Assembly (NCBI RefSeq): GCF_024498295.1
Contig: NZ_CP101827.1
Span: 1,244,001-1,308,000 of the forward strand
Origin: Thermocaproicibacter melissae
GTDB lineage: Bacteria > Bacillota > Clostridia > Oscillospirales > Acutalibacteraceae
DNA length: 64,000 nucleotides
Direction of reading: 5' to 3'
Shown: positions 1 to 64,000 of the stretch, in pieces
Layout: each line of letters begins with the position of its first letter
How positions within the stretch are numbered: position 1 is the stretch's first letter
Notes under the pieces: generated by a model
What the model saw: the letters and a program-made list of their open reading frames with translations, nothing else
What the model was told of the DNA's origin: nothing
Databases searched by the model: none
Translations under genes and position numbers: made by a program

Positions 1-2
1 CG

Positions 3-878
3 CCCGGCTCGGGAAAAAGCATGCTCGCCAAACGACTGCCGTCCATTCTGCCGGACATGACCTTTGAAGAAATGATTGAAACCACCAAAATTCATTCCAT
101 AGCGGGGGCGATTCCGCCCGGCGTTTCCCTAATCCGCACACGGCCGTTTCGTGCCCCCCATCACACCGTTTCGCCCGCCGGACTCTCCGGGGGAGGAAGT
201 ATTCCGCGCCCCGGCGAAATCTCGCTTGCGCACAACGGTGTTCTGTTTCTGGACGAGCTTCCCGAATTCTCCCGGGGAGCCATGGAAGTTCTCCGCCAGC
301 CGATTGAAAATGGTATGGTGACAATCTCCCGCGCAGGCGGCACCGTTTCGTATCCCTGCTCCGTCATGCTCGTTGCCGCGATGAATCCGTGCCCGTGCGG
401 TTATTTTGGACATCCGAAGCGCAGGTGCATCTGTTCGCCGCAGGCGGTGACGCGATACCTCTCCCGCGTTTCCGGCCCGCTGCTGGACCGGATTGACCTT
501 CACATTGAGGTTCCTCCCGTGGAATTTGACGAGCTTTCCTCCGATGAAAAAGCGGAAAGCTCCGCGGAAATCCGCAAGCGGGTCAACGCCGCCCGTGCGA
601 TACAGAACCAGCGTTTCCATGGCACCGGCATCACCTGCAACGCGCGCATTACGCCTGACCGGCTCAGAGAATTCTGCCCCATGTCGGAAAAAAGCCGGAA
701 TCTTCTGAAAACTGCCTTTGAGCGTCTCGGACTTTCGGCCCGTGCCTACGACCGTGTTCTGAAGGTCTGCCGCACGATTGCCGACCTTGACGGTTCGGAA
801 ACCATAGAGCCGCAGCACATTGCCGAGGCAGTGCGGTACCGCAGCCTCGACCGGAAATACTGGCTGAAAGAACTTTAG
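3..878 (+). CDS. comM: YifB/ComM-family Mg-chelatase-like AAA+ ATPase (5' truncated)
   Basis: The gene runs in from before the window, so only its C-terminal ~290 residues are visible. The first visible codons encode the end of a Walker A loop (PGSGKS). A Walker B (LFLDELPEF) follows near base 250. Then comes the family cysteine motif NPCPCG with CIC about 15 residues later, an [10 protein letters not shown] segment, and a helical C-terminal Mg_chelatase_C domain. In Gammaproteobacteria ComM is a helicase that aids branch migration during natural transformation; the role in Clostridia is not established. A strong hairpin terminator follows the stop directly, so this is the last gene of its operon. 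Confidence 0.93.
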
Positions 879-892
879 GATTCTAAGGAAAA

Positions 893-928
893 AGCGCACT
901 CCGGAATGAAGGAGTGCGCTTGCTTTTT
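893..928. terminator. Intrinsic terminator between comM and the lysozyme gene
   Basis: A 10-bp perfect stem (AGCGCACTCC / GGAGTGCGCT) with an 8-nt loop is followed on the plus strand by TGCTTTTT. On the minus strand it is followed by a short T-rich stretch. It lies between convergent genes and can serve both. Confidence 0.8.
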
Positions 929-932
929 GGAT

Positions 933-3434
933 TCAGCCTGTAAGGACGGAAGCGGATTTCGGGAATGTATATCCATACGGATTGCTGAGAAGGTAACTTC
1001 TGTCGTTCTTGAAATCTCCGTAGTTGTAAATGTTCGCTTCATTCAGGCAGCGGTAGAAAAGCCCCGCAACGAAGTTTCCTCCTGCCTGATTCCACAAAAT
1101 CAATTCGGAACCGAAGGCCGTTGCATTGGTGTAATTCAGGTCATGTTCCATTTTATCCGAATTATTGAAATTGACATAGCCTGCATTCAGCCAACCGGTC
1201 TCCCCGTTTGAAAGGCGAACCTTATACCAGACATCATTCTTCTTTTCTTTCCAGACATCCATTACCGTTACGGACGTGCCGTTGGAAACGCCGCTGCAAA
1301 TTGGGTTGGAATTGAACGTATGGTTTTGGCGCATGGATGTGCTGTATGTAACCTTCGCGCCTAATCCTGACGATGGAATTTCGGGCGGTACAACCGCATT
1401 TTTCATAATCCTGCGGAAATCCATCTCTTGCGAAGAGTTGAAATATCCCGCGCCGACGTTATAAGCAAAGCTAATCAAGGCATCGGCCTGATTCTGATTC
1501 ATTTTGAAATTATTCGCGGCAATCATCCGGTTCAGTTCTGTAGTGTAAGAACCGTGGTTAACCGTGTTCACCAACTGAGCCCAAGCCTCCGGCTTACTGA
1601 GATTGTTGTAGAAAACCGCGTTGGAGCTGAGTGTAAAGCCGTAGCCGATTGTCGGAATGCTGTTGTAGGTAAGTTTATCGGCATAAACCGTAGCGCTGTA
1701 CCCTTCCCAGCTAGCGATCATGTTGATAAGTTGATCGGAAGCGCGGCGGGATTCGTTCGTGGAAACCTCTGGGTCGCCCTGTGTAGCTACCATCACATCG
1801 GAAGCGACGCCGCCGGAACTGTAAACGCCTTTGACGGAAGAAACCGCCGTAAAGGAGTACACGCCGGCAGTATCAAACTTGGTAGAAGCCGTCCAAACTT
1901 TTGTCGTAACGCCATTTGTGGTGTTTGTTGCTGAGAGAGAAGCCTGCAGCGTCCGCACACTTCCGTTTTGCATCGTAACGAGGAACCTGACACCGTCACG
2001 CTGCGTATCGGTAACTGCGGTAAACGTTACGGCGCTGCCCGGTGCCGCAATATTCGGGGACGCATAAGCAGCGCGGACAGGTTCTGCCTCAGTGACTGTA
2101 ACATTGCAGACAGCTTTTGCAGAACCGGAAGCGGCGGTAATCACCGCTGTTCCGGGCGCGACAGCCAGAACATATCCGTTCTGGACGGTTGCAACTTTGG
2201 TGTTGCTGCTTGTCCAGGTAGCGGAGCCGGAAGCCTTAATCCAAAGCGTTTTGCCCTGCGGAATTTTTGCAGAAGTCGTGGAAATCGAAATGGAATTGCT
2301 GGAACCTGTATCGCCGTCATAAAGAAACTTCACATAGTCCGTGCAGACATATCCGATTGTGCTTCCCCATTTCACCTTCATCCAGCTATTCTTCGGTGGC
2401 TCAAGTACGGTAAGATATGTACCATTTTTCAGGTATCCAAGCACACTGTAAGATGTGCCTGGTCCGGAACGAAGCCGCAGCAAATCGTTAACCTGCACGA
2501 GCGCACCCGTCAGCTTCGGAGTGGAAGGAGTGCTCGTGCTCCCTGTTGAACCGGAAGAGGCGGAAGAACTGGAGTTGGAAGAAGTGGAAGAACTAGAAGA
2601 GCTAGAAGCTTTGGAGGAACTGCTGGAAGAAGTTGTGGTACTTGAAGAACGAGATGATGACGAGGATGATGAAGATGTGGAACTTGAAATCTTCAGATAA
2701 TCCCTGCTGCACCAGCCCTGTGTTCCGCTCGCTGTGCGAACCTTTACCCAAGACCGGTTGGAATTATCAAGCACCGTGACGGTGGAACCTTTCTTCATCG
2801 TCAGAATAACACGGTAATTCAACCCTGCACCGGTGCGGAGATTCAAGTAATCCGTTGTTACCGCGGTCAAAGATGAGCCGGAGGAAGAAGTTGAAGTATT
2901 TGAGCTTGTGGAACTTGCAGCACCTGAAATTGCCAGGTACTGGCGGTAGCACCAACCGCTCCTTCCGTCGGAAGTCTGAACCTTCACCCAGTCGCGGTTG
3001 GAATTATCAAGCACCTTCAACGAAGTACCGGTCTTGAGAACGGTAATAATCCCGTTGCCGAGGGACGGGCCGTTTCGCATGTTCAAAGCCGTTGTCGTTT
3101 TAGCAGTGATTCCGGAAGAAGATGACGAAGTGTTCTGACTGCCCGAAAAGCTCAGATACTGCTTAAAGCAGTATCCGACATACCCGCTGACAGTCTTAAC
3201 CTTCGCCCACTGGCTGTCCGAATTATCCAGAATCGTTACCGTGGCATTTTTAATCAGAGTCAGAATGACCTTTGTATTGGTACCCGGCCCCTGTCTTAAA
3301 TTGAGGTAATCTGTTGTTTTTGCCGTTGTGGCCGCGGACACGCTGCTCCCGAGCGGAACAGCCGTAAACAAAAGAACGGCTGCACAAACTGCCGCTAACG
3401 AAGTCCGCCAAAAGCGGCGCGATGTTTTCTGCAA
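933..3434 (-). CDS. Secreted multidomain SH3/Ig-like/GH24 lysozyme
   Basis: A probable cell-wall hydrolase of about 833 residues. After a signal peptide (basic n-region, long hydrophobic stretch, VSA cleavage-like site) come three bacterial SH3 repeats (about residues 40-245), a poly-Ser linker (245-300), a fourth SH3 (308-368), a Big_2 Ig-like domain (380-446), a second beta-rich domain (450-545) and a GH24 lysozyme domain from about 565. The GH24 part shows SWEGY (catalytic Glu), VYAD (Asp) and TIGYGF. The end of the GH24 fold (LILWNQAGG...AGLFYRCLNEA) comes only after another SH3-like segment (about 700-755), so an SH3 appears nested within it. The start is TTG at 3434: GGGAGGA lies 6 nt upstream, whereas upstream ATGs have no ribosome-binding site. 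Confidence 0.88.
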   Translation of the reverse strand: MQKTSRRFWRTSLAAVCAAVLLFTAVPLGSSVSAATTAKTTDYLNLRQGPGTNTKVILTLIKNATVTILDNSDSQWAKVKTVSGYVGYCFKQYLSFSGSQNTSSSSSGITAKTTTALNMRNGPSLGNGIITVLKTGTSLKVLDNSNRDWVKVQTSDGRSGWCYRQYLAISGAASSTSSNTSTSSSGSSLTAVTTDYLNLRTGAGLNYRVILTMKKGSTVTVLDNSNRSWVKVRTASGTQGWCSRDYLKISSSTSSSSSSSSRSSSTTTSSSSSSKASSSSSSSTSSNSSSSASSGSTGSTSTPSTPKLTGALVQVNDLLRLRSGPGTSYSVLGYLKNGTYLTVLEPPKNSWMKVKWGSTIGYVCTDYVKFLYDGDTGSSNSISISTTSAKIPQGKTLWIKASGSATWTSSNTKVATVQNGYVLAVAPGTAVITAASGSAKAVCNVTVTEAEPVRAAYASPNIAAPGSAVTFTAVTDTQRDGVRFLVTMQNGSVRTLQASLSATNTTNGVTTKVWTASTKFDTAGVYSFTAVSSVKGVYSSGGVASDVMVATQGDPEVSTNESRRASDQLINMIASWEGYSATVYADKLTYNSIPTIGYGFTLSSNAVFYNNLSKPEAWAQLVNTVNHGSYTTELNRMIAANNFKMNQNQADALISFAYNVGAGYFNSSQEMDFRRIMKNAVVPPEIPSSGLGAKVTYSTSMRQNHTFNSNPICSGVSNGTSVTVMDVWKEKKNDVWYKVRLSNGETGWLNAGYVNFNNSDKMEHDLNYTNATAFGSELILWNQAGGNFVAGLFYRCLNEANIYNYGDFKNDRSYLLSNPYGYTFPKSASVLTG

Positions 3435-3491
3435 TTCAATTCCTCCCATTTGACCAATAAAATTCCAAAGCATAATCCTACATTTTGCTAT

Positions 3492-3520
3492 ATTATACAG
3501 CATTATTTGGCATGTTACAA
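3492..3520 (-). promoter_or_regulatory. Sigma-A promoter of the lysozyme gene
   Basis: TTGTAA, exactly 17 bp, then TATAAT on the minus strand, about 60 bp upstream of the TTG start. Confidence 0.78.
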
Positions 3521-3563
3521 CCCTTGCAGAGAGCCGCCTTCTGCTTAATTTGTCAAAAAAATT

Positions 3564-3604
3564 CACAAAAATCGGGGTGCTAAATTGTCACCCCGATTTT
3601 TGTG
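3564..3604 (-). terminator. Terminator of the metallophosphoesterase gene
   Basis: A long symmetric hairpin (ACAAAAATCGGGGTG paired with its complement, 9-nt loop) whose arms end in A/T runs. It follows the stop of the minus-strand phosphoesterase gene and precedes the lysozyme promoter. Confidence 0.78.
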
Positions 3605-3633
3605 CATATTTCTTCCAGCAAATTATTTCATTT

Positions 3634-4284
3634 TTATGTATCTTCAACGGGAAGTACGCTGTTAAATACCGCGTAATTTTTATAGGTAATCTTGCGGTCA
3701 ATATGCTGGGACCCGAAGAACCATTTTTTATATTTGGTTTGCTTCATAATCTGGCTGAAGTAGGCTTCGAGTTGATTCTCCGTTTTCACGTCGATCTTCG
3801 GCGGCATATGCGTGATGATATAATCCACTTCAAACCCGTTCGCACGCAGGTTATCGGCTCCCCTGCGCATTTCTTCGAGATTCGGCATTTCACACGGCCA
3901 CCACCGCTTCATTTCCATGCGGATTTGCTTCTCAGCGCTTTCTCCCCCGCCGAACGTAAAGATCTTATGGCCTTCAATGGTATAGACCTCTCCACGCATT
4001 AAATGATAGAGGTTGCCGCTGATATGCTGAACCCTACCGCCGTTCCATTCCTCCACCGGATATTTCGCAAGAAGGTCGAAGTTCTCGTGGGTGCCGTCCA
4101 GAAACAAAATCTGATATTTCTTTTTCCCGAGCTTGCGGAGGCACTTTTCCTCCTTCGCACCGCCGTCCCACAGAAAGCCGAAGTCCCCACAGATAATCAG
4201 CGTATCACCCTTTTTCAGTTTTCGCATTTCCTTCGAGTGAAAGCGCTGCATTTCCCCGTGGGTATCTCCCGTAACATAAATCAC
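3634..4284 (-). CDS. Calcineurin-like metallophosphoesterase
   Basis: A cytoplasmic phosphoesterase of 216 residues. The dimetal motifs are in order: GDTHG (6-10), GDFG (33-36), GTHEN (64-68), THMPP (158-162) and GSQHID (191-196, where the family usually has GHxH). The substrate cannot be inferred. The start is taken as GTG at 4284, because GGAGGA sits 7 nt upstream; the ATG five codons earlier overlaps this ribosome-binding site and has none of its own. It is monocistronic, divergent from the carboxypeptidase gene. Confidence 0.88.
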   Translation of the reverse strand: MIYVTGDTHGEMQRFHSKEMRKLKKGDTLIICGDFGFLWDGGAKEEKCLRKLGKKKYQILFLDGTHENFDLLAKYPVEEWNGGRVQHISGNLYHLMRGEVYTIEGHKIFTFGGGESAEKQIRMEMKRWWPCEMPNLEEMRRGADNLRANGFEVDYIITHMPPKIDVKTENQLEAYFSQIMKQTKYKKWFFGSQHIDRKITYKNYAVFNSVLPVEDT

Positions 4285-4350
4285 GTTTCTTTCCTCCATG
4301 CTGCGCGCGGATAATTTCCGCGCGGAAAATATTGTTGCGGTCGAATCTTC

Positions 4351-4379
4351 TTTTCATTTGCTTCTAAAACTGTTATACT
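4351..4379 (+). promoter_or_regulatory. Extended -10 promoter of the S11 carboxypeptidase gene
   Basis: TGT-TATACT (extended -10) with a weak -35, TTTTCA, 17 bp upstream. Confidence 0.6.
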
Positions 4380-4431
4380 GAAAATATGTAGCAATGCATT
4401 GTTATCATATCACATCGGAGGCAAAATTTCC

Positions 4432-5781
4432 ATGATAAAAAAGGCTGCCGCCCTTTTCTCCTCATTTTTGATTTTCTGCACTGTGCTTTTTCCGATAAAA
4501 GCGCAAGCGTCGGTGTTTCACATTGATTTTGACACATACTCGAAAGCAATTGAACTGGTAAATCTCGACACCGGGGTACCTGTCTACGAAAAGAACCCCA
4601 ACGAAAAATGCGAGCCGGCTTCCATTACAAAAATCATGACATATATCGTAGCCGTCGAGCACATCAAGGACCTGCAGGGGACAAAAATCACCGTCAAGCA
4701 GAAAATCCTAGATGAACTCTCCGGTACGGGCAGTTCCATGTCCGGTATTCAAGTCGGCGATGTAGCTACCGCCTACCAGCTGCTGAACTGTATGATGGTT
4801 CCGTCGGGCAACGATGCCGCCTTGACCCTTGCCGATTATGTCGGCGGCGGGGATGTTCAGAAATTCGTTGATATGATGAACGAAAAAGCCAAAGAGCTCG
4901 GCTGCACGAACACCCATTTTATGAACCCGCACGGTCTGCATGACCCGAACCACTACACCACCGCAGCGGACCTTGTCAAAATTACCCGATATGCCATGTC
5001 CCTTCCGTACTTCATGCAAATCTGCAACCAGCTCAGCTATACCTATAAACCGATCGGCGGGCCGAACACAGGAAAGCAAACCGTTCTTTCCACGACGAAC
5101 CGGATGCTGATGAGCAGCGACCCGAAGTATTATTACACCTATGCCAAAGGCATCAAGACCGGCCATACCGATGAATCCGGCTACTGCCTTGTATCCACAG
5201 CCTCTGCCGACGGTTACAGTTACCTTTGTGTTGCGCTCGGCGCTCCTTCTGTTGACAGCAAGGGCAATGCAATCACGACGCACGGCGAAATGCTTGATTC
5301 AGCCGCCCTCTACCGCTGGGCGCTGAGGAATCTGGAGCTGAAACAGGCCGTGGACTCGACCACTATCCTCGGTGAAGTTCCGCTGAAATACGCTTGGAAC
5401 AAAGACACCTTGCAGGTTACGGCAGAAAAGAGCTTCTCCTGTATTCTCCCGAAAAATGTGCAAACGAGCAGCATTATTGTCACTCCAAACCTTCCGGAAT
5501 CGGTGGAAGCCCCCATCAAGAAAGGGCAGGTCATCGGAACCGCAACCGTCAGCTACGCCAACCAAAAGCTCGCGACCATCAAACTTGTTGCGGCCGATTC
5601 TGTGGAGCGAAGCGAAGTGCTCCACACGACCGATATTGCAAAATCAATTGTAACTTCCACTTGGTTCTTGATTATTGCAGGCATTGTCATTTTCCTGCTG
5701 GTTGTTTATATTGTTCTTGCGATTATTTACAACCGCAAGCGCAAAACGCTGCGCAAGGTAAAACATTATAAAAATATGTAA
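4432..5781 (+). CDS. D-alanyl-D-alanine carboxypeptidase, PBP5/DacF type (S11)
   Basis: It removes the terminal D-Ala from peptidoglycan pentapeptides at the outer face of the membrane. The 449-residue protein has a signal peptide and all three active-site motifs: SITK (64-67), SGN (125-127) and KTG (242-244). A C-terminal beta domain follows, then one hydrophobic segment (about 412-436) with a basic tail that anchors it. The latter is a true membrane span rather than the amphipathic helix of classical PBP5. The ATG at 4432 has GGAGG 10 nt upstream; an in-frame TTG at 4399 lacks a site. It has its own promoter and terminator. A second S11 gene lies at 35445-36506. Confidence 0.94.
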   Translation: MIKKAAALFSSFLIFCTVLFPIKAQASVFHIDFDTYSKAIELVNLDTGVPVYEKNPNEKCEPASITKIMTYIVAVEHIKDLQGTKITVKQKILDELSGTGSSMSGIQVGDVATAYQLLNCMMVPSGNDAALTLADYVGGGDVQKFVDMMNEKAKELGCTNTHFMNPHGLHDPNHYTTAADLVKITRYAMSLPYFMQICNQLSYTYKPIGGPNTGKQTVLSTTNRMLMSSDPKYYYTYAKGIKTGHTDESGYCLVSTASADGYSYLCVALGAPSVDSKGNAITTHGEMLDSAALYRWALRNLELKQAVDSTTILGEVPLKYAWNKDTLQVTAEKSFSCILPKNVQTSSIIVTPNLPESVEAPIKKGQVIGTATVSYANQKLATIKLVAADSVERSEVLHTTDIAKSIVTSTWFLIIAGIVIFLLVVYIVLAIIYNRKRKTLRKVKHYKNM

Positions 5782-5811
5782 TGAAGCACTTCAAGGGGAT
5801 AAGAACCGAAA

Positions 5812-5841
5812 TGCCACCTGCCAAAAACAGGTGGTATTTTT
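5812..5841 (+). terminator. Terminator of the carboxypeptidase gene
   Basis: A stem CCACCTG / CAGGTGG with a CAAAAA-type loop, followed by TATTTTT. Confidence 0.82.
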
Positions 5842-5844
5842 ATG

Positions 5845-5888
5845 CGCAAAAAAGCCGCCTCCCCGGTTTTCACCGAAGCGGCGGCTTT
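5845..5888 (-). terminator. Terminator of the rplJ-rplL operon
   Basis: On the minus strand a stem AAAGCCGCC / GGCGGCTTT is followed by a T run, just past the rplL stop. Confidence 0.82.
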
Positions 5889-5906
5889 GCTGATTGCAAG
5901 GGAAAC

Positions 5907-6281
5907 TTACTTCAACTCGACTTCTGCGCCGACCTTTGTGAGTTTTTCCTTCATAGCTTCTGCATCGTCCTTGGAAACGCCCTCTTTGATTGTCTTCGGA
6001 GCAGAATCAACAAGGTCCTTAGCTTCCTTCAGGCCCAGGCCGGTGATTTCACGAACAGCCTTGATGACCTGAATCTTCTGATCGCCAACACTCTTCAGAA
6101 CGACGTCGAAAGAAGTCTTCTCTTCAGCAGCCGGAGCAGCAGCAGCCGGAGCAGCAGCAACAGCGACAGGAGCAGCAGCGGAAACACCGAACTCATCTTC
6201 GAGAGCCTTTACAAGCTCGGAGAGCTCAAGAACGGTAAGGGATTTAACGTCTTCAATCAGCTTTGCAACTTTATCGGACAT
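5907..6281 (-). CDS. rplL: 50S ribosomal protein L7/L12
   Basis: The stalk protein that recruits translation GTPases to the ribosome. The 124-residue sequence shows the N-terminal dimerisation domain, the Ala/Pro-rich hinge (around 35-52) and the C-terminal domain with [13 protein letters not shown]. An AGG-type ribosome-binding site precedes the ATG. It is the last gene of the rplJ-rplL unit, 42 nt after rplJ. Confidence 0.98.
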
Positions 6282-6323
6282 AGTAGAGAACCTCCATATA
6301 AATTTTTATTTTTGTAATAGGGA

Positions 6324-6860
6324 TTAAGCGGACTGTTGTTGTTTTTCGGCAATTGCATTCAATGCAATAACCAGGCCTCTGAGAGTGCCGTTGAGCACCG
6401 TAACGAAGCCGGAAATCGGGGCATTCAAGCCGCGGAGAGTCCGGGCCACGAGTTCCTCTTTCGAGGGCAGCTCTGCCAGAGTCTGGATTTCAGCTACAGT
6501 GGCGGATTTTCCGTCGATGAAGCCGCCTTTGATTTCAAAGTTCTTGTTTTTCTTGGCATAGTTATTCAAAACCTTAGCCGGGGCAACATAGTCCTCTGTG
6601 TTCACGGCAATTGCCGTTGTGCCTTCCAGAATGGAATCGAGGCCTTCAATTCCCGCTTCTTTCAAAGCAAGGCGCAAAATCGAGTTCTTAACCACTTTGT
6701 AGTTGCTGCCGGATTCTCTGAGTTCCTTACGGAGCTTTGTGTCGTCAGCCACCGTGATGCCTTTGTAGTTAACAATAACACCCGTGTGAGCCGCCTTCAG
6801 TTTTTCAGAAAGATCAGCAACCTGCTTCTTCTTTTCTTCCAAAATCTTTTGACTTGGCAA
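6324..6860 (-). CDS. rplJ: 50S ribosomal protein L10
   Basis: It forms the base of the stalk and binds L7/L12 dimers. It has 178 residues, the usual length, with the family N-terminus (KILEEKKKQVADLSEKL). The start is TTG at 6860: GGAGGTG lies 7 nt upstream and no in-frame ATG precedes it. It is probably controlled by the L10 leader directly upstream. Confidence 0.97.
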   Translation of the reverse strand: MPSQKILEEKKKQVADLSEKLKAAHTGVIVNYKGITVADDTKLRKELRESGSNYKVVKNSILRLALKEAGIEGLDSILEGTTAIAVNTEDYVAPAKVLNNYAKKNKNFEIKGGFIDGKSATVAEIQTLAELPSKEELVARTLRGLNAPISGFVTVLNGTLRGLVIALNAIAEKQQQSA

Positions 6861-6861
6861 A

Positions 6862-7025
6862 TCTATTCACCTCCAGTAACAGAATCAGAACAACAGAAAA
6901 GCCTTTTCCGCTTGCCGCAGAAAAGGCTTCAAAACACAAAATCGTGCATTGATCCTTATTCTCGGCAGGCTGGAAAAAACATTATGCTAAAAGCACCTGC
7001 TGTCTTTGAATAAGTTCTATTAACT
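6862..7025 (-). promoter_or_regulatory. L10 leader RNA (autoregulatory ribosomal-protein leader)
   Basis: About 165 nt of untranslated RNA lie between the promoter at 7032-7060 and rplJ. They contain the typical L10-leader core (AGCAGGTGC ... CCAGCCTGCCGAG). A GC-rich hairpin follows (AGCCTTTTC...GAAAAGGCT with CTGCGGCAAGCG-type centre) and then TTTTCTG, which reads as an attenuator. In Firmicutes this leader is known to bind the L10-L12 complex. Confidence 0.78.
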
Positions 7026-7031
7026 TAGAGC

Positions 7032-7060
7032 ACTATACCACAAATTCGGCCGTCTGTCAA
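7032..7060 (-). promoter_or_regulatory. Promoter of the rplJ-rplL operon
   Basis: A consensus TTGACA, 17 bp, then TATAGT on the minus strand. It begins two bases after the rplA stop, so rplJL is transcribed separately from, as well as perhaps with, the upstream genes. Confidence 0.85.
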
Positions 7061-7061
7061 A

Positions 7062-7757
7062 TCAGGCGCTGAATTTGTTCGGGTTGATGCGCACGCCGGG
7101 GCCCATGGTGGAAGCCACGACGCAAGAACGGATATACTGGCCTTTCGCAGCTGCCGGCTTTGCTTTCACAATGGCGCTGAGAAGGGCATCGAAGTTTTCG
7201 ACGAGCTTTTCCTTGCCAAAGGACACCTTGCCAATGACGCAGTGAATGATGTTGGACTTGTCGAGACGGTACTCAATCTTACCGGCCTTTGCCTCTTTAA
7301 TGGCTTTGCCGATTTCACGAGTAACAGTGCCGGCCTTCGGGTTCGGCATCAAGCCGCGGGGGCCGAGGATCTTACCGAGACGGCCGACAAGACCCATCAT
7401 GTCGGGTGTTGTAATCAGCACATCGAAGTCCATCCAGTTTTCATTCTGGATTTTCTGAATCATTTCCTCTGCACCAACAAAATCTGCTCCGGCTGCTTCT
7501 GCTTCTTTAGCAGCGTCGCCCTTGCAGATGGCGAGGACGCGCACGGTTTTGCCCGTGCCGTTCGGCAGGACGATAGCACCGCGAACCTGCTGGTCAGCGT
7601 GGCGGCTATCAACGCCGAGCTTTACGTGAACTTCGACACTTTCGTCGAATTTCTTGGTCCCTGTCTTGACACAGAGATCAAGAGCTTCTTCGGGATCATA
7701 GAGTTTCGTGCGGTCGATCAGCTTTGCGCCGTCGACGTATTTTTTACCGTGTTTCAT
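7062..7757 (-). CDS. rplA: 50S ribosomal protein L1
   Basis: The L1-stalk protein, which acts in release of deacylated tRNA. The 231-residue sequence carries the hallmark [14 protein letters not shown] near residue 132 and the ending [16 protein letters not shown] precedes the ATG. It lies 99 nt after rplK. Confidence 0.98.
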
Positions 7758-7825
7758 AGGTTTTCCTCCCTGTCAAGTGGTAAAATCGGATTTCAAGTTC
7801 CTCCCACCGGGAATAAGAGAACAGA

Positions 7826-7853
7826 AGAACGCTCGTCTTAGCGCTGGCGTTCT
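7826..7853 (-). other. Inverted repeat between rplK and rplA
   Basis: A 7-bp stem, AGAACGC / GCGTTCT, with a 14-nt loop lies a few bases after the rplK stop and is followed by TTCTGTTCTCTT. It may be a weak attenuator or an L1 control element; this is inference only. Confidence 0.35.
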
Positions 7854-7856
7854 ATA

Positions 7857-8282
7857 TCAGTCGACGACTTCAACGCCCATGCTGCGGGCTGTTCCGGCGA
7901 CCATGCTCATTGCTGCTTCAAGAGAAGCGGCATTCAAATCCGGCATCTTTGTTTCCGCGATTTTCTTAATCTGCTCGCGGGTAATCTTCGCAACCTTTGT
8001 CTTGTTCGGCTGGCCGGAAGCTTTTTCGATTCCGCATGCCTTCTTAATCAGAACAGCAGCCGGCGGAGTCTTGGTAATGAACGTAAAAGAACGGTCCGCA
8101 TAAACGGTGATGATGACCGGGATAATCATTCCAGCTTGATTCTTTGTGCGTTCATTGAATTCCTTCGTAAATGCCATGATGTTGACACCGTGCTGGCCGA
8201 GCGCAGGTCCGACCGGCGGTGCCGGGGTTGCTTTGCCGGCAGGTATCTGAAGCTTAATGAAGCCTGTTACCTTTTGTGCCAT
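7857..8282 (-). CDS. rplK: 50S ribosomal protein L11
   Basis: A GTPase-centre protein of 141 residues, the standard length. It has the N-terminal [20 protein letters not shown] and the C-terminal RNA-binding domain ending SMGVEV. A GGAGGT ribosome-binding site precedes the ATG. It follows nusG by 118 nt, a gap that contains only GC-rich inverted repeats. Confidence 0.98.
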
Positions 8283-8400
8283 TTTTACTGCACCTCCAAA
8301 ATTCGTGGTTGATGGCGGAGCGGGAAATTTTTCGCTCCTCCCACAGGGGAAATCCCCTCATAAAGGGCGGGCTGCCCCGCCGATTATTCTGAAAGAAAAC

Positions 8401-8922
8401 TTATTCGATGCTTTCCGCCTGATTGAGCTCCAGCTCTACCGGCGTTTCGCGACCGAACATAGAAACGGTGACGCGGACGCGGTTTTTCTCTTTGTCCACT
8501 TCACTGACGACGCCTACAAACCCTTCCAGCGGGCCGGCGATAATCTTTACGGAGTCTCCGACTCCATAAGAAACTTTAACCTCTTTCTTTTCAACACCCA
8601 GGCGCGCAACCTCATTCGGGGTAAGCGGAATGGGTTTGGATGACGGGCCTACAAAGCCTGTGCAGCCGCGGATGTTGCGGACAATATACCAGGATTCGTC
8701 AGTAAGAACCATCTTGACCAGGACATAGCCCGGGAAGATTTTACGTTCTACTTCACGTTCTTTGTCATCCTTAATCTCCTTGACGGTTTCGGTTGGAACA
8801 AGCACCTGCTGAATCAGATCGTGAAGCTGCCGGTTCTCCACCGTCTTCGCAAGATTTGAGGCAACCTTGTTTTCATACCCGGAATAGGTATGTATAACAT
8901 ACCATTTTGCTTCTTCTGGCAA
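8401..8922 (-). CDS. nusG: Transcription termination/antitermination factor NusG
   Basis: It binds RNA polymerase and modulates pausing and termination. The 173-residue protein has the NGN domain (WYVIHTYSGYENKVA; FPGYVLVKM; RGCTGFVG) and a C-terminal KOW domain (GDSVKIIAGPLEGFVG). The start is TTG at 8922, with GGAGGGG 6 nt upstream. The ATG eight codons earlier overlaps that site and would add a non-homologous extension. Confidence 0.96.
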   Translation of the reverse strand: MPEEAKWYVIHTYSGYENKVASNLAKTVENRQLHDLIQQVLVPTETVKEIKDDKEREVERKIFPGYVLVKMVLTDESWYIVRNIRGCTGFVGPSSKPIPLTPNEVARLGVEKKEVKVSYGVGDSVKIIAGPLEGFVGVVSEVDKEKNRVRVTVSMFGRETPVELELNQAESIE

Positions 8923-8949
8923 AGATAGCCCCTCCGATCGAATCAATCG

Positions 8950-9195
8950 TTATTTTGCGACGCTCATGATCAAACTGAGCAGATTGACAAACACAAAATC
9001 CAGCCCCACCACAAAGAGGCCAATAATCAAGATGGTAACGAGTACGACACCGGTGTTGCGAAAAACGGTATCTGGCGTGGGCCAAACCATTTTTTTGACC
9101 TCACCTTTTGTGTCGCGGAAAAATTTTGAAATTCCTTTGCTGGCTTTTGTAAAGAAGTGTTCTTTCTTCTTCACCGACTCTGTCTTTTCAGCCAT
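8950..9195 (-). CDS. secE: Preprotein translocase subunit SecE
   Basis: A small Sec translocon subunit of 81 residues. A Lys-rich cytoplasmic N-terminus is followed by an amphipathic segment (FFRDTKGEVKKMVWP) and a single C-terminal membrane helix. The ATG at 9195 has GGAGG 8 nt upstream; the longer reading frame from 9216 has none. It lies 20 nt from rpmG and 27 nt from nusG, the classical arrangement. Confidence 0.96.
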   Translation of the reverse strand: MAEKTESVKKKEHFFTKASKGISKFFRDTKGEVKKMVWPTPDTVFRNTGVVLVTILIIGLFVVGLDFVFVNLLSLIMSVAK

Positions 9196-9215
9196 ACATT
9201 TTGCCTCCGTCCCCA

Positions 9216-9365
9216 TTACTTGGTCTCACGGTGAAGCGTGTGTTTCTTACAGAATCTGCAGTACTTGTTCATCTCAAGCCTGTCCGGGTCATTCTTTTTA
9301 TTCTTCATCGTGTCATAATTGCGCTGTTTGCACTCAGTGCAGGCCAAAGTTACTTTCACTCTCAT
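9216..9365 (-). CDS. rpmG: 50S ribosomal protein L33
   Basis: A 49-residue protein. It is the zinc-binding form, with two Cys pairs (C9/C12 and C36/C39) that are both intact, and the family N-terminus [20 protein letters not shown] lies upstream of the ATG. It is the first gene of the rpmG-secE-nusG-rplK-rplA run. Confidence 0.96.
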
Positions 9366-9477
9366 AACGGCACCTCCCGTAATACGGAAAAATTTTTAGC
9401 TCCTAATTTGCGGAGCTGCGGCCTCCCTCAGGGTAAACGGATGCAAAAAAAATAACCCCATTTACCGAGGTAAAATT

Positions 9478-9506
9478 ATTGTAACACACCGCTTTACTAG
9501 TGTCAA
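9478..9506 (-). promoter_or_regulatory. Promoter of the rpmG-secE-nusG-rplKA operon
   Basis: TTGACA, 17 bp, then TACAAT on the minus strand. The leader of about 100 nt before rpmG holds a short inverted repeat and a run of eight T, which could be an attenuator. Confidence 0.82.
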
Positions 9507-9537
9507 GCTATATTTTCAGAAATGTGAATGTCCAATA

Positions 9538-9571
9538 AATACCGCCTCGGTTTTTGGAACCGAGGCGGTAA
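9538..9571 (-). terminator. Terminator of the unknown gene at 9577
   Basis: A 12-bp perfect stem (ACCGCCTCGGTT and its complement, 5-nt loop), followed on the minus strand by ATTTATT. Confidence 0.75.
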
Positions 9572-9576
9572 AAGAA

Positions 9577-10377
9577 TTACCTTCGATCCATTTCGTTAAG
9601 GGTTGCCGCCATGATTTGGCTGCGCTTTTTCTTCTTTTCCGGCTTTACCTTCTTGCCCTTCATCTTAAGGGCAGATTTATGAGCTTTTGCAAGCTCCTGA
9701 GAGAAGTTCGGCTTCAAGGCTTCCACGGCGCGTTCGCTCAATCCGTTCAGAAGTACAATCGTGATAATGGAACGCACATCGAGGTCGCCGGAAACATACA
9801 TTTCACTCAGCAGAGTGGCGCAGCGGTTCACGGCAGATGTGTTTCCGCCGGATGTGCACAGCTCTTCGATTTTCGGCAAGAGTTTCTCTCTGGTGAATGT
9901 CACGGAGCGAACCTGACCGTAAAGGCTGCGTTCGTCGTTCAGCTCATCTTTCAGCTCCGGGAAAATGCCGACAAAGCGGTTGAAGAAAAAGATGGTGTCT
10001 ACGTTGTTGTCGTCATCTTTGCGGCGTTTCTTTTTCTGCGCCTGACCAACCGCTTTCTGGATCTGCCCCGCGACAGAATCCGTAAAGTCGTTTACGATGT
10101 CTTGCAACTGGTCCTTAGAATCGGTTTCCGGGTCAAAAAGCCACACGGAAACCGACTTCCACTTTTTATCCGGGCCTTCGTCCGTCATGCCGCATTTTTT
10201 CAGCTCAAAGCGCTTTTTGTCCACCTGGTAAACAATGCCGTAAGCGAGGTCGTCCCCTGCAAACACCACGCTTTGCTTGTCCTTTTCCGCGGCGGTATTC
10301 TTAACCTGGCTGAAGCCCCGCTCCTGAAGCACTTCGCCTACTTTTTGCGTTACATAATCAAATGCGTTCTGCTCCAA
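9577..10377 (-). CDS. Uncharacterised two-part soluble protein
   Basis: I do not recognise this 266-residue protein. Residues 1-105 look like an alpha/beta domain. A basic linker follows (QKKKRRKDDD, about 115-123), then a helical domain (about 128-240). The Lys-rich tail (KKVKPEKKKKRSQ) could bind nucleic acid. There is no signal peptide or membrane span. The start is TTG at 10377, with AGGAG 11 nt upstream. It stands alone between the translation operon and ddl, with its own promoter and terminator. The clean reading frame and good flanking signals make it a real gene of unknown function. Confidence 0.75.
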   Translation of the reverse strand: MEQNAFDYVTQKVGEVLQERGFSQVKNTAAEKDKQSVVFAGDDLAYGIVYQVDKKRFELKKCGMTDEGPDKKWKSVSVWLFDPETDSKDQLQDIVNDFTDSVAGQIQKAVGQAQKKKRRKDDDNNVDTIFFFNRFVGIFPELKDELNDERSLYGQVRSVTFTREKLLPKIEELCTSGGNTSAVNRCATLLSEMYVSGDLDVRSIITIVLLNGLSERAVEALKPNFSQELAKAHKSALKMKGKKVKPEKKKKRSQIMAATLNEMDRR

Positions 10378-10452
10378 TTATCGTTCACTCCTGTAACGGA
10401 ATTTCATCCGCTGTCTTGTCTTCCTGCATGATTTGCTTTGTAAGGATATATT

Positions 10453-10482
10453 ATTATACTACATGATTATACTACACGGCAA
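10453..10482 (-). promoter_or_regulatory. Putative promoter of the unknown gene, with tandem -10 boxes
   Basis: On the minus strand the block GTAGTATAATCAT is nearly repeated, giving two TATAAT boxes 14 bp apart. TTGCCG lies 18 bp before the downstream one. Confidence 0.5.
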
Positions 10483-10528
10483 ACCTTTTGTCATCAGCGA
10501 ATTTGCCGGCATACGGCTCCAAAATATG

Positions 10529-10558
10529 TTTGCACCGCATGTGGCGTTGTGCTATGAT
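10529..10558 (+). promoter_or_regulatory. Promoter of ddl
   Basis: TTTGCA, 18 bp, then TATGAT, with an extended -10 TG (TGC-TATGAT). It leaves a leader of about 145 nt. Confidence 0.6.
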
Positions 10559-10564
10559 ATGTAC

Positions 10565-10696
10565 TTGTAGGATTCGGACAATACGCGGGCGGAACTGCCA
10601 AAGCGCGGTGCTGTCCGCTGGCTGGCCAATGCTTTTTGGCCGGAATCTTCTTAGGATTTTCCCTCTGCGTGCCGAACAGAGCACGAAACAGAGGCT
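10565..10696 (+). other. Possible structured leader of ddl
   Basis: The leader holds nested inverted repeats, including CCTCTG...CAGAGG around a GTGC...GCAC hairpin that ends directly at the ribosome-binding site, and CTGGCCA...TGGCCGG. It does not match a riboswitch family that I recognise. Confidence 0.35.
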
Positions 10697-10711
10697 GGAG
10701 GAATTTTCTTG

Positions 10712-11800
10712 ATGCAAAAGAAAAAAATAGCCGTTCTTTTTGGCGGCTGCTCTTCGGAGCATGAAGTTTCCCGTGTTTCTGCATTTTCCGTCATTCAGAA
10801 TCTGCCGCGGGATAAATACGAGATTGTGCGCGTCGGCATTACGAAAGACGGGCGCTGGTTCCTTTACACCGGCCCGGATGAAAAAATCCCGACCGGAGAA
10901 TGGGAACAGAGTGACGAAAAGAAGCGCGCCTTCCTTTCTCCCGACCGCGGCATCGGCGGATTTGTTGTGGAATCTTCCGAAGGTTTCACCACACTTCCGG
11001 TAGACTGTGTTTTCCCCGTTCTGCACGGCAGAAACGGCGAAGACGGAACCATTCAGGGCCTGCTGGAGCTGAGCGGCCTTCCGTTTGTGGGGTGCGGCAC
11101 CCTGTCTTCCGCTGTATGCATGGATAAAGCCATCACCCATGCGCTGCTTTCCAACGCCGGCATCCACTGTGCGAACTACCTCTGGTTTTTCCGCACCAGC
11201 TACACGGGCGACGGCATCCGGAAAATCAAGACAAAAATCGAGGCACGCCTCGGTTATCCTGTTTTCGTAAAACCCGCAAATTCCGGCTCCTCGGTAGGCG
11301 TTACCAAGGTCAACAGCGAAGCGGAACTAGACGCCGCGGTAGCAGCGGCAGCAGCCGAAAGTGACAAGATTCTCGTGGAAGAAGCCGTCTGCGGCCAAGA
11401 AGTCGAATGTGCTGTTCTCGGCAACACCGACCCGAAAGCAGCACCCATCGTGGGTGAAATTGTCGCCTCCGCGGAATTTTACGACTACGACGACAAATAT
11501 AAGAACGGCACTTCCAAGCTGAATATTCCGGCGCATCTTGACGATGATGTTGCGGCGCAAATCCGCACCACCGCTCAGCGTGCGTTCCGCCTTCTCGGCT
11601 GCCGGGGCTTTGCACGGGTCGACTTCTTCGTGCGGAACGGGAAAGAGATTCTTCTCAATGAGCTGAACACAATTCCGGGTTTCACACCCATCAGCATGTA
11701 TCCGAAACTGTGGGATGCGTCCGGCGTTTCTTACAGCGAACTCCTTGACCGACTGATTCAGCTGTCCTTTCAAGACGATGCGCAAGACTTCAAGAAGTAA
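10712..11800 (+). CDS. ddl: D-alanine--D-alanine ligase
   Basis: It makes the D-Ala-D-Ala dipeptide for peptidoglycan. The 362-residue ATP-grasp protein has the N-terminal FGGCSSEHEVS, the HGRNGEDGTIQG motif, PANSGSSVGV and the C-terminal metal site ELNTIPGFT. The length is normal. GGAGG lies 10 nt before the ATG; an adjacent TTG at 10709, 7 nt from the site, is also possible. The ligase is probably of the D-Ala type; nothing suggests a D-Lac or D-Ser variant, though specificity was not modelled. Confidence 0.95.
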   Translation: MQKKKIAVLFGGCSSEHEVSRVSAFSVIQNLPRDKYEIVRVGITKDGRWFLYTGPDEKIPTGEWEQSDEKKRAFLSPDRGIGGFVVESSEGFTTLPVDCVFPVLHGRNGEDGTIQGLLELSGLPFVGCGTLSSAVCMDKAITHALLSNAGIHCANYLWFFRTSYTGDGIRKIKTKIEARLGYPVFVKPANSGSSVGVTKVNSEAELDAAVAAAAAESDKILVEEAVCGQEVECAVLGNTDPKAAPIVGEIVASAEFYDYDDKYKNGTSKLNIPAHLDDDVAAQIRTTAQRAFRLLGCRGFARVDFFVRNGKEILLNELNTIPGFTPISMYPKLWDASGVSYSELLDRLIQLSFQDDAQDFKK

Positions 11801-11820
11801 AAAGGTACAGCACATCAGCG

Positions 11821-11847
11821 GCGAGGCCGCCAATGCGACGGCCTCGC
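11821..11847 (+). other. Strong hairpin between ddl and the DUF1934 gene
   Basis: A 9-bp perfect GC-rich stem (GCGAGGCCG / CGGCCTCGC) with no T run after it. It could stabilise the ddl 3' end or be a weak terminator. Confidence 0.4.
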
Positions 11848-11966
11848 ACCGGACTGTACAAACTGTGCAAAAGGAAGGAATAACCGGGCTGCATACAGCC
11901 GTCCGTAAGACTCAGCGTCCGGACGACACGGATCTATTTTCTCAATTTCCTTTGAGGGAGAATGAA

Positions 11967-12413
11967 ATGCAGGAAAATTATCTTATTTCCATAAAAGGCT
12001 CGCAGAGAGTGGACGGCGAAGAGGGCAGTGTAGAACTTACTACATTCGGCTCCTATGTAAAGCGCGGCTTAAGCCGTTACATTGTATATAAGGAATACGC
12101 CTCCGACACAGTGCCTGTGACACGCACTTCCATACTGAAAATCGACGGCAATAACCGTCTGACCCTGATGCGAAAAGGCGGAGACAGCACACGGCTGATT
12201 CTGGAAAACGGCAAGCGCCATCTCTGCCAGTATGACACAGGCTACGGATGCCTGACGGTCGGCATTTTTACCAGTCAGCTCGACTCCAATCTCGACGACA
12301 AGGGCGGAAGCTTGAAAGTCCGCTACACGTTGGACATCAATTCCGTTCTTTCCAGCATGAACGAACTTTCCATCACCGTCAAGGAGGCAAAAAACAACGA
12401 TGTTAAAAATTGA
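11967..12413 (+). CDS. DUF1934 (YwiB-like) beta-barrel protein
   Basis: A small cytoplasmic protein of 148 residues, predicted to form a calycin-like barrel. It is widely linked to argS in Firmicutes, with unknown function. The sequence alternates beta strands (YLISIKGSQ, SILKIDGNNRLTLMRKGG, LSITVKEA). The ATG at 11967 has GAGGGAG upstream; the reading frame extends 63 codons further without a start signal. Its end overlaps argS by 14 nt, which implies translational coupling. Confidence 0.82.
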   Translation: MQENYLISIKGSQRVDGEEGSVELTTFGSYVKRGLSRYIVYKEYASDTVPVTRTSILKIDGNNRLTLMRKGGDSTRLILENGKRHLCQYDTGYGCLTVGIFTSQLDSNLDDKGGSLKVRYTLDINSVLSSMNELSITVKEAKNNDVKN

Positions 12414-14094
12414 GCTCCAAGCAATTGAAGATTTAAGGAATGCAATACTTGCGGCAATCCGCTGCGGAATGGAGTCCGGCGCTCTTCCGCAGGCCGAGAT
12501 TCCCGAATTTACAATCGAAATTCCCGCTGACCGTACCCACGGCGACCGCGCCGCCAACGTGGCGATGGTCAGCGCAAAGGCTTTTCGCATGCCGCCGCGC
12601 AAAATCGCGCAGGTGATTGCCGACAAAATCGACCTGAGCAAAACTTACTTTGAGCGCTGCGAAATCGCCGGCCCCGGCTTTCTGAATTTTTTCCTTGCCC
12701 GCCGCTTTTACGGCGACATCATTAAGGAGATTTTGGAGCAGGGTTCGGAATTCGGCCGCAGCGACTGGGGTAAAAAGCGCAAAGTCATGGTCGAGTACGT
12801 TTCCGCTAACCCGACCGGCCCGATGCACATGGGCAACGCGCGCGGCGGTGCCCTCGGCGACTGCCTCGCAGCCGTGCTCGATGCAGCGGGATTTGACGTA
12901 ACGCGCGAATTCTATGTAAACGACGCCGGCAACCAGATTCTGAAGTTCGGCCATTCGCTGGGTGCGCGCTATCTGCAGCTTTTCAAGGGCGAAGATGCCG
13001 TTGAGTTCCCGGAGGACGGCTACCACGGAGAAGATATTATTGAGCGCGCCAAGGAATTCGCCGAGGTGTACGGCGACAAATACGTCAACGCCGACGCGGA
13101 AACCCGTGAAAAGGCGCTTGTCGACTTTGCTCTGCCGAAGAATATCGAGAAGATGAAGGCCGACCTTGAAAAATATCGCATTGTTTACGACAACTGGTTC
13201 TTGGAAAGCACTCTGCACAATGACGGAGAACTTCAGGAAACCATAGAGATTCTAAAACAGCGCGGCATGACTTATGAAAAGGACGGCGCTCTGTGGTACC
13301 GCGCGACCGCAAACGGTGCGGAAAAGGACGAAGTTCTGATTCGCCAGAACGGCACGCCGACCTATTTTGCGGCGGACATCGCCTACCACCGCAACAAATT
13401 CGCAAAGCGCGGCTTTGACCGCGTCATTGACGTATGGGGCGCCGACCACCACGGCCACGTTGCCCGCCTAAAGGGGGCCTTGGACGCCATCGGCCTCGAC
13501 GGAAGCAAGCTCGACATCGTTCTGATTCAGCTGGTGCGCCTTGTGCGCGGCGGCGAAGTCGTGAGAATGAGCAAGCGCACCGGCAAGGCAATTCAGCTAG
13601 CTGACCTTCTGGAGGAAGTACCCGTCGATGCGGCGCGCTTTTATTTCAATCTGCGTGAAGCCAATTCTCAGATGGATTTCGACCTTGACCTCGCGGTTCA
13701 GCAGGATTCGCAGAACCCCGTGTACTATGTGCAGTACGCTCATGCGCGCATCTGCAGCATTTTGAAAAATCTTGCCGCCGAAGGCGTACATCCGCGGCCC
13801 TGCACCGATGAAGAACTCGCCCTGCTGACGGCTCCGGAAGAAACCGAACTGATTCGTCACCTTGCCTCCTGCACGGAAGAGATTATCGCCTCTGCTCGCG
13901 ACTATGACCCGGCCCGCATGATGCGCTATGTCATCACGCTGGCGACGCTCTTCCACAAGTTTTACACGAACTGCCGCGTAAAAGGTGAAGAAGAAAGCTT
14001 GGCGGCTGCCAGACTCAACCTTTGCCTTGCAACTGCGACCGTGCTGAAAAACGTGCTGTCGATGTTCAAAATCACGGCACCGGAAAGTATGTAA
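12400..14094 (+). CDS. argS: Arginyl-tRNA synthetase
   Basis: It charges tRNA-Arg. The 564-residue class I synthetase has the N-terminal Arg-tRNA-synthetase domain, the HIGH-type motif HMGN, the KMSKS-type motif RMSKR and a DALR anticodon-binding C-terminus. AAGGAGG within the end of the upstream gene serves as ribosome-binding site. Confidence 0.97.
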   Translation: MLKIELQAIEDLRNAILAAIRCGMESGALPQAEIPEFTIEIPADRTHGDRAANVAMVSAKAFRMPPRKIAQVIADKIDLSKTYFERCEIAGPGFLNFFLARRFYGDIIKEILEQGSEFGRSDWGKKRKVMVEYVSANPTGPMHMGNARGGALGDCLAAVLDAAGFDVTREFYVNDAGNQILKFGHSLGARYLQLFKGEDAVEFPEDGYHGEDIIERAKEFAEVYGDKYVNADAETREKALVDFALPKNIEKMKADLEKYRIVYDNWFLESTLHNDGELQETIEILKQRGMTYEKDGALWYRATANGAEKDEVLIRQNGTPTYFAADIAYHRNKFAKRGFDRVIDVWGADHHGHVARLKGALDAIGLDGSKLDIVLIQLVRLVRGGEVVRMSKRTGKAIQLADLLEEVPVDAARFYFNLREANSQMDFDLDLAVQQDSQNPVYYVQYAHARICSILKNLAAEGVHPRPCTDEELALLTAPEETELIRHLASCTEEIIASARDYDPARMMRYVITLATLFHKFYTNCRVKGEEESLAAARLNLCLATATVLKNVLSMFKITAPESM

Positions 14095-14118
14095 CCGAAA
14101 GGATTACGGTGTATTAAC

Positions 14119-15147
14119 ATGGAGATTCCGTTTGGCCTGCCTGCGGTATTGAAAAAAGAAGATACGCCGGAAAACGGCGACGCTCCCGTTCGATTATCCA
14201 ACTATTCCGTCATCAGCGGCGGAATGGGTTCCTCCGGCGCGGAGACTTGCGTTTGCGGAGCCGTGTTCGGCCCCTCGGGGATTCTGTACGATTCCGAAAA
14301 GGAATTCGACTTTGACGCTGTTTATTCTTACTACCGCCAGAAGATATGCGACCTTAACGAAAGCAAGGTGCGTTTTCTGCTGCTGAATCGGCAGACGTCG
14401 CTTGCGGATATGCGCGCGGCGCTTCTGGCGGCAAGAGACAAAGACCTGCCGGTGGCCGCCTGCCTGACGGCTGACCGCAGAAGCAGGAACTGCAGTTTTC
14501 TTTCTTCCCTCATCACCCTGCAGGCGATGGGAATTCAGGCTTTCGGCCTTTGCGGTATTCCCGACGAGGCCATGTTGGAAAGCATTCGCCGGGCCTCAGC
14601 ACACACGACGGTTCCGCTTATCGTGATTGCCGACGCAAAACCCAATCAGTCCCCCGAAGAATATGCAGAAGCGGTTCGCCCGCTTCTGGAGGCCGGTGTC
14701 AGACTGCTTGGGTGCGGCCATGGAACCACCCCGGAGCATTACCGTAAGATTGGGGAACTTGCAAAAAAATTCGGCCCTCCGGATATCTCCGAAGAGCCTG
14801 ACTGCTTAGCTGCAGCGTCCGACCGTGAAACGTTCTTTCTCGGCGACGATATACGATGGAGCGAGCCTCTTCCCTGCTCCGCCTCACTGGTCGATAAGCT
14901 GATTGACCTTGACGACGAACAGGTCAATGCGGCGCTCGTCTATGTGGAGAGCGTCAGCGACGCCGAGCTTCTGGGCAAATGTGTCTCCATGTCTCGCCTT
15001 CCCATTGCGGTGCGGGCGGACAGTCCTGTTGTGCTCGACGCTGCCCTGCGCTATGTTCAGGGGCGATTGATTGTTGACTCGGGTTCCTCCATCGAACGCG
15101 ATGTTTTGGAACCGATCGCCGCAAAATACGGCGCTATTGTCTACTGA
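14119..15147 (+). CDS. Degenerate MetH-like protein (homocysteine methyltransferase plus pterin-binding remnants)
   Basis: A 342-residue protein that resembles the N-terminal half of corrinoid methionine synthase. Residues 70-215 match the homocysteine S-methyltransferase barrel (LPLIV-like strand, YAEAVRPLLEAGVRLLG, TTPEH). The last ~80 residues (PIAVRADSPVVLDAALRY ... VDSG) resemble the start of a dihydropteroate-synthase barrel. The zinc-binding GGCCGTTPEH is replaced by GCGHGTTPEH (198-207), and the upstream zinc cysteine region reads GLCG (143-146). No cobalamin or activation domain follows. The ribosome-binding site is weak. Methyltransferase activity is doubtful; a structural or regulatory role is possible. 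Confidence 0.65.
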   Translation: MEIPFGLPAVLKKEDTPENGDAPVRLSNYSVISGGMGSSGAETCVCGAVFGPSGILYDSEKEFDFDAVYSYYRQKICDLNESKVRFLLLNRQTSLADMRAALLAARDKDLPVAACLTADRRSRNCSFLSSLITLQAMGIQAFGLCGIPDEAMLESIRRASAHTTVPLIVIADAKPNQSPEEYAEAVRPLLEAGVRLLGCGHGTTPEHYRKIGELAKKFGPPDISEEPDCLAAASDRETFFLGDDIRWSEPLPCSASLVDKLIDLDDEQVNAALVYVESVSDAELLGKCVSMSRLPIAVRADSPVVLDAALRYVQGRLIVDSGSSIERDVLEPIAAKYGAIVY

Positions 15148-15382
15148 CGTCCTGCCTGTTATTGGTATCCTGTTCTTCGGTTGGTTCGGGAACCTGCACA
15201 TCTTCCGGCGGAACGTCCCAGCCTTCAAAGGCGATTGCCATTGCACCGAGCGCCAAGCAGCAGGCAATTCCTGCGAGCATAATAGCCCAGTTGGTGATGC
15301 CAAATGGGCCGATGACCATTGATGCAAGCGTCATCACAAAGCCGATATCGAACAAAATTACCGCAAGTTTCTCGTCATCCAT
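15134..15382 (-). CDS. Small two-helix membrane protein
   Basis: An unrecognised 82-residue protein. Two hydrophobic helices (about residues 7-25 and 30-51) are followed by a Pro/Glu-rich soluble tail. It overlaps the end of rsmA by 8 nt and is therefore probably cotranscribed with it. Its own end overlaps the convergent MetH-like gene by 14 nt. Confidence 0.62.
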   Translation of the reverse strand: MDDEKLAVILFDIGFVMTLASMVIGPFGITNWAIMLAGIACCLALGAMAIAFEGWDVPPEDVQVPEPTEEQDTNNRQDVSRQ

Positions 15383-16259
15383 CGGTGCCGTCCCCTTTCT
15401 CGGAATTTAATTCATAGAGCGCGTCCGCAAGCGCGGCAAACTGTTCCATTGTGAGCCTTTCGGCGCGCAAATCCGGTGCGACTCCGGCTGCTGCAAAAGC
15501 GGCAGCCGCTTTTTCTTTTGGAATCGAAAGACCTGCGGCAACCGAATTGACAGCCGTTTTTCTTCTCTGGCTGAACGCCGCCTGCACAACGGTGAAGAAC
15601 TGCTTTTCATCGCGTACGCTTACCGGCGGTTTTTTGCGCACTTCTAGGCGGATAACACAGGAATCCACGTTCGGCTGCGGGTAAAAACAGGAACGTGGTA
15701 CGCCAAATAGTATTTTCGGTTCTGAATAATACTGAACGGATACGCTGACTGCTCCCGCGGCGCGCGTTCCCGGCGCGGCACAGAGGCGTTCGGCAGCTTC
15801 CTTCTGAACCATGACCGTCATCGCGGTAATCGGAAGTTTTTCTTCAAGGACTCGCATAATGACCGGCGAAGTGATATAATAAGGCAAATTAGCGCAGACT
15901 GCGACTTCCATTCCCTCGAATTCCTCGCGAATGAGAGTCGAAAGATCGAGCTTCATGGCATCGCCCCAGACGATGCTCACGTTTTTGCAGTCACCCAGCG
16001 TTTCCTTCAGCACCGGCTCAAGGCTGCGGTCCAGTTCAATGGCGACGACCTTTGCCGACCGCGCCGAAAGCTCGCGGGTGAGCACGCCGAACCCCGGGCC
16101 GATTTCGAGGACGCCTGTATTCGGCGATGCTCCGCAAAGCTGGGCCATCTTTGGGCAGATATCTGCGTTAATGATAAAATTTTGGCCGAGTGAATGAGAA
16201 AAGTGGAAACCGTAGCGGGCAAGAACCGCCTTCACGGTGCGGATATCCGATAAATTCAT
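15375..16259 (-). CDS. rsmA: 16S rRNA dimethyladenosine transferase RsmA (KsgA)
   Basis: It dimethylates A1518/A1519 of 16S rRNA during 30S assembly. The 294-residue protein has the family N-terminus (HSLGQNFI), the SAM-binding EIGPGFGVLT and the catalytic NLPYYI motif. The ATG at 16259 has GGAGG 11 nt upstream; the frame extends further without a start signal. It diverges from the dCMP deaminase gene. Confidence 0.96.
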   Translation of the reverse strand: MNLSDIRTVKAVLARYGFHFSHSLGQNFIINADICPKMAQLCGASPNTGVLEIGPGFGVLTRELSARSAKVVAIELDRSLEPVLKETLGDCKNVSIVWGDAMKLDLSTLIREEFEGMEVAVCANLPYYITSPVIMRVLEEKLPITAMTVMVQKEAAERLCAAPGTRAAGAVSVSVQYYSEPKILFGVPRSCFYPQPNVDSCVIRLEVRKKPPVSVRDEKQFFTVVQAAFSQRRKTAVNSVAAGLSIPKEKAAAAFAAAGVAPDLRAERLTMEQFAALADALYELNSEKGDGTDG

Positions 16260-16290
16260 AAGTAAGAAAACCTCCGCATTTCTGCCTGTT

Positions 16291-16319
16291 ATTATAACAC
16301 AGCATAGGCGGAATTTCCA
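16291..16319 (-). promoter_or_regulatory. Putative rsmA promoter
   Basis: TATAAT with a weak -35 (TGGAAA) 17 bp upstream on the minus strand. Confidence 0.45.
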
Positions 16320-16356
16320 CGAAAACACTCCACAAGCATCGGAGGGAAAGAAGAAA

Positions 16357-16845
16357 ATGGGAAGAACGGACAAAACCAATTATTATCTCGACATTGCGGA
16401 AACCGTTTTGGAGCGCGGGACATGCCTGCGCCGAAATTTCGGCGCCATCATCGTCAACCACGATGAAATCATTTCGTCCGGCTACACCGGTGCGCCGCGC
16501 GGCCGCAAAAACTGCATCGACCTTGGTTATTGCGTCCGCGAATCACTTGGGGTTCCCCGCGGGGAACGGTATGAGCTCTGCCGCTCGGTTCATGCAGAGA
16601 TGAACGCCATCATCAGCGCAGCACGCGATGAAATGATCGGTGCAACTCTGTATCTCGTTGGGCGTGAGGCAAAAACCGGAGAATACGTGAAAAACCCTGC
16701 TCCCTGCTCCTTGTGCAAGCGGCTGATTATCAATGCCGGCATCATCCGCGTTGTTGCAAGGACCGGTGAGGGTACATTCTCGGTGACGGATGTCGGCGAA
16801 TGGGTCACCGACGACGAATCTTTATCCGGCAAATTCGGTTATTAA
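16357..16845 (+). CDS. dCMP deaminase family protein (ComEB-like)
   Basis: It deaminates dCMP to dUMP for dTTP synthesis. The 162-residue zinc deaminase has HAE at 79-81 and the PCSLC pair (C117, C120). The extra Cys and His residues between residues 53 and 76 are typical of the ComEB-type enzyme. The ATG at 16357 has GGAGGG 10 nt upstream. It is monocistronic with a strong terminator. Confidence 0.9.
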   Translation: MGRTDKTNYYLDIAETVLERGTCLRRNFGAIIVNHDEIISSGYTGAPRGRKNCIDLGYCVRESLGVPRGERYELCRSVHAEMNAIISAARDEMIGATLYLVGREAKTGEYVKNPAPCSLCKRLIINAGIIRVVARTGEGTFSVTDVGEWVTDDESLSGKFGY

Positions 16846-16866
16846 TTGTACATGTGTATTGCCGTT

Positions 16867-16897
16867 AATCCCCCGATTTTCGGGGGATTTTTTTCAT
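16867..16897 (+). terminator. Terminator of the dCMP deaminase gene
   Basis: A 9- to 10-bp stem (AATCCCCCGA / TCGGGGGATT) followed by seven T. Confidence 0.88.
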
Positions 16898-16969
16898 GCA
16901 AAGTTGCAGGTTCAGTCGAGCGCGGTCTTTTATCCTCGAAACAGTTCCAAAAATGAATTTCGATTTTTG

Positions 16970-16998
16970 TTGACATCGCACCCGAATTTCAATATAAT
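16970..16998 (+). promoter_or_regulatory. Consensus promoter of the metal-transport ATPase gene
   Basis: A perfect TTGACA, 17 bp, perfect TATAAT. Such a strong promoter next to an operator is what a repressed, metal-induced gene would need. Confidence 0.88.
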
Positions 16999-17006
16999 GG
17001 TAGTAT

Positions 17007-17028
17007 CAATTGAATAGTTGTTCAATTG
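17007..17028 (+). promoter_or_regulatory. ArsR/SmtB-type operator candidate
   Basis: An inverted repeat CAATTGAA-N6-TTCAATTG begins 9 bp after the -10 box and covers the expected transcription start. A further TGTTCA half-site follows. The A/T-rich TTGAA...TTCAA form is typical of ArsR/SmtB metal sensors. No such regulator gene is in the window. Confidence 0.6.
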
Positions 17029-17146
17029 TTCATTTTGATGCGGTATTTTGAAACTGTGATACGATTTGGAATATTGGCTCTAAGCCCTCGCTGCAGTGCT
17101 AGCCGTACAAAGCATACACTCGAAAAATCCGCTTGAGGTGATTCAC

Positions 17147-19042
17147 ATGGAAAAAGAGAACAAAAAGAAGCTGTACCGAATCATCGCAACTGCTGTTCTG
17201 CTTGTTGCAGTATACATCATTGACAGAAACACAGTACTGCCGCTGTGGGGCAGCCTGTTGCTTTACTTGGTACCGTACCTGACGGCGGGCTATGACATCC
17301 TCCTTGAGGCCGGTGAAAGTATCCTCCACGGAGAAGTATTCAATGAGGACTTTCTAATGAGCATTGCTACCATCGGCGCGCTCTGTATCGGTTTTTTGCC
17401 GGATGCGGAACCGGAATTTCCGGAAGCGGTATTCGTCATGCTGTTCTTTCAAGTAGGCGAACTCTTCCAAGAACTCGCGGAAGGAAAAAGCAGAAGGTCG
17501 ATTACGCAACTGATGGACCTTCGCCCAGACAGTGCGAACGTCGAACGGGGCAGCGAAGTCATCACCGCTAAACCAGAAGATGTGTCGGTCGGGGAAATCA
17601 TTGTCATCAAGCCGGGCGAAAAGGTACCGATGGACGGCATTGTTTTGGAAGGAACGAGCAGCCTGAATACCGTAGTGCTGACCGGCGAAAGCGCTCCCCG
17701 CACCATCCGCGCGGGCGACTCTGTTCTCTCCGGCTGCGTCAACCTCTCCGGTGTCCTTCGGGTAAAGGTAACTAAGCCTTTTGGGGAATCGACGGCCGCA
17801 AAAATTCTCAACCTCGTGGAAAACGCGAGCGAAAACAAATCGAGAAGCGAAACCTTCATCGCAAAATTTGCAAGGTACTACACCCCGATTGTCGTCGGCG
17901 CCGCAGTCATTCTGGCGTTCCTCCCTCCCCTCTTCTCCGGTAATTTCAGCGGAAACATTGCTTCTTGGATGTACCGCGCGCTCATGTTCCTTGTTGTCTC
18001 GTGCCCATGCGCGCTTGTCATTTCCGTTCCGCTCACCTTTTTCGGCGGAATCGGCGGTGCCTCGAAAAACGGAATTCTTGTGAAGGGCTCTAACTACATG
18101 GAGGCCCTTTCTAGGGCAGGAATTGTCGTGTTCGACAAGACCGGCACCCTGACAAAGGGCGTCTTTGCTGTCACCGCCGTACACCCGGATACCTGCGATG
18201 AAACAAAGCTTCTGCACCTTGCCGCGCACGTGGAACGCTATTCCACGCACCCAATCGCAGTGTCGCTTCGGCAGGCTTATCCGAACGAAGCGGACGACTG
18301 CTCCGTAACCGATGTGGAGGAAATCTCCGGGCAAGGCGTCCGCGCAGTTGTCAACGGAAAAGTCGTCTGCGTCGGCAATTCCAAAATGATGGGGTCAATC
18401 GGCGCCAAATGGCGGCCGTGCCATCACGCCGGAACCCTCATTCACGTCGCGATTGACAACGAATACGCCGGCCACATAGTCATTTCCGATGCGGTGAAGG
18501 AAGATGCAAAGGAAGCCGTGCATACGCTCAAGGCAGCCGGCATAGCGAAAACCGTCATGCTCACCGGCGACCACAGCGAAGTCGCGAAACGGGTGGCAGA
18601 GGAACTTGAAATTGATGAATACCACGCCGAGCTGCTCCCTGCGGACAAAGTAAGCCGTGTGGAAAGTCTTCTCGCCGAAAAGCAGGCAAAACAGTCGCTT
18701 GTATTCGTCGGCGACGGGATTAACGACGCGCCGGTTCTTGCAAGGGCGGACGTGGGCATTGCCATGGGCGCCATGGGTTCCGACGCCGCTATTGAAGCCG
18801 CCGATGTTGTACTGATGGATGACAAACCTTCCAAAATTGCGCTGGCAGTCGGCATCGCAAAGCGTACCATCCAAATTGCCCGTGAGAACATTGTTTTCGC
18901 CTTGGCGGTGAAACTTCTTATTCTGATTCTGGCCGGTTTTGGCGCCGTTTCCATGTGGTTTGCGGTTTTTGCCGACGTCGGCGTCATGATTCTGGCCGTT
19001 CTCAATGCCACGAGAACACTAAAAGCGCCTGTTCATTCCTAG
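17147..19042 (+). CDS. P1B-type heavy-metal-exporting ATPase (Zn/Cd/Pb type)
   Basis: An ATP-driven metal exporter of 631 residues in the cytoplasmic membrane. Motifs are TGES (179-182), the membrane CPC (285-287), the phosphorylation site DKTGT (329-333), HP (367-368) and GDGIND (around 521-526). The last helices contain FADVGVMILAVLNATR, whose Asp points to the Zn/Cd/Pb (P1B-2) group rather than copper. No N-terminal HMA domain or CxxC is present; only a Lys-rich stretch precedes the first helix. The ATG at 17147 has GAGGTG 6 nt upstream. It stands alone behind an operator-bearing promoter. Confidence 0.92.
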   Translation: MEKENKKKLYRIIATAVLLVAVYIIDRNTVLPLWGSLLLYLVPYLTAGYDILLEAGESILHGEVFNEDFLMSIATIGALCIGFLPDAEPEFPEAVFVMLFFQVGELFQELAEGKSRRSITQLMDLRPDSANVERGSEVITAKPEDVSVGEIIVIKPGEKVPMDGIVLEGTSSLNTVVLTGESAPRTIRAGDSVLSGCVNLSGVLRVKVTKPFGESTAAKILNLVENASENKSRSETFIAKFARYYTPIVVGAAVILAFLPPLFSGNFSGNIASWMYRALMFLVVSCPCALVISVPLTFFGGIGGASKNGILVKGSNYMEALSRAGIVVFDKTGTLTKGVFAVTAVHPDTCDETKLLHLAAHVERYSTHPIAVSLRQAYPNEADDCSVTDVEEISGQGVRAVVNGKVVCVGNSKMMGSIGAKWRPCHHAGTLIHVAIDNEYAGHIVISDAVKEDAKEAVHTLKAAGIAKTVMLTGDHSEVAKRVAEELEIDEYHAELLPADKVSRVESLLAEKQAKQSLVFVGDGINDAPVLARADVGIAMGAMGSDAAIEAADVVLMDDKPSKIALAVGIAKRTIQIARENIVFALAVKLLILILAGFGAVSMWFAVFADVGVMILAVLNATRTLKAPVHS

Positions 19043-19060
19043 CGACTTTTCGCAAAAAAT

Positions 19061-19098
19061 AATCCCCCTGATGCAGACTGCATCAGGGGGATTTTATA
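19061..19098. terminator. Bidirectional terminator between the ATPase and yjbQ genes
   Basis: A 15-bp perfect stem (AATCCCCCTGATGCA and its complement) with a 3-nt loop. TTTTATATT follows on the plus strand and a TTATTTTTT run follows on the minus strand. Confidence 0.9.
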
Positions 19099-19140
19099 TT
19101 GCCGAGAAACACAGCCACGGCGTGCTGGGATTTCACAGCG

Positions 19141-19536
19141 TTATCCGTTCAGAATCTTAACGTAGTAGTTACGATTGCGGGGGCCGTCAAACTCGCAGAA
19201 ATAAATGCCCTGCCAGATGCCGAGCACCAGCCGGCCATCTTCAATCGGTACTGTGACGCTGGAACCGACGCAGCTTGCCTTCAGATGCGCGGCGGAGTTT
19301 CCCTCCGCATGCAAAAATTCCGGACGGTCGGGAAATGCGCGGGATAATCCGAGCAAAAGGTCATGCCTTACATCGGGGTCCGCGTTTTCATTAATGGTGA
19401 TTCCCGCGGTGGTGTGCGGGCAGAAGACGACGCAAATCCCGTCCTTTACCCCGCTTTTGGCAAGCGACTCTTCGACCGTTCTTGTGATATTGATGAATCC
19501 TTCCGGTTCTGTCCTTAGGCTGTAATGAAACAACAT
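19141..19536 (-). CDS. YjbQ family protein (UPF0047)
   Basis: A single-domain protein of 131 residues with the family signature HTTAGITINENADP and a C-terminal LGIWQGIYFCEFDGPR block. E. coli YjbQ has weak thiamine-phosphate synthase activity; the physiological role is unclear. The 180 nt between it and the next gene upstream hold short inverted repeats but no gene that I can see. Confidence 0.93.
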   Translation of the reverse strand: MLFHYSLRTEPEGFINITRTVEESLAKSGVKDGICVVFCPHTTAGITINENADPDVRHDLLLGLSRAFPDRPEFLHAEGNSAAHLKASCVGSSVTVPIEDGRLVLGIWQGIYFCEFDGPRNRNYYVKILNG

Positions 19537-19716
19537 TTTCCATCACCCTTTCCTGAATTTTCATCGTTTGCTCGCTGCGGAAGCCGCAAATCAGCGCATG
19601 CTTTCCGCATGTGTCAGCTTTTAAGTGCGGCCTTCCGCTTCAAAGCGTCGCTTTTTGTTTCAAACCGTTCTTGATACGCCAGCTTCACCGGCAGGCGGGA
19701 GCTGGTATACGGGCTT

Positions 19717-20448
19717 TCAGTCCAACAATTCGAGGCTATCCGCATGGAGGCGGTAAACCACGTCCTTGCGCTCCACTATGATGCTGATTTTTTCGCGCAA
19801 ATCTTTGTCTGCCTGAATGTTGGCAAGAAGCTCGCGCGTTGGGTTGATTGCCACCGGGTGCCCTACGAGCTTGAACATGGCAAAGTCTCCGTTTGTGTCC
19901 CCGTAGGCATAGCTCTGCGAAAGGTCAATGCCATAATCCTGCGCCATGCCCAGAACCGCAAGCCGCTTGCTTTCGGAATCCCACATGGGAACAATCTCGC
20001 CGCTGTAAACGCCGTTTTCACCCACTTTATAAATTGTGCCGCGGTAGTCATCCATTCCGTATTTCAGGGACATCTCCCGCACCAGTTCCACCGGCGAACC
20101 CGAAATGGCAATCACCTTGTGCCCGTTTTCCTTGTGCCAGCGGATTCGTTCGCGCGTGTAGGTGTAAACGCGCTCCCCCTTCTGCTCAATGACTTTCTTT
20201 GCAATGTAGCAGATGTGAAAGGAGTTCGTGTTCTTCACGGTCTCGGTGTAGATATCCACCATTTTCTGCAAGTAATCGTCGTAGTCTCCGACGCGCTTAT
20301 CCCATCTTGTAAAGGCCGGTTCCACAACATTGTACCATTGGCTGGCGTCAATCAGCTCATACTTAATCATTTTCTTAAACATCTCGCTGATTAACCCTTC
20401 ACGGGAAATGGTGCCGTCGATATCGAAAAAAGCAGCCTGTTTTGTCAA
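19717..20448 (-). CDS. HAD-IB family phosphatase
   Basis: A soluble phosphatase of 243 residues, of the phosphoserine phosphatase-like HAD subfamily IB. Motif I is FDIDGT (8-13), motif II is SGSP near residue 116, and the metal-binding motif III/IV is AYGDTNGDFAM. A cap domain (about 20-95) is helical. The substrate is not determinable; relatives act on phosphoserine or on phosphoglycerol-type compounds. GGAGGTG precedes the start. Confidence 0.88.
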   Translation of the reverse strand: MTKQAAFFDIDGTISREGLISEMFKKMIKYELIDASQWYNVVEPAFTRWDKRVGDYDDYLQKMVDIYTETVKNTNSFHICYIAKKVIEQKGERVYTYTRERIRWHKENGHKVIAISGSPVELVREMSLKYGMDDYRGTIYKVGENGVYSGEIVPMWDSESKRLAVLGMAQDYGIDLSQSYAYGDTNGDFAMFKLVGHPVAINPTRELLANIQADKDLREKISIIVERKDVVYRLHADSLELLD

Positions 20449-20527
20449 GAGGACACCTCCTTTGCTCGCAAATTAAATTCAGTATAGAGGATTACCGGAA
20501 AAATGTAAAGTTACACCTGATTTTGCC

Positions 20528-20570
20528 GGCAAAAAGGCGGCACCGGCGTTCACCGATGCCGCCCCTTTTT
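20528..20570. terminator. Terminator between the GH51 and HAD genes
   Basis: A stem GGCGGCA-C-CGG / CCG-A-TGCCGCC, with T runs on both sides. On the minus strand it ends the arabinofuranosidase transcript before the HAD gene. Confidence 0.8.
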
Positions 20571-20618
20571 AACTGCTTTTTAGATCTATACCAAAACCTC
20601 GGCCTTGTGTAGGCACTT

Positions 20619-23072
20619 CTATTTTTTGCGCAGGCGCAGAACGCTTACGGAAAGCGGAGGTGCAGTGTAGCGGAATTCTTTCGCTGCACCGCTTCTTGGA
20701 ACAACCTCGTCGTGCACGTTATCTGGGTTTTCAAAGCTGTTCTCCGCGTCAGCGGCGCCGCTGAGGATGGAGAGTGTGTAGTCGCTTTCGACTTCGCAGT
20801 CGAGAGAAATGGCAATTTCATCCGCGGTGTTTGCAAAATTGACCGCCTTAATAATGACTTCACGGTCGGTAACTGTTGTAACAGAAGCCATGGTGGGGTA
20901 ATGCGGAAGCTCGGTGCTTACCACAAACTTGCCGTTAATGTAGCAGCGGAGAAAACCTTCCGCCACCTCGCAGCGAAGCTTATGGAACCGGCCGGCAGCA
21001 AGTTCAACCGGTTTTTGTTCGCTCACCGGTTTCGGCATAATGGTGCCGCGCACAATCTGCGCTTTCCTGTCCCGGATGACGAAGCGAAGCGGCTCCAGAT
21101 TTGTGAGCATCCACTCCCCGTGCGGGTTTGGATTCATCCTGTCGTAAAAGCTCAGCGGTTTCGGGGCGCAGAGAACACCTACCCCGATTTCTTTGCCCTC
21201 TTCCGCAAAGACTTCCGCTTCAAACACGCCTTCACGGCTTTCAAGGTCTTCCCCGAGTGCGGCAAAGCCGGGCACATGGAACGGCGCCGGATGTTTTGCG
21301 AACACGCTCTCCGGGTCCTCTGCAAGAATGTATTCATCGCCCTCCGGCACTATTTTCCCGAGAAGCTCGCGGGTAGGAGCAACTGGCTTCCCGTTGTAGA
21401 CCGCATTGCGGAAACGCATGCCGAAATCGCCGCAGACCATCGGCAGTCCGTGAAAGTCGCGGTAAATTTTGCCGGTTTCCTCCTCGGACTTGACGACGTA
21501 ATCACCCCGGTTTCTTCCGAACATACGCCAGACGTAATAGGTTGGGATGGCATAGCTCCTGCGGTTGTCAAAAATAATCAGGTTGGGGTACCAAGAGGAG
21601 AAATTCACATTTTCCAACAGCGGCGCGTAAGAGGCAAGCTTCACGGTATCCTGATTGCGTTCAAGGCCCACCATGAACATAGCCTCGGAGATGGCGGCGC
21701 GAAGCTGACCCTCATAAGTCTGGTTGACAGCGAATTCGCCGACGAATACATTTGGCTTCGTGCGGTCGTAAGAATCATAAATGCCGACGTTTTCCGCAAA
21801 GAATTCCGGCATGTTGTAATAATGGTCATCCACCATGTCTGCTTCAAGAATCTCGCCGCGTCCTCTGTCGTTTGCAATGATTGTTATATCCGGGTAACGC
21901 TCCAGCACAGCCTTCCGCACAAGTTTGTAGCGCCGCTCGTATTCCGGACCGCCGTTTTCGTTGCCAATTTCAAGGTAGCGAAGCGGAAACGGCTCCGCAT
22001 GGCCCATTTTCGCCCGAAGAGCGCCCCATTTGGAGCTTACGGGGCCGCGCGCGTACTCCAGCGCCGCGAGGGTATCCTCCAGCATCTCCTTCGTTTCGTC
22101 TTCGGTGAAATAGTATGGTTGCCTACCCTGGCAGCTCATTCCGCAGTTGCAGACATACAGCGGCGAAATACCGAGGTCTTCACACAGCTGCAGGTATTCG
22201 TGGAAGCCGAGCCCGTTCGTCGTGCGGTAATGCCACAGAAGCCAGTGGCTGGGGCGTTCCCACACAGGACCGACGGTGTTTTTGAAATACATGGCTGTCT
22301 GCTTTGTGAAACCCTCCACAATGCAGCCGCCGGGGAAACGCAGAAACGAAGGATGAAGGTCGCGAAGTTTTTCCACAAGGTCAACCCGCAGGCCGTGGCC
22401 CATGAAGGTGTCACACGGCATCAGAGAAATGAAGCCGAAGTTCACAACAGCTTCCTCTCCGCACATAATACGGAGTTCTGCATTTCTGGTTGTTATGGAA
22501 GCGGTGAGCTCAAGGTCGTGCCTTGTATAATCTCCAGGGCAAACTTTTATTTTCCCGCATGCGGAAATATTTTTGCCCTCTGCAATCGAAACCTCGAGGG
22601 TTACGGGCCTGTCCGCTTTTATAAAAGCATAGAGGTGATACCGTCTTCCCTTTTCCTGCGGCACTCCGCAGAAACCGATGTTCCGGATCACTCCGCCGGG
22701 GCGAAACGACGTCTGTAAAGAAACCCTGCGGTTTTTATTCAGTGTATCCTCCCCATTGAGCGTGATTTCAGCGTTTTCCGAATACCATGCGGGAATCGGT
22801 GTAGGAGCCACGGGATGATTCTTCACCCAGTCGTTCATCCCTTCGCCGCCGTTGAATTCCTCGATCCACCCGGTGGGCGACACAAAAGTTTTTCCTCCGT
22901 CCTTCGTTATGCAGCCTTCCGGAAGAAGGGAATCTTCAAAGGAGCGGTTGCGAAGCATCTCCGGGTAAAGTCCGCCGTCTCCCGCGCGGTTGATATCCTC
23001 AAAGAACAGACCGTATAAATCAGGCGCTACGGGAAATCGTTTTTCCTTTGTATGAATCTGAATTCTGCTCAT
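20619..23072 (-). CDS. GH51-type alpha-L-arabinofuranosidase
   Basis: It releases arabinose from arabinoxylan or arabinan oligosaccharides. The 817-residue protein has the family N-terminus (LYGLFFEDINRAGDGGLY) and the acid/base motif EIGNEN (around residue 369). The nucleophile motif VGEF lies near 445. A C-terminal LamG-like region carries LRCYINGKFV, then a final beta domain. There is no signal peptide, so it should act inside the cell on imported oligomers. The ATG at 23072 is preceded by GGGAGGAG; the upstream extension lacks a site. A GH3 xylosidase-type enzyme at 41891-44065 may work in the same pathway. Confidence 0.9.
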   Translation of the reverse strand: MSRIQIHTKEKRFPVAPDLYGLFFEDINRAGDGGLYPEMLRNRSFEDSLLPEGCITKDGGKTFVSPTGWIEEFNGGEGMNDWVKNHPVAPTPIPAWYSENAEITLNGEDTLNKNRRVSLQTSFRPGGVIRNIGFCGVPQEKGRRYHLYAFIKADRPVTLEVSIAEGKNISACGKIKVCPGDYTRHDLELTASITTRNAELRIMCGEEAVVNFGFISLMPCDTFMGHGLRVDLVEKLRDLHPSFLRFPGGCIVEGFTKQTAMYFKNTVGPVWERPSHWLLWHYRTTNGLGFHEYLQLCEDLGISPLYVCNCGMSCQGRQPYYFTEDETKEMLEDTLAALEYARGPVSSKWGALRAKMGHAEPFPLRYLEIGNENGGPEYERRYKLVRKAVLERYPDITIIANDRGRGEILEADMVDDHYYNMPEFFAENVGIYDSYDRTKPNVFVGEFAVNQTYEGQLRAAISEAMFMVGLERNQDTVKLASYAPLLENVNFSSWYPNLIIFDNRRSYAIPTYYVWRMFGRNRGDYVVKSEEETGKIYRDFHGLPMVCGDFGMRFRNAVYNGKPVAPTRELLGKIVPEGDEYILAEDPESVFAKHPAPFHVPGFAALGEDLESREGVFEAEVFAEEGKEIGVGVLCAPKPLSFYDRMNPNPHGEWMLTNLEPLRFVIRDRKAQIVRGTIMPKPVSEQKPVELAAGRFHKLRCEVAEGFLRCYINGKFVVSTELPHYPTMASVTTVTDREVIIKAVNFANTADEIAISLDCEVESDYTLSILSGAADAENSFENPDNVHDEVVPRSGAAKEFRYTAPPLSVSVLRLRKK

Positions 23073-23177
23073 GGAACACTCCTCCCAAAAATCAAAACGC
23101 GGCCCGCAAACAAGAGCCACGCTGTACTTACAGAAATTCGCCAAAACGCAATCAGAAAATTGTGACTATGGTATGTG

Positions 23178-24119
23178 TCAGGATATCAGCCACGAAATCG
23201 TTCCCTGCTTGCGCGCTTCGGCAAACGACGGAAAGGTGGGTTTCGTCCCGCCGTATTTGCGGTACCAGCAGTCCGGGTAAAGCGCGCTGTTGTTGACGCT
23301 TGCTGCGGCTGTATCTACCGAATCCGATTCACCCGCGCGTACCTTACGGGCAAACACCGCCGTGCGGAAGCCGTCAAATTCATAGGAACAGGTTGAAAGC
23401 GTCAGAATTTCGTCCGAGGGGCTGATGTTTACCGGAAGCGTCAGCATAGAGCGAAGCCGCACTTCGTAAAGAAACTCCAGAAAATCATCGGAAGTAGCAA
23501 ACGTTGTTTTCAGGTAGTCGAACACTTCTCCCTGCGACGCCTTTGTGTTGGTTTTAATGACCGCAAACACCTTCCATTTGGATACTTCGGTTCCCTCCTG
23601 ATATGTAAAAACAGGAGCGGAGCGGTAAAAGTTGAGGTCTGCGTATTTCAGCACAGCCGCAAACATTCGGCCGTCCCTCATGCTGTGGCCGAACAAAATC
23701 TTATTGGTTCCGGGTGCGGTTTTTTCATTCAAAGTATAAATGCTGCCGTATTTTGAGCTTTGCTTCTTCCAGTCATGGGTCAAGTAATAGTCCTCATCGT
23801 TTTTCGGAGGGCAGAGCACGGGGTAATCAATGACCGTGTTGGGAATTGTAATCCAACCCTGCACATCGGGATTGATTTTTTGCAGCTCCGCAAGAGAAGT
23901 ATTTTTCTCCGACGTGGCTGCGGCACTGGAAGCGGCATTGTCCTTCCGGTAAATCGCACGCGCCTCGTTTACCGTATGGTCGGACTGTACGGGGAGAATT
24001 ACCATCTGGTAAATCAAGACTCCCGCGCTGTCCAAAAAAACAACGGTAAAAAAAATTATTAATACGGTAATCAGGCGCTTGTGCTGTGCAGTTTTCTTCT
24101 TTTTGTACTTATACCGCAT
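23178..24119 (-). CDS. Class B sortase
   Basis: A membrane transpeptidase of 313 residues that anchors proteins to the wall. An N-terminal basic stretch and a single membrane helix are followed by the sortase barrel. Catalytic residues are visible as His in FGHSMRDG (about 145), Cys in LSTCSYEF (about 242) and Arg in FRTAVFARK (about 252). GGAGG lies 7 nt before the ATG at 24119; the longer frame lacks a site. No protein with a sorting signal is encoded nearby. Confidence 0.9.
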   Translation of the reverse strand: MRYKYKKKKTAQHKRLITVLIIFFTVVFLDSAGVLIYQMVILPVQSDHTVNEARAIYRKDNAASSAAATSEKNTSLAELQKINPDVQGWITIPNTVIDYPVLCPPKNDEDYYLTHDWKKQSSKYGSIYTLNEKTAPGTNKILFGHSMRDGRMFAAVLKYADLNFYRSAPVFTYQEGTEVSKWKVFAVIKTNTKASQGEVFDYLKTTFATSDDFLEFLYEVRLRSMLTLPVNISPSDEILTLSTCSYEFDGFRTAVFARKVRAGESDSVDTAAASVNNSALYPDCWYRKYGGTKPTFPSFAEARKQGTISWLIS

Positions 24120-24245
24120 ACCGCTGCCTCCGTAATCTCTGACTTGTTTGTTAGTTTCAGAATAGCATTTTGGGGCTTGTTTGTAAAGCAATGGCGATAC
24201 AAGCCTTGATTTTTGATTTTCCGGTTTAACCGCGAAAAGATATAG

Positions 24246-24251
24246 TATAAT
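24246..24251 (+). promoter_or_regulatory. -10 box of pepF
   Basis: TAG-TATAAT-AG lies 37 nt before the ATG. No good -35 is visible at 16-18 bp. Confidence 0.4.
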
Positions 24252-24287
24252 AGCTTTAGAAAAAGCTTCCTGCAAGGAGGAACCTGA

Positions 24288-25973
24288 ATGAAATTTTCAG
24301 AAATGCCGTACAAACGCCCCGATTTAGACGCCATCGAACGGGAATATGCCCGCATTACGGAAGAATTCGAGAAAGCCGATTCCGCTGAGAAGCAATATGA
24401 GCTGATTCTCGAGCACGAAAAGCTGACCTGCGACTTCGACACCATGTCTACCATCGCGTACATCCATAACAGCATCAACACAACCGACCCGTTTTACGAA
24501 AAAGAAATGGCCTTTTTTGATGCGAACAACCCTGTGATGAACAGTTGGAGACAAAAATTCTATGAAGCTGTGAACCGTTCCGCTTTCAAAGAGAAACTTG
24601 CGGAACGCACCGGCCAACTTTTCTTTACCAACATCGCCCTTTCTCTGAAATCTTTTTCCGACAAAACCACGGAACTGCAAAAACGGGAAAATGCGCTTGT
24701 GACGGAGTACGAGAAACTCCTCGCTTCCGCAAAAATCGACTTCCACGGCGAAACGCTGAACCTCTCGGAGATTCAGAAATATACCATTTCGCCTGACCGC
24801 GAGGTACGCCGCGAGGCTTGGACGAAAGCCGCCGAGTTTTTCTCGGAAAACTCCAAGCGGCTCGACGAGATTTTTGACGAACTCGTGAAAAACCGCACGG
24901 AACAGGCCCATCGCCTCGGCTATGAGAACTACGTTCAGCTGGGCTACGACCGCCTTGGGCGCAACTGCTACGGGCCGAGAGAAGTGGCGGAATACCGCGA
25001 ACAGATTGTGCACGAGCTTGTGCCGATTATTACGGACATCAAGAAGAAACAGGCGCAGCGTCTGGGGCTTTCTGCTCTCAAGTTCTGGGACAACGACTGC
25101 ATCTTCCCGGACGGCAATCCAAAGCCGCAGGGCAGCACCAAGGAACTTGTGGACGCAGCGGAGAGAATGTACAACGAAATGAGCCCGCTGACCGGTGAAT
25201 TCTTCCGGTTTATGCGAGAAAACGAGCTGTTCGACCTTGAAAGCAAAAAAGGGAAAGCCGGCGGCGGGTACTGCACCAGCATTCCCGGCTACAAGGCGCC
25301 GTTTATCTTTTCCAACTTCAACGGTACGGCCGGCGACGTTGAAGTACTGACGCACGAAGCGGGCCATGCGCTTGCCGACTATGTGTCACGCGACATGGTA
25401 ATTGCGGAAACGCGCACCCCGACTATGGACGCTGCGGAAACGCACTCCATGTCCATGGAGCTGTTCTCACGCCCGTGGGATCCGCTGTTTTTCGGTGACG
25501 ACACGGAAAAGTTCCACCGCTACCAGCTCGAGGTTGCGCTCGATTTCATTCCCTACGGATGTCTTGTGGACCATTTCCAGACCGCTGTCTACGAACATCC
25601 GGAAATGACGCCCGACGAGCGTAAGCAGACATGGCTGAAGCTCGAACACACCTACCGCCCGTGGATTGATTTCGAGGGCATCCCCTATTTCTGCGAGGGC
25701 GGCGGATACCAGCGCCAGCACCACATTTACTCCTTCCCGCTGTATTATATTGATTACTGCCTTGCGCAGACAACGGCACTCGAATTCTGGTCCGCCTCCG
25801 AAAAGGACTGGAAAGAAGCGTTCACCCGCTACCTCGACTTTGTAAAAGCAGGCGGGACAAAGACGTATGTGGAGCTTGTAAACGACGCCGGGCTGCAACT
25901 CCCGTTCCAGCGCGGGTGCATCCGCAAAATCAGCGAAGAAGTATGTCGATTCATTGATTCCGGCAAAGCCTGA
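24288..25973 (+). CDS. pepF: M3-family oligoendopeptidase F
   Basis: A cytoplasmic zinc metallopeptidase that degrades short peptides. It has 561 residues, with the catalytic HEAGH near 355-359 followed by the third-ligand region ETHSMSMELFS. The helical N-terminal part (ELQKRENALVTEYEKL) is typical of the M3B subfamily. AAGGAGG precedes the ATG. Confidence 0.94.
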   Translation: MKFSEMPYKRPDLDAIEREYARITEEFEKADSAEKQYELILEHEKLTCDFDTMSTIAYIHNSINTTDPFYEKEMAFFDANNPVMNSWRQKFYEAVNRSAFKEKLAERTGQLFFTNIALSLKSFSDKTTELQKRENALVTEYEKLLASAKIDFHGETLNLSEIQKYTISPDREVRREAWTKAAEFFSENSKRLDEIFDELVKNRTEQAHRLGYENYVQLGYDRLGRNCYGPREVAEYREQIVHELVPIITDIKKKQAQRLGLSALKFWDNDCIFPDGNPKPQGSTKELVDAAERMYNEMSPLTGEFFRFMRENELFDLESKKGKAGGGYCTSIPGYKAPFIFSNFNGTAGDVEVLTHEAGHALADYVSRDMVIAETRTPTMDAAETHSMSMELFSRPWDPLFFGDDTEKFHRYQLEVALDFIPYGCLVDHFQTAVYEHPEMTPDERKQTWLKLEHTYRPWIDFEGIPYFCEGGGYQRQHHIYSFPLYYIDYCLAQTTALEFWSASEKDWKEAFTRYLDFVKAGGTKTYVELVNDAGLQLPFQRGCIRKISEEVCRFIDSGKA

Positions 25974-25979
25974 GAGTAA

Positions 25980-26019
25980 AAAATCCCCCGAGCGCATCAT
26001 AAGCGCTTCGGGGGATTTT
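25980..26019. terminator. Bidirectional terminator between pepF and fprA
   Basis: A long stem (AAATCCCCCGA...TTCGGGGGATTT with an inner GCGC/GCGC pair) lies between convergent genes. T-rich tails lie on both strands. Confidence 0.85.
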
Positions 26020-26036
26020 CATGTTCTGAAACGATA

Positions 26037-27242
26037 TCAGCCGTTGACAGACTTTGCAATTGCAGAAGCGAAACTGTCAAGCGCAGGCTCGCCGGCGTCG
26101 CCGAGAGAGGAACGAATGGAAACCTTGTTTTCGAGTACGCTGCAGTTTTTCAGTTCCTTCTGGACAAATTCCGTCATGAGCTTGCCGGATGTGCATGCCC
26201 AGGACCCGTTTTCCATGATGGCAAATGTACGGTTCTGCACGTTGAGGGCTTTCAGGTCGTGCAGATATGTCTGCATCGGCGGGTAAATGCCGAGGTTGTA
26301 AGTTACGCAGGCAAGGACAATGTGGCTGAAGCGGAAGCTTTCCGCAATGAGGGTGGAAACGTGCGTGGAAGAGACATCGTAGACTGCCATATCTTTCACG
26401 CCTTTTTCGGTCAGCTTCACGGCAAGCGCATCCGCGGCGCGTTCTGTGTTGCCGTACATGGAGCCAAAAACAATCAGAACGCCTTTCTGCTCCGGCTCAT
26501 AGCGGCTCCATTTATCGTGCTTATCCAGAATGTATTCGAGGTTGGAACGCCACACGAGGCCGTGCAGCGGGCAAATCATCTTGATGTCGAGCTTCTTTGC
26601 CTTTTTCAGCAAAGTCTGCACCTGCATCCCGTATTTTCCAACGATGTTCGTGTAATAGCGGCGGGTTTCGTCAATCCAGTCGCGGTCAAAATCGACCTCA
26701 TCATTAAACAGCTTGCCGTTCAGGGCGGAGAAAGAACCGAATGCGTCTGCCGAGAAGAGCACTCCGTTGGTCTTGTCAAACGTGACCATGACCTCGGGCC
26801 AATGCACCATCGGCGCGACAAAGAATGTTACCGTATGGCGGCCGAAGCAGCGGGTATCCCCCTCTTTGACCGGTTCCTCGAAGTGATCCGTGTTTATGCC
26901 GAATTGCTTGAGCAGGTCAAATGCCTTGGATGTTGCGATGATTTTCACCTCCGGCCAGCGCAGAAGAATCTCCTGCAGCGAGGCGGCATGATCCGGCTCA
27001 ACATGATGCATGACGAGATAATCGAGCTTTCTTCCGTTCAGAACGAACTCAAGGTTGTCAAGAAATTGGCGGCAGGCAGACCAATCCACCGTGTCGAACA
27101 ACACCGTTTTTTCATCGAGAAGCACGTAAGAGTTATAGGAAACGCCGCGCGGAATTGGATGGATATTTTCAAAAAGCGCCAAGCGCCTGTCATTGACACC
27201 GATCCAATAAAGATCTTCTGTTATTTTGCGAACGCAGTGCAT
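26037..27242 (-). CDS. fprA: FprA-type flavodiiron protein
   Basis: It reduces O2 to water and/or NO to N2O in anaerobes. The 401-residue protein has the metallo-beta-lactamase-like diiron domain with ligands H80, E82, D84, H85, H147, D166 and H227 all present. The C-terminal flavodoxin domain begins near residue 255 (FGSMYGNTE). AGGAGGT precedes the ATG. It is monocistronic; the redox partner, probably a rubredoxin, is not in the window. Confidence 0.96.
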   Translation of the reverse strand: MHCVRKITEDLYWIGVNDRRLALFENIHPIPRGVSYNSYVLLDEKTVLFDTVDWSACRQFLDNLEFVLNGRKLDYLVMHHVEPDHAASLQEILLRWPEVKIIATSKAFDLLKQFGINTDHFEEPVKEGDTRCFGRHTVTFFVAPMVHWPEVMVTFDKTNGVLFSADAFGSFSALNGKLFNDEVDFDRDWIDETRRYYTNIVGKYGMQVQTLLKKAKKLDIKMICPLHGLVWRSNLEYILDKHDKWSRYEPEQKGVLIVFGSMYGNTERAADALAVKLTEKGVKDMAVYDVSSTHVSTLIAESFRFSHIVLACVTYNLGIYPPMQTYLHDLKALNVQNRTFAIMENGSWACTSGKLMTEFVQKELKNCSVLENKVSIRSSLGDAGEPALDSFASAIAKSVNG

Positions 27243-27346
27243 ATTTGAAACCTCCTGAAGTTAACACACGAGATATTGTTATCACTCTTGTCTATTTTAG
27301 CCTTACCCGGCAGAAAAGTAAAGGGCAGGTTTTATTTTATACCAAA

Positions 27347-27388
27347 AGAAAAAAGATCTCCCCGAAAAGTGAGGAGATCTTTTCATTA
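27347..27388 (-). terminator. Terminator of the ABC exporter operon
   Basis: An 11-bp stem, AAAAGATCTCC / GGAGATCTTTT, followed on the minus strand by a T-rich tail. Confidence 0.85.
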
Positions 27389-27391
27389 TAA

Positions 27392-29179
27392 TTATGCAGT
27401 TTGTTCCGAAAGGCCCGCATACTGCGACATGTATAGCTGGTAGTAATATCCGCGTTTTGCCATGAGCTCCTCATGGCTTCCGCTTTCCACAATGCGTCCT
27501 CCGTCAATATAGAGGATGCGCGTACAGCTGCGGATGGTGGAAAGCCGGTGCGCCACGATGAAGGAGGTTCGCCCTTTGAGCAGCGTCTCGATGCCCTGCT
27601 GCACCAGCTTTTCCGTTGCCGAGTCGATGGACGAAGTTGCTTCGTCGAGAACAAGGATTTTCGGGTCTGCAAGCAGGGTACGCGCAAAAGCAATGAGCTG
27701 CTTCTGCCCCTGCGACAGCCCGCCGCCGCGTTCCTGCACCACCGTTTCAAAGCCGTCCTTCATGCGCAGGATGAATTCGTCGGCATGCAAAGCCGCGGCT
27801 GCCCGACGAACTTCTTCATCGGTAGCATCGGGTTTGCCGTAACGGATATTATCGGCGATCGTCCCCGAAAAGATGAAACTGTCCTGCAGCATGATTCCCA
27901 TTTGGCTGCGCAGAGAACGCAAGGTGACGTCCATCACATTGTGGCCGTCAATCAGCACTTCGCCGTCTTCGATATTGTAGAATCGGCTCAGGAGGTTTAC
28001 GATGGTGGTTTTGCCCGCGCCGGTTGGGCCGACAAGCGCAATGCTTTCGCCCGGCGCCGCGGAGAGGCAAATGTCGCGCAGAACCGGCCTGCCCTCTTCG
28101 TAAGCGAAATTGACATGGCGAAACTCCACATTTCCCTTTACCGGCGGAAGTTCTGTCGCATTCGGGCGATCACAGACCGCCACGGGTTCGTTCATCGTTT
28201 CAAAGATGCGTTCGAGGTAAGCCACCGCATTGATAAAGTTGTTGTAAATGTTGCCGAGGTTGATAATCGGCTGCCAGAATTTCGAGGCATAGGTTCCCAT
28301 GGAAAGCAGCACGCCGAACGACGCCATCGGGTTCATCCAGTAGGCACCGGCTATGTAGACTAAGGAGAAAATAATCTGCGAAATCGTTTCGACCGAAACG
28401 CCCACCGTGTTGGAAATGTAAATGGCATGCATCCATTTGTGGTAGCGGCGGTCAAGCAGAACATTCAGCTTTTGCATGTTGTCCTCTTGGCGGTTAAACA
28501 ACTGCGTAACCCTTGCGCCGTCGATAGACTCCTGAATGTAGGCGTTCATGTTGGAGTTCGTGTTGGAAACATCCTGCCACGCGCGGTGCTGGTGCGGCTT
28601 CAGAATCCAGATGAACGCCGCCACCACCGGCAGACCCGCGACGGTAACACTTGCAAGTGGCGTGCTCACGCGGAACATATAGAAAACGATGAAGATGATA
28701 TTGATAATCTCAATGATGAAGTTGAGCAGGCCGTTCGACATGACGTCGGAAACATTGTTGACGTACTGCACGACACGCACGAGGATTTTGCCCTGCGGTC
28801 GGTCATCATAATAGGAAAATGGCAGTTCCTGAAGATGATGGAACAGGTCTGTGCGGATGTCGAAAATGATGTTCTGCCCGACTTTTGCAACAATAACGGT
28901 TCTCAGCGCATTGAATCCGACATTCAGCAGAATCGTGCCGGCCAGTAGGGCGCAAAGCACAAGCAGATAGTGCATATCCTTTTGAGGAATGGCCTCATCA
29001 ATGGCCTTCTGTATCAACAAGGGGCCGGCAAGGCCAACCACGCTGCCGATGCCGCTCAGAAGCAGCGCCCCTGCCATCGGCCACTTGTAACGCCCGATAT
29101 ATTTAGCGCACATTTTTAGCGAGTTGACGTTAAAGGACTCCTTGAGTTCTTCATCGACGTCATAGCGATTACGCGCCAA
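27392..29179 (-). CDS. ABC exporter subunit with catalytically complete ATPase site
   Basis: One half of a heterodimeric type IV ABC exporter (BmrCD / TM287-288 type). The 595-residue protein has six membrane helices, then an ATPase domain with Walker A GPTGAGKTT, signature LSQGQKQ, Walker B LVLDEATSS with the catalytic Glu, and a switch His (VAHRLST). It overlaps the upstream gene by 11 nt, so the two are translated together. Substrates of such pairs are usually drugs or lipids; none can be deduced here. Confidence 0.94.
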   Translation of the reverse strand: MARNRYDVDEELKESFNVNSLKMCAKYIGRYKWPMAGALLLSGIGSVVGLAGPLLIQKAIDEAIPQKDMHYLLVLCALLAGTILLNVGFNALRTVIVAKVGQNIIFDIRTDLFHHLQELPFSYYDDRPQGKILVRVVQYVNNVSDVMSNGLLNFIIEIINIIFIVFYMFRVSTPLASVTVAGLPVVAAFIWILKPHQHRAWQDVSNTNSNMNAYIQESIDGARVTQLFNRQEDNMQKLNVLLDRRYHKWMHAIYISNTVGVSVETISQIIFSLVYIAGAYWMNPMASFGVLLSMGTYASKFWQPIINLGNIYNNFINAVAYLERIFETMNEPVAVCDRPNATELPPVKGNVEFRHVNFAYEEGRPVLRDICLSAAPGESIALVGPTGAGKTTIVNLLSRFYNIEDGEVLIDGHNVMDVTLRSLRSQMGIMLQDSFIFSGTIADNIRYGKPDATDEEVRRAAAALHADEFILRMKDGFETVVQERGGGLSQGQKQLIAFARTLLADPKILVLDEATSSIDSATEKLVQQGIETLLKGRTSFIVAHRLSTIRSCTRILYIDGGRIVESGSHEELMAKRGYYYQLYMSQYAGLSEQTA

Positions 29180-30917
29180 GGTGCACCGCCTCCTGTTCCA
29201 TGCCGTTCTGCAGTGCCCAAATGCTGCTGTAATAGCCCCGGTGCTTCAGCAGCTGTTCATGGGTTCCCTTTTCAATGATGCGGCCGCGGTCAAGCACAAG
29301 GATGCAGTCCGCATTCATAACGGATGAAATCTTCTGCGCCACGATAATCTTGGTGCACGGGAAGTCCAGATGGCGCAGCTGCTCCTGGATATACTTCTCC
29401 GTTTCCGTGTCCAGCGCCGAAGTGGTGTCGTCAAGAATCAGCACTGAGGGGCGCATGGCGATGGCGCGCGCCAAGGCAAGGCGCTGTCTCTGGCCGCCGG
29501 AAAGGCCGACGCCGCGCTCGCCGATCAGCGTCTCGTAGCCGTCCGGCAGCTTTGCGGAAAACTCGTCCGCCGCCGCCATCTTCATATACTTGACCGCTTC
29601 CTCCTGCGACAAGTTCGGGTTTCCGTAACAGACATTCTTAAGCACCGTCTCGGAGAACAGGAACACCTCCTGCGTTGCCATCCCTACGGCGGAGCGCAGC
29701 GAGTGAAGCGTGTAGTCCTGCACGTTCTTTCCGTCGAGCAGGACCTCCCCCTCCGAAACATCGTAAATCCGGTCAATCAGGTTGACGAGCGTTGTCTTTC
29801 CGGAGCCTGTCGTCCCCATAATTCCGAGCGTAGAACCGGCGGGAATATGGAAACTCACATGGTCAAGCAAGGTAGTGCCGCCAATGCGGCAAGAAACATT
29901 TTTGAATTCCACGTCGCCCTTAACGCGCTCTTTCGGTTCGGTTGCAAGCTTGTGGTCAACAATCGAGGGCTGCGCGTAAAAAATCTCAATGACCATTCTG
30001 CAGGAAGCGAAGAAACGCTCCACATCGTTAATCAGCATGCCGAGGTTTCTCAGCGGGTTTGCAAGTGCCCAAGTGAGCGAAGAAAATGCCATCAAACCGC
30101 CGGCCGTCAGCGAGCCGTTCATCATAAAGATGCCGCCCACGAGCAGCGAAGTAACCGTAAGGGACTGGGAAAGCAGCTCAATCAGCGGCGTGAATTTTAC
30201 GCCGACGTAGGTAGCCTCCAGGTTCTTCTTGCGGAACTCCTCGTTGCAACGGCGGAACTTTTCTTCTTCCTCCGGCTCGCGCGCGAACGCCTTCACCACG
30301 CGGTTGCCCGCGATATTCTCCTGCGCTACGGTGTTGAGGTTGGAAAGTTTCGCACGCAGCTCAACGAACATCGGCCTGATCTTTTTCGAGAAAAAATAGG
30401 TGATAACCGCAATAAAAGGCGTGATGGCCGCCATGCACAGAGTCAGCGGAACGTTTACCGTGCACAGGTAAGCAATCGTCACACTGAACAGCACGACGGA
30501 GTCGACAATATTGTAGGAAATCCATGCGCAGAAATGGCGCACAAGGTCAAGGTCGCTGGTGATTCGCGTCATCAGGTCGCCGGTGCGGATTCTCCCGTAA
30601 AAGCGGTAGTCCTGTTCTTCAATGACGCGGTACATCCGCTTGCGGACATCGTCGAGCATTTGCTGACTGTTGTGCTCCAGGCAGATAATCATGACATAGC
30701 GCAAACCGAGGCGAACCACCTGAACAACTAACATAGCTCCAAGAATCGGCAGCAGCAAATCTGTTTTGCGGGGTGTAATGACTTCGTCAATTAATTTTTG
30801 GGACAACATGGGGTTAATTACCTGCATGGCAGACGTCAAGGCCGAAAGAATCAGGCCGATGATGAAAAGATGCCGTTTCTTGCCCATGTACTTCCAAAGC
30901 CACTTCAGTTCAAACAT
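29169..30917 (-). CDS. ABC exporter subunit with degenerate ATPase site
   Basis: The partner of the gene downstream (582 residues). Its Walker A (GTTGSGKTT) and signature (LSGGQRQR) are intact. However, the catalytic Glu after Walker B is Asp (LILDDTTSA) and the switch His is Gln (VAQKIS). The paired arrangement, one degenerate and one canonical site, defines heterodimeric exporters. The start is ATG at 30917, preceded by GAGGTGG. A divergent AraC gene probably regulates the pair. Confidence 0.94.
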   Translation of the reverse strand: MFELKWLWKYMGKKRHLFIIGLILSALTSAMQVINPMLSQKLIDEVITPRKTDLLLPILGAMLVVQVVRLGLRYVMIICLEHNSQQMLDDVRKRMYRVIEEQDYRFYGRIRTGDLMTRITSDLDLVRHFCAWISYNIVDSVVLFSVTIAYLCTVNVPLTLCMAAITPFIAVITYFFSKKIRPMFVELRAKLSNLNTVAQENIAGNRVVKAFAREPEEEEKFRRCNEEFRKKNLEATYVGVKFTPLIELLSQSLTVTSLLVGGIFMMNGSLTAGGLMAFSSLTWALANPLRNLGMLINDVERFFASCRMVIEIFYAQPSIVDHKLATEPKERVKGDVEFKNVSCRIGGTTLLDHVSFHIPAGSTLGIMGTTGSGKTTLVNLIDRIYDVSEGEVLLDGKNVQDYTLHSLRSAVGMATQEVFLFSETVLKNVCYGNPNLSQEEAVKYMKMAAADEFSAKLPDGYETLIGERGVGLSGGQRQRLALARAIAMRPSVLILDDTTSALDTETEKYIQEQLRHLDFPCTKIIVAQKISSVMNADCILVLDRGRIIEKGTHEQLLKHRGYYSSIWALQNGMEQEAVHLGA

Positions 30918-30987
30918 GGTTCCACCTCGCAAAGGATGCTGCATTCGCTAAAACATTCGGCTTATGCTTCAAACTAGGAAGATAGAA

Positions 30988-31016
30988 TTGATTTGAGTTG
31001 TTGAGAGCATTATAAT
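30988..31016 (+). promoter_or_regulatory. Promoter of the AraC-type regulator gene
   Basis: TTGATT, 17 bp, then TATAAT, about 85 bp before the start. Overlapping A/T-rich -10-like boxes on the minus strand probably serve the ABC operon. Confidence 0.68.
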
Positions 31017-31099
31017 TAGATATTATAGAAATATGACGAAATAAGTCGTGCCAATGATAGCAAATTAAGTGACAAATATTGCCTGAAAGCGTGTTCATT

Positions 31100-31936
31100 A
31101 TGGTTCCAAGCATGTATGAACTGTACCGGGACAGCGGGCGCTACCCCGTTTACTGGGAATTTGACGGACCTCAGTGTCTGCCTCACTTTCACAACAGCCT
31201 TGAATTCACCCTCACGCTGGAAGGGTGCACAGAGGCCATGTTTTGCGGAAAATCTGTGCTGTTGCAGCCGGGGGACCTTTTTCTCGTTTCCGGTCTTACC
31301 GCTCACGGCTACAAGCGGGGCAACCGTTCGCATGTCATTATGCTCATTGTCCCGATGGAATTCATTCCGCTTTACGCGCCGATGTTTTCCCGCAAGGTTT
31401 TTGCCAGCGTAAAAACCTCTAAGAAATCCGTGACCGATGAGGTGCTACACTGTTTACGGCGTCTTCTCGCAATCGGACAATGCGACGAAAGCAGCGAAAA
31501 CCTTGTACGCAGCTACATCTATGTCATTCTCGGCCTGCTCATCCGCGAGGTTGGGCTTGTTGACGCTTCCGACGAAAAAGCGCTTTCGCAAAGCGTGCTT
31601 CTTTACTTGCAGAACAACTGCCTCTCCAAAATTACACTCGAAGATCTTTCCCGACGCTTCGGTTACAGCAAATACCGTTTTTCGCGGACATTCAACCAAA
31701 GCGTCGGCTGTTCCTTAACACAATATGTGGGTGCGCTCCGTGCACGGCATGCCGCAAACCTACTGCGCGAAACCGACCTGCCGCTCATCGAAATTTGCAT
31801 GAATTCCGGCTTTGACAGCCTGCGGACCTTTTACCGCAGTTTCAAAAACACATTCGGAATCACGCCCACACAATACCGCAAGCGCGTCGAAAAAGCTGTC
31901 TCCGATTCCCTCAATCCTCCGAAATCTCATACATAA
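31100..31936 (+). CDS. AraC-family regulator, probably of the ABC exporter
   Basis: A transcription factor of about 278 residues. The N-terminal cupin-like sensor contains LPHFHNSLEFTLTLEG. The C-terminal double helix-turn-helix runs from ITLEDLSRRFGYS to SGFDSLRTFYRSFKNTFG and TPTQYR. No good ribosome-binding site is visible: ATG at 31100, TTG at 31079 and ATG at 31112 are all possible. It is divergent from the ABC pair, which suggests that it controls it. Confidence 0.85.
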   Translation: MVPSMYELYRDSGRYPVYWEFDGPQCLPHFHNSLEFTLTLEGCTEAMFCGKSVLLQPGDLFLVSGLTAHGYKRGNRSHVIMLIVPMEFIPLYAPMFSRKVFASVKTSKKSVTDEVLHCLRRLLAIGQCDESSENLVRSYIYVILGLLIREVGLVDASDEKALSQSVLLYLQNNCLSKITLEDLSRRFGYSKYRFSRTFNQSVGCSLTQYVGALRARHAANLLRETDLPLIEICMNSGFDSLRTFYRSFKNTFGITPTQYRKRVEKAVSDSLNPPKSHT

Positions 31937-32211
31937 TACTGCAGAACACGCAGCAGCCGGCGGCGCGCTTTTGCAAGATGCCTGCTCACCGTGGCGGGGC
32001 TAAGGCCAAGCTGGGCGGCAATCTGCCGCTGGCTCATTCCCTTACCGTAAAGCAGCTCCACACATTCCCGCTGCCGGGGTGTAAGTTCCTTGTTCACCGC
32101 CCCTTTCAACGCGCGAAGCAACAGCTTTCGTCTCACATCCTCCTCTTCCCGCTCGTTCGCGGCTATATAGTTCTCCAACAGATCCAGACTTAGAATTCTG
32201 CCGTTTTTCAT
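31927..32211 (-). CDS. Small sigma-70 region 4-like helix-turn-helix protein
   Basis: A 94-residue protein. A helical N-terminus is followed by a region-4-like HTH: LTPRQRECVELLYGKGMSQR then QIAAQLGLSPATVSRHLAKA. It lacks a region 2 and so cannot be a complete sigma factor; small proteins of this type occur in mobile elements and as transcription activators. AGGAG lies 6 nt before the ATG. It overlaps the preceding gene by 170 nt in another frame and the convergent AraC gene by 10 nt. Confidence 0.75.
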   Translation of the reverse strand: MKNGRILSLDLLENYIAANEREEEDVRRKLLLRALKGAVNKELTPRQRECVELLYGKGMSQRQIAAQLGLSPATVSRHLAKARRRLLRVLQYYV

Positions 32212-32410
32212 AGAATTCTCCTTTCTCCGTCAGGTATTTCCCTATTTGAAGACAATCCAAGTACATTTGATACAGAAGCGCAATCCGCCTGTAAAGAAGG
32301 ATGGACTCTTCGTCGTGCAGACCAGTAAATTGCTTGCGAAGCTTGTCCACCTTCTTTTTTAGCGCTGCCGCTTCCGCAAGATACTCCGAACCCCAAGAAA
32401 GATAATTCAT
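32042..32410 (-). CDS. Small helical protein whose frame overlaps the sigma-like gene
   Basis: An unrecognised protein. Residues 1-66 look genuinely coding: amphipathic helices rich in Leu, Lys and Glu (LKKKVDKLRKQF, LYRRIALLYQMYLDCL). AGGAGGG lies 4 nt before the ATG. The remaining 56 residues are read over the sigma-like gene in another frame and have the Gly/Arg-rich composition of an overlap product. An original stop near the next gene's start may have been lost. The pair is probably one operon. Confidence 0.55.
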   Translation of the reverse strand: MNYLSWGSEYLAEAAALKKKVDKLRKQFTGLHDEESILLYRRIALLYQMYLDCLQIGKYLTEKGEFYEKRQNSKSGSVGELYSRERAGRGGCETKAVASRVERGGEQGTYTPAAGMCGAALR

Positions 32411-32425
32411 TTTACCCTCCTATAT

Positions 32426-32438
32426 ACACAAAACGTGT
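32426..32438. promoter_or_regulatory. Operator-like palindrome, copy 1
   Basis: ACACAAAACGTGT lies just upstream of the ribosome-binding site of the minus-strand pair. It differs at two positions from copy 2, in the XRE promoter. Confidence 0.5.
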
Positions 32439-32531
32439 AGTAAACAAGTCTAGTGCACTTCCTTTTCCGTTTTCATCGCTGCAGCGAAGTTTATCTTATC
32501 ACCCTGATTTGGTAAATTCAAGGAGGTTTTA

Positions 32532-32618
32532 ATGTACTGTTCGGAATTTTGGACTGTGAATATTCTTTTTATTTTTATTTATTTTCGGTATTGCAATAAC
32601 ACGAACCGTGTCGTATAA
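32532..32618 (+). CDS. Possible 28-residue hydrophobic peptide
   Basis: An ATG reading frame of 28 codons has AAGGAGG 5 nt upstream, one of the best ribosome-binding sites in the window. The peptide starts MYCSEFW, contains a hydrophobic aromatic core (ILFIFIYF) and ends in a polar tail (RYCNNTNRVV). It could span a membrane. The 3' end overlaps the promoter of the XRE gene. A plausible promoter of its own was not found. It could be a leader peptide, a small toxin or signal, or a chance frame. Confidence 0.4.
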   Translation: MYCSEFWTVNILFIFIYFRYCNNTNRVV

Positions 32619-32619
32619 T
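32591..32619 (+). promoter_or_regulatory. Promoter of the XRE-immA operon
   Basis: TTGCAA, 17 bp, then a perfect TATAAT. A palindrome lies inside the spacer. Confidence 0.75.
32599..32611. promoter_or_regulatory. Operator-like palindrome, copy 2
   Basis: ACACGAACCGTGT, a 5-3-5 perfect inverted repeat, sits between the -35 and -10 boxes of the XRE promoter. A bound repressor would exclude RNA polymerase, so autoregulation by the XRE protein is likely. Confidence 0.58.
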
Positions 32620-32650
32620 CAATAATAGTTTGGTAAGGAGTTGTAAAGCG

Positions 32651-33001
32651 ATGAGAACAGATAAGCTAAAACAATACCGAATCGAACGCGGGCTGACACA
32701 GGCGCAGTTTGCCAGGCTTCTTGGGGTTTCAGCCTCTGCAGTTGGAATGTATGAACAGGGACGGCGCGAACCGGACGGCGATCTTCTGGCTCGCATGGCT
32801 TCTATTCTGCATTGCACCACAGATGAATTGCTCGGCGTGGAACCTCCTCATGAAGTGAATGAAGTGATTGACAATTTCACTCGCACGCTTGAAAAGCAGC
32901 CGGGGCTGATGTTCCATGGCACACCGATGAGCGACGCCGACCGGGAAAAGCTTGTGAATGCCATCCGTGTGGCGGCTGCAATTGCGGCTGGCAAGAAATA
33001 G
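32651..33001 (+). CDS. XRE-family repressor
   Basis: A 116-residue protein with an N-terminal Cro/C1-type HTH (LKQYRIERGLTQAQFARLLG, then SASAVGMYEQGRREPDGDLL). A C-terminal helical part (residues 65-116) may dimerise. AAGGAG lies 10 nt before the ATG at 32651. The immA-like gene follows after 13 nt. In ICEBs1-type and phage systems such repressors are cleaved or relieved by the paired ImmA peptidase. Confidence 0.9.
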   Translation: MRTDKLKQYRIERGLTQAQFARLLGVSASAVGMYEQGRREPDGDLLARMASILHCTTDELLGVEPPHEVNEVIDNFTRTLEKQPGLMFHGTPMSDADREKLVNAIRVAAAIAAGKK

Positions 33002-33014
33002 AGGCGGATTCTCC

Positions 33015-33461
33015 GTGAAAGAAATACGGGAGCTTGCCTGTCGCTTGGTTCAGCAGTATGCAGCAACTTCACCTTTTGAGCTGTGCGACTTGCTTGCAGT
33101 CAATGTCTTTCAATGTGAGCTCCCGGCTCAAATGGGCGGTGTTTCCTTCCAGACAGAGGAAAACAACTCTGTCATTTTGCTGAACCGGAATCTCGGCAAA
33201 ATGGAAAGGTGCTACTGCTGTGCGCATGAACTGGGCCATGTTATGCTGCACCCGAATCTGAACGCACTGAGCATTGCCGAGCACACATTTTTGTGCGTTC
33301 CGCGGTTTGAAAAAGAGGCTGACTATTTTGCTGCCTGTCTGCTGATTGAGCCGCACCTTGCCGAATGGAACGAATGCTACGAAACACTAACCGTAAATCA
33401 GATTGCCTGTCTTTCCGGCCTTCCGCTGAAAGTGGCGCAGCTTTGGGTTGCGAACCGCTGA
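33015..33461 (+). CDS. ImmA/IrrE-family metallopeptidase
   Basis: A soluble zinc peptidase of 148 residues with HELGH at 71-75 and a downstream Glu in FEKEADYFAACLL as likely third ligand. Known relatives cleave or inactivate an adjacent XRE repressor. The start is GTG at 33015, preceded by GAGGCGG; an ATG frame starting inside the XRE gene has no site. The gene directly follows its probable target. Confidence 0.88.
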   Translation: MKEIRELACRLVQQYAATSPFELCDLLAVNVFQCELPAQMGGVSFQTEENNSVILLNRNLGKMERCYCCAHELGHVMLHPNLNALSIAEHTFLCVPRFEKEADYFAACLLIEPHLAEWNECYETLTVNQIACLSGLPLKVAQLWVANR

Positions 33462-33527
33462 AATTCCGGCTGCAGCGGCAGGAAAACATGGTACAATATC
33501 ATTCTGCTGCACGAGAGGAGGATTCCG

Positions 33528-33854
33528 ATGAAAAAGAAGTGGGCAGTTCTTCCGCTTGCCGCAGCGCTCCTTTTGGCGCTATCAGGCTGCGGAAGTAAAG
33601 CGGTGTCATCCGATGGTCTCGTCGGCATCTGGAAAGACCAGAGCGGCCTGACGGAATATCAGTTTGAACCCGACGGTGAAATGAGGCTGAAAGCCCTCAC
33701 TCTCGGTTCGTTCAAAGGTACTTACCATGTAGAAGGAAACAAAATCACCCTGCGCTACCACATACTCACACAGGAGGTTAAGGATACTTACACCATAAAG
33801 GTTGACGGAGACAGTCTTTTCCTAAACCAAAGCAAATACATAAGGCGCGGATAA
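33528..33854 (+). CDS. Small lipoprotein
   Basis: A 108-residue protein with a lipoprotein signal peptide; the lipobox is LSGC with Cys21. The mature part is a small beta-rich domain (VGIWKDQSGLTEYQFEPDGE ... YHVEGNKITLRY), as in DUF5640-like or lipocalin-like proteins that resemble a stress-induced envelope lipoprotein. GAGGAGG precedes the ATG. The function is unknown. Confidence 0.82.
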   Translation: MKKKWAVLPLAAALLLALSGCGSKAVSSDGLVGIWKDQSGLTEYQFEPDGEMRLKALTLGSFKGTYHVEGNKITLRYHILTQEVKDTYTIKVDGDSLFLNQSKYIRRG

Positions 33855-33856
33855 CA

Positions 33857-33885
33857 AAACGGAGGGGGAAATTCCCCCTCCGTTC
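33857..33885. terminator. Terminator between the lipoprotein and tadA genes
   Basis: An 11-bp stem (ACGGAGGGGGA and complement, 3-nt loop) between convergent genes. The T-rich tail is on the minus strand. Confidence 0.75.
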
Positions 33886-33886
33886 G

Positions 33887-34390
33887 TTATGGATTCTCTT
33901 GCCCGGCAGATTCGGAAGCCGGGCGTCTTTTTTTTCTGAGGTTACGAAAAAACTCGGTAAGAAGCGCGGAGCACTCTGCTTCGAGGACACCGCTTACCAC
34001 CTGCGGCTTGTGATTATACGGAAGTTCAAACAGATTGACGACCGATTCGCACGAGCCCGCTTTCGGGTCCTTCGCGCCGTAAACGACGCGTGGGATGCGG
34101 GCGTTGATAATGGCGCCGGCACACATGGGGCAAGGCTCCAAAGTGACGTACAGCTCACACTCCCAAAGCCGCCAGCCTCCAAGCGCACGACATGCCGCGT
34201 CAATTGCCTCCAGCTCCGCATGACACAAAGCGTTTTTTCCTTTCTCACGCCGGTTGCGGCCGCAGGCAATCACTTCATCGCCCTTTACCACGACAGCGCC
34301 GACGGGCACCTCGCCTTCCGCCGCAGCTTCACGGGCAAGCTCCAGCGCACGGCGCATGAATTTTTCGTCGCGTTGCTCGGGTTCAGCCAT
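33887..34390 (-). CDS. tadA: tRNA-specific adenosine-34 deaminase
   Basis: It converts A34 to inosine in tRNA-Arg(ACG). The 167-residue zinc deaminase has HAE (57-59) and PCPMC (86-90). Its ATG overlaps the end of the upstream CPBP gene by 8 nt, so the two are probably translationally coupled. Confidence 0.96.
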   Translation of the reverse strand: MAEPEQRDEKFMRRALELAREAAAEGEVPVGAVVVKGDEVIACGRNRREKGKNALCHAELEAIDAACRALGGWRLWECELYVTLEPCPMCAGAIINARIPRVVYGAKDPKAGSCESVVNLFELPYNHKPQVVSGVLEAECSALLTEFFRNLRKKRRPASESAGQENP

Positions 34391-35399
34391 TCAGCATCAC
34401 CTGTACAGACGCATACGCGGCGTAAGCAGTCAGAAGCCAAAAACCCGGATTGGTAACCGCTGCACCGATTCTGCCCGACGGCGAAAGAAGCGTACCGCTC
34501 TTTTTCCCCGTGAACAGCAGACGCCGCTGCCCGAGGATGTAGAGGGAAATAAGTCCCAATGCAATAACAGTAACAATCAGAATCAGGTAAACGCCGTTTG
34601 CGGTGGCAGTTCCGTAAAAACGTTCTACCATTTCCACCGCAAAGGAAACCCCGTTGTTGATGCAGTGAATCAAAATCGAAGGGAGCAGCGAGCCGGTGCG
34701 TACAACCACGAAGCCGAGGGCAAGGCCGCTGAGGAACGCAAAGACAATTTGAATGAGATTTCCGTGGTAAAGGCCGAAAAAAAGCGCCGAAACAACAATG
34801 GCAAAGCCGTCTCCGAAGCGTTTCAAGCTTTGCAGCACAACGCCGCGAAACAGCATTTCTTCTACAATGGGTGGAATCACAATAACGGCTAACCCGTAAA
34901 GAACCAAAACACGCGGATCATTGTTCAGCGGCATATCTGGCACATCGCCGTTGAACCCATGCTTTTCCAGCTGTACGGCAACGAAGTCTGCCGGATAGTT
35001 TGCCAACAGGCAAACCATACAGCCGAATGCAACATAGATTGCGGTGTCGGAAACCGATAGTTTCGGGAACGGAAGGCCCTGCGTAAGCGGAATGCCCTGA
35101 ATCAAAAAATACAGCAAAGCCGGAATCGCGAGGCCGAGAACGTAATCAACGCAGATGAGCAAATAATACAGCACCGGCGGGATTCCTTTGAAATCCCCCT
35201 GCCCCGTTATCGTAACGCCCGAGACCTGCAAATAATTCAAACCGATTGCGGGCAGTATTCTTACCATCAACAAAATTCCAATGAACACGGTCCAAGCTGT
35301 TCGGTTCGTAGCTTTCCGAATTTCCGTGCGTTCCTGTCTTTGTGCCAACAGCCGGCGATAATAGTCGTTCTGATACGGTGCTCCGGGTGATTGATACAT
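34383..35399 (-). CDS. CPBP-family intramembrane metalloprotease
   Basis: A polytopic membrane protein of 338 residues, related to Rce1/Abi proteases. Motif 1 is EEMLFRG (the EExxxR motif), motif 2 FGLYHGN and motif 3 SILIHCINN; all His and Glu ligands are present. The substrate is unknown; in Gram-positive bacteria relatives act in bacteriocin immunity or envelope processes. AGGAG precedes the ATG at 35399. Confidence 0.9.
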   Translation of the reverse strand: MYQSPGAPYQNDYYRRLLAQRQERTEIRKATNRTAWTVFIGILLMVRILPAIGLNYLQVSGVTITGQGDFKGIPPVLYYLLICVDYVLGLAIPALLYFLIQGIPLTQGLPFPKLSVSDTAIYVAFGCMVCLLANYPADFVAVQLEKHGFNGDVPDMPLNNDPRVLVLYGLAVIVIPPIVEEMLFRGVVLQSLKRFGDGFAIVVSALFFGLYHGNLIQIVFAFLSGLALGFVVVRTGSLLPSILIHCINNGVSFAVEMVERFYGTATANGVYLILIVTVIALGLISLYILGQRRLLFTGKKSGTLLSPSGRIGAAVTNPGFWLLTAYAAYASVQVMLNG

Positions 35400-35444
35400 A
35401 AAATTACTCCTATTCTCCAATGAAAATGCAAAATCCCCCGGAGG

Positions 35445-36506
35445 CTATTTTCCGAGGCTGCTATAAACGGTCACCGCGTCTTTGATATGCCCGCGGTAAA
35501 CATTCCTGGCACCCGCCGTCACTAAAATATATTCTTTCCCATTATAAGAAGCCATACTGGCAAGGCAGAGACCGGCCTGGTCGGTAAAGCCGACTTTTCC
35601 GCCGAGGATTTCCGCTTTGCCCGCTTTTAGACTGTTCAGGCTGCGCCACATGGTGCTGCTGAAGAAAACTCCTTTGCTACTCATATTGGTGGGTGACGTT
35701 CTGTATTTCATGGTTGTGAATACTTCTCGGAATGTTGGATTTTTTACCGCAAAGCTCAACAGAGCGGCAATATCCTTTACCGTTGAGTAATGGTCCGGAT
35801 CATGCAGACCGGTGGTGTTCATAAAATGCGTACCCGAAAGGCCAAGCTGCTCTGCACGCATATTCATCGAGCGCACAAAGTTGGTCTCGGTCCCCTCCAG
35901 CTGTTCGGCGATGCTGATGCAGCACTCCGCTCCGCTGGGAAGAATCACGCCGTAAAGCAAGTCATGGATGCTCACCTGCTCGCCGCCTTGGAATCCGGCC
36001 ATAGATGCGTCTTGTCTTATTAATTCATCAATGACCGATTTTTTGATGGTAACTTTTTTCTCCATATCGGGAGCTTCCTCGATGGCGAGAAGCGCCGTCA
36101 TGATTTTCGTCATGGAAGCCGGGTAGATTCTCTGAGAAGCATTTTTGTCCAGCAGGATTGTTCCGTCATCTGCGCGAATCAAAATGGCATTGGGGCTGCA
36201 GATTTCCTTCTTCAAAGCCTCCGGATTCTTGACAGCAGAGTCGGTACCATTGGTGAGAACAACCGCAGAAGAAACGGGTTGCGCCTGAACGGGTTGTACG
36301 GAAGCCACAGAAGAAGCGGAAGAACTGACAACCGAATGAACCGAAGAACGAACGGTGGAAGATATAGTGCTCGAGGTATTCACTCTCGCAGATGAAACTA
36401 CGTTTTGCCTGTTCCCACCCGCGGAAGCATTGGAAAACACGAGTATAGCAGTCAACATTGCGGCGCTTACAACGCCCGCTGTTATTTTCATCGTCACGCG
36501 ATTCAT
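35445..36506 (-). CDS. S11-family D-Ala-D-Ala carboxypeptidase paralogue with altered motifs
   Basis: A 353-residue exported protein. It has a signal peptide or anchor (about residues 7-29), a Ser/Val-rich linker to about residue 85 and an S11 catalytic domain. The SxxK motif is intact (SMTK, 131-134). The second motif reads SGA (191-193) instead of SGN, and the third KVG (304-306) instead of KTG. The C-terminal PBP5 beta domain and anchor are absent. It may be a specialised or weak carboxypeptidase, perhaps sporulation-related. A strong promoter lies upstream. Confidence 0.85.
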   Translation of the reverse strand: MNRVTMKITAGVVSAAMLTAILVFSNASAGGNRQNVVSSARVNTSSTISSTVRSSVHSVVSSSASSVASVQPVQAQPVSSAVVLTNGTDSAVKNPEALKKEICSPNAILIRADDGTILLDKNASQRIYPASMTKIMTALLAIEEAPDMEKKVTIKKSVIDELIRQDASMAGFQGGEQVSIHDLLYGVILPSGAECCISIAEQLEGTETNFVRSMNMRAEQLGLSGTHFMNTTGLHDPDHYSTVKDIAALLSFAVKNPTFREVFTTMKYRTSPTNMSSKGVFFSSTMWRSLNSLKAGKAEILGGKVGFTDQAGLCLASMASYNGKEYILVTAGARNVYRGHIKDAVTVYSSLGK

Positions 36507-36584
36507 GTGAATGCTTCTCCCTTATGTTTTACTTCAAATATCTCAGCTTCCGTCGGGTTCTGAGCAACTTCATTTATTATGTTT

Positions 36585-36613
36585 AGAATAACGCCTTCCA
36601 GCAGGATTGTCAA
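36585..36613 (-). promoter_or_regulatory. Promoter of the second S11 carboxypeptidase gene
   Basis: TTGACA, 17 bp, then TATTCT on the minus strand, about 80 bp before the ATG. Confidence 0.75.
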
Positions 36614-36698
36614 CGCGAAGGAAAGAGGAAATATCCCTACTCCCTGCAACATAACATTAGAATAGCGGCACAGAATTCGCACAGGAAGGAAGGCAGAA

Positions 36699-37193
36699 AT
36701 GATGCTTAAGGAAATCGCTTATAACCGCGCAGAAGCAGTTCGATATGCGGAAACCTGGGCCATGCGCAGGAACCCGAAATTTCCGAATTTTGACCAGATG
36801 GGCGGCGACTGCACAAACTTTGCTTCCCAGTGTATTTACGCAGGCTGCGGTGTTATGAATCCAACACCCGTAACCGGATGGTACTGCAACAGTCTCGAGG
36901 ACCGTTCTCCCGCTTGGAGCGGCGTGGAATTTCTTTATAAGTTTCTGATTACGAACAAGTCCGTGGGGCCTTATGCGGCAGAAACCGGAACCGATATGCT
37001 GGAGCCGGGCGACGTCATTCATCTTGGGGACGCCGACGGTCATTTTTACCACACGCCGGTCGTGCTTTCCGTCGAGAACGGAAACATTCTCGTAGCCGCT
37101 CATTCGTTCGACGCATGTTTTCGGCCTCTCTATACGTATTCCTTTTCCGCACTCCGCTGCCTACACATCCTAGGCGCCCGCATCTGGGCATAA
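36699..37193 (+). CDS. Amidase-domain (Amidase_6) protein
   Basis: A 164-residue protein of the papain-like amidase_6 group found in Clostridia. The catalytic Cys is in GGDCTNFASQC (Cys38), and the His is probably in GHFYHTPVV. No signal peptide is seen, unlike most secreted relatives, so it may act in the cytoplasm or the forespore. GGAAGG precedes the tandem ATGs. Confidence 0.82.
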   Translation: MMLKEIAYNRAEAVRYAETWAMRRNPKFPNFDQMGGDCTNFASQCIYAGCGVMNPTPVTGWYCNSLEDRSPAWSGVEFLYKFLITNKSVGPYAAETGTDMLEPGDVIHLGDADGHFYHTPVVLSVENGNILVAAHSFDACFRPLYTYSFSALRCLHILGARIWA

Positions 37194-37231
37194 ACACGCT
37201 TTGCACGTGTTTCCACTATATCCGTGGTTCA

Positions 37232-38554
37232 TCAAAAGCGCTCCACACCGTCTTTTGTAACACGAGCCTGAATCAAGCGAGTTTTTTGGGGTGCCTCCGG
37301 CCGGATTTCCAGCGCTTGCCGAAAGACCTGTTCCGCCTCGGCAAATTTCTCCTCGCTGGAGGTATGAAATACCGCGAGCGGTTCCCCTTTGTGCACTCGA
37401 TCTCCCGTCTTTTTGCGCAGGAGGATTCCAGCACTGTAATCAATGGGGTCGTCCTTTGTTCTGCGGCCCGCGCCGAGCAGCATGGAAGAAATTCCGATTT
37501 TCTCGGTATTCATCGAGTAAAGGTACCCGTCCGCATCGGCCGTGATTTCGCGGCAGATCTTTGCCTTCGGGAATTTCTCTCCGTCTTCCAAGACGGAAGT
37601 ATCACCTCCCTGCGCAGAGACCATTTCTTTCAGCTTGGCAAAGCCCGCCCCGTTCTTGATTTGCGCCGCCGCCATATCACGGCAGGTCTGCAAATCTCCT
37701 TTGCCGGCAAGGTGCAGCATACCGGCTGACAGCTCCACACAAAGCTCGGTCAAGTCTGCCGGGCCGCGTCCACGCAGCGTATCGCACGCTTCGCGAACCT
37801 CGAGGGAGTTTCCGACGGCGTTGCCGAGCGGGCAGCTCATATCGGTAATCAGGGCTGCCGTGCGGCGGCCCGCGTGTTCGCCGATTGCCACCATGGTCTC
37901 CGCAAGGCGCACGGCATCGTCCGTTGTTTTCATAAACGCCCCGCTGCCGGCCTTTACGTCCAGCAAAATGCAGTCTGCACCGGCTGCAATTTTTTTGCTC
38001 ATCACGCTGGAGGCAATCAGCGGGATGCTTTCCACCGTAGCGGTGACGTCGCGCAGAGCATACAGCTTTTTGTCCGCCGGCACCAGATTGCCCGACTGGG
38101 TGATGAGGCTGACCCCCACACGGCGGACAATATCAAAAAATTCGTCTCGGCCGATGGTTAGCCTCATTCCGGGAATGGACTCCAGCTTATCGGCCGTACC
38201 TCCCGTATAGCCAAGCCCACGTCCGCTCATTTTGGCCACTTTCACGCCGAGGGAAGCGACAATCGGCGCGACAACAAGCGTTGTTTTGTCGCCGACACCG
38301 CCGGTGCTGTGCTTGTCGGCCTTTACGCCGGGAATGGACGAAAGGTCAGCCATTTCCCCCGACGCCGCCATATTTTCCGTGAGCGCCGCGGTCTCGGCGT
38401 TTGTCATGCCTTTCAGCACAATTGCCATCAAGAGCGCGGACGTCTGGTAATCCGGAATGTCACCGGACGTGCAGCCACGGACAAAAAAGGAAATCTCCTC
38501 CGGCGTGAGTTCTCCGCCGTCGCGCTTTTTTGCAATGATATCGTACATTCTCAT
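37232..38554 (-). CDS. pdp: Pyrimidine-nucleoside phosphorylase
   Basis: It cleaves uridine, thymidine and related nucleosides with phosphate. The 440-residue protein has KHSTGGVGDKTTL and SGRGLGYTGGTADKLES and a C-terminal barrel-sandwich domain. It is downstream of cdd in a dagK-cdd-pdp run, and the two enzymes form a coherent salvage route from cytidine to uracil and ribose-1-phosphate. Confidence 0.95.
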   Translation of the reverse strand: MRMYDIIAKKRDGGELTPEEISFFVRGCTSGDIPDYQTSALLMAIVLKGMTNAETAALTENMAASGEMADLSSIPGVKADKHSTGGVGDKTTLVVAPIVASLGVKVAKMSGRGLGYTGGTADKLESIPGMRLTIGRDEFFDIVRRVGVSLITQSGNLVPADKKLYALRDVTATVESIPLIASSVMSKKIAAGADCILLDVKAGSGAFMKTTDDAVRLAETMVAIGEHAGRRTAALITDMSCPLGNAVGNSLEVREACDTLRGRGPADLTELCVELSAGMLHLAGKGDLQTCRDMAAAQIKNGAGFAKLKEMVSAQGGDTSVLEDGEKFPKAKICREITADADGYLYSMNTEKIGISSMLLGAGRRTKDDPIDYSAGILLRKKTGDRVHKGEPLAVFHTSSEEKFAEAEQVFRQALEIRPEAPQKTRLIQARVTKDGVERF

Positions 38555-38583
38555 GGCAAATTCCCCTGTTCGCGTTTTCTAGG

Positions 38584-39012
38584 TCAAATTTTGCCTTGCC
38601 CGCCGAATCCGAGCGGTAGCAGTTCCGCCAGTGTATAAACCTCCCATTTCTCCGAGCCACTCGGCAGAATGATTCGGAAGGTCTGCGGGTCGCAAAACTC
38701 CTGCATCACCTGGCGGCAGACTCCACAGGGCGGGCAGATAGCCGACGGCTCCTCTCCTGTTTTTCCCCCGACAATGGCGATGCCGGCAAAATCGTGTTCA
38801 CCCTCGCTCACAGCTTTGAAAAACGCCGTGCGCTCGGCGCAGCATCCGGGTGTGAACGCGGCGTTTTCCACATTGCAGCCCGTGTAGATTTTCCCCTGCT
38901 CGGTCAGCAGCGCCGCGCCCACGCTGAAACCGGAATACGGCGCATAGGCACGTTTTCTGGCCTCAGCCGCGGCGTCGGCAAGCATCTTCTCTTTAGCTCT
39001 GTCCCAGTTCAT
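38584..39012 (-). CDS. cdd: Cytidine deaminase
   Basis: It deaminates cytidine and deoxycytidine. The 142-residue protein is of the short tetrameric type. The active site is CAE (58-60) with PPCGVC (C96, C99), giving three zinc cysteines. It overlaps dagK by 4 nt (ATGA) and is followed 29 nt later by pdp. Confidence 0.95.
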   Translation of the reverse strand: MNWDRAKEKMLADAAAEARKRAYAPYSGFSVGAALLTEQGKIYTGCNVENAAFTPGCCAERTAFFKAVSEGEHDFAGIAIVGGKTGEEPSAICPPCGVCRQVMQEFCDPQTFRIILPSGSEKWEVYTLAELLPLGFGGQGKI

Positions 39013-39929
39013 TTCGATTCCCCGCTTGCAGAAGGACGTTTTTCTTTTCGGATGATGGAAACGGCGCTGTGAAGGTTTTTTATTTCGACCACTCGCGGTT
39101 TTCCGGCATATTCCCCATCAACCGTCCAGTCCGTTTCGGCATCAAACTCAAAGCGGATGTTGCTGGTATGGAAAAAGGCCAAATAGCTGTTGCGGAAATT
39201 CCGGTGGCGAAGGTCGTGCAGAATCTTCTGAAACTCAAGGATGTTCGGAGGGTTGCGGACTAACAGGACTTCAAAAGCGCCGTCGTTCAGCGAAACCTGT
39301 GAGCCTGCCAGTTTCAGCACGCCGCCGATGGAGGAGGAATTGGACACGCTGCCGAAAATGAAGTCACCTTCAAGCTCACCGCCGTCCCATGTAATTTTTA
39401 CGTGGTGCGGCCTGATCTCGCCCACATACCGGATGCTGCCGAGCACGTAGGCAAAATGGCCGAAGATGTTTTTCAGACGCTGCGGTGTGTCGTAAGACAC
39501 CTGCGTAAACGCGCCGAAGGAAGCGATGTACGAAAAATGCTGGCTACCGTTGAAGGCACCTATGTCCTGCGGAACCGGTTTTTCCGTAGCAATAATCCTC
39601 GCCGCCTTTTTAATGTTCGACGGGAGATTCAGCGTGCGCGCCATATCATTGGTTGTCCCCGCAGGGAGATAGCCAATCGGTCGCCTGATTCCGGAACGAA
39701 CCAGTCCGGAAATGACTTCGTTTAAGGTTCCGTCTCCGCCGCAGCAGGCAACAATATCGTTCTGCCCTGCGTAACGCTCCACAAATTCTTCGGCATCGCC
39801 TTTTTTTGTCGTAGTCATGACCGTAATGTCAAAATTCTTACTGCGAAACCAGTCTGCAATGCGGAACACGCGCGGTTTTTTCCCGGACATCCCCGCCGCA
39901 GGATTCACAATCAGCAGGAGTTTCTTCAT
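39009..39929 (-). CDS. Diacylglycerol/lipid kinase family protein
   Basis: A lipid kinase of 306 residues, of the DagK/YegS type, that recycles diacylglycerol into phospholipid synthesis. It shows NPAAG near the N-terminus, GGDGTLNEV and GTTNDMAR. The ATG at 39929 has GGAGG 7 nt upstream; a TTG two codons earlier is less likely. In Firmicutes dgk and cdd genes are often neighbours. Confidence 0.93.
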   Translation of the reverse strand: MKKLLLIVNPAAGMSGKKPRVFRIADWFRSKNFDITVMTTTKKGDAEEFVERYAGQNDIVACCGGDGTLNEVISGLVRSGIRRPIGYLPAGTTNDMARTLNLPSNIKKAARIIATEKPVPQDIGAFNGSQHFSYIASFGAFTQVSYDTPQRLKNIFGHFAYVLGSIRYVGEIRPHHVKITWDGGELEGDFIFGSVSNSSSIGGVLKLAGSQVSLNDGAFEVLLVRNPPNILEFQKILHDLRHRNFRNSYLAFFHTSNIRFEFDAETDWTVDGEYAGKPRVVEIKNLHSAVSIIRKEKRPSASGESK

Positions 39930-39935
39930 GAACAA

Positions 39936-40287
39936 TCCTCCCGAAATCAGAGCGTCTTATATTTCTTCTATCTTATCATCTTTTTCGCGGAAAAAAAACT
40001 ATTGCACGCTCATTTCCTACAAAGAAGGACGAAGCGGAGATATGAAAATGCGGACAGAAATTCCAATCGGAATCCCTGCCCGCCAAAAGCTGAATATTTA
40101 ATTTTTCACATCAACCGAGAAAACAAAGCTTCCAATGGAATCATCCCCTGCAATTCTGCAACCGGAAACGATGGCCAACGCTTGTTCCTCTGTCCATTAA
40201 AATTCGGCTTTTCAGGCACTTCTACCGTGCCCGTGGAATAGGTTGTGCAGAAATTCAGGAATATAACCCGTTTTTAAAAATTTTTTA
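39936..40287. other. Gene-poor stretch
   Basis: About 350 nt with no convincing gene. A short plus-strand frame (40002-40241) and a minus-strand frame have no ribosome-binding site and no recognisable product. The neighbourhood (a decayed permease) suggests degraded sequence. Confidence 0.5.
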
Positions 40288-40581
40288 TTATTCTGCTTTT
40301 TTAGCACGAATCATGTTGGAATAAATCGGAAGGTCCACAAGCGTAATGCCGATGCCGATGAGGGAACGAATCGGGTCACCCATGACTGTGCTGATAAGGA
40401 TATAAGCCCCTCCAGCTATGCCGACGACGGGTGTAGCCGGATAAGCGGAACAGAGTACGCACGCTGTTTTTGTGAAGAATGGCAAAAGCAACAAAAAATA
40501 CCAAAGCAGAAGGACTTTATCCGCTCCGGTATTTCTTGCTTCAGCATATTTACTTTTCAGAACAATCAGTTGCGTGCCCAC
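40288..40581 (-). pseudogene. Remnant of an APC-family amino-acid permease (C-terminus)
   Basis: A 97-codon frame. The last ~55 residues (YPATPVVGIAGGAYILISTV, then GDPIRSLIGIGITLVDLPIY) match the C-terminal helices of APC-superfamily permeases. The N-terminal part and the other ten or so helices are missing, and a short frame of unrelated sequence precedes it. It probably has no function. Confidence 0.65.
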
Positions 40582-40586
40582 ACGGA

Positions 40587-40814
40587 TTATTTCTTATCCA
40601 AGAAACGAATGATATCGCCGATTGATTTCCCGCTCGCTTGAATTTTTTGGTAAAGGGATTCCATCTCCTCTTTCTTTTTTGTATCTAAAAGGCTGTTTTT
40701 CTTTATCTGAAGGTCCTTAATCTTCCCCTGATACTTTGCAATGTCGGCGTCGATTTTCTGAATCTGTTCCTCAATGGTCTGTAGTGCAGTCTTCTTCTTT
40801 CCTCTCGGCATTCT
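40587..40814 (-). CDS. Small coiled-coil protein
   Basis: A 75-77 residue charged protein. After a basic start (MPRGKKKTA) it forms one long predicted coiled coil (IEEQIQKIDADIAKYQGKIK ...), with a short C-terminal helix (IGDIIRFLDKK). Similar small proteins are common hypotheticals in Clostridia. The N-terminus and H-NS-like tail could bind nucleic acid, but this is speculation. Start codon choice among the tandem MMRM residues is uncertain. Confidence 0.6.
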   Translation of the reverse strand, partial: RMPRGKKKTALQTIEEQIQKIDADIAKYQGKIKDLQIKKNSLLDTKKKEEMESLYQKIQASGKSIGDIIRFLDKK

Positions 40815-40921
40815 CATCATCTCCGTGTTTTTTTAACATTATATCACTCAAAAACTACCGATTTTGGTGCTATCTGTCGATTTATCCCACAGCTTAAAAT
40901 TGCGTTTGTCTCAAGTTCCGA

Positions 40922-40950
40922 TTCACAGGGAGGATTTGAGATGATATAAT
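40922..40950 (+). promoter_or_regulatory. Promoter of the second AraC-type gene
   Basis: TTCACA, 17 bp, then TATAAT, 45 bp before the ATG. Confidence 0.72.
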
Positions 40951-40995
40951 ATGGGCAACAAATGCGGAATCCGCGCGAAAAGGAGGGAAAACTGC

Positions 40996-41856
40996 ATGAA
41001 GCTCGACGGCCTTCATGAAAAAGAGATTTTTGACCGGAAGTTTCCTTTCCGCGTGATTGTCAACCGTGAGCAGAATTTCAATTATCCCCCTCACTGGCAC
41101 AATGCCGCAGAGCTGGTGTACGTCCTCAAAAGCGGATTTACCGTTATCGTAAATTCCCGAAAATATGAGCTGCACGAAAAGGATATTCTCTACATTCCGG
41201 GCGGCGACATTCATGAATTCTCTGCCCAATTTTCACCCGGTGAAAGAGTGTTCATCAATTTTGAGCTTTCCGGTCTCAGCCCGTTCGGCGGCTCGGAACG
41301 CATTTATGCCCTGCTCCGCGCCCCCCGTGTCATTGATTGCAGCGACAGGGAACTTCACAGCCAAGTCCGCGCTCAAATCGAACAGATTTTGGAGCAATGC
41401 GATTCCGAGGAACCTGCGGCGGAGCTGTTCAACACGGCACGTATCATCGACATTCTCGGGCTTCTTTGCCGCACAGCGCCGGTACAGGTCAATCTGTGTG
41501 ACCAGAAAAAGAACAGAGACCGAAGTGCCGGTCTTGCCAAAATTCGGAAATCGTTTGATTATATTGAAGCCCATTACAACGAAAATATCCGTCTGAAAGA
41601 CATCGCACGCGATGCCGGTTTCAGCGAATACTATTTCTCGCGGCTTTTCAAGGAAACGATGGAAGTAAATTTTCACCAGTATTTAAATGAATACCGCGTC
41701 AGGAAGGCTGAATACCTGCTGACCAACTCAAACTACACGGTTTCCGAAGTCGCTTACGGAGTCGGTTTCAGCAGCATTTCTACTTTTGACCGGCTTTTCC
41801 GCAGCATGAAAGGCTGTTCGCCCCAAGAATTCAGAAAGCTCCGCGTCGGCATTTAG
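40996..41856 (+). CDS. AraC-family regulator next to the GH3 gene
   Basis: A 286-residue regulator. The cupin sensor (NYPPHWHNAAELVYVLKSG, LYIPGGDIHEF) is typical of sugar-sensing AraC proteins. The C-terminal HTH pair includes IRLKDIARDAGFSEYYFSRL, then VAYGVGFSSISTFDRLF. AGGAGGG lies upstream of the ATG at 40996. It is convergent with the GH3 gene, so a regulatory link is suggested only by proximity. Confidence 0.9.
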   Translation: MKLDGLHEKEIFDRKFPFRVIVNREQNFNYPPHWHNAAELVYVLKSGFTVIVNSRKYELHEKDILYIPGGDIHEFSAQFSPGERVFINFELSGLSPFGGSERIYALLRAPRVIDCSDRELHSQVRAQIEQILEQCDSEEPAAELFNTARIIDILGLLCRTAPVQVNLCDQKKNRDRSAGLAKIRKSFDYIEAHYNENIRLKDIARDAGFSEYYFSRLFKETMEVNFHQYLNEYRVRKAEYLLTNSNYTVSEVAYGVGFSSISTFDRLFRSMKGCSPQEFRKLRVGI

Positions 41857-41878
41857 CCGATGCGGAGCTTCTTTTTTT
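41836..41878 (+). terminator. Terminator overlapping the end of the AraC gene
   Basis: A stem AAGCTCCGC / GCGGAGCTT, extended by inner GTCGG/CCGA pairing, is followed by CTTTTTTT. The stop codon lies in the loop. Confidence 0.82.
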
Positions 41879-41890
41879 CGTATCGCGGTA

Positions 41891-44065
41891 TCAGCGTTTC
41901 ATCGGAAGGGGGTCACCGGTGACGGTAAATTCCGCAACGGGCACTTCGGTTCCGAGCAGTTCGGCACTGCGGGCATCGGGTTGGCTTCCGCCGACTGCTA
42001 CGCGGAAAAGACCCGGCTCCAGCACGCAGTTTCCGTTGTCGTCGATGAGGGCCATCTGACGAGCCTTCAACGTGAAGGCGACTTCCACCGATTCACCCGG
42101 CTTCAGGTGCACTCTGCGGAATCCGGCAAGCTGCCAGTTCGGCACGCGGACGCTGGCTTCCACATCTTTGAGGTACATCTGAACAATTTCGTCGGACTCC
42201 ATTTTGCCGACGTTCTTCACGGTTGCGCGGACTTCGAGGTCGCTGCCGGCTGTAATGGTATCCTTCGCAAGAACCGGCTTAGAGTACTCAAAGCGCGTAT
42301 AGCTCAGGCCGTAGCCGAACGGATACAGCGGCACTCCCTTGAAGAAACGGTAAGTGCGGTTTTCCATGGCGTAATCCTTGAAATCCGGCAGGTCTTCGTC
42401 GGTACGGTAGAAGGTTACCGGCAGGCGTCCGCTCGGGGAATAATCGCCGAAAATCAGCGACGCAATGGCTCTTCCGCCCTGTGCACCCGGGTACCATGCC
42501 TGCACAATGGCATCGACGTGCTCATCAGCCCATGTGATTGCCATCGCGCTTCCGGTCATCAGCACGAGGATAACCGGTGTGCCAGTCTTGGTAATTTCCT
42601 CTAAAAGTGCTTCCTGTGTACCGGGCAGTTTCAGGTTCAGCTTGTCGCCCGAAGCGAATTCGTTACTGGTATCGCCCTCCTCGCCTTCGATGCTTGCATC
42701 AAGGCCAAGGCAGACAACGGCAACATCGGCGTGTTCCGCTGCCGAAATTGCTTCTGCAAAGCGGTCGTACTTTTCTCCGAGGCCGGAAACGCTGTTCTTG
42801 TAGAGATGGCAGCCTTCGGCAAAGTAAACGCGCGTACCCGGTTCTACTGCCTCACGGATGCCTTCGAGAACCGTAACGTATTCGGAAGCGGTTCCGTTGT
42901 AGTTGCCTTCGAGCGCTGCGTGGCTGTCCGCATTCGGGCCGATGACCGCAATGGAGTGAATCTTTTTACGGTCAAGCGGCAGGAAGTTGTCGCGGTTCTT
43001 GAGCAGCACGAGAGATTTCTTGGAAACTTCCAGAGAGAATTTCTTATGTTCCTCGCAGTCGTTTGCCTCATACGGAATCGAAGCGAACGGAACGTGCTTC
43101 GGGTCGTCGAACATTCCGAGGCGCATGCGGATCAGCATCAGATGATACACCGCAAGGTCGATGTCTTTTTCTTCAATCAGGCCCTGATTGTAAGCCTTCA
43201 TCAGGCTGGCATAGGCGCAGCCGCAGTTGAGGTCGCAGCCGTTTTTCACAGCAAGGGCCGCGGATTCTTCAATGCTTCCTGTTACCTTGTGGTTCTCATT
43301 AAAGTCCTTGATTGCCCAGCAGTCAGACGTTGTGTAGCCCTTAAAGCCCCATTCTTTGCGCAGAATGTCGAGCAGAAGGGTTTTGCTGCCGCAGCAAGGT
43401 TCGCCATTGGTGCGGTTGTAGGCGCCCATCACGCCGGCGACGTCGCCTTCTAAGACTGCTGCTTCAAACGCAGGGAGGTAGGTCTCCCACAGGTCTTTCT
43501 GCGAAACCACGGCATTGAAGCTGTGGCGTTCCGCCTCAGGGCCGCTGTGCACGGCAAAGTGTTTTGCGCAGGCTGCCGCCTTGAGGTATTTCGGGTCGTC
43601 GCCCTGTATTCCTTTAATGTAGGCAACGCCGAGCCTTGACGTCAGGTAGGGGTCCTCGCCGTATGTTTCCTGCCCGCGTCCCCAGCGGGGGTCACGGTCG
43701 ATGTTCACGTTCGGTGCCCAGAATGTCAGACCCTTGTAAATATCGTGGTCGCCCTTGCGCTGGAACTCATGGTATTTCGCACGGCCCTCCGTGGAAACAA
43801 CGTCGCCGATTTTCTGCAGGAGTTCTTCGTCGAACGTTGCAGCCATTCCGATGGCCTGCGGAAACACGGTCGCAACGCCTGCACGTGCAACGCCGTGCAG
43901 AGCTTCGCTCCACCAGTTATAGCTCGGGATTCCGAGACGCTCGATTGCAGGTGCGGAGTGCTGCATCTGACTGATTTTCTCTTCCAGCGTCATGCGGGAA
44001 ACCAAGTCCTTCGCTCGCTCTTCAAAGCTTAGGGATTCGTCTTTGTAAGCCGGTATCTTTTCCAT
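41891..44065 (-). CDS. GH3 beta-glucosidase/beta-xylosidase
   Basis: A 724-residue glycosidase with the GH3 N-terminal barrel, C-terminal alpha/beta sandwich and fibronectin III-like domain (about residues 600-700). The N-terminal motif YNWWSEALHGVARAG and the many RDPRWGRGQETYGEDP residues favour the xylosidase-like subgroup. The nucleophile Asp is in TTSDCWAI (about residue 247). There is no signal peptide. The ATG at 44065 is preceded by GGAAGGTGA; a GTG four codons earlier is less likely. It may act with the GH51 enzyme on arabinoxylan oligomers. Confidence 0.92.
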   Translation of the reverse strand: MEKIPAYKDESLSFEERAKDLVSRMTLEEKISQMQHSAPAIERLGIPSYNWWSEALHGVARAGVATVFPQAIGMAATFDEELLQKIGDVVSTEGRAKYHEFQRKGDHDIYKGLTFWAPNVNIDRDPRWGRGQETYGEDPYLTSRLGVAYIKGIQGDDPKYLKAAACAKHFAVHSGPEAERHSFNAVVSQKDLWETYLPAFEAAVLEGDVAGVMGAYNRTNGEPCCGSKTLLLDILRKEWGFKGYTTSDCWAIKDFNENHKVTGSIEESAALAVKNGCDLNCGCAYASLMKAYNQGLIEEKDIDLAVYHLMLIRMRLGMFDDPKHVPFASIPYEANDCEEHKKFSLEVSKKSLVLLKNRDNFLPLDRKKIHSIAVIGPNADSHAALEGNYNGTASEYVTVLEGIREAVEPGTRVYFAEGCHLYKNSVSGLGEKYDRFAEAISAAEHADVAVVCLGLDASIEGEEGDTSNEFASGDKLNLKLPGTQEALLEEITKTGTPVILVLMTGSAMAITWADEHVDAIVQAWYPGAQGGRAIASLIFGDYSPSGRLPVTFYRTDEDLPDFKDYAMENRTYRFFKGVPLYPFGYGLSYTRFEYSKPVLAKDTITAGSDLEVRATVKNVGKMESDEIVQMYLKDVEASVRVPNWQLAGFRRVHLKPGESVEVAFTLKARQMALIDDNGNCVLEPGLFRVAVGGSQPDARSAELLGTEVPVAEFTVTGDPLPMKR

Positions 44066-44203
44066 TTTTACACTCACCTTCCGTTCTATTTCTCATGTAT
44101 TTTGGCCTGTATCAGTATTTTTATTGTACTGATTTCCCACGGTACCGTCTAATCAAATTTTGCTGCAAACTTCTCATTTTTTGCGGATAGCCTAAGGATA
44201 ACA

Positions 44204-44253
44204 AAAAGTCCCCGGTCTGCAGGCCGAAACCTGCAAGGCCGAGGACTTTTGCG
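44204..44253 (-). terminator. Terminator of nifJ
   Basis: An extended hairpin: AAAAGTCC / GGACTTTT around GCAGG / CCTGC, with T runs at both ends. Confidence 0.82.
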
Positions 44254-44297
44254 TTATTCTCTGTTATGCAGCGTAGCCGCATAAACCGAGAAATTAA

Positions 44298-47200
44298 TTA
44301 TATTTTTGCGAGCTTCTCGAGGTGCTCATAATTTTCCTTCGCATACTGCTCCGCTTTTGCGAAGAGTTCTTCAGCACGCTCCGGGAATGTGCGGGTCAGA
44401 GAATTGTAACGGACTTCGCCCATGATGAAGTCACGGTAGGACTCCGTCGGAGCCTTGCTGTCGAGCTGAAGCGGGTTCTTGCCCTCAGCAGCACGGCGAG
44501 GATCGTAACGGTAATTCACCCAGTAACCTGCTGCAACAGCCTTCTTCTCTTCGAGCTGGGAAATACCCATGCCGCCCTTGATGCCCTGGTTAATGCAAGG
44601 AGCATAAGCGACGATGATGGAAGGTCCGTTGTAGCTTTCGGCTTCCTGAATTGCCTTGATGGTCTGGTTATAGTCAGCGCCCATAGCAACATGTGCAACA
44701 TAGACGTAGCCGTAGGTCATGAACATGCCGGCCAAGTCTTTCTTCTTGGTTGCCTTACCGGTTGCCGCAAACTGTGCCACGGAGCCGATCGGGGTAGCCT
44801 TGGAAGCCTGGCCACCGGTGTTGGAATATACCTCGGTGTCGAAGACGAGAACGTTGACGTTTTCGCCGGAAGCGAGGACATGGTCGAGGCCGCCGAAGCC
44901 GATATCATAAGCCCAACCATCGCCGCCGAAGATCCAGATGGATTTCTTTGCGAGGTAATCCTTATCTGCAAGAGTCTTCTTTGCAAGCTCTGCAATTTCG
45001 CCGGAGCCGTTTGCTACCTTCTCGAGTTCAGCAATCAGCTTGTCGGTAGGCTCGCGGTTTTCAACGCTGCTGTCGAAGGTTGCGAAGTATTCCTTGCAAG
45101 CTGCCTTCAGAGCCTCATCTGCCTCAGAGGAAGCTTCAATTGCCCTGACATAGTCGGCAAGGCGAGCACGGATTGCATCGTTGGCCAGAGCCATACCGTA
45201 ACCGAACTCGGCGTTGTCTTCAAACAGGGAGTTGTTCCATGCCGGGCCGTGACCCTTAGAGTTGCGGGTGTACGGAGTTGCCGGTGCGGAACCGCCCCAA
45301 ATGGAGGAGCATCCCGTTGCGTTGGCGATATACATTCTGTCGCCGAAGAGCTGTGTAACGAGCTTCGCGTAAGGAGTCTCGCCGCAGCCTGCGCAAGCTC
45401 CGGAGAACTCAAGCAGAGGCTTACGGAACTGGCTGCCCTTAACAGAAGTCGGCTTAAATTTCGCAGTAACTTCCGGTTTCTCAGACAGCGTAATGCCGTA
45501 ATCGAAGCCTTTCTGGCTCTCCATCTGTGTAGCCATTGGCTTCATAACGAGAGCCTTTGCACCCTTCATGCCCGGGCAGACGGTTGCGCAAGAACCGCAG
45601 CCGGTGCAGTCCATGGTGGAAATGGTAACAGCGAACTTCAGTCCAGGCATCAGTGTCATGTCTTTCATCTTCATGCCGGCAGGAGCCTTAGCCGCCTCTT
45701 CTGCATTCATAACAGCCGGACGGATAACAGCGTGCGGGCAGACATAAGAGCACTGGTTGCACTGGATGCAGTTTTCCGGAATCCATTCCGGAACATCAAT
45801 TGCAATGCCGCGCTTCTCATAAGCAGCAGAACCGGACGGAACCGTACCGTCTGCCATCTTGAGAACAGCGGATACCGGCAGCTGGTCGCCTTGGTGATGG
45901 TTTGCCGGAATCATAACATTGTTGACGTACTCGGTCAGATCCGGATCGCCGCAATCGACCGTCGTCTTCTTCTCTTCTTCAACAGCATTTTTCCAGGACT
46001 CCGGAACATTGACCTTGACGAACTCGTTAGCACCGCGCTCAATGGCTTCGTGGTTCATCTGAACAATCTTCTCGCCCTTTTTGCTGTAGGACTTCGTAGC
46101 AGCATCCTTCATATATTTGATTGCCTCATCCTTCGGGATGATGTTGGCAATGGTGAAGAACGCAGCCTGCAGAATGGTGTTAATGCGGCCGCCGAGGCCG
46201 ATCTCTTTGCCGAGCTTTACGCCGTTGATGGTGTAGAAGTTGATATTGTTCTCAGCAATATACTTCTTCATCTTTGCGGGCAGGTGCTCGTCCAGCTCCT
46301 TTTCGTCCCATTCGCAGTTGAGCAGGAAACTTCCGCCGGGCTTCAGGTCCTGAACCATGTCGTATTCATAGACATAGGAGGGCTTGTGGCAGGCTACGAA
46401 GTCAGCCTTTGTGACGTAATATGTGGACTTAATCGGTTTTTTGCCGAAACGCAGGTGGGAAATCGTCAGGCCTCCGGACTTCTTGGAGTCGTAGGCGAAA
46501 TAGCCCTGCGCATACATATCGGTGTGGTCGCCGATAATCTTAATGGAGTTCTTGTTCGCACCGACAGTACCGTCTGAGCCAATGCCCCAGAATTTGCAGG
46601 AATGTGTTCCGGGAGCGGTTGTGTCCGGATTTTCCTTAACTTCGAGGGACAGGTTGGTCACGTCATCGGTGATGCCGATGGTGAAGCGCTTCTTCGGTGT
46701 AGCGGATTCCATGTTGCGGTACACAGCGATGATCTGGCCCGGGTTGGTGTCTTTGGAGCCGAGACCATAGCGGCCAGTGTAAACCGGAACAGAAGCGAAC
46801 TCAGAATCTTTCAGAGCAGCGACGACGTCGAGGTAAAGCGGTTCGCCGAGGGAGCCGCGTTCCTTTGTACGGTCAAGAACGCTGATCTTCTTTACGGTCT
46901 TCGGAAGAACATCCGTCAGGTATTTTGCAACGAACGGACGATACAGGTGAACCTTCACGAGGCCGACCTTTTCGCCCTTCGCGGTCAGGTAGTCAACAAC
47001 TTCTTCTGCGCATTCGCAGACGGAGCCCATAGCAATGATGACTTCTTCCGCATCCGGTGCGCCGTAGTAGTTGAACGGCTTGTAGTCGGTGCCGATCTTC
47101 GCGTTGACTTTGTTCATGTAGTCAACAACGATTTCCGGGAACTCATTGTAATGCGTGTTGCTTGCTTCGCTTACCTGGAAGAACAGGTCATCGTTCTCAG

Positions 47201-47858
47201 AAGTACCTCTGGTTACCGGGTGCTCCGGGTTCATAGCTCTGCGGCGGAAGTCGTCGACAGCCTTCCAGTCGAGCATATCGGCAAGGTCCTTGTCGTCCCA
47301 AATGTGGATCTTCTGAATCTCGTGAGAGGTGCGGAAGCCGTCAAAGAAGTGCATAACCGGCATTCTGCCCTTAATAGCAGAGAGGTGAGCAACTGCGCCG
47401 AGGTCCATGCATTCCTGCGGGCTGTTCGAGCAGATCATTGCCCAACCGGTCTGACGGCATGCATAAACGTCGGAGTGATCGCCGAAAATGCAGAGTGCCT
47501 GTGTGGAAAGAGCACGGGCAGAAACGTGCATGACTGCGGGCAGGAATTCGCCGGCAATCTTGTACATATTCGGGATCATCAGGAGCAGGCCCTGAGAAGC
47601 GGTGAAGGTGGTGGTGAGAGCACCGGCTGCGAGGGAGCCGTGAACAGCACCTGCAGCGCCGCCTTCCGACTGCATCTCGGTAATCCTCACCGGGCGGCCA
47701 AACAGGTTCTTGCGGTTGGCAGCAGCCATTTTGTCGGTTTCATCCGCCATGACGGATGAAGGCGTGATGGGGTAGATGGCGGCGACATCGGTAAACGCAT
47801 ACGCAACGTATGCGGCGGCGTTGTTACCATCCATGGTTTTCATTTTCCGTGAATCCAT
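44298..47858 (-). CDS. nifJ: Pyruvate:ferredoxin (flavodoxin) oxidoreductase
   Basis: It oxidises pyruvate to acetyl-CoA and CO2 and reduces ferredoxin; a central enzyme of clostridial fermentation. The 1186-residue single chain contains, in order, the pyruvate-binding domain (YPITPSS), the gamma/EKR region, two 4Fe-4S clusters (CIQCNQCSYVCP and CTGCGSCATVCP), an additional cluster Cys group (CAGCGETPYAKL) and the thiamine-pyrophosphate motif GDGWAYDIGFGGLDHV. AAGGAGG lies 10 nt before the ATG. It is monocistronic. Confidence 0.98.
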   Translation of the reverse strand: MDSRKMKTMDGNNAAAYVAYAFTDVAAIYPITPSSVMADETDKMAAANRKNLFGRPVRITEMQSEGGAAGAVHGSLAAGALTTTFTASQGLLLMIPNMYKIAGEFLPAVMHVSARALSTQALCIFGDHSDVYACRQTGWAMICSNSPQECMDLGAVAHLSAIKGRMPVMHFFDGFRTSHEIQKIHIWDDKDLADMLDWKAVDDFRRRAMNPEHPVTRGTSENDDLFFQVSEASNTHYNEFPEIVVDYMNKVNAKIGTDYKPFNYYGAPDAEEVIIAMGSVCECAEEVVDYLTAKGEKVGLVKVHLYRPFVAKYLTDVLPKTVKKISVLDRTKERGSLGEPLYLDVVAALKDSEFASVPVYTGRYGLGSKDTNPGQIIAVYRNMESATPKKRFTIGITDDVTNLSLEVKENPDTTAPGTHSCKFWGIGSDGTVGANKNSIKIIGDHTDMYAQGYFAYDSKKSGGLTISHLRFGKKPIKSTYYVTKADFVACHKPSYVYEYDMVQDLKPGGSFLLNCEWDEKELDEHLPAKMKKYIAENNINFYTINGVKLGKEIGLGGRINTILQAAFFTIANIIPKDEAIKYMKDAATKSYSKKGEKIVQMNHEAIERGANEFVKVNVPESWKNAVEEEKKTTVDCGDPDLTEYVNNVMIPANHHQGDQLPVSAVLKMADGTVPSGSAAYEKRGIAIDVPEWIPENCIQCNQCSYVCPHAVIRPAVMNAEEAAKAPAGMKMKDMTLMPGLKFAVTISTMDCTGCGSCATVCPGMKGAKALVMKPMATQMESQKGFDYGITLSEKPEVTAKFKPTSVKGSQFRKPLLEFSGACAGCGETPYAKLVTQLFGDRMYIANATGCSSIWGGSAPATPYTRNSKGHGPAWNNSLFEDNAEFGYGMALANDAIRARLADYVRAIEASSEADEALKAACKEYFATFDSSVENREPTDKLIAELEKVANGSGEIAELAKKTLADKDYLAKKSIWIFGGDGWAYDIGFGGLDHVLASGENVNVLVFDTEVYSNTGGQASKATPIGSVAQFAATGKATKKKDLAGMFMTYGYVYVAHVAMGADYNQTIKAIQEAESYNGPSIIVAYAPCINQGIKGGMGISQLEEKKAVAAGYWVNYRYDPRRAAEGKNPLQLDSKAPTESYRDFIMGEVRYNSLTRTFPERAEELFAKAEQYAKENYEHLEKLAKI

Positions 47859-47898
47859 TAAACTATTTCCTCCTTATCGGGATGATTAAGCATGGGAG

Positions 47899-47912
47899 GC
47901 GCGATAACGCGC
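47899..47912. promoter_or_regulatory. Perfect palindrome in the nifJ leader
   Basis: GCGCG-ATAA-CGCGC lies about 10-20 nt after the -10 box and before the ribosome-binding site. It could be an operator or a small mRNA hairpin. It does not match the Rex consensus. Confidence 0.45.
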
Positions 47913-47920
47913 ACACTTAG

Positions 47921-47949
47921 ATATTATCATTTTTTGTGAACCATGTAAA
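47921..47949 (-). promoter_or_regulatory. Promoter of nifJ
   Basis: TTTACA, 17 bp, then TAATAT on the minus strand, about 60 bp before the ATG. Confidence 0.65.
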
Positions 47950-48097
47950 GGTAAAACCATGAAATTCTGCGGAGTAAAAGCGGTTAAAAAGTGAGACAGA
48001 AAGTGCTTGGCATTGATTTTTCCAAATTTAGCCTAATTCTTTCGTCTGGGCTGGTTCCCACCTTCGTTTTCCCCAAATTTCCCCGGAAATGTAGCAT

Positions 48098-48126
48098 TTG
48101 ACAGGACGCTTCAGAAATCATACAAT
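48098..48126 (+). promoter_or_regulatory. Promoter of the CorC/HlyC-family gene
   Basis: TTGACA, 17 bp, then TACAAT. The remaining ~120 nt of leader are A/T-rich without a recognisable element. Between the two divergent promoters (47950-48097) I see nothing else. Confidence 0.8.
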
Positions 48127-48251
48127 TAATTTAATATATTATTTTATTACGTATCGAAATATGAATACGGAATAAAACTAGGACGTGAAAAATCCGCTGC
48201 GTTCGCACACGACAAGCGTGAATATTATTTTAATCCGAAAGGGGAAAACAT

Positions 48252-49646
48252 ATGCCTCCCGAACCTGGTGGGCAACTTCGGCCGATTCTTCTCGCCACTC
48301 AACAGACAGAAACCGGAACTTGGGGTTCCGTATTTCTGTTGATACTGTTGATTCTCATCAACGCCTTCTTTGCAGCCTGCGAAATCGCAGTCATCACGCT
48401 CAACGATGCAAAGGTTGAAAAGATGGCCGAAAGCGGAGACAAAAACGCGCGCAAGCTGTTGAAGCTCACCTCAAACTCAAGCCGCTTCTTTTCTACCATT
48501 CAAATTGGTGTGACGCTGGCCGGCTTTCTTTCTTCTGCAGCAGCGGCACAAAGCTTTTCCGACATGCTTGCCGGAGCACTGAGCTTTCTTCCGCTTCCGC
48601 AGCAGACAATTGACGGAATTTCAACCTTCCTCATCACGCTGATTCTCTCGTATTTCTCTCTGGTCTTCGGCGAACTTGTTCCGAAGAAAATCGCCATGAA
48701 GCGTGCTGAGGCACTTTCCTTCCGGTTCGCCGGTGTACTTACCGGTATCGCGGCGGTCTTTCGCCCGATTGTTTCGCTTCTCACGGCTTCCACAAACGCC
48801 GTCGTGAAGCTGCTGGGCATTGACCCGCGCGACACGGAGCAGACCATCACCGAAGAAGAAATCCTCATGATGGTTGACGCGGGCGAGGAAAAGGGCGTTC
48901 TCGACGAAGATGCGAAAGACATGATTTCCAACATCTTCGATTTCAGCGACAGCACGGTCAATGAAATCATGACCCACCGCACAGAGGTCGACGCAGTGGA
49001 GGACACCGCTACCATTCAGGACGCTGTGGAGCTTTCCATTAAGACCGGCCACTCACGCATTCCGGTCTATCACGATGACCTTGACACCATTCTCGGAATT
49101 ATCTATGTGAAAGACCTACTGAAGTTCGTCGGAACCGACATCGACCCCAATGAAAAACTGACGGACCTGATGCGCCCGGCCTACTTTGTGCCGGAAAGCA
49201 AATTCTGCGCCGACCTGTTTTCGGAAATGACGGCGCGCAGGCTTCAGATTGCCGTTGTCGTCGACGAATACGGCGGCACCGAAGGCATCGTAACCATGGA
49301 AGACCTGCTGGAATCCATTGTCGGAAATATGGAGGACGAATACGACACCGAAGAGGATGAAATCTACCGCGAAGGCGACAACCGCTATCGTGTGGACGGC
49401 ACCTCATCGGTGGAAGAAATCTCCGACCTTACGGGCGTGGAGCTGCCGGAGGGCGATTATGAGACCATTGCAGGTCTGATGATGGAACAGCTCGGGCGGA
49501 TTCCGAAGCCGAACGAGCATCCGCACATCACCATCAAAAACCTCACCCTGACCGTCGCAGAAATGGAAGACCGCAGAATTGCCAAGATTATCATCGAGAA
49601 AGAGCCGCTGCCGGAAACGCCGCAGGCTTCCGAAAAGGATGAATAG
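48252..49646 (+). CDS. CNNM/CorC (HlyC)-family membrane protein
   Basis: A 464-residue membrane protein. An N-terminal DUF21/CNNM domain with about four helices is followed by a pair of CBS domains (about 215-335; IMTHRTEVDAVE ... HSRIPVYHDDLDTILGIIYV) and a CorC_HlyC C-terminal domain (DEIYREGDNRYRVDGTSSVE). The family is linked to Mg2+ or Co2+ homeostasis rather than to hemolysis. The ATG is preceded by AAAGGGG. Confidence 0.92.
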   Translation: MPPEPGGQLRPILLATQQTETGTWGSVFLLILLILINAFFAACEIAVITLNDAKVEKMAESGDKNARKLLKLTSNSSRFFSTIQIGVTLAGFLSSAAAAQSFSDMLAGALSFLPLPQQTIDGISTFLITLILSYFSLVFGELVPKKIAMKRAEALSFRFAGVLTGIAAVFRPIVSLLTASTNAVVKLLGIDPRDTEQTITEEEILMMVDAGEEKGVLDEDAKDMISNIFDFSDSTVNEIMTHRTEVDAVEDTATIQDAVELSIKTGHSRIPVYHDDLDTILGIIYVKDLLKFVGTDIDPNEKLTDLMRPAYFVPESKFCADLFSEMTARRLQIAVVVDEYGGTEGIVTMEDLLESIVGNMEDEYDTEEDEIYREGDNRYRVDGTSSVEEISDLTGVELPEGDYETIAGLMMEQLGRIPKPNEHPHITIKNLTLTVAEMEDRRIAKIIIEKEPLPETPQASEKDE

Positions 49647-49688
49647 TGGTTGTTTTTCGGTACACGCTTTGCTAAAATAAATACTTGT

Positions 49689-49724
49689 GAAGGGAGCGGA
49701 AACCTTCCGCTCCCTTCTTTTATA
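49689..49724 (+). terminator. Terminator of the CorC-family gene
   Basis: An 11- to 12-bp stem, GAAGGGAGCGGA and complement, followed by TTTTAT. Confidence 0.86.
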
Positions 49725-49796
49725 GGCAAGCTCGAAAAATGAGCCGGCCTATGGTCAGTCGCAACATCCTGACCTAAAACAAAACTACGGAGGAAT
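49722..49796 (+). promoter_or_regulatory. Possible preQ1 riboswitch upstream of queT
   Basis: The leader holds an ATAGG-GCTC / GAGC-CCTAT hairpin. A second stem (GGTCAG / CTGACC) follows, with a C/A-rich loop. Then comes an A-rich tail TAAAACAAAACTA running directly into the GGAGG site, as in preQ1-I riboswitches. The gene served is a queuosine-precursor transporter, a known preQ1 target. The pseudoknot pairing could not be confirmed by hand. Confidence 0.45.
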
Positions 49797-49802
49797 CTGA
49801 AT

Positions 49803-50351
49803 ATGGATCAACAGTCAAAACGCACCCTACATATCGCACAGGGTGCCGTAATTGCGGCGGCTTACACGGTACTTACCTGGCTTGCTGCCCTTCTCGATCT
49901 GGCATACGGACCGGTTCAGTTCCGCTTTTCGGAAGCGCTCACCATTCTTCCGATTTTCACAACTGCCGCTGTGCCCGGCCTTACGATTGGGTGCCTGCTC
50001 TCAAACATTCTGAGCGGCTACGGAATTTACGACTTGATTTTCGGCACGCTTGCGACCCTGCTCGCGACTTTGGTGACGCGGCTTGTGCGCAACGTGAAAA
50101 TACGGGGTGTTCCGGTGCTTGCGCCGCTCCCCCCCATTCTTTTCAACGCTTTCATCGTCGGTCTTGAGATTACCATTCTCAACGGCGCCAAGATCAGCCC
50201 GGAATGCTTTACAAATTTTAACTGGGTTCTGTACTGGACAAACGCAGGTTCCGTCGGTCTCGGCGAACTTGTCATCTGCTATGGGCTCGGTCTGCCGCTG
50301 GCGGTTCTGATCGAACGAAATCAAAAGCTGAAACGCATCATTGCAGAATAA
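49803..50351 (+). CDS. queT: QueT-family queuosine precursor transporter
   Basis: A 182-residue membrane protein, the substrate-binding S component of an ECF-type uptake system for queuosine precursors. It has about five helices and the family sequence GPVQFRFSEALTILPIF. No ECF ATPase genes are near, as is usual for S components. CGGAGGA precedes the ATG. Confidence 0.93.
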   Translation: MDQQSKRTLHIAQGAVIAAAYTVLTWLAALLDLAYGPVQFRFSEALTILPIFTTAAVPGLTIGCLLSNILSGYGIYDLIFGTLATLLATLVTRLVRNVKIRGVPVLAPLPPILFNAFIVGLEITILNGAKISPECFTNFNWVLYWTNAGSVGLGELVICYGLGLPLAVLIERNQKLKRIIAE

Positions 50352-50402
50352 TCCCGAAACCGGGCTGGTTCTCTTTGATGTTGCACAGCGCCGGTTTTCC
50401 GG

Positions 50403-50434
50403 AGGAGCTTCCCAAAAAGGGAAGCTCCTTTTTT
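50403..50434 (+). terminator. Terminator of queT
   Basis: An 11-bp stem AGGAGCTTCCC / GGGAAGCTCCT with an AAAAA loop, followed by six T. Confidence 0.9.
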
Positions 50435-50530
50435 GTGCTTTTCTTTCTGCGGCAAAATCATTTTTCGGCATAAATGCGGCCATGTTTGGCAGAATAGTTT
50501 TGATATTACACAGAAAGGAAGGGTTGTTTT

Positions 50531-50974
50531 TTGACCGTTACAAAAAAGGAATACCAAACAATGGCCAAAAAGGCCTCCCCGCCGTCAACATACGTGAAAG
50601 ATTCGCTTCTGGCATTTCTGTTCGGGGGAGCCATCTGCACGCTCGGTCAGTGTCTTCTGGAGCTTTACATGGCGCTCGATCTGGACAAGGAAACCGCCAG
50701 CGCATTCGTTTCCATCACGCTGATTGGACTGAGCGCCCTGTTGACCGCTCTGCGCATCTACGACAACATCGCGAAATATGGAGGCGCGGGCACCCTTGTG
50801 CCGATTACGGGCTTTGCCAACTCCATTGTTTCCCCTGCCATGGAGTTCAAAAGTGAAGGGTTTGTGCTGGGCATCGGTGCAAAGATGTTCATGATTGCTG
50901 GACCCGTTCTTGTCTACGGCACTGCGACTGCTATCCTATACGGCTTAATCCTGTGGTTTTTCAATCTGTATTAA
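50531..50974 (+). CDS. spoVAC: Stage V sporulation protein AC
   Basis: Part of the SpoVA channel that moves dipicolinic acid into the forespore and out at germination. The 147-residue protein has four hydrophobic segments and the hallmark GTLVPITGFANSIVSPAMEF. The TTG start at 50531 (GGAAGGG 7 nt upstream) gives an N-terminus like other SpoVAC proteins (KKEYQTMAKKASP); an internal ATG at 50561 is the alternative. spoVAD follows after 15 nt. Confidence 0.94.
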   Translation: MTVTKKEYQTMAKKASPPSTYVKDSLLAFLFGGAICTLGQCLLELYMALDLDKETASAFVSITLIGLSALLTALRIYDNIAKYGGAGTLVPITGFANSIVSPAMEFKSEGFVLGIGAKMFMIAGPVLVYGTATAILYGLILWFFNLY

Positions 50975-50989
50975 CGAAGGAGGAAAGGC

Positions 50990-52009
50990 ATGCCCAAACG
51001 AATCGGAAAATATACCATTCAGCTTGAGACGAACCCTGCCATCCTCAGTTATGCGGCAGTTGTCGGCAAAAAAGAAGGCGAAGGGCCATACGGTCAATAC
51101 TTCGACCAATGCCACACCGACACCACGCTCGGAGAAGCCAGTTGGGAGAAAGCGGAAAGCCGCCTGCAGAACGAAGCGGTTCATCTAGCACTGAATAAGG
51201 CGAGCCTGAAAAACAGCGACATCGACTGCATCTTTGCCGGAGACTTGTTGAACCAGTGTATCTCCTCCACCTTCGGCCTGCGCAGTCTAAACATTCCATT
51301 TCTCGGTCAATACGGCGCCTGCTCCACCATGGCACAGACACTTGCAATCGCCTCGCTTTTCGTAGAATCCGGTGCAGCCAACCGCGCCGCGGCGGTTACC
51401 TCCTCCCACTTCTGTTCCGCGGAGCGGCAGTTCCGCTTTCCGCTTGAATACGGCGGGCAGCGCACTCCGACCGCACAGTGGACAGCTACGGCAGCCGGCG
51501 CGGTCATTCTCGGCTCGAGGAATCTCTACCCCGGTCAGCCAATCGGCCTGCAGGCAATCACCTTCGGGCGCATCGTGGACTACGACATCAAAGACATGAC
51601 CAACATGGGCGCGGCCATGGCACCGGCTGCGGCAAGCACCCTGCTGGATTATTTCAATGACACCGGCACGAACCCGCAGGACTATGATTTGATTCTGACC
51701 GGCGACCTCGGTCTTGTGGGAAGCAAGCTGCTTGACGACCTGATGGAGCGTGAGGGCAAGGATATCCGCCCGCTGCACAACGACTGCGGTCTGATGATTT
51801 ACGACCGCGAAAAGCAGGACGTTCACGCGGGCGGTTCCGGCTGCGGCTGCAGCGCCGCAATCCTATGCGCGCCAATCTTCCAGCAGATGAGCGTCGGCCA
51901 GCTGCACAAGGTTCTCTTTGTCGGCACCGGCGCCCTGATGTCCCCCACTTCCTCGCAGCAGGGAGAAAGCATCCCAGGCGTTGCCCATCTTGTCTATCTG
52001 CAAGCCTAA
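50990..52009 (+). CDS. spoVAD: Stage V sporulation protein AD
   Basis: A thiolase-like protein of 339 residues at the forespore inner membrane that binds dipicolinic acid. It shows the family motifs CSTMAQTLAIASLFVESGAA and GSGCGCSAA. GAAGGAGG precedes the ATG. The usual spoVAE gene does not follow; a terminator and a convergent mutase gene do. Confidence 0.96.
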   Translation: MPKRIGKYTIQLETNPAILSYAAVVGKKEGEGPYGQYFDQCHTDTTLGEASWEKAESRLQNEAVHLALNKASLKNSDIDCIFAGDLLNQCISSTFGLRSLNIPFLGQYGACSTMAQTLAIASLFVESGAANRAAAVTSSHFCSAERQFRFPLEYGGQRTPTAQWTATAAGAVILGSRNLYPGQPIGLQAITFGRIVDYDIKDMTNMGAAMAPAAASTLLDYFNDTGTNPQDYDLILTGDLGLVGSKLLDDLMEREGKDIRPLHNDCGLMIYDREKQDVHAGGSGCGCSAAILCAPIFQQMSVGQLHKVLFVGTGALMSPTSSQQGESIPGVAHLVYLQA

Positions 52010-52021
52010 GGCTAAACCTTC

Positions 52022-52060
52022 AAGCAAAAAGGCCTTCCCCGTCTTGGGGAAGGCCTTAAA
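52022..52060. terminator. Terminator between spoVAD and the phosphohexomutase gene
   Basis: A 12-bp stem, AAGGCCTTCCCC / GGGGAAGGCCTT, between convergent genes. The T run is on the minus strand. Confidence 0.82.
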
Positions 52061-52076
52061 GGCTACCGTCAAAGGT

Positions 52077-53600
52077 TTAGAGGGCTTTTTCCAGCGGAGC
52101 TAGGTCGAGGCTATCGCTGCAGCCGTTCAGGAAACCGGAAAGCTCTTTCAGAATCGTTTTCACGCCGCCGACGGTATCACTTTCCACGTTCAGAGGCATG
52201 ATTGGGTCGTGGACACTCAGGCGGAGCAAGAACCATCCGTCGCCGTGTGCTTTGTCGAACGACACGCGGATCCCCTCGTAGTTGTCCGGTGCGATTGTCC
52301 AGCCGTCCTGCGCCGCGGCATATTTCGTAAGCTCGGAAATGACCGCCTCGCCTGCCGCGCGGAAATCTTCTTTCTTGATTGGGAAGCGAAGCTCGATTGC
52401 TTCAACCGGCTCGCGAAGCGGAGCTAGCAAATCTTCGAGCGTCTTGCCCTGCGCGCGGAGCTGTGCGGCTTTGATGATGATTTTCGTTACGAGATAGGCG
52501 CCGTCATCGAGGAAATAGTTTTCTCTCATAGCGGCATGGCCGGAAGTTTCGATGGCAAGCGGGCACTCAACGCCCTCCGCATTGAGGCGGAGCGCTTCGT
52601 TGATGACGTTGCGGTAACCGCGCTTAAAACGGTGGTGCTTTCCGCCGAGCGTCTTTTCAATGTATTCCTTCAGTCCCGAGGAAGTGATGGAATCCGTTAC
52701 AATCGTTCCGCCCGGGCAGTTTTCGAGGGCGATGGCGGAGGCGATGGCAACGAGGCGGTTGCGGTTGATTTCTTCGCCCTTGGTGTCCACGGCGCCGCCG
52801 CGGTCCACGTCGGTATCGAAAATCACGCCGAGGTCGGCTTTTGCTTTGACCACAGCCTCGCAGACCGACTTCATTGCTGTCTCATTCTCCGGATTCGGAA
52901 TATGATTCGGGAAGCGGCCGTCCGGCTCCAAGAACTGGCTTCCGGAAATATCCGCGCCGAGCGGTGCGAGAACATCGTTGGCATAGAAGCCGCCAGCGCC
53001 GTTTCCGGCATCCACAACAATATGGAAGCCCTTGAGCGGATGGTCGTAGTCTTCTGCATTGACGCTCTTGCGAATCAAGTCGCGAAGGCGTGCGCAGTAT
53101 TGCTTCATGTAGTTGACCGGTTCCACGGTGCCTTTGCCCGCCGGCGGTTCGTCACCGTTCTGCGCGTGCAGCAGAATGGCCTCAATGTCTTTTCCGTCGA
53201 GGCCGCCCTCGCGGGTGAAGAATTTCAGGCCGTTTCTGTTCCACGGGTGATGGCTTGCGGTGAGCTGCACCGTCCCATCGCATTCCATGTCCTGTGTAAT
53301 CATGAACATGGCAGGCGTTGAGGAAAGGCCGCAATCCAGAACATGCACGCCGCATGAAGTCAGCGCATTCACGACATCGGCGCGCAGACGTTCTGCCGAA
53401 AGGCGCGGGTCATGTCCCACGGCTACCGTCAGATTGCAAACATCCTTCTTCTCATGGTCCGCCAGCCAAAGGGCAAACCCCTTCGTCATTTTCGTCACAG
53501 CTTCGTCCGTGAGATTTACGGTTTCCCCGGGCACGCCTTCACAGGCAACGCCGCGGATGTCCGTTCCGCTTTTATATTGCTGCCATTCTTTTGTAAGCAA
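52077..53600 (-). CDS. Phosphomannomutase/phosphoglucomutase family enzyme
   Basis: It interconverts hexose 1- and 6-phosphates for cell-surface and sugar metabolism. The 507-residue alpha-D-phosphohexomutase has the catalytic Ser in TASHHPWNRNG (about residue 115), the metal loop DTDVDRGG (about 263) and the sugar-binding ETSGHAAMRENYF. The start is taken as TTG at 53600, with GGAAGGGG 8 nt upstream. The ATG at 53651 lies almost on the transcription start of the visible promoter and has no site. Specificity is open. Confidence 0.9.
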   Translation of the reverse strand: MLTKEWQQYKSGTDIRGVACEGVPGETVNLTDEAVTKMTKGFALWLADHEKKDVCNLTVAVGHDPRLSAERLRADVVNALTSCGVHVLDCGLSSTPAMFMITQDMECDGTVQLTASHHPWNRNGLKFFTREGGLDGKDIEAILLHAQNGDEPPAGKGTVEPVNYMKQYCARLRDLIRKSVNAEDYDHPLKGFHIVVDAGNGAGGFYANDVLAPLGADISGSQFLEPDGRFPNHIPNPENETAMKSVCEAVVKAKADLGVIFDTDVDRGGAVDTKGEEINRNRLVAIASAIALENCPGGTIVTDSITSSGLKEYIEKTLGGKHHRFKRGYRNVINEALRLNAEGVECPLAIETSGHAAMRENYFLDDGAYLVTKIIIKAAQLRAQGKTLEDLLAPLREPVEAIELRFPIKKEDFRAAGEAVISELTKYAAAQDGWTIAPDNYEGIRVSFDKAHGDGWFLLRLSVHDPIMPLNVESDTVGGVKTILKELSGFLNGCSDSLDLAPLEKAL

Positions 53601-53666
53601 TTCCGTATCCCCTTCCACTTTTGGCGGCGTGATACCGCCGGATTTTCGCATTTTCGCTTTTTACTC

Positions 53667-53695
53667 ATTATACCTGATATCCGAAGGATTGAAAA
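53667..53695 (-). promoter_or_regulatory. Promoter of the phosphohexomutase gene
   Basis: TTTTCA, 17 bp, then TATAAT on the minus strand. Confidence 0.65.
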
Positions 53696-53721
53696 CTGTT
53701 TTTCCAAGGAGGTCAACTGTC

Positions 53722-54393
53722 TTGGCAAGTCTGATTGAGCTGCGCGGCATTACAAAAGTGTATCAGATGGGGCAAACCCAGGTTGTTGCCCTGAATAATG
53801 TTTCGCTGAGTGTGGAGAAAGGGGAATTTGTCGCCATCGTCGGGCGGTCCGGCTCCGGAAAATCTACGCTGATGAACATTGTTGGCTGTCTGGACACGCC
53901 TACCTCAGGTTCCTACTTCCTGAAAGGCGAAGATGTTTCGGGGCTGGATGAAAAAAGTCTGACACGCATCCGCAACCGGGAAATCGGCTTCATCTTCCAG
54001 AGTTTCAACCTGATCGGAAGCCTCTCCGCCATTGAGAATGTGGAGCTTCCGCTGCTCTACCGCGGTATGGGCCACGCAGAACGCCGCAAGCTGGCGAAAG
54101 AGGCTCTGCGCCTTGTGGGCCTTGAAAACCGCATGGATCACCGGCCCGCCCAAATGAGCGGCGGTCAGCAGCAACGGGTCGCCATTGCGAGGGCGATTGC
54201 CACGCAGCCCCAAATTATTCTTGCCGATGAGCCGACCGGAAACCTCGATTCCAAATCCGGCAACGAAATCATGCAGATTCTTTATTCCCTTGGACGTTCT
54301 GGGCGCACAATCATTCTGATTACGCACGACAACCGCATTGCACAATGCGCACAGCGCATCGTACGCCTGAGCGACGGGATTCTGGTGTCGTAG
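53722..54393 (+). CDS. MacB/LolD-type ABC ATPase without adjacent permease
   Basis: A 223-residue ABC ATPase with Walker A GRSGSGKST, the MacB/FtsE-type signature MSGGQQQR, Walker B IILADEPTGNLDS and switch His ITHD. Such ATPases drive FtsX-like permeases that move lipoproteins or antimicrobial peptides. None is encoded next to it. The start is TTG at 53722, with AAGGAGGT 8 nt upstream; the long frame before it is antisense to the mutase gene. Confidence 0.92.
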   Translation: MASLIELRGITKVYQMGQTQVVALNNVSLSVEKGEFVAIVGRSGSGKSTLMNIVGCLDTPTSGSYFLKGEDVSGLDEKSLTRIRNREIGFIFQSFNLIGSLSAIENVELPLLYRGMGHAERRKLAKEALRLVGLENRMDHRPAQMSGGQQQRVAIARAIATQPQIILADEPTGNLDSKSGNEIMQILYSLGRSGRTIILITHDNRIAQCAQRIVRLSDGILVS

Positions 54394-54479
54394 ACCATTC
54401 AAAGCATAATTTTCAAAAAAAAAGAAAAAATAATGCCAAAAACTTTGTAGATTCTCCCAATGGATAATACAAGGCGATA

Positions 54480-54488
54480 TGCTATAAT
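54480..54488 (+). promoter_or_regulatory. Extended -10 promoter of the small gene at 54554
   Basis: TGC-TATAAT; no convincing -35. The leader holds two hairpins (GACGGA/TCCGTC and GATTCAT/ATGAATC). Confidence 0.55.
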
Positions 54489-54553
54489 AAGGGCTGACGG
54501 AAATCTCCGTCGATTCATATTGGATTCAATGAATCTATTAGGAGGGGTTATTT

Positions 54554-54808
54554 ATGGTTCCAACGCCAGTCGAACTGCATAATGTTGACGTCCCGGCTTT
54601 TCTGAAAGTCCTTGACGACTGCAAAGGCAAAGTATTTCTCGTAACCGATGAAGGAGACAGGCTGAACCTCAAGAGTAAGCTGAGCCAGCTTGTTGGCTTG
54701 ACACACCTGATTGAAGGCGGAAAAATCACAGAAGCTTCCATTGTCTGCGAAAATCCGGAAGACGAAACCAAACTCTTCCGTTTTAATCTTTTCGGCGAAA
54801 AGAAATAA
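54554..54808 (+). CDS. Uncharacterised 84-residue protein
   Basis: I do not recognise this protein. It looks like a single alpha/beta domain (VELHNVDVPAFLKVLDDCKG, KVFLVTDEGDRLNLKSKLSQ, then FRFNLF) without signal peptide or membrane span. GGAGGGG precedes the ATG. It has its own promoter and terminator, so it is probably a real monocistronic gene. Weak resemblance to PTS HPr-like folds is not enough for a call. Confidence 0.72.
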   Translation: MVPTPVELHNVDVPAFLKVLDDCKGKVFLVTDEGDRLNLKSKLSQLVGLTHLIEGGKITEASIVCENPEDETKLFRFNLFGEKK

Positions 54809-54832
54809 CATACTTAGAGGTTCGTTCTGTAC

Positions 54833-54867
54833 AAAAAGCCGATGCTTTGGGCACCGGCTTTTTTTGT
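54833..54867 (+). terminator. Terminator of the small gene
   Basis: A stem AAAAGCCG-TGC / GCA-CGGCTTTT followed by seven T. Confidence 0.88.
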
Positions 54868-54871
54868 GTCT

Positions 54872-54916
54872 GAAAAAAGAACCGGAGCGCAGCAAACCTG
54901 TGCTCCGGCGTTTTTT
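54872..54916. terminator. Terminator of the degV-family gene
   Basis: A stem ACCGGAGC...CAG / CTG...GCTCCGG with T runs on both strands. It ends the minus-strand degV transcript. Confidence 0.85.
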
Positions 54917-54925
54917 GTAGAAAAA

Positions 54926-55816
54926 TCAATCGCTAAGGCCGTATTCACGGTCCTTTCCGGCGAAGAACAGAAGGACGGCTCCTGCGCCCGTATGCGCTCC
55001 GATGACCGGACCGATCGGCGCAATGGTGAACTTGGTTACTCCGAATTTTTCGGCAATCTTCTGTTTTATGTACTCCGCGCCTTCCGGATATGCGCTGTGG
55101 CTAATGAAAATCATCTGATCCTGCGGGTTTTCCACAGCAAGCTCCATGTGCTTTAAAAGATCATCGAGTGCCTGCCTTCGCCCGCGGACCTTATCAATCA
55201 TAGCCAAGCGGCCTTCCCTATTGATATGAAGCACAGGCTTAATGCCGAGCATCGTTCCCATCAATGCGGCTGTGCTGGAAATCCTTCCGCCGCGTTTGAG
55301 GTGGTTCAAGTCGTCCACGGTAAACCAGTAATGGAGGTGCTGGCGGAACTGCTCTGCCCATTCCTTGAGTTCCTCCATCGTTACACCCGCGCGCTGCTTC
55401 TGCACAGCGTACCACACCAGCAGACCTTCACCGAATGCCGCGCCGAGGGTATCGACTGTCAAAATTTTTCTCTCGGGATATTTTTCTGAAAGCTCTTTGG
55501 CGGCAAGAACGGAATTGTTGTAGGTTCCGCTCATTCCGGAAGAAAAGCCGAAATAAATTACATCTTTGCCGGCTTTGAGGTAAGTCTCGAAAGCGTCCAT
55601 AAACGCCGCCATGGAAATCTGCGCCGTTGTCGCATCCTCTCCTGCGGAAAGGCGGCGATAGAATTCTTCGGGCGATATATCACGATTGTCGGGGTAATCC
55701 CGATAAGCATCCGTTCCGAGTGTGAAATCCATCGGAATGACATCGACCCCGAGCTCGTCTACAAGCTCCTGTGTCAGATCGCTCGTTGAATCGGTGATGA
55801 TCTGGTAACTGCCCAT
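54926..55816 (-). CDS. DegV-family fatty-acid-binding protein
   Basis: A 296-residue protein of the DegV (FakB-like) family, which binds fatty acids for phosphorylation by FakA. It has the N-terminal ITDSTSDL, FGFSSGMSGTYN and a C-terminal GPVIGAHTGAGA. The ATG at 55816 starts the family homology; its ribosome-binding site (AAAGGA) is rather distant. The extension upstream to 56047 is non-homologous. No FakA kinase is in the window. Confidence 0.93.
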   Translation of the reverse strand: MGSYQIITDSTSDLTQELVDELGVDVIPMDFTLGTDAYRDYPDNRDISPEEFYRRLSAGEDATTAQISMAAFMDAFETYLKAGKDVIYFGFSSGMSGTYNNSVLAAKELSEKYPERKILTVDTLGAAFGEGLLVWYAVQKQRAGVTMEELKEWAEQFRQHLHYWFTVDDLNHLKRGGRISSTAALMGTMLGIKPVLHINREGRLAMIDKVRGRRQALDDLLKHMELAVENPQDQMIFISHSAYPEGAEYIKQKIAEKFGVTKFTIAPIGPVIGAHTGAGAVLLFFAGKDREYGLSD

Positions 55817-55894
55817 GGTTAGGTTCACAGTCCTTTCTATGTAGGTACGTTGAGATCCTTTTCTTGTGTTTTCATAATTATCATTATAAAATAA

Positions 55895-55926
55895 ATATAT
55901 ACTAATATTTATATATACTAATATTT
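55895..55926. repeat. Perfect 16-bp tandem duplication in the degV promoter region
   Basis: ATATATACTAATATTT occurs twice in direct succession. The downstream copy contains the -10 box of the degV promoter. Confidence 0.85.
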
Positions 55927-55941
55927 TGCTCTTTTTGTCAA
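55912..55941 (-). promoter_or_regulatory. Promoter of the degV-family gene
   Basis: TTGACA, 18 bp, then TATATA on the minus strand, about 95 bp before the ATG. A TGATAATTAT block further downstream resembles half of a Fur box. Confidence 0.68.
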
Positions 55942-56110
55942 GTTCTCGCTCAAATTTCCCCAAGAAATTCCCTACCATGGTGAACCGACAGAAAGCACTC
56001 GAAAACCGGAGCCTGCAAAAAGCGATACAGGCAGCTGGTCCGCACAAACTTGCCTATTGTTCCGTTTTGTGATAATCTTATTGGAAAGCCCGCCACAGGA
56101 GGGAGCTGTT

Positions 56111-56485
56111 ATGCAAATTCACAAATCAGCCGAAGATTACCTGGAAGCAATTCTGATGCTGAAAGAGAGAAACGGAGCTGTCCGTTCCATTGACATTGTG
56201 AATGAGACGGGTTTCTCGAAGCCGAGCATCAGCATTGCCATGAAGCATCTGCGGGAAAGCGGATATATCAATATGGACAGCGACGGCTATATTACGTTGA
56301 CAGAACGCGGATTGGCGGTTGCGGAGCGCATCTATGACCGTCACAAGCTGCTGACGAAATTTCTTGTTAAACTCGGTGTTGACGAAAAAACTGCCGCTGC
56401 AGATGCCTGCAAAATGGAACATGATTTAAGTGACGAAACTTTTGAAAAACTAAAAGAACACGCTGCAGCCTTTTTGAATAACTGA
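56111..56485 (+). CDS. DtxR/MntR-family metal-dependent regulator (short form)
   Basis: A 124-residue protein with an N-terminal winged helix and a dimerisation/metal domain, but no SH3-like C-terminus. D9 and E12 correspond to MntR D8 and E11, and H78 to H77. The last motif is ACKMEH (C100, E103, H104), which has the Cys of DtxR/IdeR where MntR has Glu. Iron sensing is therefore at least as likely as manganese. AGGAGGG precedes the ATG at 56111. No transporter gene is adjacent. Confidence 0.88.
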   Translation: MQIHKSAEDYLEAILMLKERNGAVRSIDIVNETGFSKPSISIAMKHLRESGYINMDSDGYITLTERGLAVAERIYDRHKLLTKFLVKLGVDEKTAAADACKMEHDLSDETFEKLKEHAAAFLNN

Positions 56486-56500
56486 ATCCCTGAATTTTCC

Positions 56501-56535
56501 CGAGCCGGCCGCTTTTAGCGCCGGCTCGTTTTTTG
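56501..56535 (+). terminator. Terminator of the DtxR-type gene
   Basis: A 9-bp stem CGAGCCGGC / GCCGGCTCG with a 10-nt loop, followed by TTTTTTG. Confidence 0.9.
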
Positions 56536-56600
56536 TGCCGATTTTTCACAACTTCAGCCATAATAGTTTAATATTTTTTGGAAAATTTGTCATTTTACTA

Positions 56601-56629
56601 TTGACTATTACACACTAGTGTACTATACT
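56601..56629 (+). promoter_or_regulatory. Promoter of the HAAS-PadR operon
   Basis: TTGACT, 17 bp, then TATACT. Confidence 0.78.
56612..56621. promoter_or_regulatory. Operator-like palindrome in the HAAS-PadR promoter
   Basis: ACACTAGTGT, a perfect 10-bp palindrome within the promoter spacer and flanked by TAC/AC. It is well placed for autorepression by the PadR protein encoded downstream. Confidence 0.55.
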
Positions 56630-56736
56630 GTCGATAAGTGATTTATAATCAATAGTGCATGCGGTCTTTCCTATGGCCGCGGTGCCGATAGGAACCGGGC
56701 CTTGCGGGAATCCGCTGCAGAAACGGAGTGAATGAT

Positions 56737-57588
56737 ATGGACAGAGTAACCTACCTCAGTCAACTGGAAACCGCTCTCCGAAAAAAATACCGAGAACAGC
56801 AAGTCCGAGATATTCTTGCGGACTATGAGGAATTCTTCGCCACAGGCATTGCAGAAGGCAAGAGCGAAGAAGAACTCTGTGCAGAATTCGGTCCGCCGGA
56901 GCAGGCAGCCCGGGAACTCAAAGACGAATGTGCAGAAAACCCCAGCGGCCGAAAAAACACAGTGGCAGTGGTCTGCACGATTCTTGCCGTGCTTGTTTTC
57001 GTGGTGGTTCTGTGGCCGTTCAGAGGGTATCTCACCGTCTCCAGGTCTCAGCTCATTTCGCAGGATGGGCCTGTAAATTTCTGGGTTGTGATGCTGACGC
57101 CTCTGATTCTGGAGGGAGTTCTCGCCTTATGGCTTCGCCGGGGATATTCCTCAGTGAAGAAAATGAAATGGGTTCCGCGGGTACACCTTATTCTTGCTGT
57201 GCCACTTGCGGTTTCCCTTGCCTGGCTAATCTACTATTGCTACAAAACGGTACCGCCAATCGAAATTGCTTGGTACTACCCGATTGCAGCGGCATGGGCT
57301 GCCAGAATCGGCGTACTGATTCTTTTGGCCTCCATCGTTCTTCTCTTCATCTACGCAATTAACGGCCACACAAAGGCATACTGGTTTTTATTCTGCGACA
57401 CGGCGCTTCTGACATTAATTTTGAATTTTATACGTGTTCTTAGTTTTACTGACGCTGAGGCTACTGCCAGCAGCATGACCGCACGTATCGCGTCATGCTT
57501 CCTGTGGGCAATTCTACCGAACCTCGCAGCAGCGGCAGTGTGGTGGGCGATTGAAAAAATCGTCTTATTGCGGAGGGCAAAATCATGA
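56737..57588 (+). CDS. HAAS/DUF1700-type membrane protein
   Basis: A 283-residue protein. The N-terminal ~65 residues form a HAAS-like helical domain (YLSQLETALRKKY ... ILADYEEFF, EELCAEFGPPEQAARELK). About six membrane helices follow. Such proteins are usually encoded with a PadR regulator and are thought to be envelope-stress or signalling components; their function is not known. The ATG at 56737 has CGGAG upstream. The PadR gene overlaps its end by 4 nt. Confidence 0.88.
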   Translation: MDRVTYLSQLETALRKKYREQQVRDILADYEEFFATGIAEGKSEEELCAEFGPPEQAARELKDECAENPSGRKNTVAVVCTILAVLVFVVVLWPFRGYLTVSRSQLISQDGPVNFWVVMLTPLILEGVLALWLRRGYSSVKKMKWVPRVHLILAVPLAVSLAWLIYYCYKTVPPIEIAWYYPIAAAWAARIGVLILLASIVLLFIYAINGHTKAYWFLFCDTALLTLILNFIRVLSFTDAEATASSMTARIASCFLWAILPNLAAAAVWWAIEKIVLLRRAKS

Positions 57589-57899
57589 GCGGGCAAATGA
57601 AAAAGGGTATTCTCGAGCTATGCATTCTGCATGAGGTGGCAAAAAAAGAATCGTACGGTTACGAGATTCTGAATGTCATCGGCAGCGTTTTTCCCGGTAT
57701 GGACCGCAGCACCGTTTATGCCGTTCTGCGGCGCCTCAACGCGGATGGCAGCACCGCTGTCCGAATAGGGGATGGCGAATCCGGCGGCCCGCAGCGGAAA
57801 TATTACCGAATCACCGAACGCGGCAGAGCCGCACTCCGTGAGCTTACGGAGGAATGGAACGCCGTTCGCAGCGCAGCGGAAAAGCTCGGCATCACCTGA
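57585..57899 (+). CDS. PadR-family regulator
   Basis: A 104-residue winged-helix repressor: KKGILELCILHEVAKKESYG, then MDRSTVYAVLRRL and YYRITERGRAAL. It is translationally coupled (ATGA overlap) to the HAAS protein gene upstream; in most genomes the order is reversed. Its own operator may be the palindrome at 56612-56621. No terminator separates it from convergent rsmI, only 3 nt away. Confidence 0.92.
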   Translation: MSGQMKKGILELCILHEVAKKESYGYEILNVIGSVFPGMDRSTVYAVLRRLNADGSTAVRIGDGESGGPQRKYYRITERGRAALRELTEEWNAVRSAAEKLGIT

Positions 57900-57902
57900 A
57901 AA

Positions 57903-58733
57903 CTATTCTGCGCTGCGGATAAGTTCGCGGTAAATTTCTCCTTTTTTCCTGCCGGTTTCCGAAGCTGCACGCTTTGCCGCCTCGGAGGCGGACAGGCCTT
58001 CTGCAAGGTAGCTGCGTGCGAGCGCCACGGCGTCTTCTTCCGACTTTGGCTCGTCCTTCTTCTCTGCGCCTTCCACCACAAGCACGAATTCGCCACGGGC
58101 GCTGCCGTCCGCATACCGTTCCGCCGCTTCCGCCAGCGTTGTGCGAATGACCTCCTCATGGATTTTCGTCAGCTCGCGCACCAGTGCAATGCGGCGGTTC
58201 CCCAGTACCGCCAGCAGGTCGGCAAGCGTTGCCGCCAGCTTATGCGGCGCTTCATAAAACACCATCGTCCGCCGTTCGTCTCGAATTTCTTCGAGATGTT
58301 TACGGCGGTTCTTTTTATTTACGCTCAAAAAGCCTTCAAACGTGAACCGGCCGGTCGGCAGGCCAGATACCGCCAGCGCCGTAACCACGGCGCTCGGCCC
58401 GGGTACCACGGTCACGGGGATGCCGCGCTCCGCGCATTGCTTCACGAGCAGCTCTCCGGGGTCCGAAATGGCAGGCATACCCGCGTCTGTGACCAGTGCG
58501 CAGGTTTCGCCGTTTTCCATCCGCTTGCAAAGAACCGGACCGCGTTCCGTTTTGTTGTGCTCATAATAACTCACAAGTGGCTTCTTGATGCCGAAATGAT
58601 TCAGGAGCTTCATGGTCACCCGCGTATCCTCCGCTGCAATGAAATCTGCCTGCGACAGTGCCTCGATTGCACGTGGAGAAAAATCAGACAGGTTGCCGAT
58701 GGGCGTTCCGACGAGAACCAGTTTTCCGCTCAT
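57903..58733 (-). CDS. rsmI: 16S rRNA (cytidine-1402-2'-O)-methyltransferase
   Basis: It methylates C1402 of 16S rRNA. The 276-residue tetrapyrrole-methylase-fold protein has LVGTPIGNLSDFSPRA at the start, AEDTRVT, SDAGMP and GPSAVVTAL. The start is ATG at 58733, with AAGGAGG upstream. It overlaps the trmN6-like gene by 4 nt, as in the B. subtilis yab cluster. Confidence 0.95.
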   Translation of the reverse strand: MSGKLVLVGTPIGNLSDFSPRAIEALSQADFIAAEDTRVTMKLLNHFGIKKPLVSYYEHNKTERGPVLCKRMENGETCALVTDAGMPAISDPGELLVKQCAERGIPVTVVPGPSAVVTALAVSGLPTGRFTFEGFLSVNKKNRRKHLEEIRDERRTMVFYEAPHKLAATLADLLAVLGNRRIALVRELTKIHEEVIRTTLAEAAERYADGSARGEFVLVVEGAEKKDEPKSEEDAVALARSYLAEGLSASEAAKRAASETGRKKGEIYRELIRSAE

Positions 58734-59494
58734 GTTCTTCCCTCCTTGTAATCCCCGTATATCCGAAGCATCTCTTCCGAAAAGCCGCCGTTTTCCTCGA
58801 TTAGCAAGGTCGGCGCGACGGTCATGCCGGGTTTTCCCCCTCGGTTTGCCTGCAGCAAAAACAGGAACGGCGCCGATGTTGTTCTTTGCTGCACGAAGCG
58901 TATCCGCTTCGGTTCCAGGCCCGCTTCGCGCAGAGTAAGAAGCGTTCCGCACAGGCGCTCCGGACGCATGCAACAGCAGAATCTGCCGCCCCAGCGCAGA
59001 AGCTCCGACGCGGCTTTGGCGATATCCGAAAATCTGCACACCGTCTCGTGCCGGGCAATTCGTTCTTCTTCGGTCGCACTTAGGCAGCCTGTCCCTGCTT
59101 CCTTGTAGGGCGGGTTGCAGGCAATGAGGTCGAGCGAACCTGCGGGGATATTTTCCCGGGAGCGCAGGGTGCGGAAATCCCCCTCGGAAACGTGGATGAT
59201 GTCCTGAAAGCCGTTGAACCGAACGGAGCGCCGGGCCATTTCACATGCGCCCGGCTGAATCTCGGCCGCCCACACCTGCCCGGGATTTGACCTGGTGCAC
59301 CAAAGCAGCGGAATCGTTCCGCATCCCGTGCCGAAATCCGCACACCGTTCCCCTTTTTTCGGCATAGAAAAGTCCGCCAGCAGAATCGTATCCGTATTGA
59401 AGGCGCAGCCGTTGCCAACAATGACCGATGTGTGTTTTGAAAGCGGTTCCAGCCGCTCGCCTTCACGCAGAGAGACAGCCGAGGTTTCGTTCAT
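58730..59494 (-). CDS. TrmN6-like tRNA adenine-N6 methyltransferase (YabB type)
   Basis: A 254-residue SAM-dependent methyltransferase. The SAM site is DFGTGCGTIPLL and the catalytic motif is NPPY. E. coli TrmN6 modifies A37 of tRNA1(Val); this homologue is placed next to rsmI as yabB is in Bacilli. The exact substrate is inferred. Confidence 0.9.
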   Translation of the reverse strand: MNETSAVSLREGERLEPLSKHTSVIVGNGCAFNTDTILLADFSMPKKGERCADFGTGCGTIPLLWCTRSNPGQVWAAEIQPGACEMARRSVRFNGFQDIIHVSEGDFRTLRSRENIPAGSLDLIACNPPYKEAGTGCLSATEEERIARHETVCRFSDIAKAASELLRWGGRFCCCMRPERLCGTLLTLREAGLEPKRIRFVQQRTTSAPFLFLLQANRGGKPGMTVAPTLLIEENGGFSEEMLRIYGDYKEGRT

Positions 59495-59527
59495 GTTTTA
59501 CCGATCCTTCCATGAAATTTATCGCGA

Positions 59528-59562
59528 GAAAGAGAAAAGGCGGGGCGCCTCTGCGCTCCGCC
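59528..59562 (-). terminator. Terminator of the ferredoxin gene
   Basis: On the minus strand, GGCGG-A-GCGC / GCGC-C-CCGCC is followed by TTTTCTCTTTC. Confidence 0.78.
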
Positions 59563-59579
59563 TGCATGTATTGATTGCA

Positions 59580-59750
59580 TCAAGCCTGTTTAGGTGCGCC
59601 AACCGGGCACACAGCAGCACATGAACCGCACTCTGTGCACTTATCAGGATCGATCTCGAATTTGCCGTCTCCTTCGGAAATAGCTCCAACCGGGCACTCG
59701 CCTGCGCATGCACCGCAGGAAATGCAATCATCGCTAATTGCGTAAGCCAT
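59580..59750 (-). CDS. 2[4Fe-4S] ferredoxin
   Basis: A 56-residue clostridial-type electron carrier. Two cluster motifs are complete: C9, C12, C15, C19 and C38, C41, C44, C48. It is a likely electron acceptor for the pyruvate:ferredoxin oxidoreductase encoded at 44298. GGAGGTG precedes the ATG. It is monocistronic, lying between the ricT and trmN6-like genes. Confidence 0.95.
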   Translation of the reverse strand: MAYAISDDCISCGACAGECPVGAISEGDGKFEIDPDKCTECGSCAAVCPVGAPKQA

Positions 59751-59784
59751 TCAGGGACACCTCCATCTCGTAGATTTCCTAATC

Positions 59785-59812
59785 ATTGTACCATAAAACC
59801 GTGAAATTGCAA
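59785..59812 (-). promoter_or_regulatory. Promoter of the ferredoxin gene
   Basis: TTGCAA, 16 bp, then TACAAT on the minus strand. Confidence 0.72.
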
Positions 59813-59829
59813 CAAAATAATTTCCCGCT

Positions 59830-60699
59830 CTATACTTTCTCCAGCTGTTCGAGCAGCTCGCTCTCCTGCTTAACAGCAGATGCCTTGCCGCTCTTGAGCA
59901 CTTTAATTTCACTGTAGTGGTACTGGCAATCTCCCTCAAGAGATGGGGTATCCAGCTTCACCTTTACAAGGCCCTTGAGCACGTCCTGCTCAGTAACCGT
60001 TCCTTTTCCTCGGGGCGTCATGACGATGGAATTCACCGGCGGCACGAGGCGCAACATCTCAGAATAGCTGTTCTGCTCATATTTCAGGCAGCACATAAGC
60101 CTGCCGCAGATTCCGGAAATTTTAACCGGATTCAGGGAAAGCCCCTGCTCTTTTGCCATCTTGATGGAAACAGGCTGAAATCCCCCGAGGAATGTCGAGC
60201 AGCAGAACGGGCGGCCGCAGACGCCAAGCCCGCCGAGCATCTTTGCTTCGTCCCTCACGCCGATCTGGCGCAGTTCGATGCGGGTGCGGAACACGGAAGC
60301 AAGGTCCTTGACCAATTCTCGGAAGTCCACGCGTCCGTCCGCCGTAAAGTAAAACAGGATTTTGGAATTATCAAACGTATATTCGACATCGACAAGCTTC
60401 ATTTCCAGCTTGTGAGCCGCGATTTTGCGCAGGCAGATCTGAAACGCGTTTTTTTCTTTTTTGTGGTTCTCCTCCACACGTTTAAGGTCGTCCGCCGTCG
60501 CAATGCGAATCAGCTTTTTGAGAGGCTGCACAATCTCTTCATCGCTGACTGTGCGGTTCTCCATGGCTACTTCGCCGCATTCGACGCCGCGCGAGGTTTC
60601 TACGATTACCTGGTCGCCCTTTTTCAGCTGATTGCCGTCAGGGTCAAAATAATAAACTTTGCCTACGTTTTTAAAACGTACGCCTACGACTTCTGCCAT
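59830..60699 (-). CDS. ricT: PSP1-domain protein RicT (YaaT)
   Basis: In B. subtilis RicT with RicA and RicF helps mature mRNAs with RNase Y and promotes sporulation and competence. The 289-residue protein has the PSP1 domain and two Cys groups (CGRPFCC, CGRLMCC) that in B. subtilis take part in iron-sulphur cluster binding. The ATG at 60699 is preceded by GGGAGG. It overlaps no gene; holB ends 14 nt upstream. Confidence 0.94.
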   Translation of the reverse strand: MAEVVGVRFKNVGKVYYFDPDGNQLKKGDQVIVETSRGVECGEVAMENRTVSDEEIVQPLKKLIRIATADDLKRVEENHKKEKNAFQICLRKIAAHKLEMKLVDVEYTFDNSKILFYFTADGRVDFRELVKDLASVFRTRIELRQIGVRDEAKMLGGLGVCGRPFCCSTFLGGFQPVSIKMAKEQGLSLNPVKISGICGRLMCCLKYEQNSYSEMLRLVPPVNSIVMTPRGKGTVTEQDVLKGLVKVKLDTPSLEGDCQYHYSEIKVLKSGKASAVKQESELLEQLEKV

Positions 60700-60712
60700 A
60701 TCTGGCCTCCCT

Positions 60713-61582
60713 TTATCGTCCTGCCGCCGTGCTGAGCCGCGCGCAGTAATCTGCAGCGAGCAGGGCGGTATTAGCATTCTGTTCTAATGCGGCCTGCGCC
60801 TTCTCCGTTTCCTCGAGCATCCGCATCAAACTAAGACGCGTCAGGCCGCTGCTCAAGAATGAAACCGTCTGTTCCCTGCCCGAAAGCAGCACCGTTCCGC
60901 CGGAACGGGCTGCCAGCGCGTCACGGAACAACATCGAAAGCTGCCGAAGCACTCCGCGGAATGTCTCGCGGTCGCCTACTAGGCCGGATGCTCCAAACAC
61001 AAGTTCCGCCTCTGTCGGGGCAAGAACGGCTCGTGCAATCTTCTCGGCAAGCTCCCAATCGTCCGGCATGCTGCTGCCCGCGGCGGAAAAAATCTGCACG
61101 CGGGAACGAATCGTCGGCAGCAGCGCCGCGGCACTTACCGCCGTAAGGATAAAAAGCACATTCTGCGGCGGCTCCTCCAGAATTTTAAGCAGCGCATTCT
61201 GAGAGATTTCAGACATATTCTGCGCACCGAGCAGAACGAATACTCTGCGGGGTGCTTCATTCGGACGAACGTATGCGTCAGACCGAATCTGCCGGATGGT
61301 ATCCACCGGAAAAGCGCGCGGATTCGCGTCGCCGTCTACGGTAAAAATATCGGGATGAGAACCCGCCGCGGCCTTTTCGCAGCCAGTGCAGACGCCGCAC
61401 GGCTTTTTGCCGTGCGAAAGGCATACGGCTGCCTGTGCCAGCGTTGCCGCAAGCCTGTCCGTTCCGCTACCGGGTTCTCCTTCCAGAAGGACGGCATGGG
61501 GAAACCTTTCCTCCGAGAAGGCAAAGGAAAGGTCCTTCTGGATCTGTGCGCCGCCTTCCGGACCGCTGAACTGTATGCTCAT
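60713..61582 (-). CDS. holB: DNA polymerase III subunit delta'
   Basis: A clamp-loader subunit of 289 residues. The zinc-binding Cys set is C54, C62, C65 and C68 (CGVCTGC). The P-loop is degenerate (GEPGSGTD), as in other delta' subunits. SQNALLKILEEPP is conserved. It overlaps darA by 4 nt and is followed by ricT, as in the B. subtilis order (without yaaR). Confidence 0.93.
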   Translation of the reverse strand: MSIQFSGPEGGAQIQKDLSFAFSEERFPHAVLLEGEPGSGTDRLAATLAQAAVCLSHGKKPCGVCTGCEKAAAGSHPDIFTVDGDANPRAFPVDTIRQIRSDAYVRPNEAPRRVFVLLGAQNMSEISQNALLKILEEPPQNVLFILTAVSAAALLPTIRSRVQIFSAAGSSMPDDWELAEKIARAVLAPTEAELVFGASGLVGDRETFRGVLRQLSMLFRDALAARSGGTVLLSGREQTVSFLSSGLTRLSLMRMLEETEKAQAALEQNANTALLAADYCARLSTAAGR

Positions 61583-61902
61583 ACTTTCTCAAACCGCTCC
61601 ACATTGAGCACAAAAATCGTAGAGCCGCCCACCGTCACTTCAACCGGGTAGGCAGAATACATTCCCATATCCATCGTTGTGGTATTCGGCACAAGCTGGG
61701 AACGCCGACGGCTTTGCTTCGCGATAATGTCAATTACCTGGTCAACTTTGTCATCGTCTGTTCCGACAATGAATGTCGTGTTCCCGGATTTCAGGAATCC
61801 TCCTGTGGTGGCTAGCTTGGTAACGGAAAAACCGTCTTTCGTTAATGCTTCAGCCACACTGCTGCTGTCATCACTGCTGACAACTGCCATGACAAGTTTC
61901 AT
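61579..61902 (-). CDS. darA: Cyclic-di-AMP receptor DarA (PII-like, YaaQ)
   Basis: A 107-residue PII-like protein that binds cyclic di-AMP. It has the N-terminal MKLVMAVVSSDD, TTGGFLKSGNTTF and GGSTIFVL. GGAGG precedes the ATG. It is the first gene of darA-holB-ricT. Confidence 0.95.
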   Translation of the reverse strand: MKLVMAVVSSDDSSSVAEALTKDGFSVTKLATTGGFLKSGNTTFIVGTDDDKVDQVIDIIAKQSRRRSQLVPNTTTMDMGMYSAYPVEVTVGGSTIFVLNVERFEKV

Positions 61903-62152
61903 ACTGGAACTCCTCCCACGCCGTCAGATTTGGGGCCGCTAGTATGCTTTCAAAATATATATGCCGGTTTCACTCGTTATTTTAACACTTCGAGCATAAA
62001 AAAGCCATACCTGCGCAAAAAGTCCGTATTTTGCGCGTGAAGTACTTTGCTGGACAAAAACCGCATAGCAACCCTCGTGGGCGGTTACGGGCACGCCGTT
62101 TCTTCGGCGTATAGGTGCTTTGTCAAGGAACAGGCACAGACTTTTCCAGAAA
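61903..62152. other. Intergenic stretch upstream of darA
   Basis: About 250 nt. It holds an ACGCCG/CGGCGT hairpin (near 62089-62108) and an AACCGC/GCGGTT pairing (near 62058-62086). A short minus-strand frame (61939-62166) has no ribosome-binding site and no recognisable product. A structured leader or small RNA is possible; I could not assign a family. No clear darA promoter was found. Confidence 0.35.
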
Positions 62153-62734
62153 TTACTTCTGCTCATCGAGCGTTAGGCTGTAAGACGGCAGAAATTCTTC
62201 CACAAAGCAGTCCGCTTCCGGAAGATTCATCTTTTTTATGGATTCCCGCAGCGCAGTTTCGGCGTCTGCAAATTCGTGGTTTCCCATTCTCTGTTCCTCC
62301 ACGCACTTGATGACGGCGGAAATTTTGTCTGCCGCTTTCACAAGCGGCAGAAGTTCCCGGTCGCTTTCCTCCGGTTTCCCGAGAAGGGAGCGATATGTAG
62401 GGCGCAAATCCTCCGGAAGAAGCGCGAGGAGCTTTTCGCGCGCCACGTTTTCAACCTCGCCGTAAGCGGAGCGGATTTTCGGGCTGAAGTACTTCACCGG
62501 GGTCGGCATATCGCCGGTGATGATTTCCGTGGAATCATGGAACAAGGCAAGCAGAGCAGCCCGCTGCTCATCCACATGGCCGCCGAATCGCTTGTTGCGC
62601 AGCACGGCAAGCGCGTGAGCAATAACCGCTGTTTCAAAGCTGTGTTCGCAGAGGTTCTCATTTCTGGTATTCCGCATCAGGCCCCAGCGGTTGATGTATT
62701 TCATTCTTGAGAGCATGGCAAAAAAATGGTGCAT
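62153..62734 (-). CDS. HD-domain 5'-deoxynucleotidase, YfbR-like
   Basis: It hydrolyses deoxynucleoside 5'-monophosphates. The 193-residue HD-domain protein shows the metal residues in CEHSFETA, LFHDSTE and ADKISA, with the YfbR-type start RMKYINRWGLMRNTRNEN. GGGAAA precedes the ATG. It fits with the dCMP deaminase and Cdd genes as nucleotide salvage or balance. Confidence 0.92.
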   Translation of the reverse strand: MHHFFAMLSRMKYINRWGLMRNTRNENLCEHSFETAVIAHALAVLRNKRFGGHVDEQRAALLALFHDSTEIITGDMPTPVKYFSPKIRSAYGEVENVAREKLLALLPEDLRPTYRSLLGKPEESDRELLPLVKAADKISAVIKCVEEQRMGNHEFADAETALRESIKKMNLPEADCFVEEFLPSYSLTLDEQK

Positions 62735-62867
62735 AATTCATTTCCCCTTCCCCGCGCAAAAACTACGTCTTGCACAATATTCTTTTCTCATCATAAAGGA
62801 AGTTACGAAGATTTCAAGGTTATCATAAAAATTTCATCGTTTTATGTTTTTTTCCTAAAAGTTCTTA

Positions 62868-62876
62868 TGCTATAAT
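62868..62876 (+). promoter_or_regulatory. Extended -10 promoter of the YfhO-like gene
   Basis: TGC-TATAAT about 30 nt before the GTG start; the -35 is poor. Confidence 0.55.
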
Positions 62877-62906
62877 GAATTTATTATCCAAGTTGGGGGC
62901 GAGGCA

Positions 62907-64000
62907 GTGGTGCCGTTACACATCCTGAGGGACAGCAGCACACCCGGCTTTTACCGGCGAAAAGCCTTTTTCTATGGACTTGGTGTTGCGTTCCTGTTTT
63001 TTATTCCGTTTATCATTTTTGACCAAGGCTACTTTCTCTTTTACGGAGATTTTAATGTTCAGCAGGTTCCGTTCTACCAGATGTGCCATGATTCCATACG
63101 CAATGGAGAATGGGGCTGGAACTGGAAAACCGACCTTGGAGCCAATTTCATCGGTTCTTATACGTTCTACCTGCTTGGCAGCCCGTTTTTCTGGCTGACC
63201 ATTCCGTTCCCGAGCTGGATGGTGCCGCACCTGATGGGCCCGCTTCTGATTCTCAAGTTCGGCTGCGCGACCCTTACCTCATACGTTTACCTGGAACGGT
63301 ACGCCAAACACCCGGATTATGCCATCATCGGAGCCATGCTCTACGCGTTTTCCGGTTTTTCCGTCTACAATATCTTCTTTAACCATTTCCACGAAGCAAT
63401 CATCTTCTTCCCGCTCATGCTCTGGGCACTGGACGAATACATGTATGAGCGGCGGCGCTGCACGTTCGCAATTACGGTTTTCCTCTGCTGCACCGTCAAC
63501 TATTACTTCTTTGTTGGACAGGTTGTTTTCCTCCTGATTTACTGGACTGTGAGGATGCTTTCCGGAAGCTGGACAATCACAATGAAAGACTTCCTGCTTC
63601 TGTTCTGCGAATCCGTCATCGGCGTGCTGTGCTCCTGCCTGCTTCTGATTCCGACAATTCTGGCCGTTTTGCAAAATCCGCGCATTTCCGACCCGCCGAA
63701 CGGCTGGGGAGCGCTTCTCTACGACTATAACCAGCGCTACCTGCACATTTTGGAGTGTTTCTTCTTCCCGCCGGACATTCCGGCAAGGCCGAATTTCACC
63801 CCGAACTCCGAGGCGAAATGGGCATCTCTCGGCGCGTGGCTGCCGCTGTTCAGCATGAGCGGGGTCATTGCGTTCCTGCAGTACAAAAAGAAGCATTGGC
63901 TGAAAACAATGCTTCTCATCCTTTTCCTCATGGCAGGCGTGCCGGTCCTCAACGCCGCCTTCCAGCTTTTCAACATGGCGTATTACGCTCGCTGGTACTA
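62907..64000 (+). CDS. YfhO-like polytopic membrane protein (3' truncated)
   Basis: The reading frame stays open to the end of the window (364 codons visible). It encodes many membrane helices and motifs of the YfhO/GT-C-like family: LFYGDFNVQQVPFYQMCHD near residue 50, LGSPFFWLT, and FNHFHEAIIFFPLMLWALDE. B. subtilis YfhO glycosylates lipoteichoic acid. The start is GTG at 62907 or 62910, with GAGG just upstream; no in-frame ATG precedes the homology. Confidence 0.85.
   Translation, partial: MVPLHILRDSSTPGFYRRKAFFYGLGVAFLFFIPFIIFDQGYFLFYGDFNVQQVPFYQMCHDSIRNGEWGWNWKTDLGANFIGSYTFYLLGSPFFWLTIPFPSWMVPHLMGPLLILKFGCATLTSYVYLERYAKHPDYAIIGAMLYAFSGFSVYNIFFNHFHEAIIFFPLMLWALDEYMYERRRCTFAITVFLCCTVNYYFFVGQVVFLLIYWTVRMLSGSWTITMKDFLLLFCESVIGVLCSCLLLIPTILAVLQNPRISDPPNGWGALLYDYNQRYLHILECFFFPPDIPARPNFTPNSEAKWASLGAWLPLFSMSGVIAFLQYKKKHWLKTMLLILFLMAGVPVLNAAFQLFNMAYYARWY

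Follow-up and report, generated by a model that had tools for sequence, protein, structure and literature searches.

An argS-linked MetH offshoot with half a folate barrel and an apparently repeated loss of the zinc site

Introduction

Enzymes turning into non-enzymes are a known phenomenon. In the cobalamin-dependent methionine synthase MetH, as seen in the structures from T. maritima and T. thermophilus, a homocysteine barrel is followed by a folate barrel, and the same order is found in the protein described here. According to the available text of PMC12478193, split MetH is a working system, and folate-independent synthases are reported, in the accessible part of PMC7857596, to retain the zinc and homocysteine residues. 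Sequence homology between MetE and MetH is described as undetectable in the available sections of PMC539065. No published description of a protein like the present one was found in the open literature, with few subscription journals covered.

The DNA analysed, hereafter the window, is a stretch of 64,000 nucleotides from Thermocaproicibacter melissae, and the gene under study, hereafter X, lies directly behind argS (Table 1). Handles of the form L and G denote loci and genomes respectively.

Table 1. Position of X, its parts and its upstream neighbour in the window
Feature	Coordinates	Strand	Remark
argS	12400..14094	+	immediately ahead of X (24 bases between them) on the same strand; often found beside X
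gene X	14119..15147	+	MetH-derived, 342 aa; without recognisable zinc, homocysteine or folate sites
remnant homocysteine (S-methyl_trans) barrel	14251..14757	+	Pfam model positions 94-281
C145	14551..14553	+	shifted by one position relative to the first zinc cysteine (GL-CG vs GLNCS)
GCGHGT replacing the zinc motif GGCCGT	14710..14727	+	X residues 198-203
C-terminal half-barrel, corresponding to the first half of the folate barrel in MetH	14788..15144	+	slowest-changing part of zinc-lost X
D320	15076..15078	+	Asn of the NS motif in MetH

Results

ORF reading of the window gave X as an open frame of 342 codons, as the first-pass annotation, made from the letters alone, had described it; the start codon is ATG. 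The Pfam model PF02574 (S-methyl_trans) aligned to residues 45-213 with an E-value of 1.7e-15 and 58.1 bits; this passes the gathering score (cut-off 22) and places X in the homocysteine S-methyltransferase family by homology. The NCBIfam metH model gave 39.7 bits, below its cut-off of 1010.85. The set of three zinc cysteines that goes with membership as a MetH (one in NC, two in GGCCGT) is not found in window X, nor are a complete folate barrel and a cobalamin-binding domain, and both the zinc pair and the homocysteine-site motif of an active homocysteine S-methyltransferase are missing. The lack of a cobalamin domain had been read correctly before, since the X frame stops at 15147 without one. 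The homocysteine barrel is also truncated at its front: 44 residues precede alignment column 101, compared with 97 in the zinc-bearing X of L034; this shortening did not figure in the first-pass annotation. The next likely genes after X are on the opposite strand. On that strand an 82-aa frame (15134-15382) shares 14 bases with the 3' end of X, and a counterpart of it stands beside a KsgA-like gene in seven other loci. The site scan returned two promoter-like sites (1.6 expected), none of them on the plus strand, and ten terminator-like sites (5.1 expected).

A structure model of X (pLDDT 85.8, pTM 0.87; three stretches below 50, the longest at residues 29-42) has eight strands ahead of the half-barrel and aligned to the MetH chain 1q8j_B over 320 residues with a Z score of 25.9; Foldseek gave a TM score of 0.73 by model length with both 8ssc and 3bof_B. 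As the alignment to T. maritima MetH runs from residue 4 to residue 435, where X ends, the chain stops halfway through the folate barrel. The half-barrel modelled separately reached a pLDDT of 86.2 and a pTM of 0.80.

At residues 198-203 the zinc-bearing relatives of X have GGCCGT or GGCCGS, and alignment with them confirmed the reading of GCGHGT in the window as a lost pair of zinc cysteines. The third zinc ligand is displaced as well, the window having GL-CG and most zinc-bearing relatives GLNCS. The alignment held 99 distinct X proteins drawn from 104 loci with a half-barrel hit; L060 and L067 were excluded as repeats of L003 and L014, and L120, L124 and L137 were excluded for a long frame of unclear start or one cut by the contig end. 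The zinc pair was kept in 39 of these proteins and absent from 60. Intact-motif relatives thus exist, yet window X carries no frameshift. The first zinc cysteine occupied its aligned column in all 39 zinc-bearing proteins and in 18 of the 60 zinc-lost ones, and the homocysteine-site motif DG[AGST][TMS]G was present in 30/39 and 0/60 respectively. At the level of sequence, loss of the site motifs in X is clear. With the first Met of each frame taken as its start, median length was 406 aa for zinc-bearing and 344 aa for zinc-lost X.

Within the genus of the window, X was found in seven of ten genomes, several of them incomplete, and all seven copies had open frames and no zinc pair. A search for orthologues sharing GCGHGT had been proposed; absence of the pair held throughout the genus, but the motif itself did not, as six variants occupied the position (GCGHGT, GCGQET, ACGKNT, GAGRNT, GCGQGA and GCGQNT). 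Even the nearest relative, L004, lacks the His, having GCGQET. A new zinc site formed by C145, C199 and H201 was considered and ruled out, as the six other genus copies have Q, K or R where the window has H201, and L007 has A where the window has C199.

The earlier reading that only the front of a pterin-binding domain follows the homocysteine barrel was borne out by profile comparison as well as by the end of the model. When 62 related C-terminal parts were compared with six MetH folate domains using hhalign, the two profiles matched with a probability of 97.1 and an E-value of 7.3e-11; the matched region spans 55 columns and begins near the third strand. Residues 227-342 of the window protein had no Pfam match at E-values up to 1. 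Assignment of the half-barrel to a known domain was abandoned: besides the empty Pfam result, Foldseek of the half-barrel alone gave IspG, dihydropteroate synthase and MetH folate domains, with a single row (IspG) at an E-value below 0.001. In a sequence-profile search of the PDB the best E-values (about 2e-6) belonged to a pair of de novo TIM barrels, taken as an artefact of their repeats, followed by MetH-type folate domains at 0.003 and weaker.

The Asp of QID and the Asn of NS, which we take to be pterin-facing residues of the MetH folate site, correspond in the hhalign match to R299 and D320 of window X. By the same correspondence the QID Asp was kept in one and the NS Asn in none of the 99 X proteins, and both were missing from zinc-bearing and zinc-lost groups alike. 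The position of the DVN motif, placed by eye on the alignment, held Asp in 1/99 and Asn in 22/99. Other positions of the half-barrel were widely kept among the 60 zinc-lost proteins: G315, D320 and G338 occurred in all, L310 in 59, D281 in 57 and Y337 in 56, and position 301, two places behind the lost QID Asp, was Asp or Glu in 47. The Asp at 320 was found in 22 of the 39 zinc-bearing proteins. In this fold, positions such as D301 and D320 would be expected around the mouth of a TIM barrel, and this suggests a putative new binding site there. Since a half-barrel has open edges, pairing with a partner or with a second copy is plausible. Conservation of the half-barrel went together with zinc loss, in that profile A2 scored at least 56 bits in 59/60 zinc-lost and 22/39 zinc-bearing X, a comparison uncorrected for kinship and not neutral between the zinc states (12 of the 19 profile rows being zinc-lost and ten from family f1).

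We then considered how often the zinc site changed. On a quick ArgS tree of 85 of the 99 loci, those with at least 120 ArgS residues, zinc state changed at least ten times; the tree contains long branches, support is weak for 29 of the 82 inner ones, several of the changes depend on single rows or on poorly supported branches, and ten is therefore an approximate count that cannot separate gain from loss. Loss is the natural direction because MetH and many X proteins share the intact zinc site, and on this sequence evidence the same zinc-site loss seems to have happened several times. As zinc-bearing X also lack the QID Asp and the NS Asn, loss of the folate site probably came earlier than loss of the zinc site.

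Rates of change were compared by Nei-Gojobori counting in 19 pairs hand-picked for closeness, 14 of them from pairs listed among 314 with dS below 1.2 and five added (L003/L004, L083/L084, L064/L065, L061/L062 and L127/L128). In the 11 zinc-lost pairs dN/dS of the front part was 0.331, 0.120, 0.037, 0.092, 0.150, 0.133, 0.096, 0.186, 0.309, 0.131 and 0.139, and that of the half-barrel, in the same order, 0.101, 0.023, 0.007, 0.047, 0.060, 0.043, 0.012, 0.095, 0.040, 0.037 and 0.082; the values are rough for four pairs, L003/L004 included, in which front dS exceeds 1. The half-barrel was thus below the front in 11/11 pairs (0.007-0.10 vs 0.04-0.33), with overlapping bootstrap ranges in eight of them, whereas among the eight zinc-bearing pairs it was slower in five and faster in three. 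Window X and its nearest relative (L003/L004) gave 0.19 for the front and 0.10 for the back, rough figures at a dS near 1.5. Mean pairwise identity in the first alignment was 59% for the C-terminal part and 45% for the barrel among 14 zinc-lost X, compared with 35% and 50% among ten zinc-bearing X, which span more families. The dN/dS analysis proposed with the first-pass annotation therefore gave no sign of relaxed selection, the ten other zinc-lost pairs agreeing with that of the window. With its open frame and a dN/dS well under 1, X is no pseudogene but is kept by purifying selection, as judged from these substitution patterns. The suggestion that it is maintained for another purpose gained support in its first half, and what that purpose may be is taken up in the Discussion.

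The link with argS extends well beyond the window, and genes matched along most of their length tend to stand behind argS. An argS gene stood upstream of X on the same strand at 88 of the 104 loci (two of them duplicates), with 1.0-1.7 kb between the genes in 26; of the 16 loci without visible ArgS, seven had less than 1 kb of upstream sequence and nine had 1.0-2.9 kb. When 26 loci were compared, one of them the MetH locus of the host, ArgS and X occurred together in 22, and the order Ddl, DUF1934-like, ArgS, X was found in 19, the names of the first two genes being our assumption. The initial search matched the X protein in 44 of 60 genomes (host included), many in MetH-length frames. Across the order of the host, the profile of the 116 C-terminal residues matched 117/295 genomes at an E-value of 1e-6, some through full MetH, and a broader profile, partly built from those hits, matched 78/295 at 1e-12. 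Class-wide, 100 of 291 genomes matched at 1e-6, mostly weakly and in MetH-length frames; 11 matches exceeded 70 bits, ten in the order and one (G327) outside. Named carriers include Faecalispora jeddahensis, a genus placed in Oscillospiraceae by NCBI taxonomy, Clostridium sporosphaeroides and Clostridium minihomine. Taken together, sequence and position establish X as an orthologous family, and its place downstream of argS and its conserved half-barrel put the window gene within it.

Gene context was also inspected for a partner, and no common neighbour besides argS was seen. In the two loci read, the intervening gene, named by sequence reading, was protease-like in L095 and glycosyltransferase-like in L088, and no obvious shared frame was seen by eye downstream of X in L034, L041 and L053. 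In the window X shares the reading frame of ArgS, with one TAA between (14092-14119), and the open frame at this locus was given as 928 codons in one search and 350 in another. A read-through ArgS-X fusion was dropped as an idea, as the same spacing sign at 14 other loci is about what chance would give by a rough estimate. X is probably co-expressed with the arginyl-tRNA synthetase gene.

Four hits from outside the order were examined. L138 (G327) resembles X and is zinc-bearing; L139 and L140, also zinc-bearing, are frames of 467 and 450 codons whose ends fall near the same place in the folate barrel; and L141 has GGNFGT, so that the zinc pair is missing there too. In all four the homocysteine barrel alone was above the Pfam cut-off, and no ArgS was seen in the stretches taken (2.5-3.8 kb each). 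These relatives imply that the combination of homocysteine barrel and half folate barrel may be older than the order.

The separate full-length metH for which a search had been advised was found in the host genome (C1:1842396-1844768; 791 aa), with GGCCGT intact and standing after MTHFR-like and activation-like genes, both named by sequence reading. All 25 genomes searched matched the homocysteine-methyltransferase family through MetH, X or both. The nearest relative, G001, which is 99% complete, has MetE (a 784-codon frame) and no MetH match and keeps a zinc-lost X. In G046 and G057 a zinc-bearing X was the only PF02574 match and no MetE match was seen; this X might be a working methionine synthase, or else the organism might need methionine.

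Pfam labels the zinc-lost X of the window, L079, L083 and L087 as homocysteine S-methyltransferase, so annotations of zinc-lost X by this name call for caution. Four of the seven zinc-lost copies tested had no Pfam family above the cut-off. The degenerate X of L095, L111, L116 and L122 reached neither a Pfam nor an NCBIfam cut-off and would probably be annotated as hypothetical.

Discussion

Our main reading, which we hold at a probability of about 0.7, is that X derives from the homocysteine-plus-folate half of MetH and is maintained as a non-catalytic protein that functions mainly through its half-barrel. The ancestor of X would have had a zinc-bearing homocysteine barrel and the first half of a folate barrel. 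The half-barrel, its pterin site already lost, would then have gained a function of its own; from then on the zinc and homocysteine site would have been expendable, and it would have disappeared on several occasions. In window X the homocysteine barrel would stay as a scaffold, which fits the rigid-body motion of the two MetH barrels reported in the available part of PMC10567725. X is probably non-catalytic, and a move of its selected function largely to the C-terminal half-barrel is the best reading of the data. There, the half-barrel would carry the larger share of the selected function, most likely through binding, either of a partner through its open edge or of a ligand at the face of D281, D301 and D320. 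Against this reading, the front of zinc-lost X is itself under purifying selection (dN/dS 0.04-0.33) and hence not free of function.

That same constraint on the front, together with the eight strands that the window model keeps before the half-barrel, would also be expected if the zinc-less homocysteine barrel had become a new enzyme catalysing another reaction, with the half-barrel as its structural buttress. We consider this unlikely, since no constant motif has replaced the zinc position (six variants in one genus), and in L087, a 275-codon frame in which the half-barrel persists, the Pfam barrel match covers only model positions 110-225 of 283 and the roughly 160 codons ahead of the half-barrel were judged too short for a complete barrel. 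Shortening of the front, as seen in the fall in median length, is what a decaying relic would show, an X without a role whose open frame survived by chance or through coupling to argS. Such decay is very improbable given a dN/dS well below 1 in every zinc-lost pair and D320 and G338 in 60/60 zinc-lost X; that all 60 frames are open speaks in the same direction but counts less, the search having required an open C-terminal frame. The MetH ancestry of X, and a host with MetH behind MTHFR-like and activation-like genes elsewhere, would suit an accessory subunit of methionine synthesis that regulates by binding MetH, its corrinoid or the activation protein. This role appears improbable, as X lies near argS and away from metH, and as G001 keeps a zinc-lost X in a nearly complete genome with MetE and without a MetH match.

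A bolder version of our main reading, namely of X as a maintained, non-catalytic MetH offshoot, is put forward tentatively and is itself doubtful. Here the half-barrel would be a functional (beta-alpha)4 unit with a new acidic site at D281, D301 and D320 that replaces the pterin site, completed in trans by a second copy or a partner and having a role tied to the argS operon. If true, one lineage after another could discard the catalytic barrel of the parent enzyme. More generally, a single orthologous gene whose active site was seemingly lost about ten times, with one domain conserved, would offer many repeats of the same transition; the zinc-bearing orthologues would serve as natural controls, and the carriers include named strains.

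Compared with MetH, X has neither the motifs of the zinc, homocysteine and folate sites nor the second folate half-barrel and the cobalamin domain. MmuM and BHMT (PF02574) share the barrel family and align with a Z score of about 16-17 over X residues 1-220, but window X lacks the zinc pair and carries a MetH-type half-barrel. In MtgE, the homocysteine subunit of split MetH, this module is likewise encoded apart from the folate and cobalamin modules; it is a working subunit as described in the available text of PMC12478193, whereas X includes a folate half-barrel and frequently lacks an active site, and by that description the two are set apart. The N-terminal barrel of MetE is similar to X in that, according to the available sections of PMC539065, its zinc and homocysteine sites are disabled and the barrel is retained in the protein. 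That barrel, however, belongs as a duplicated domain to a functioning enzyme (PMC539065), and X is free-standing.
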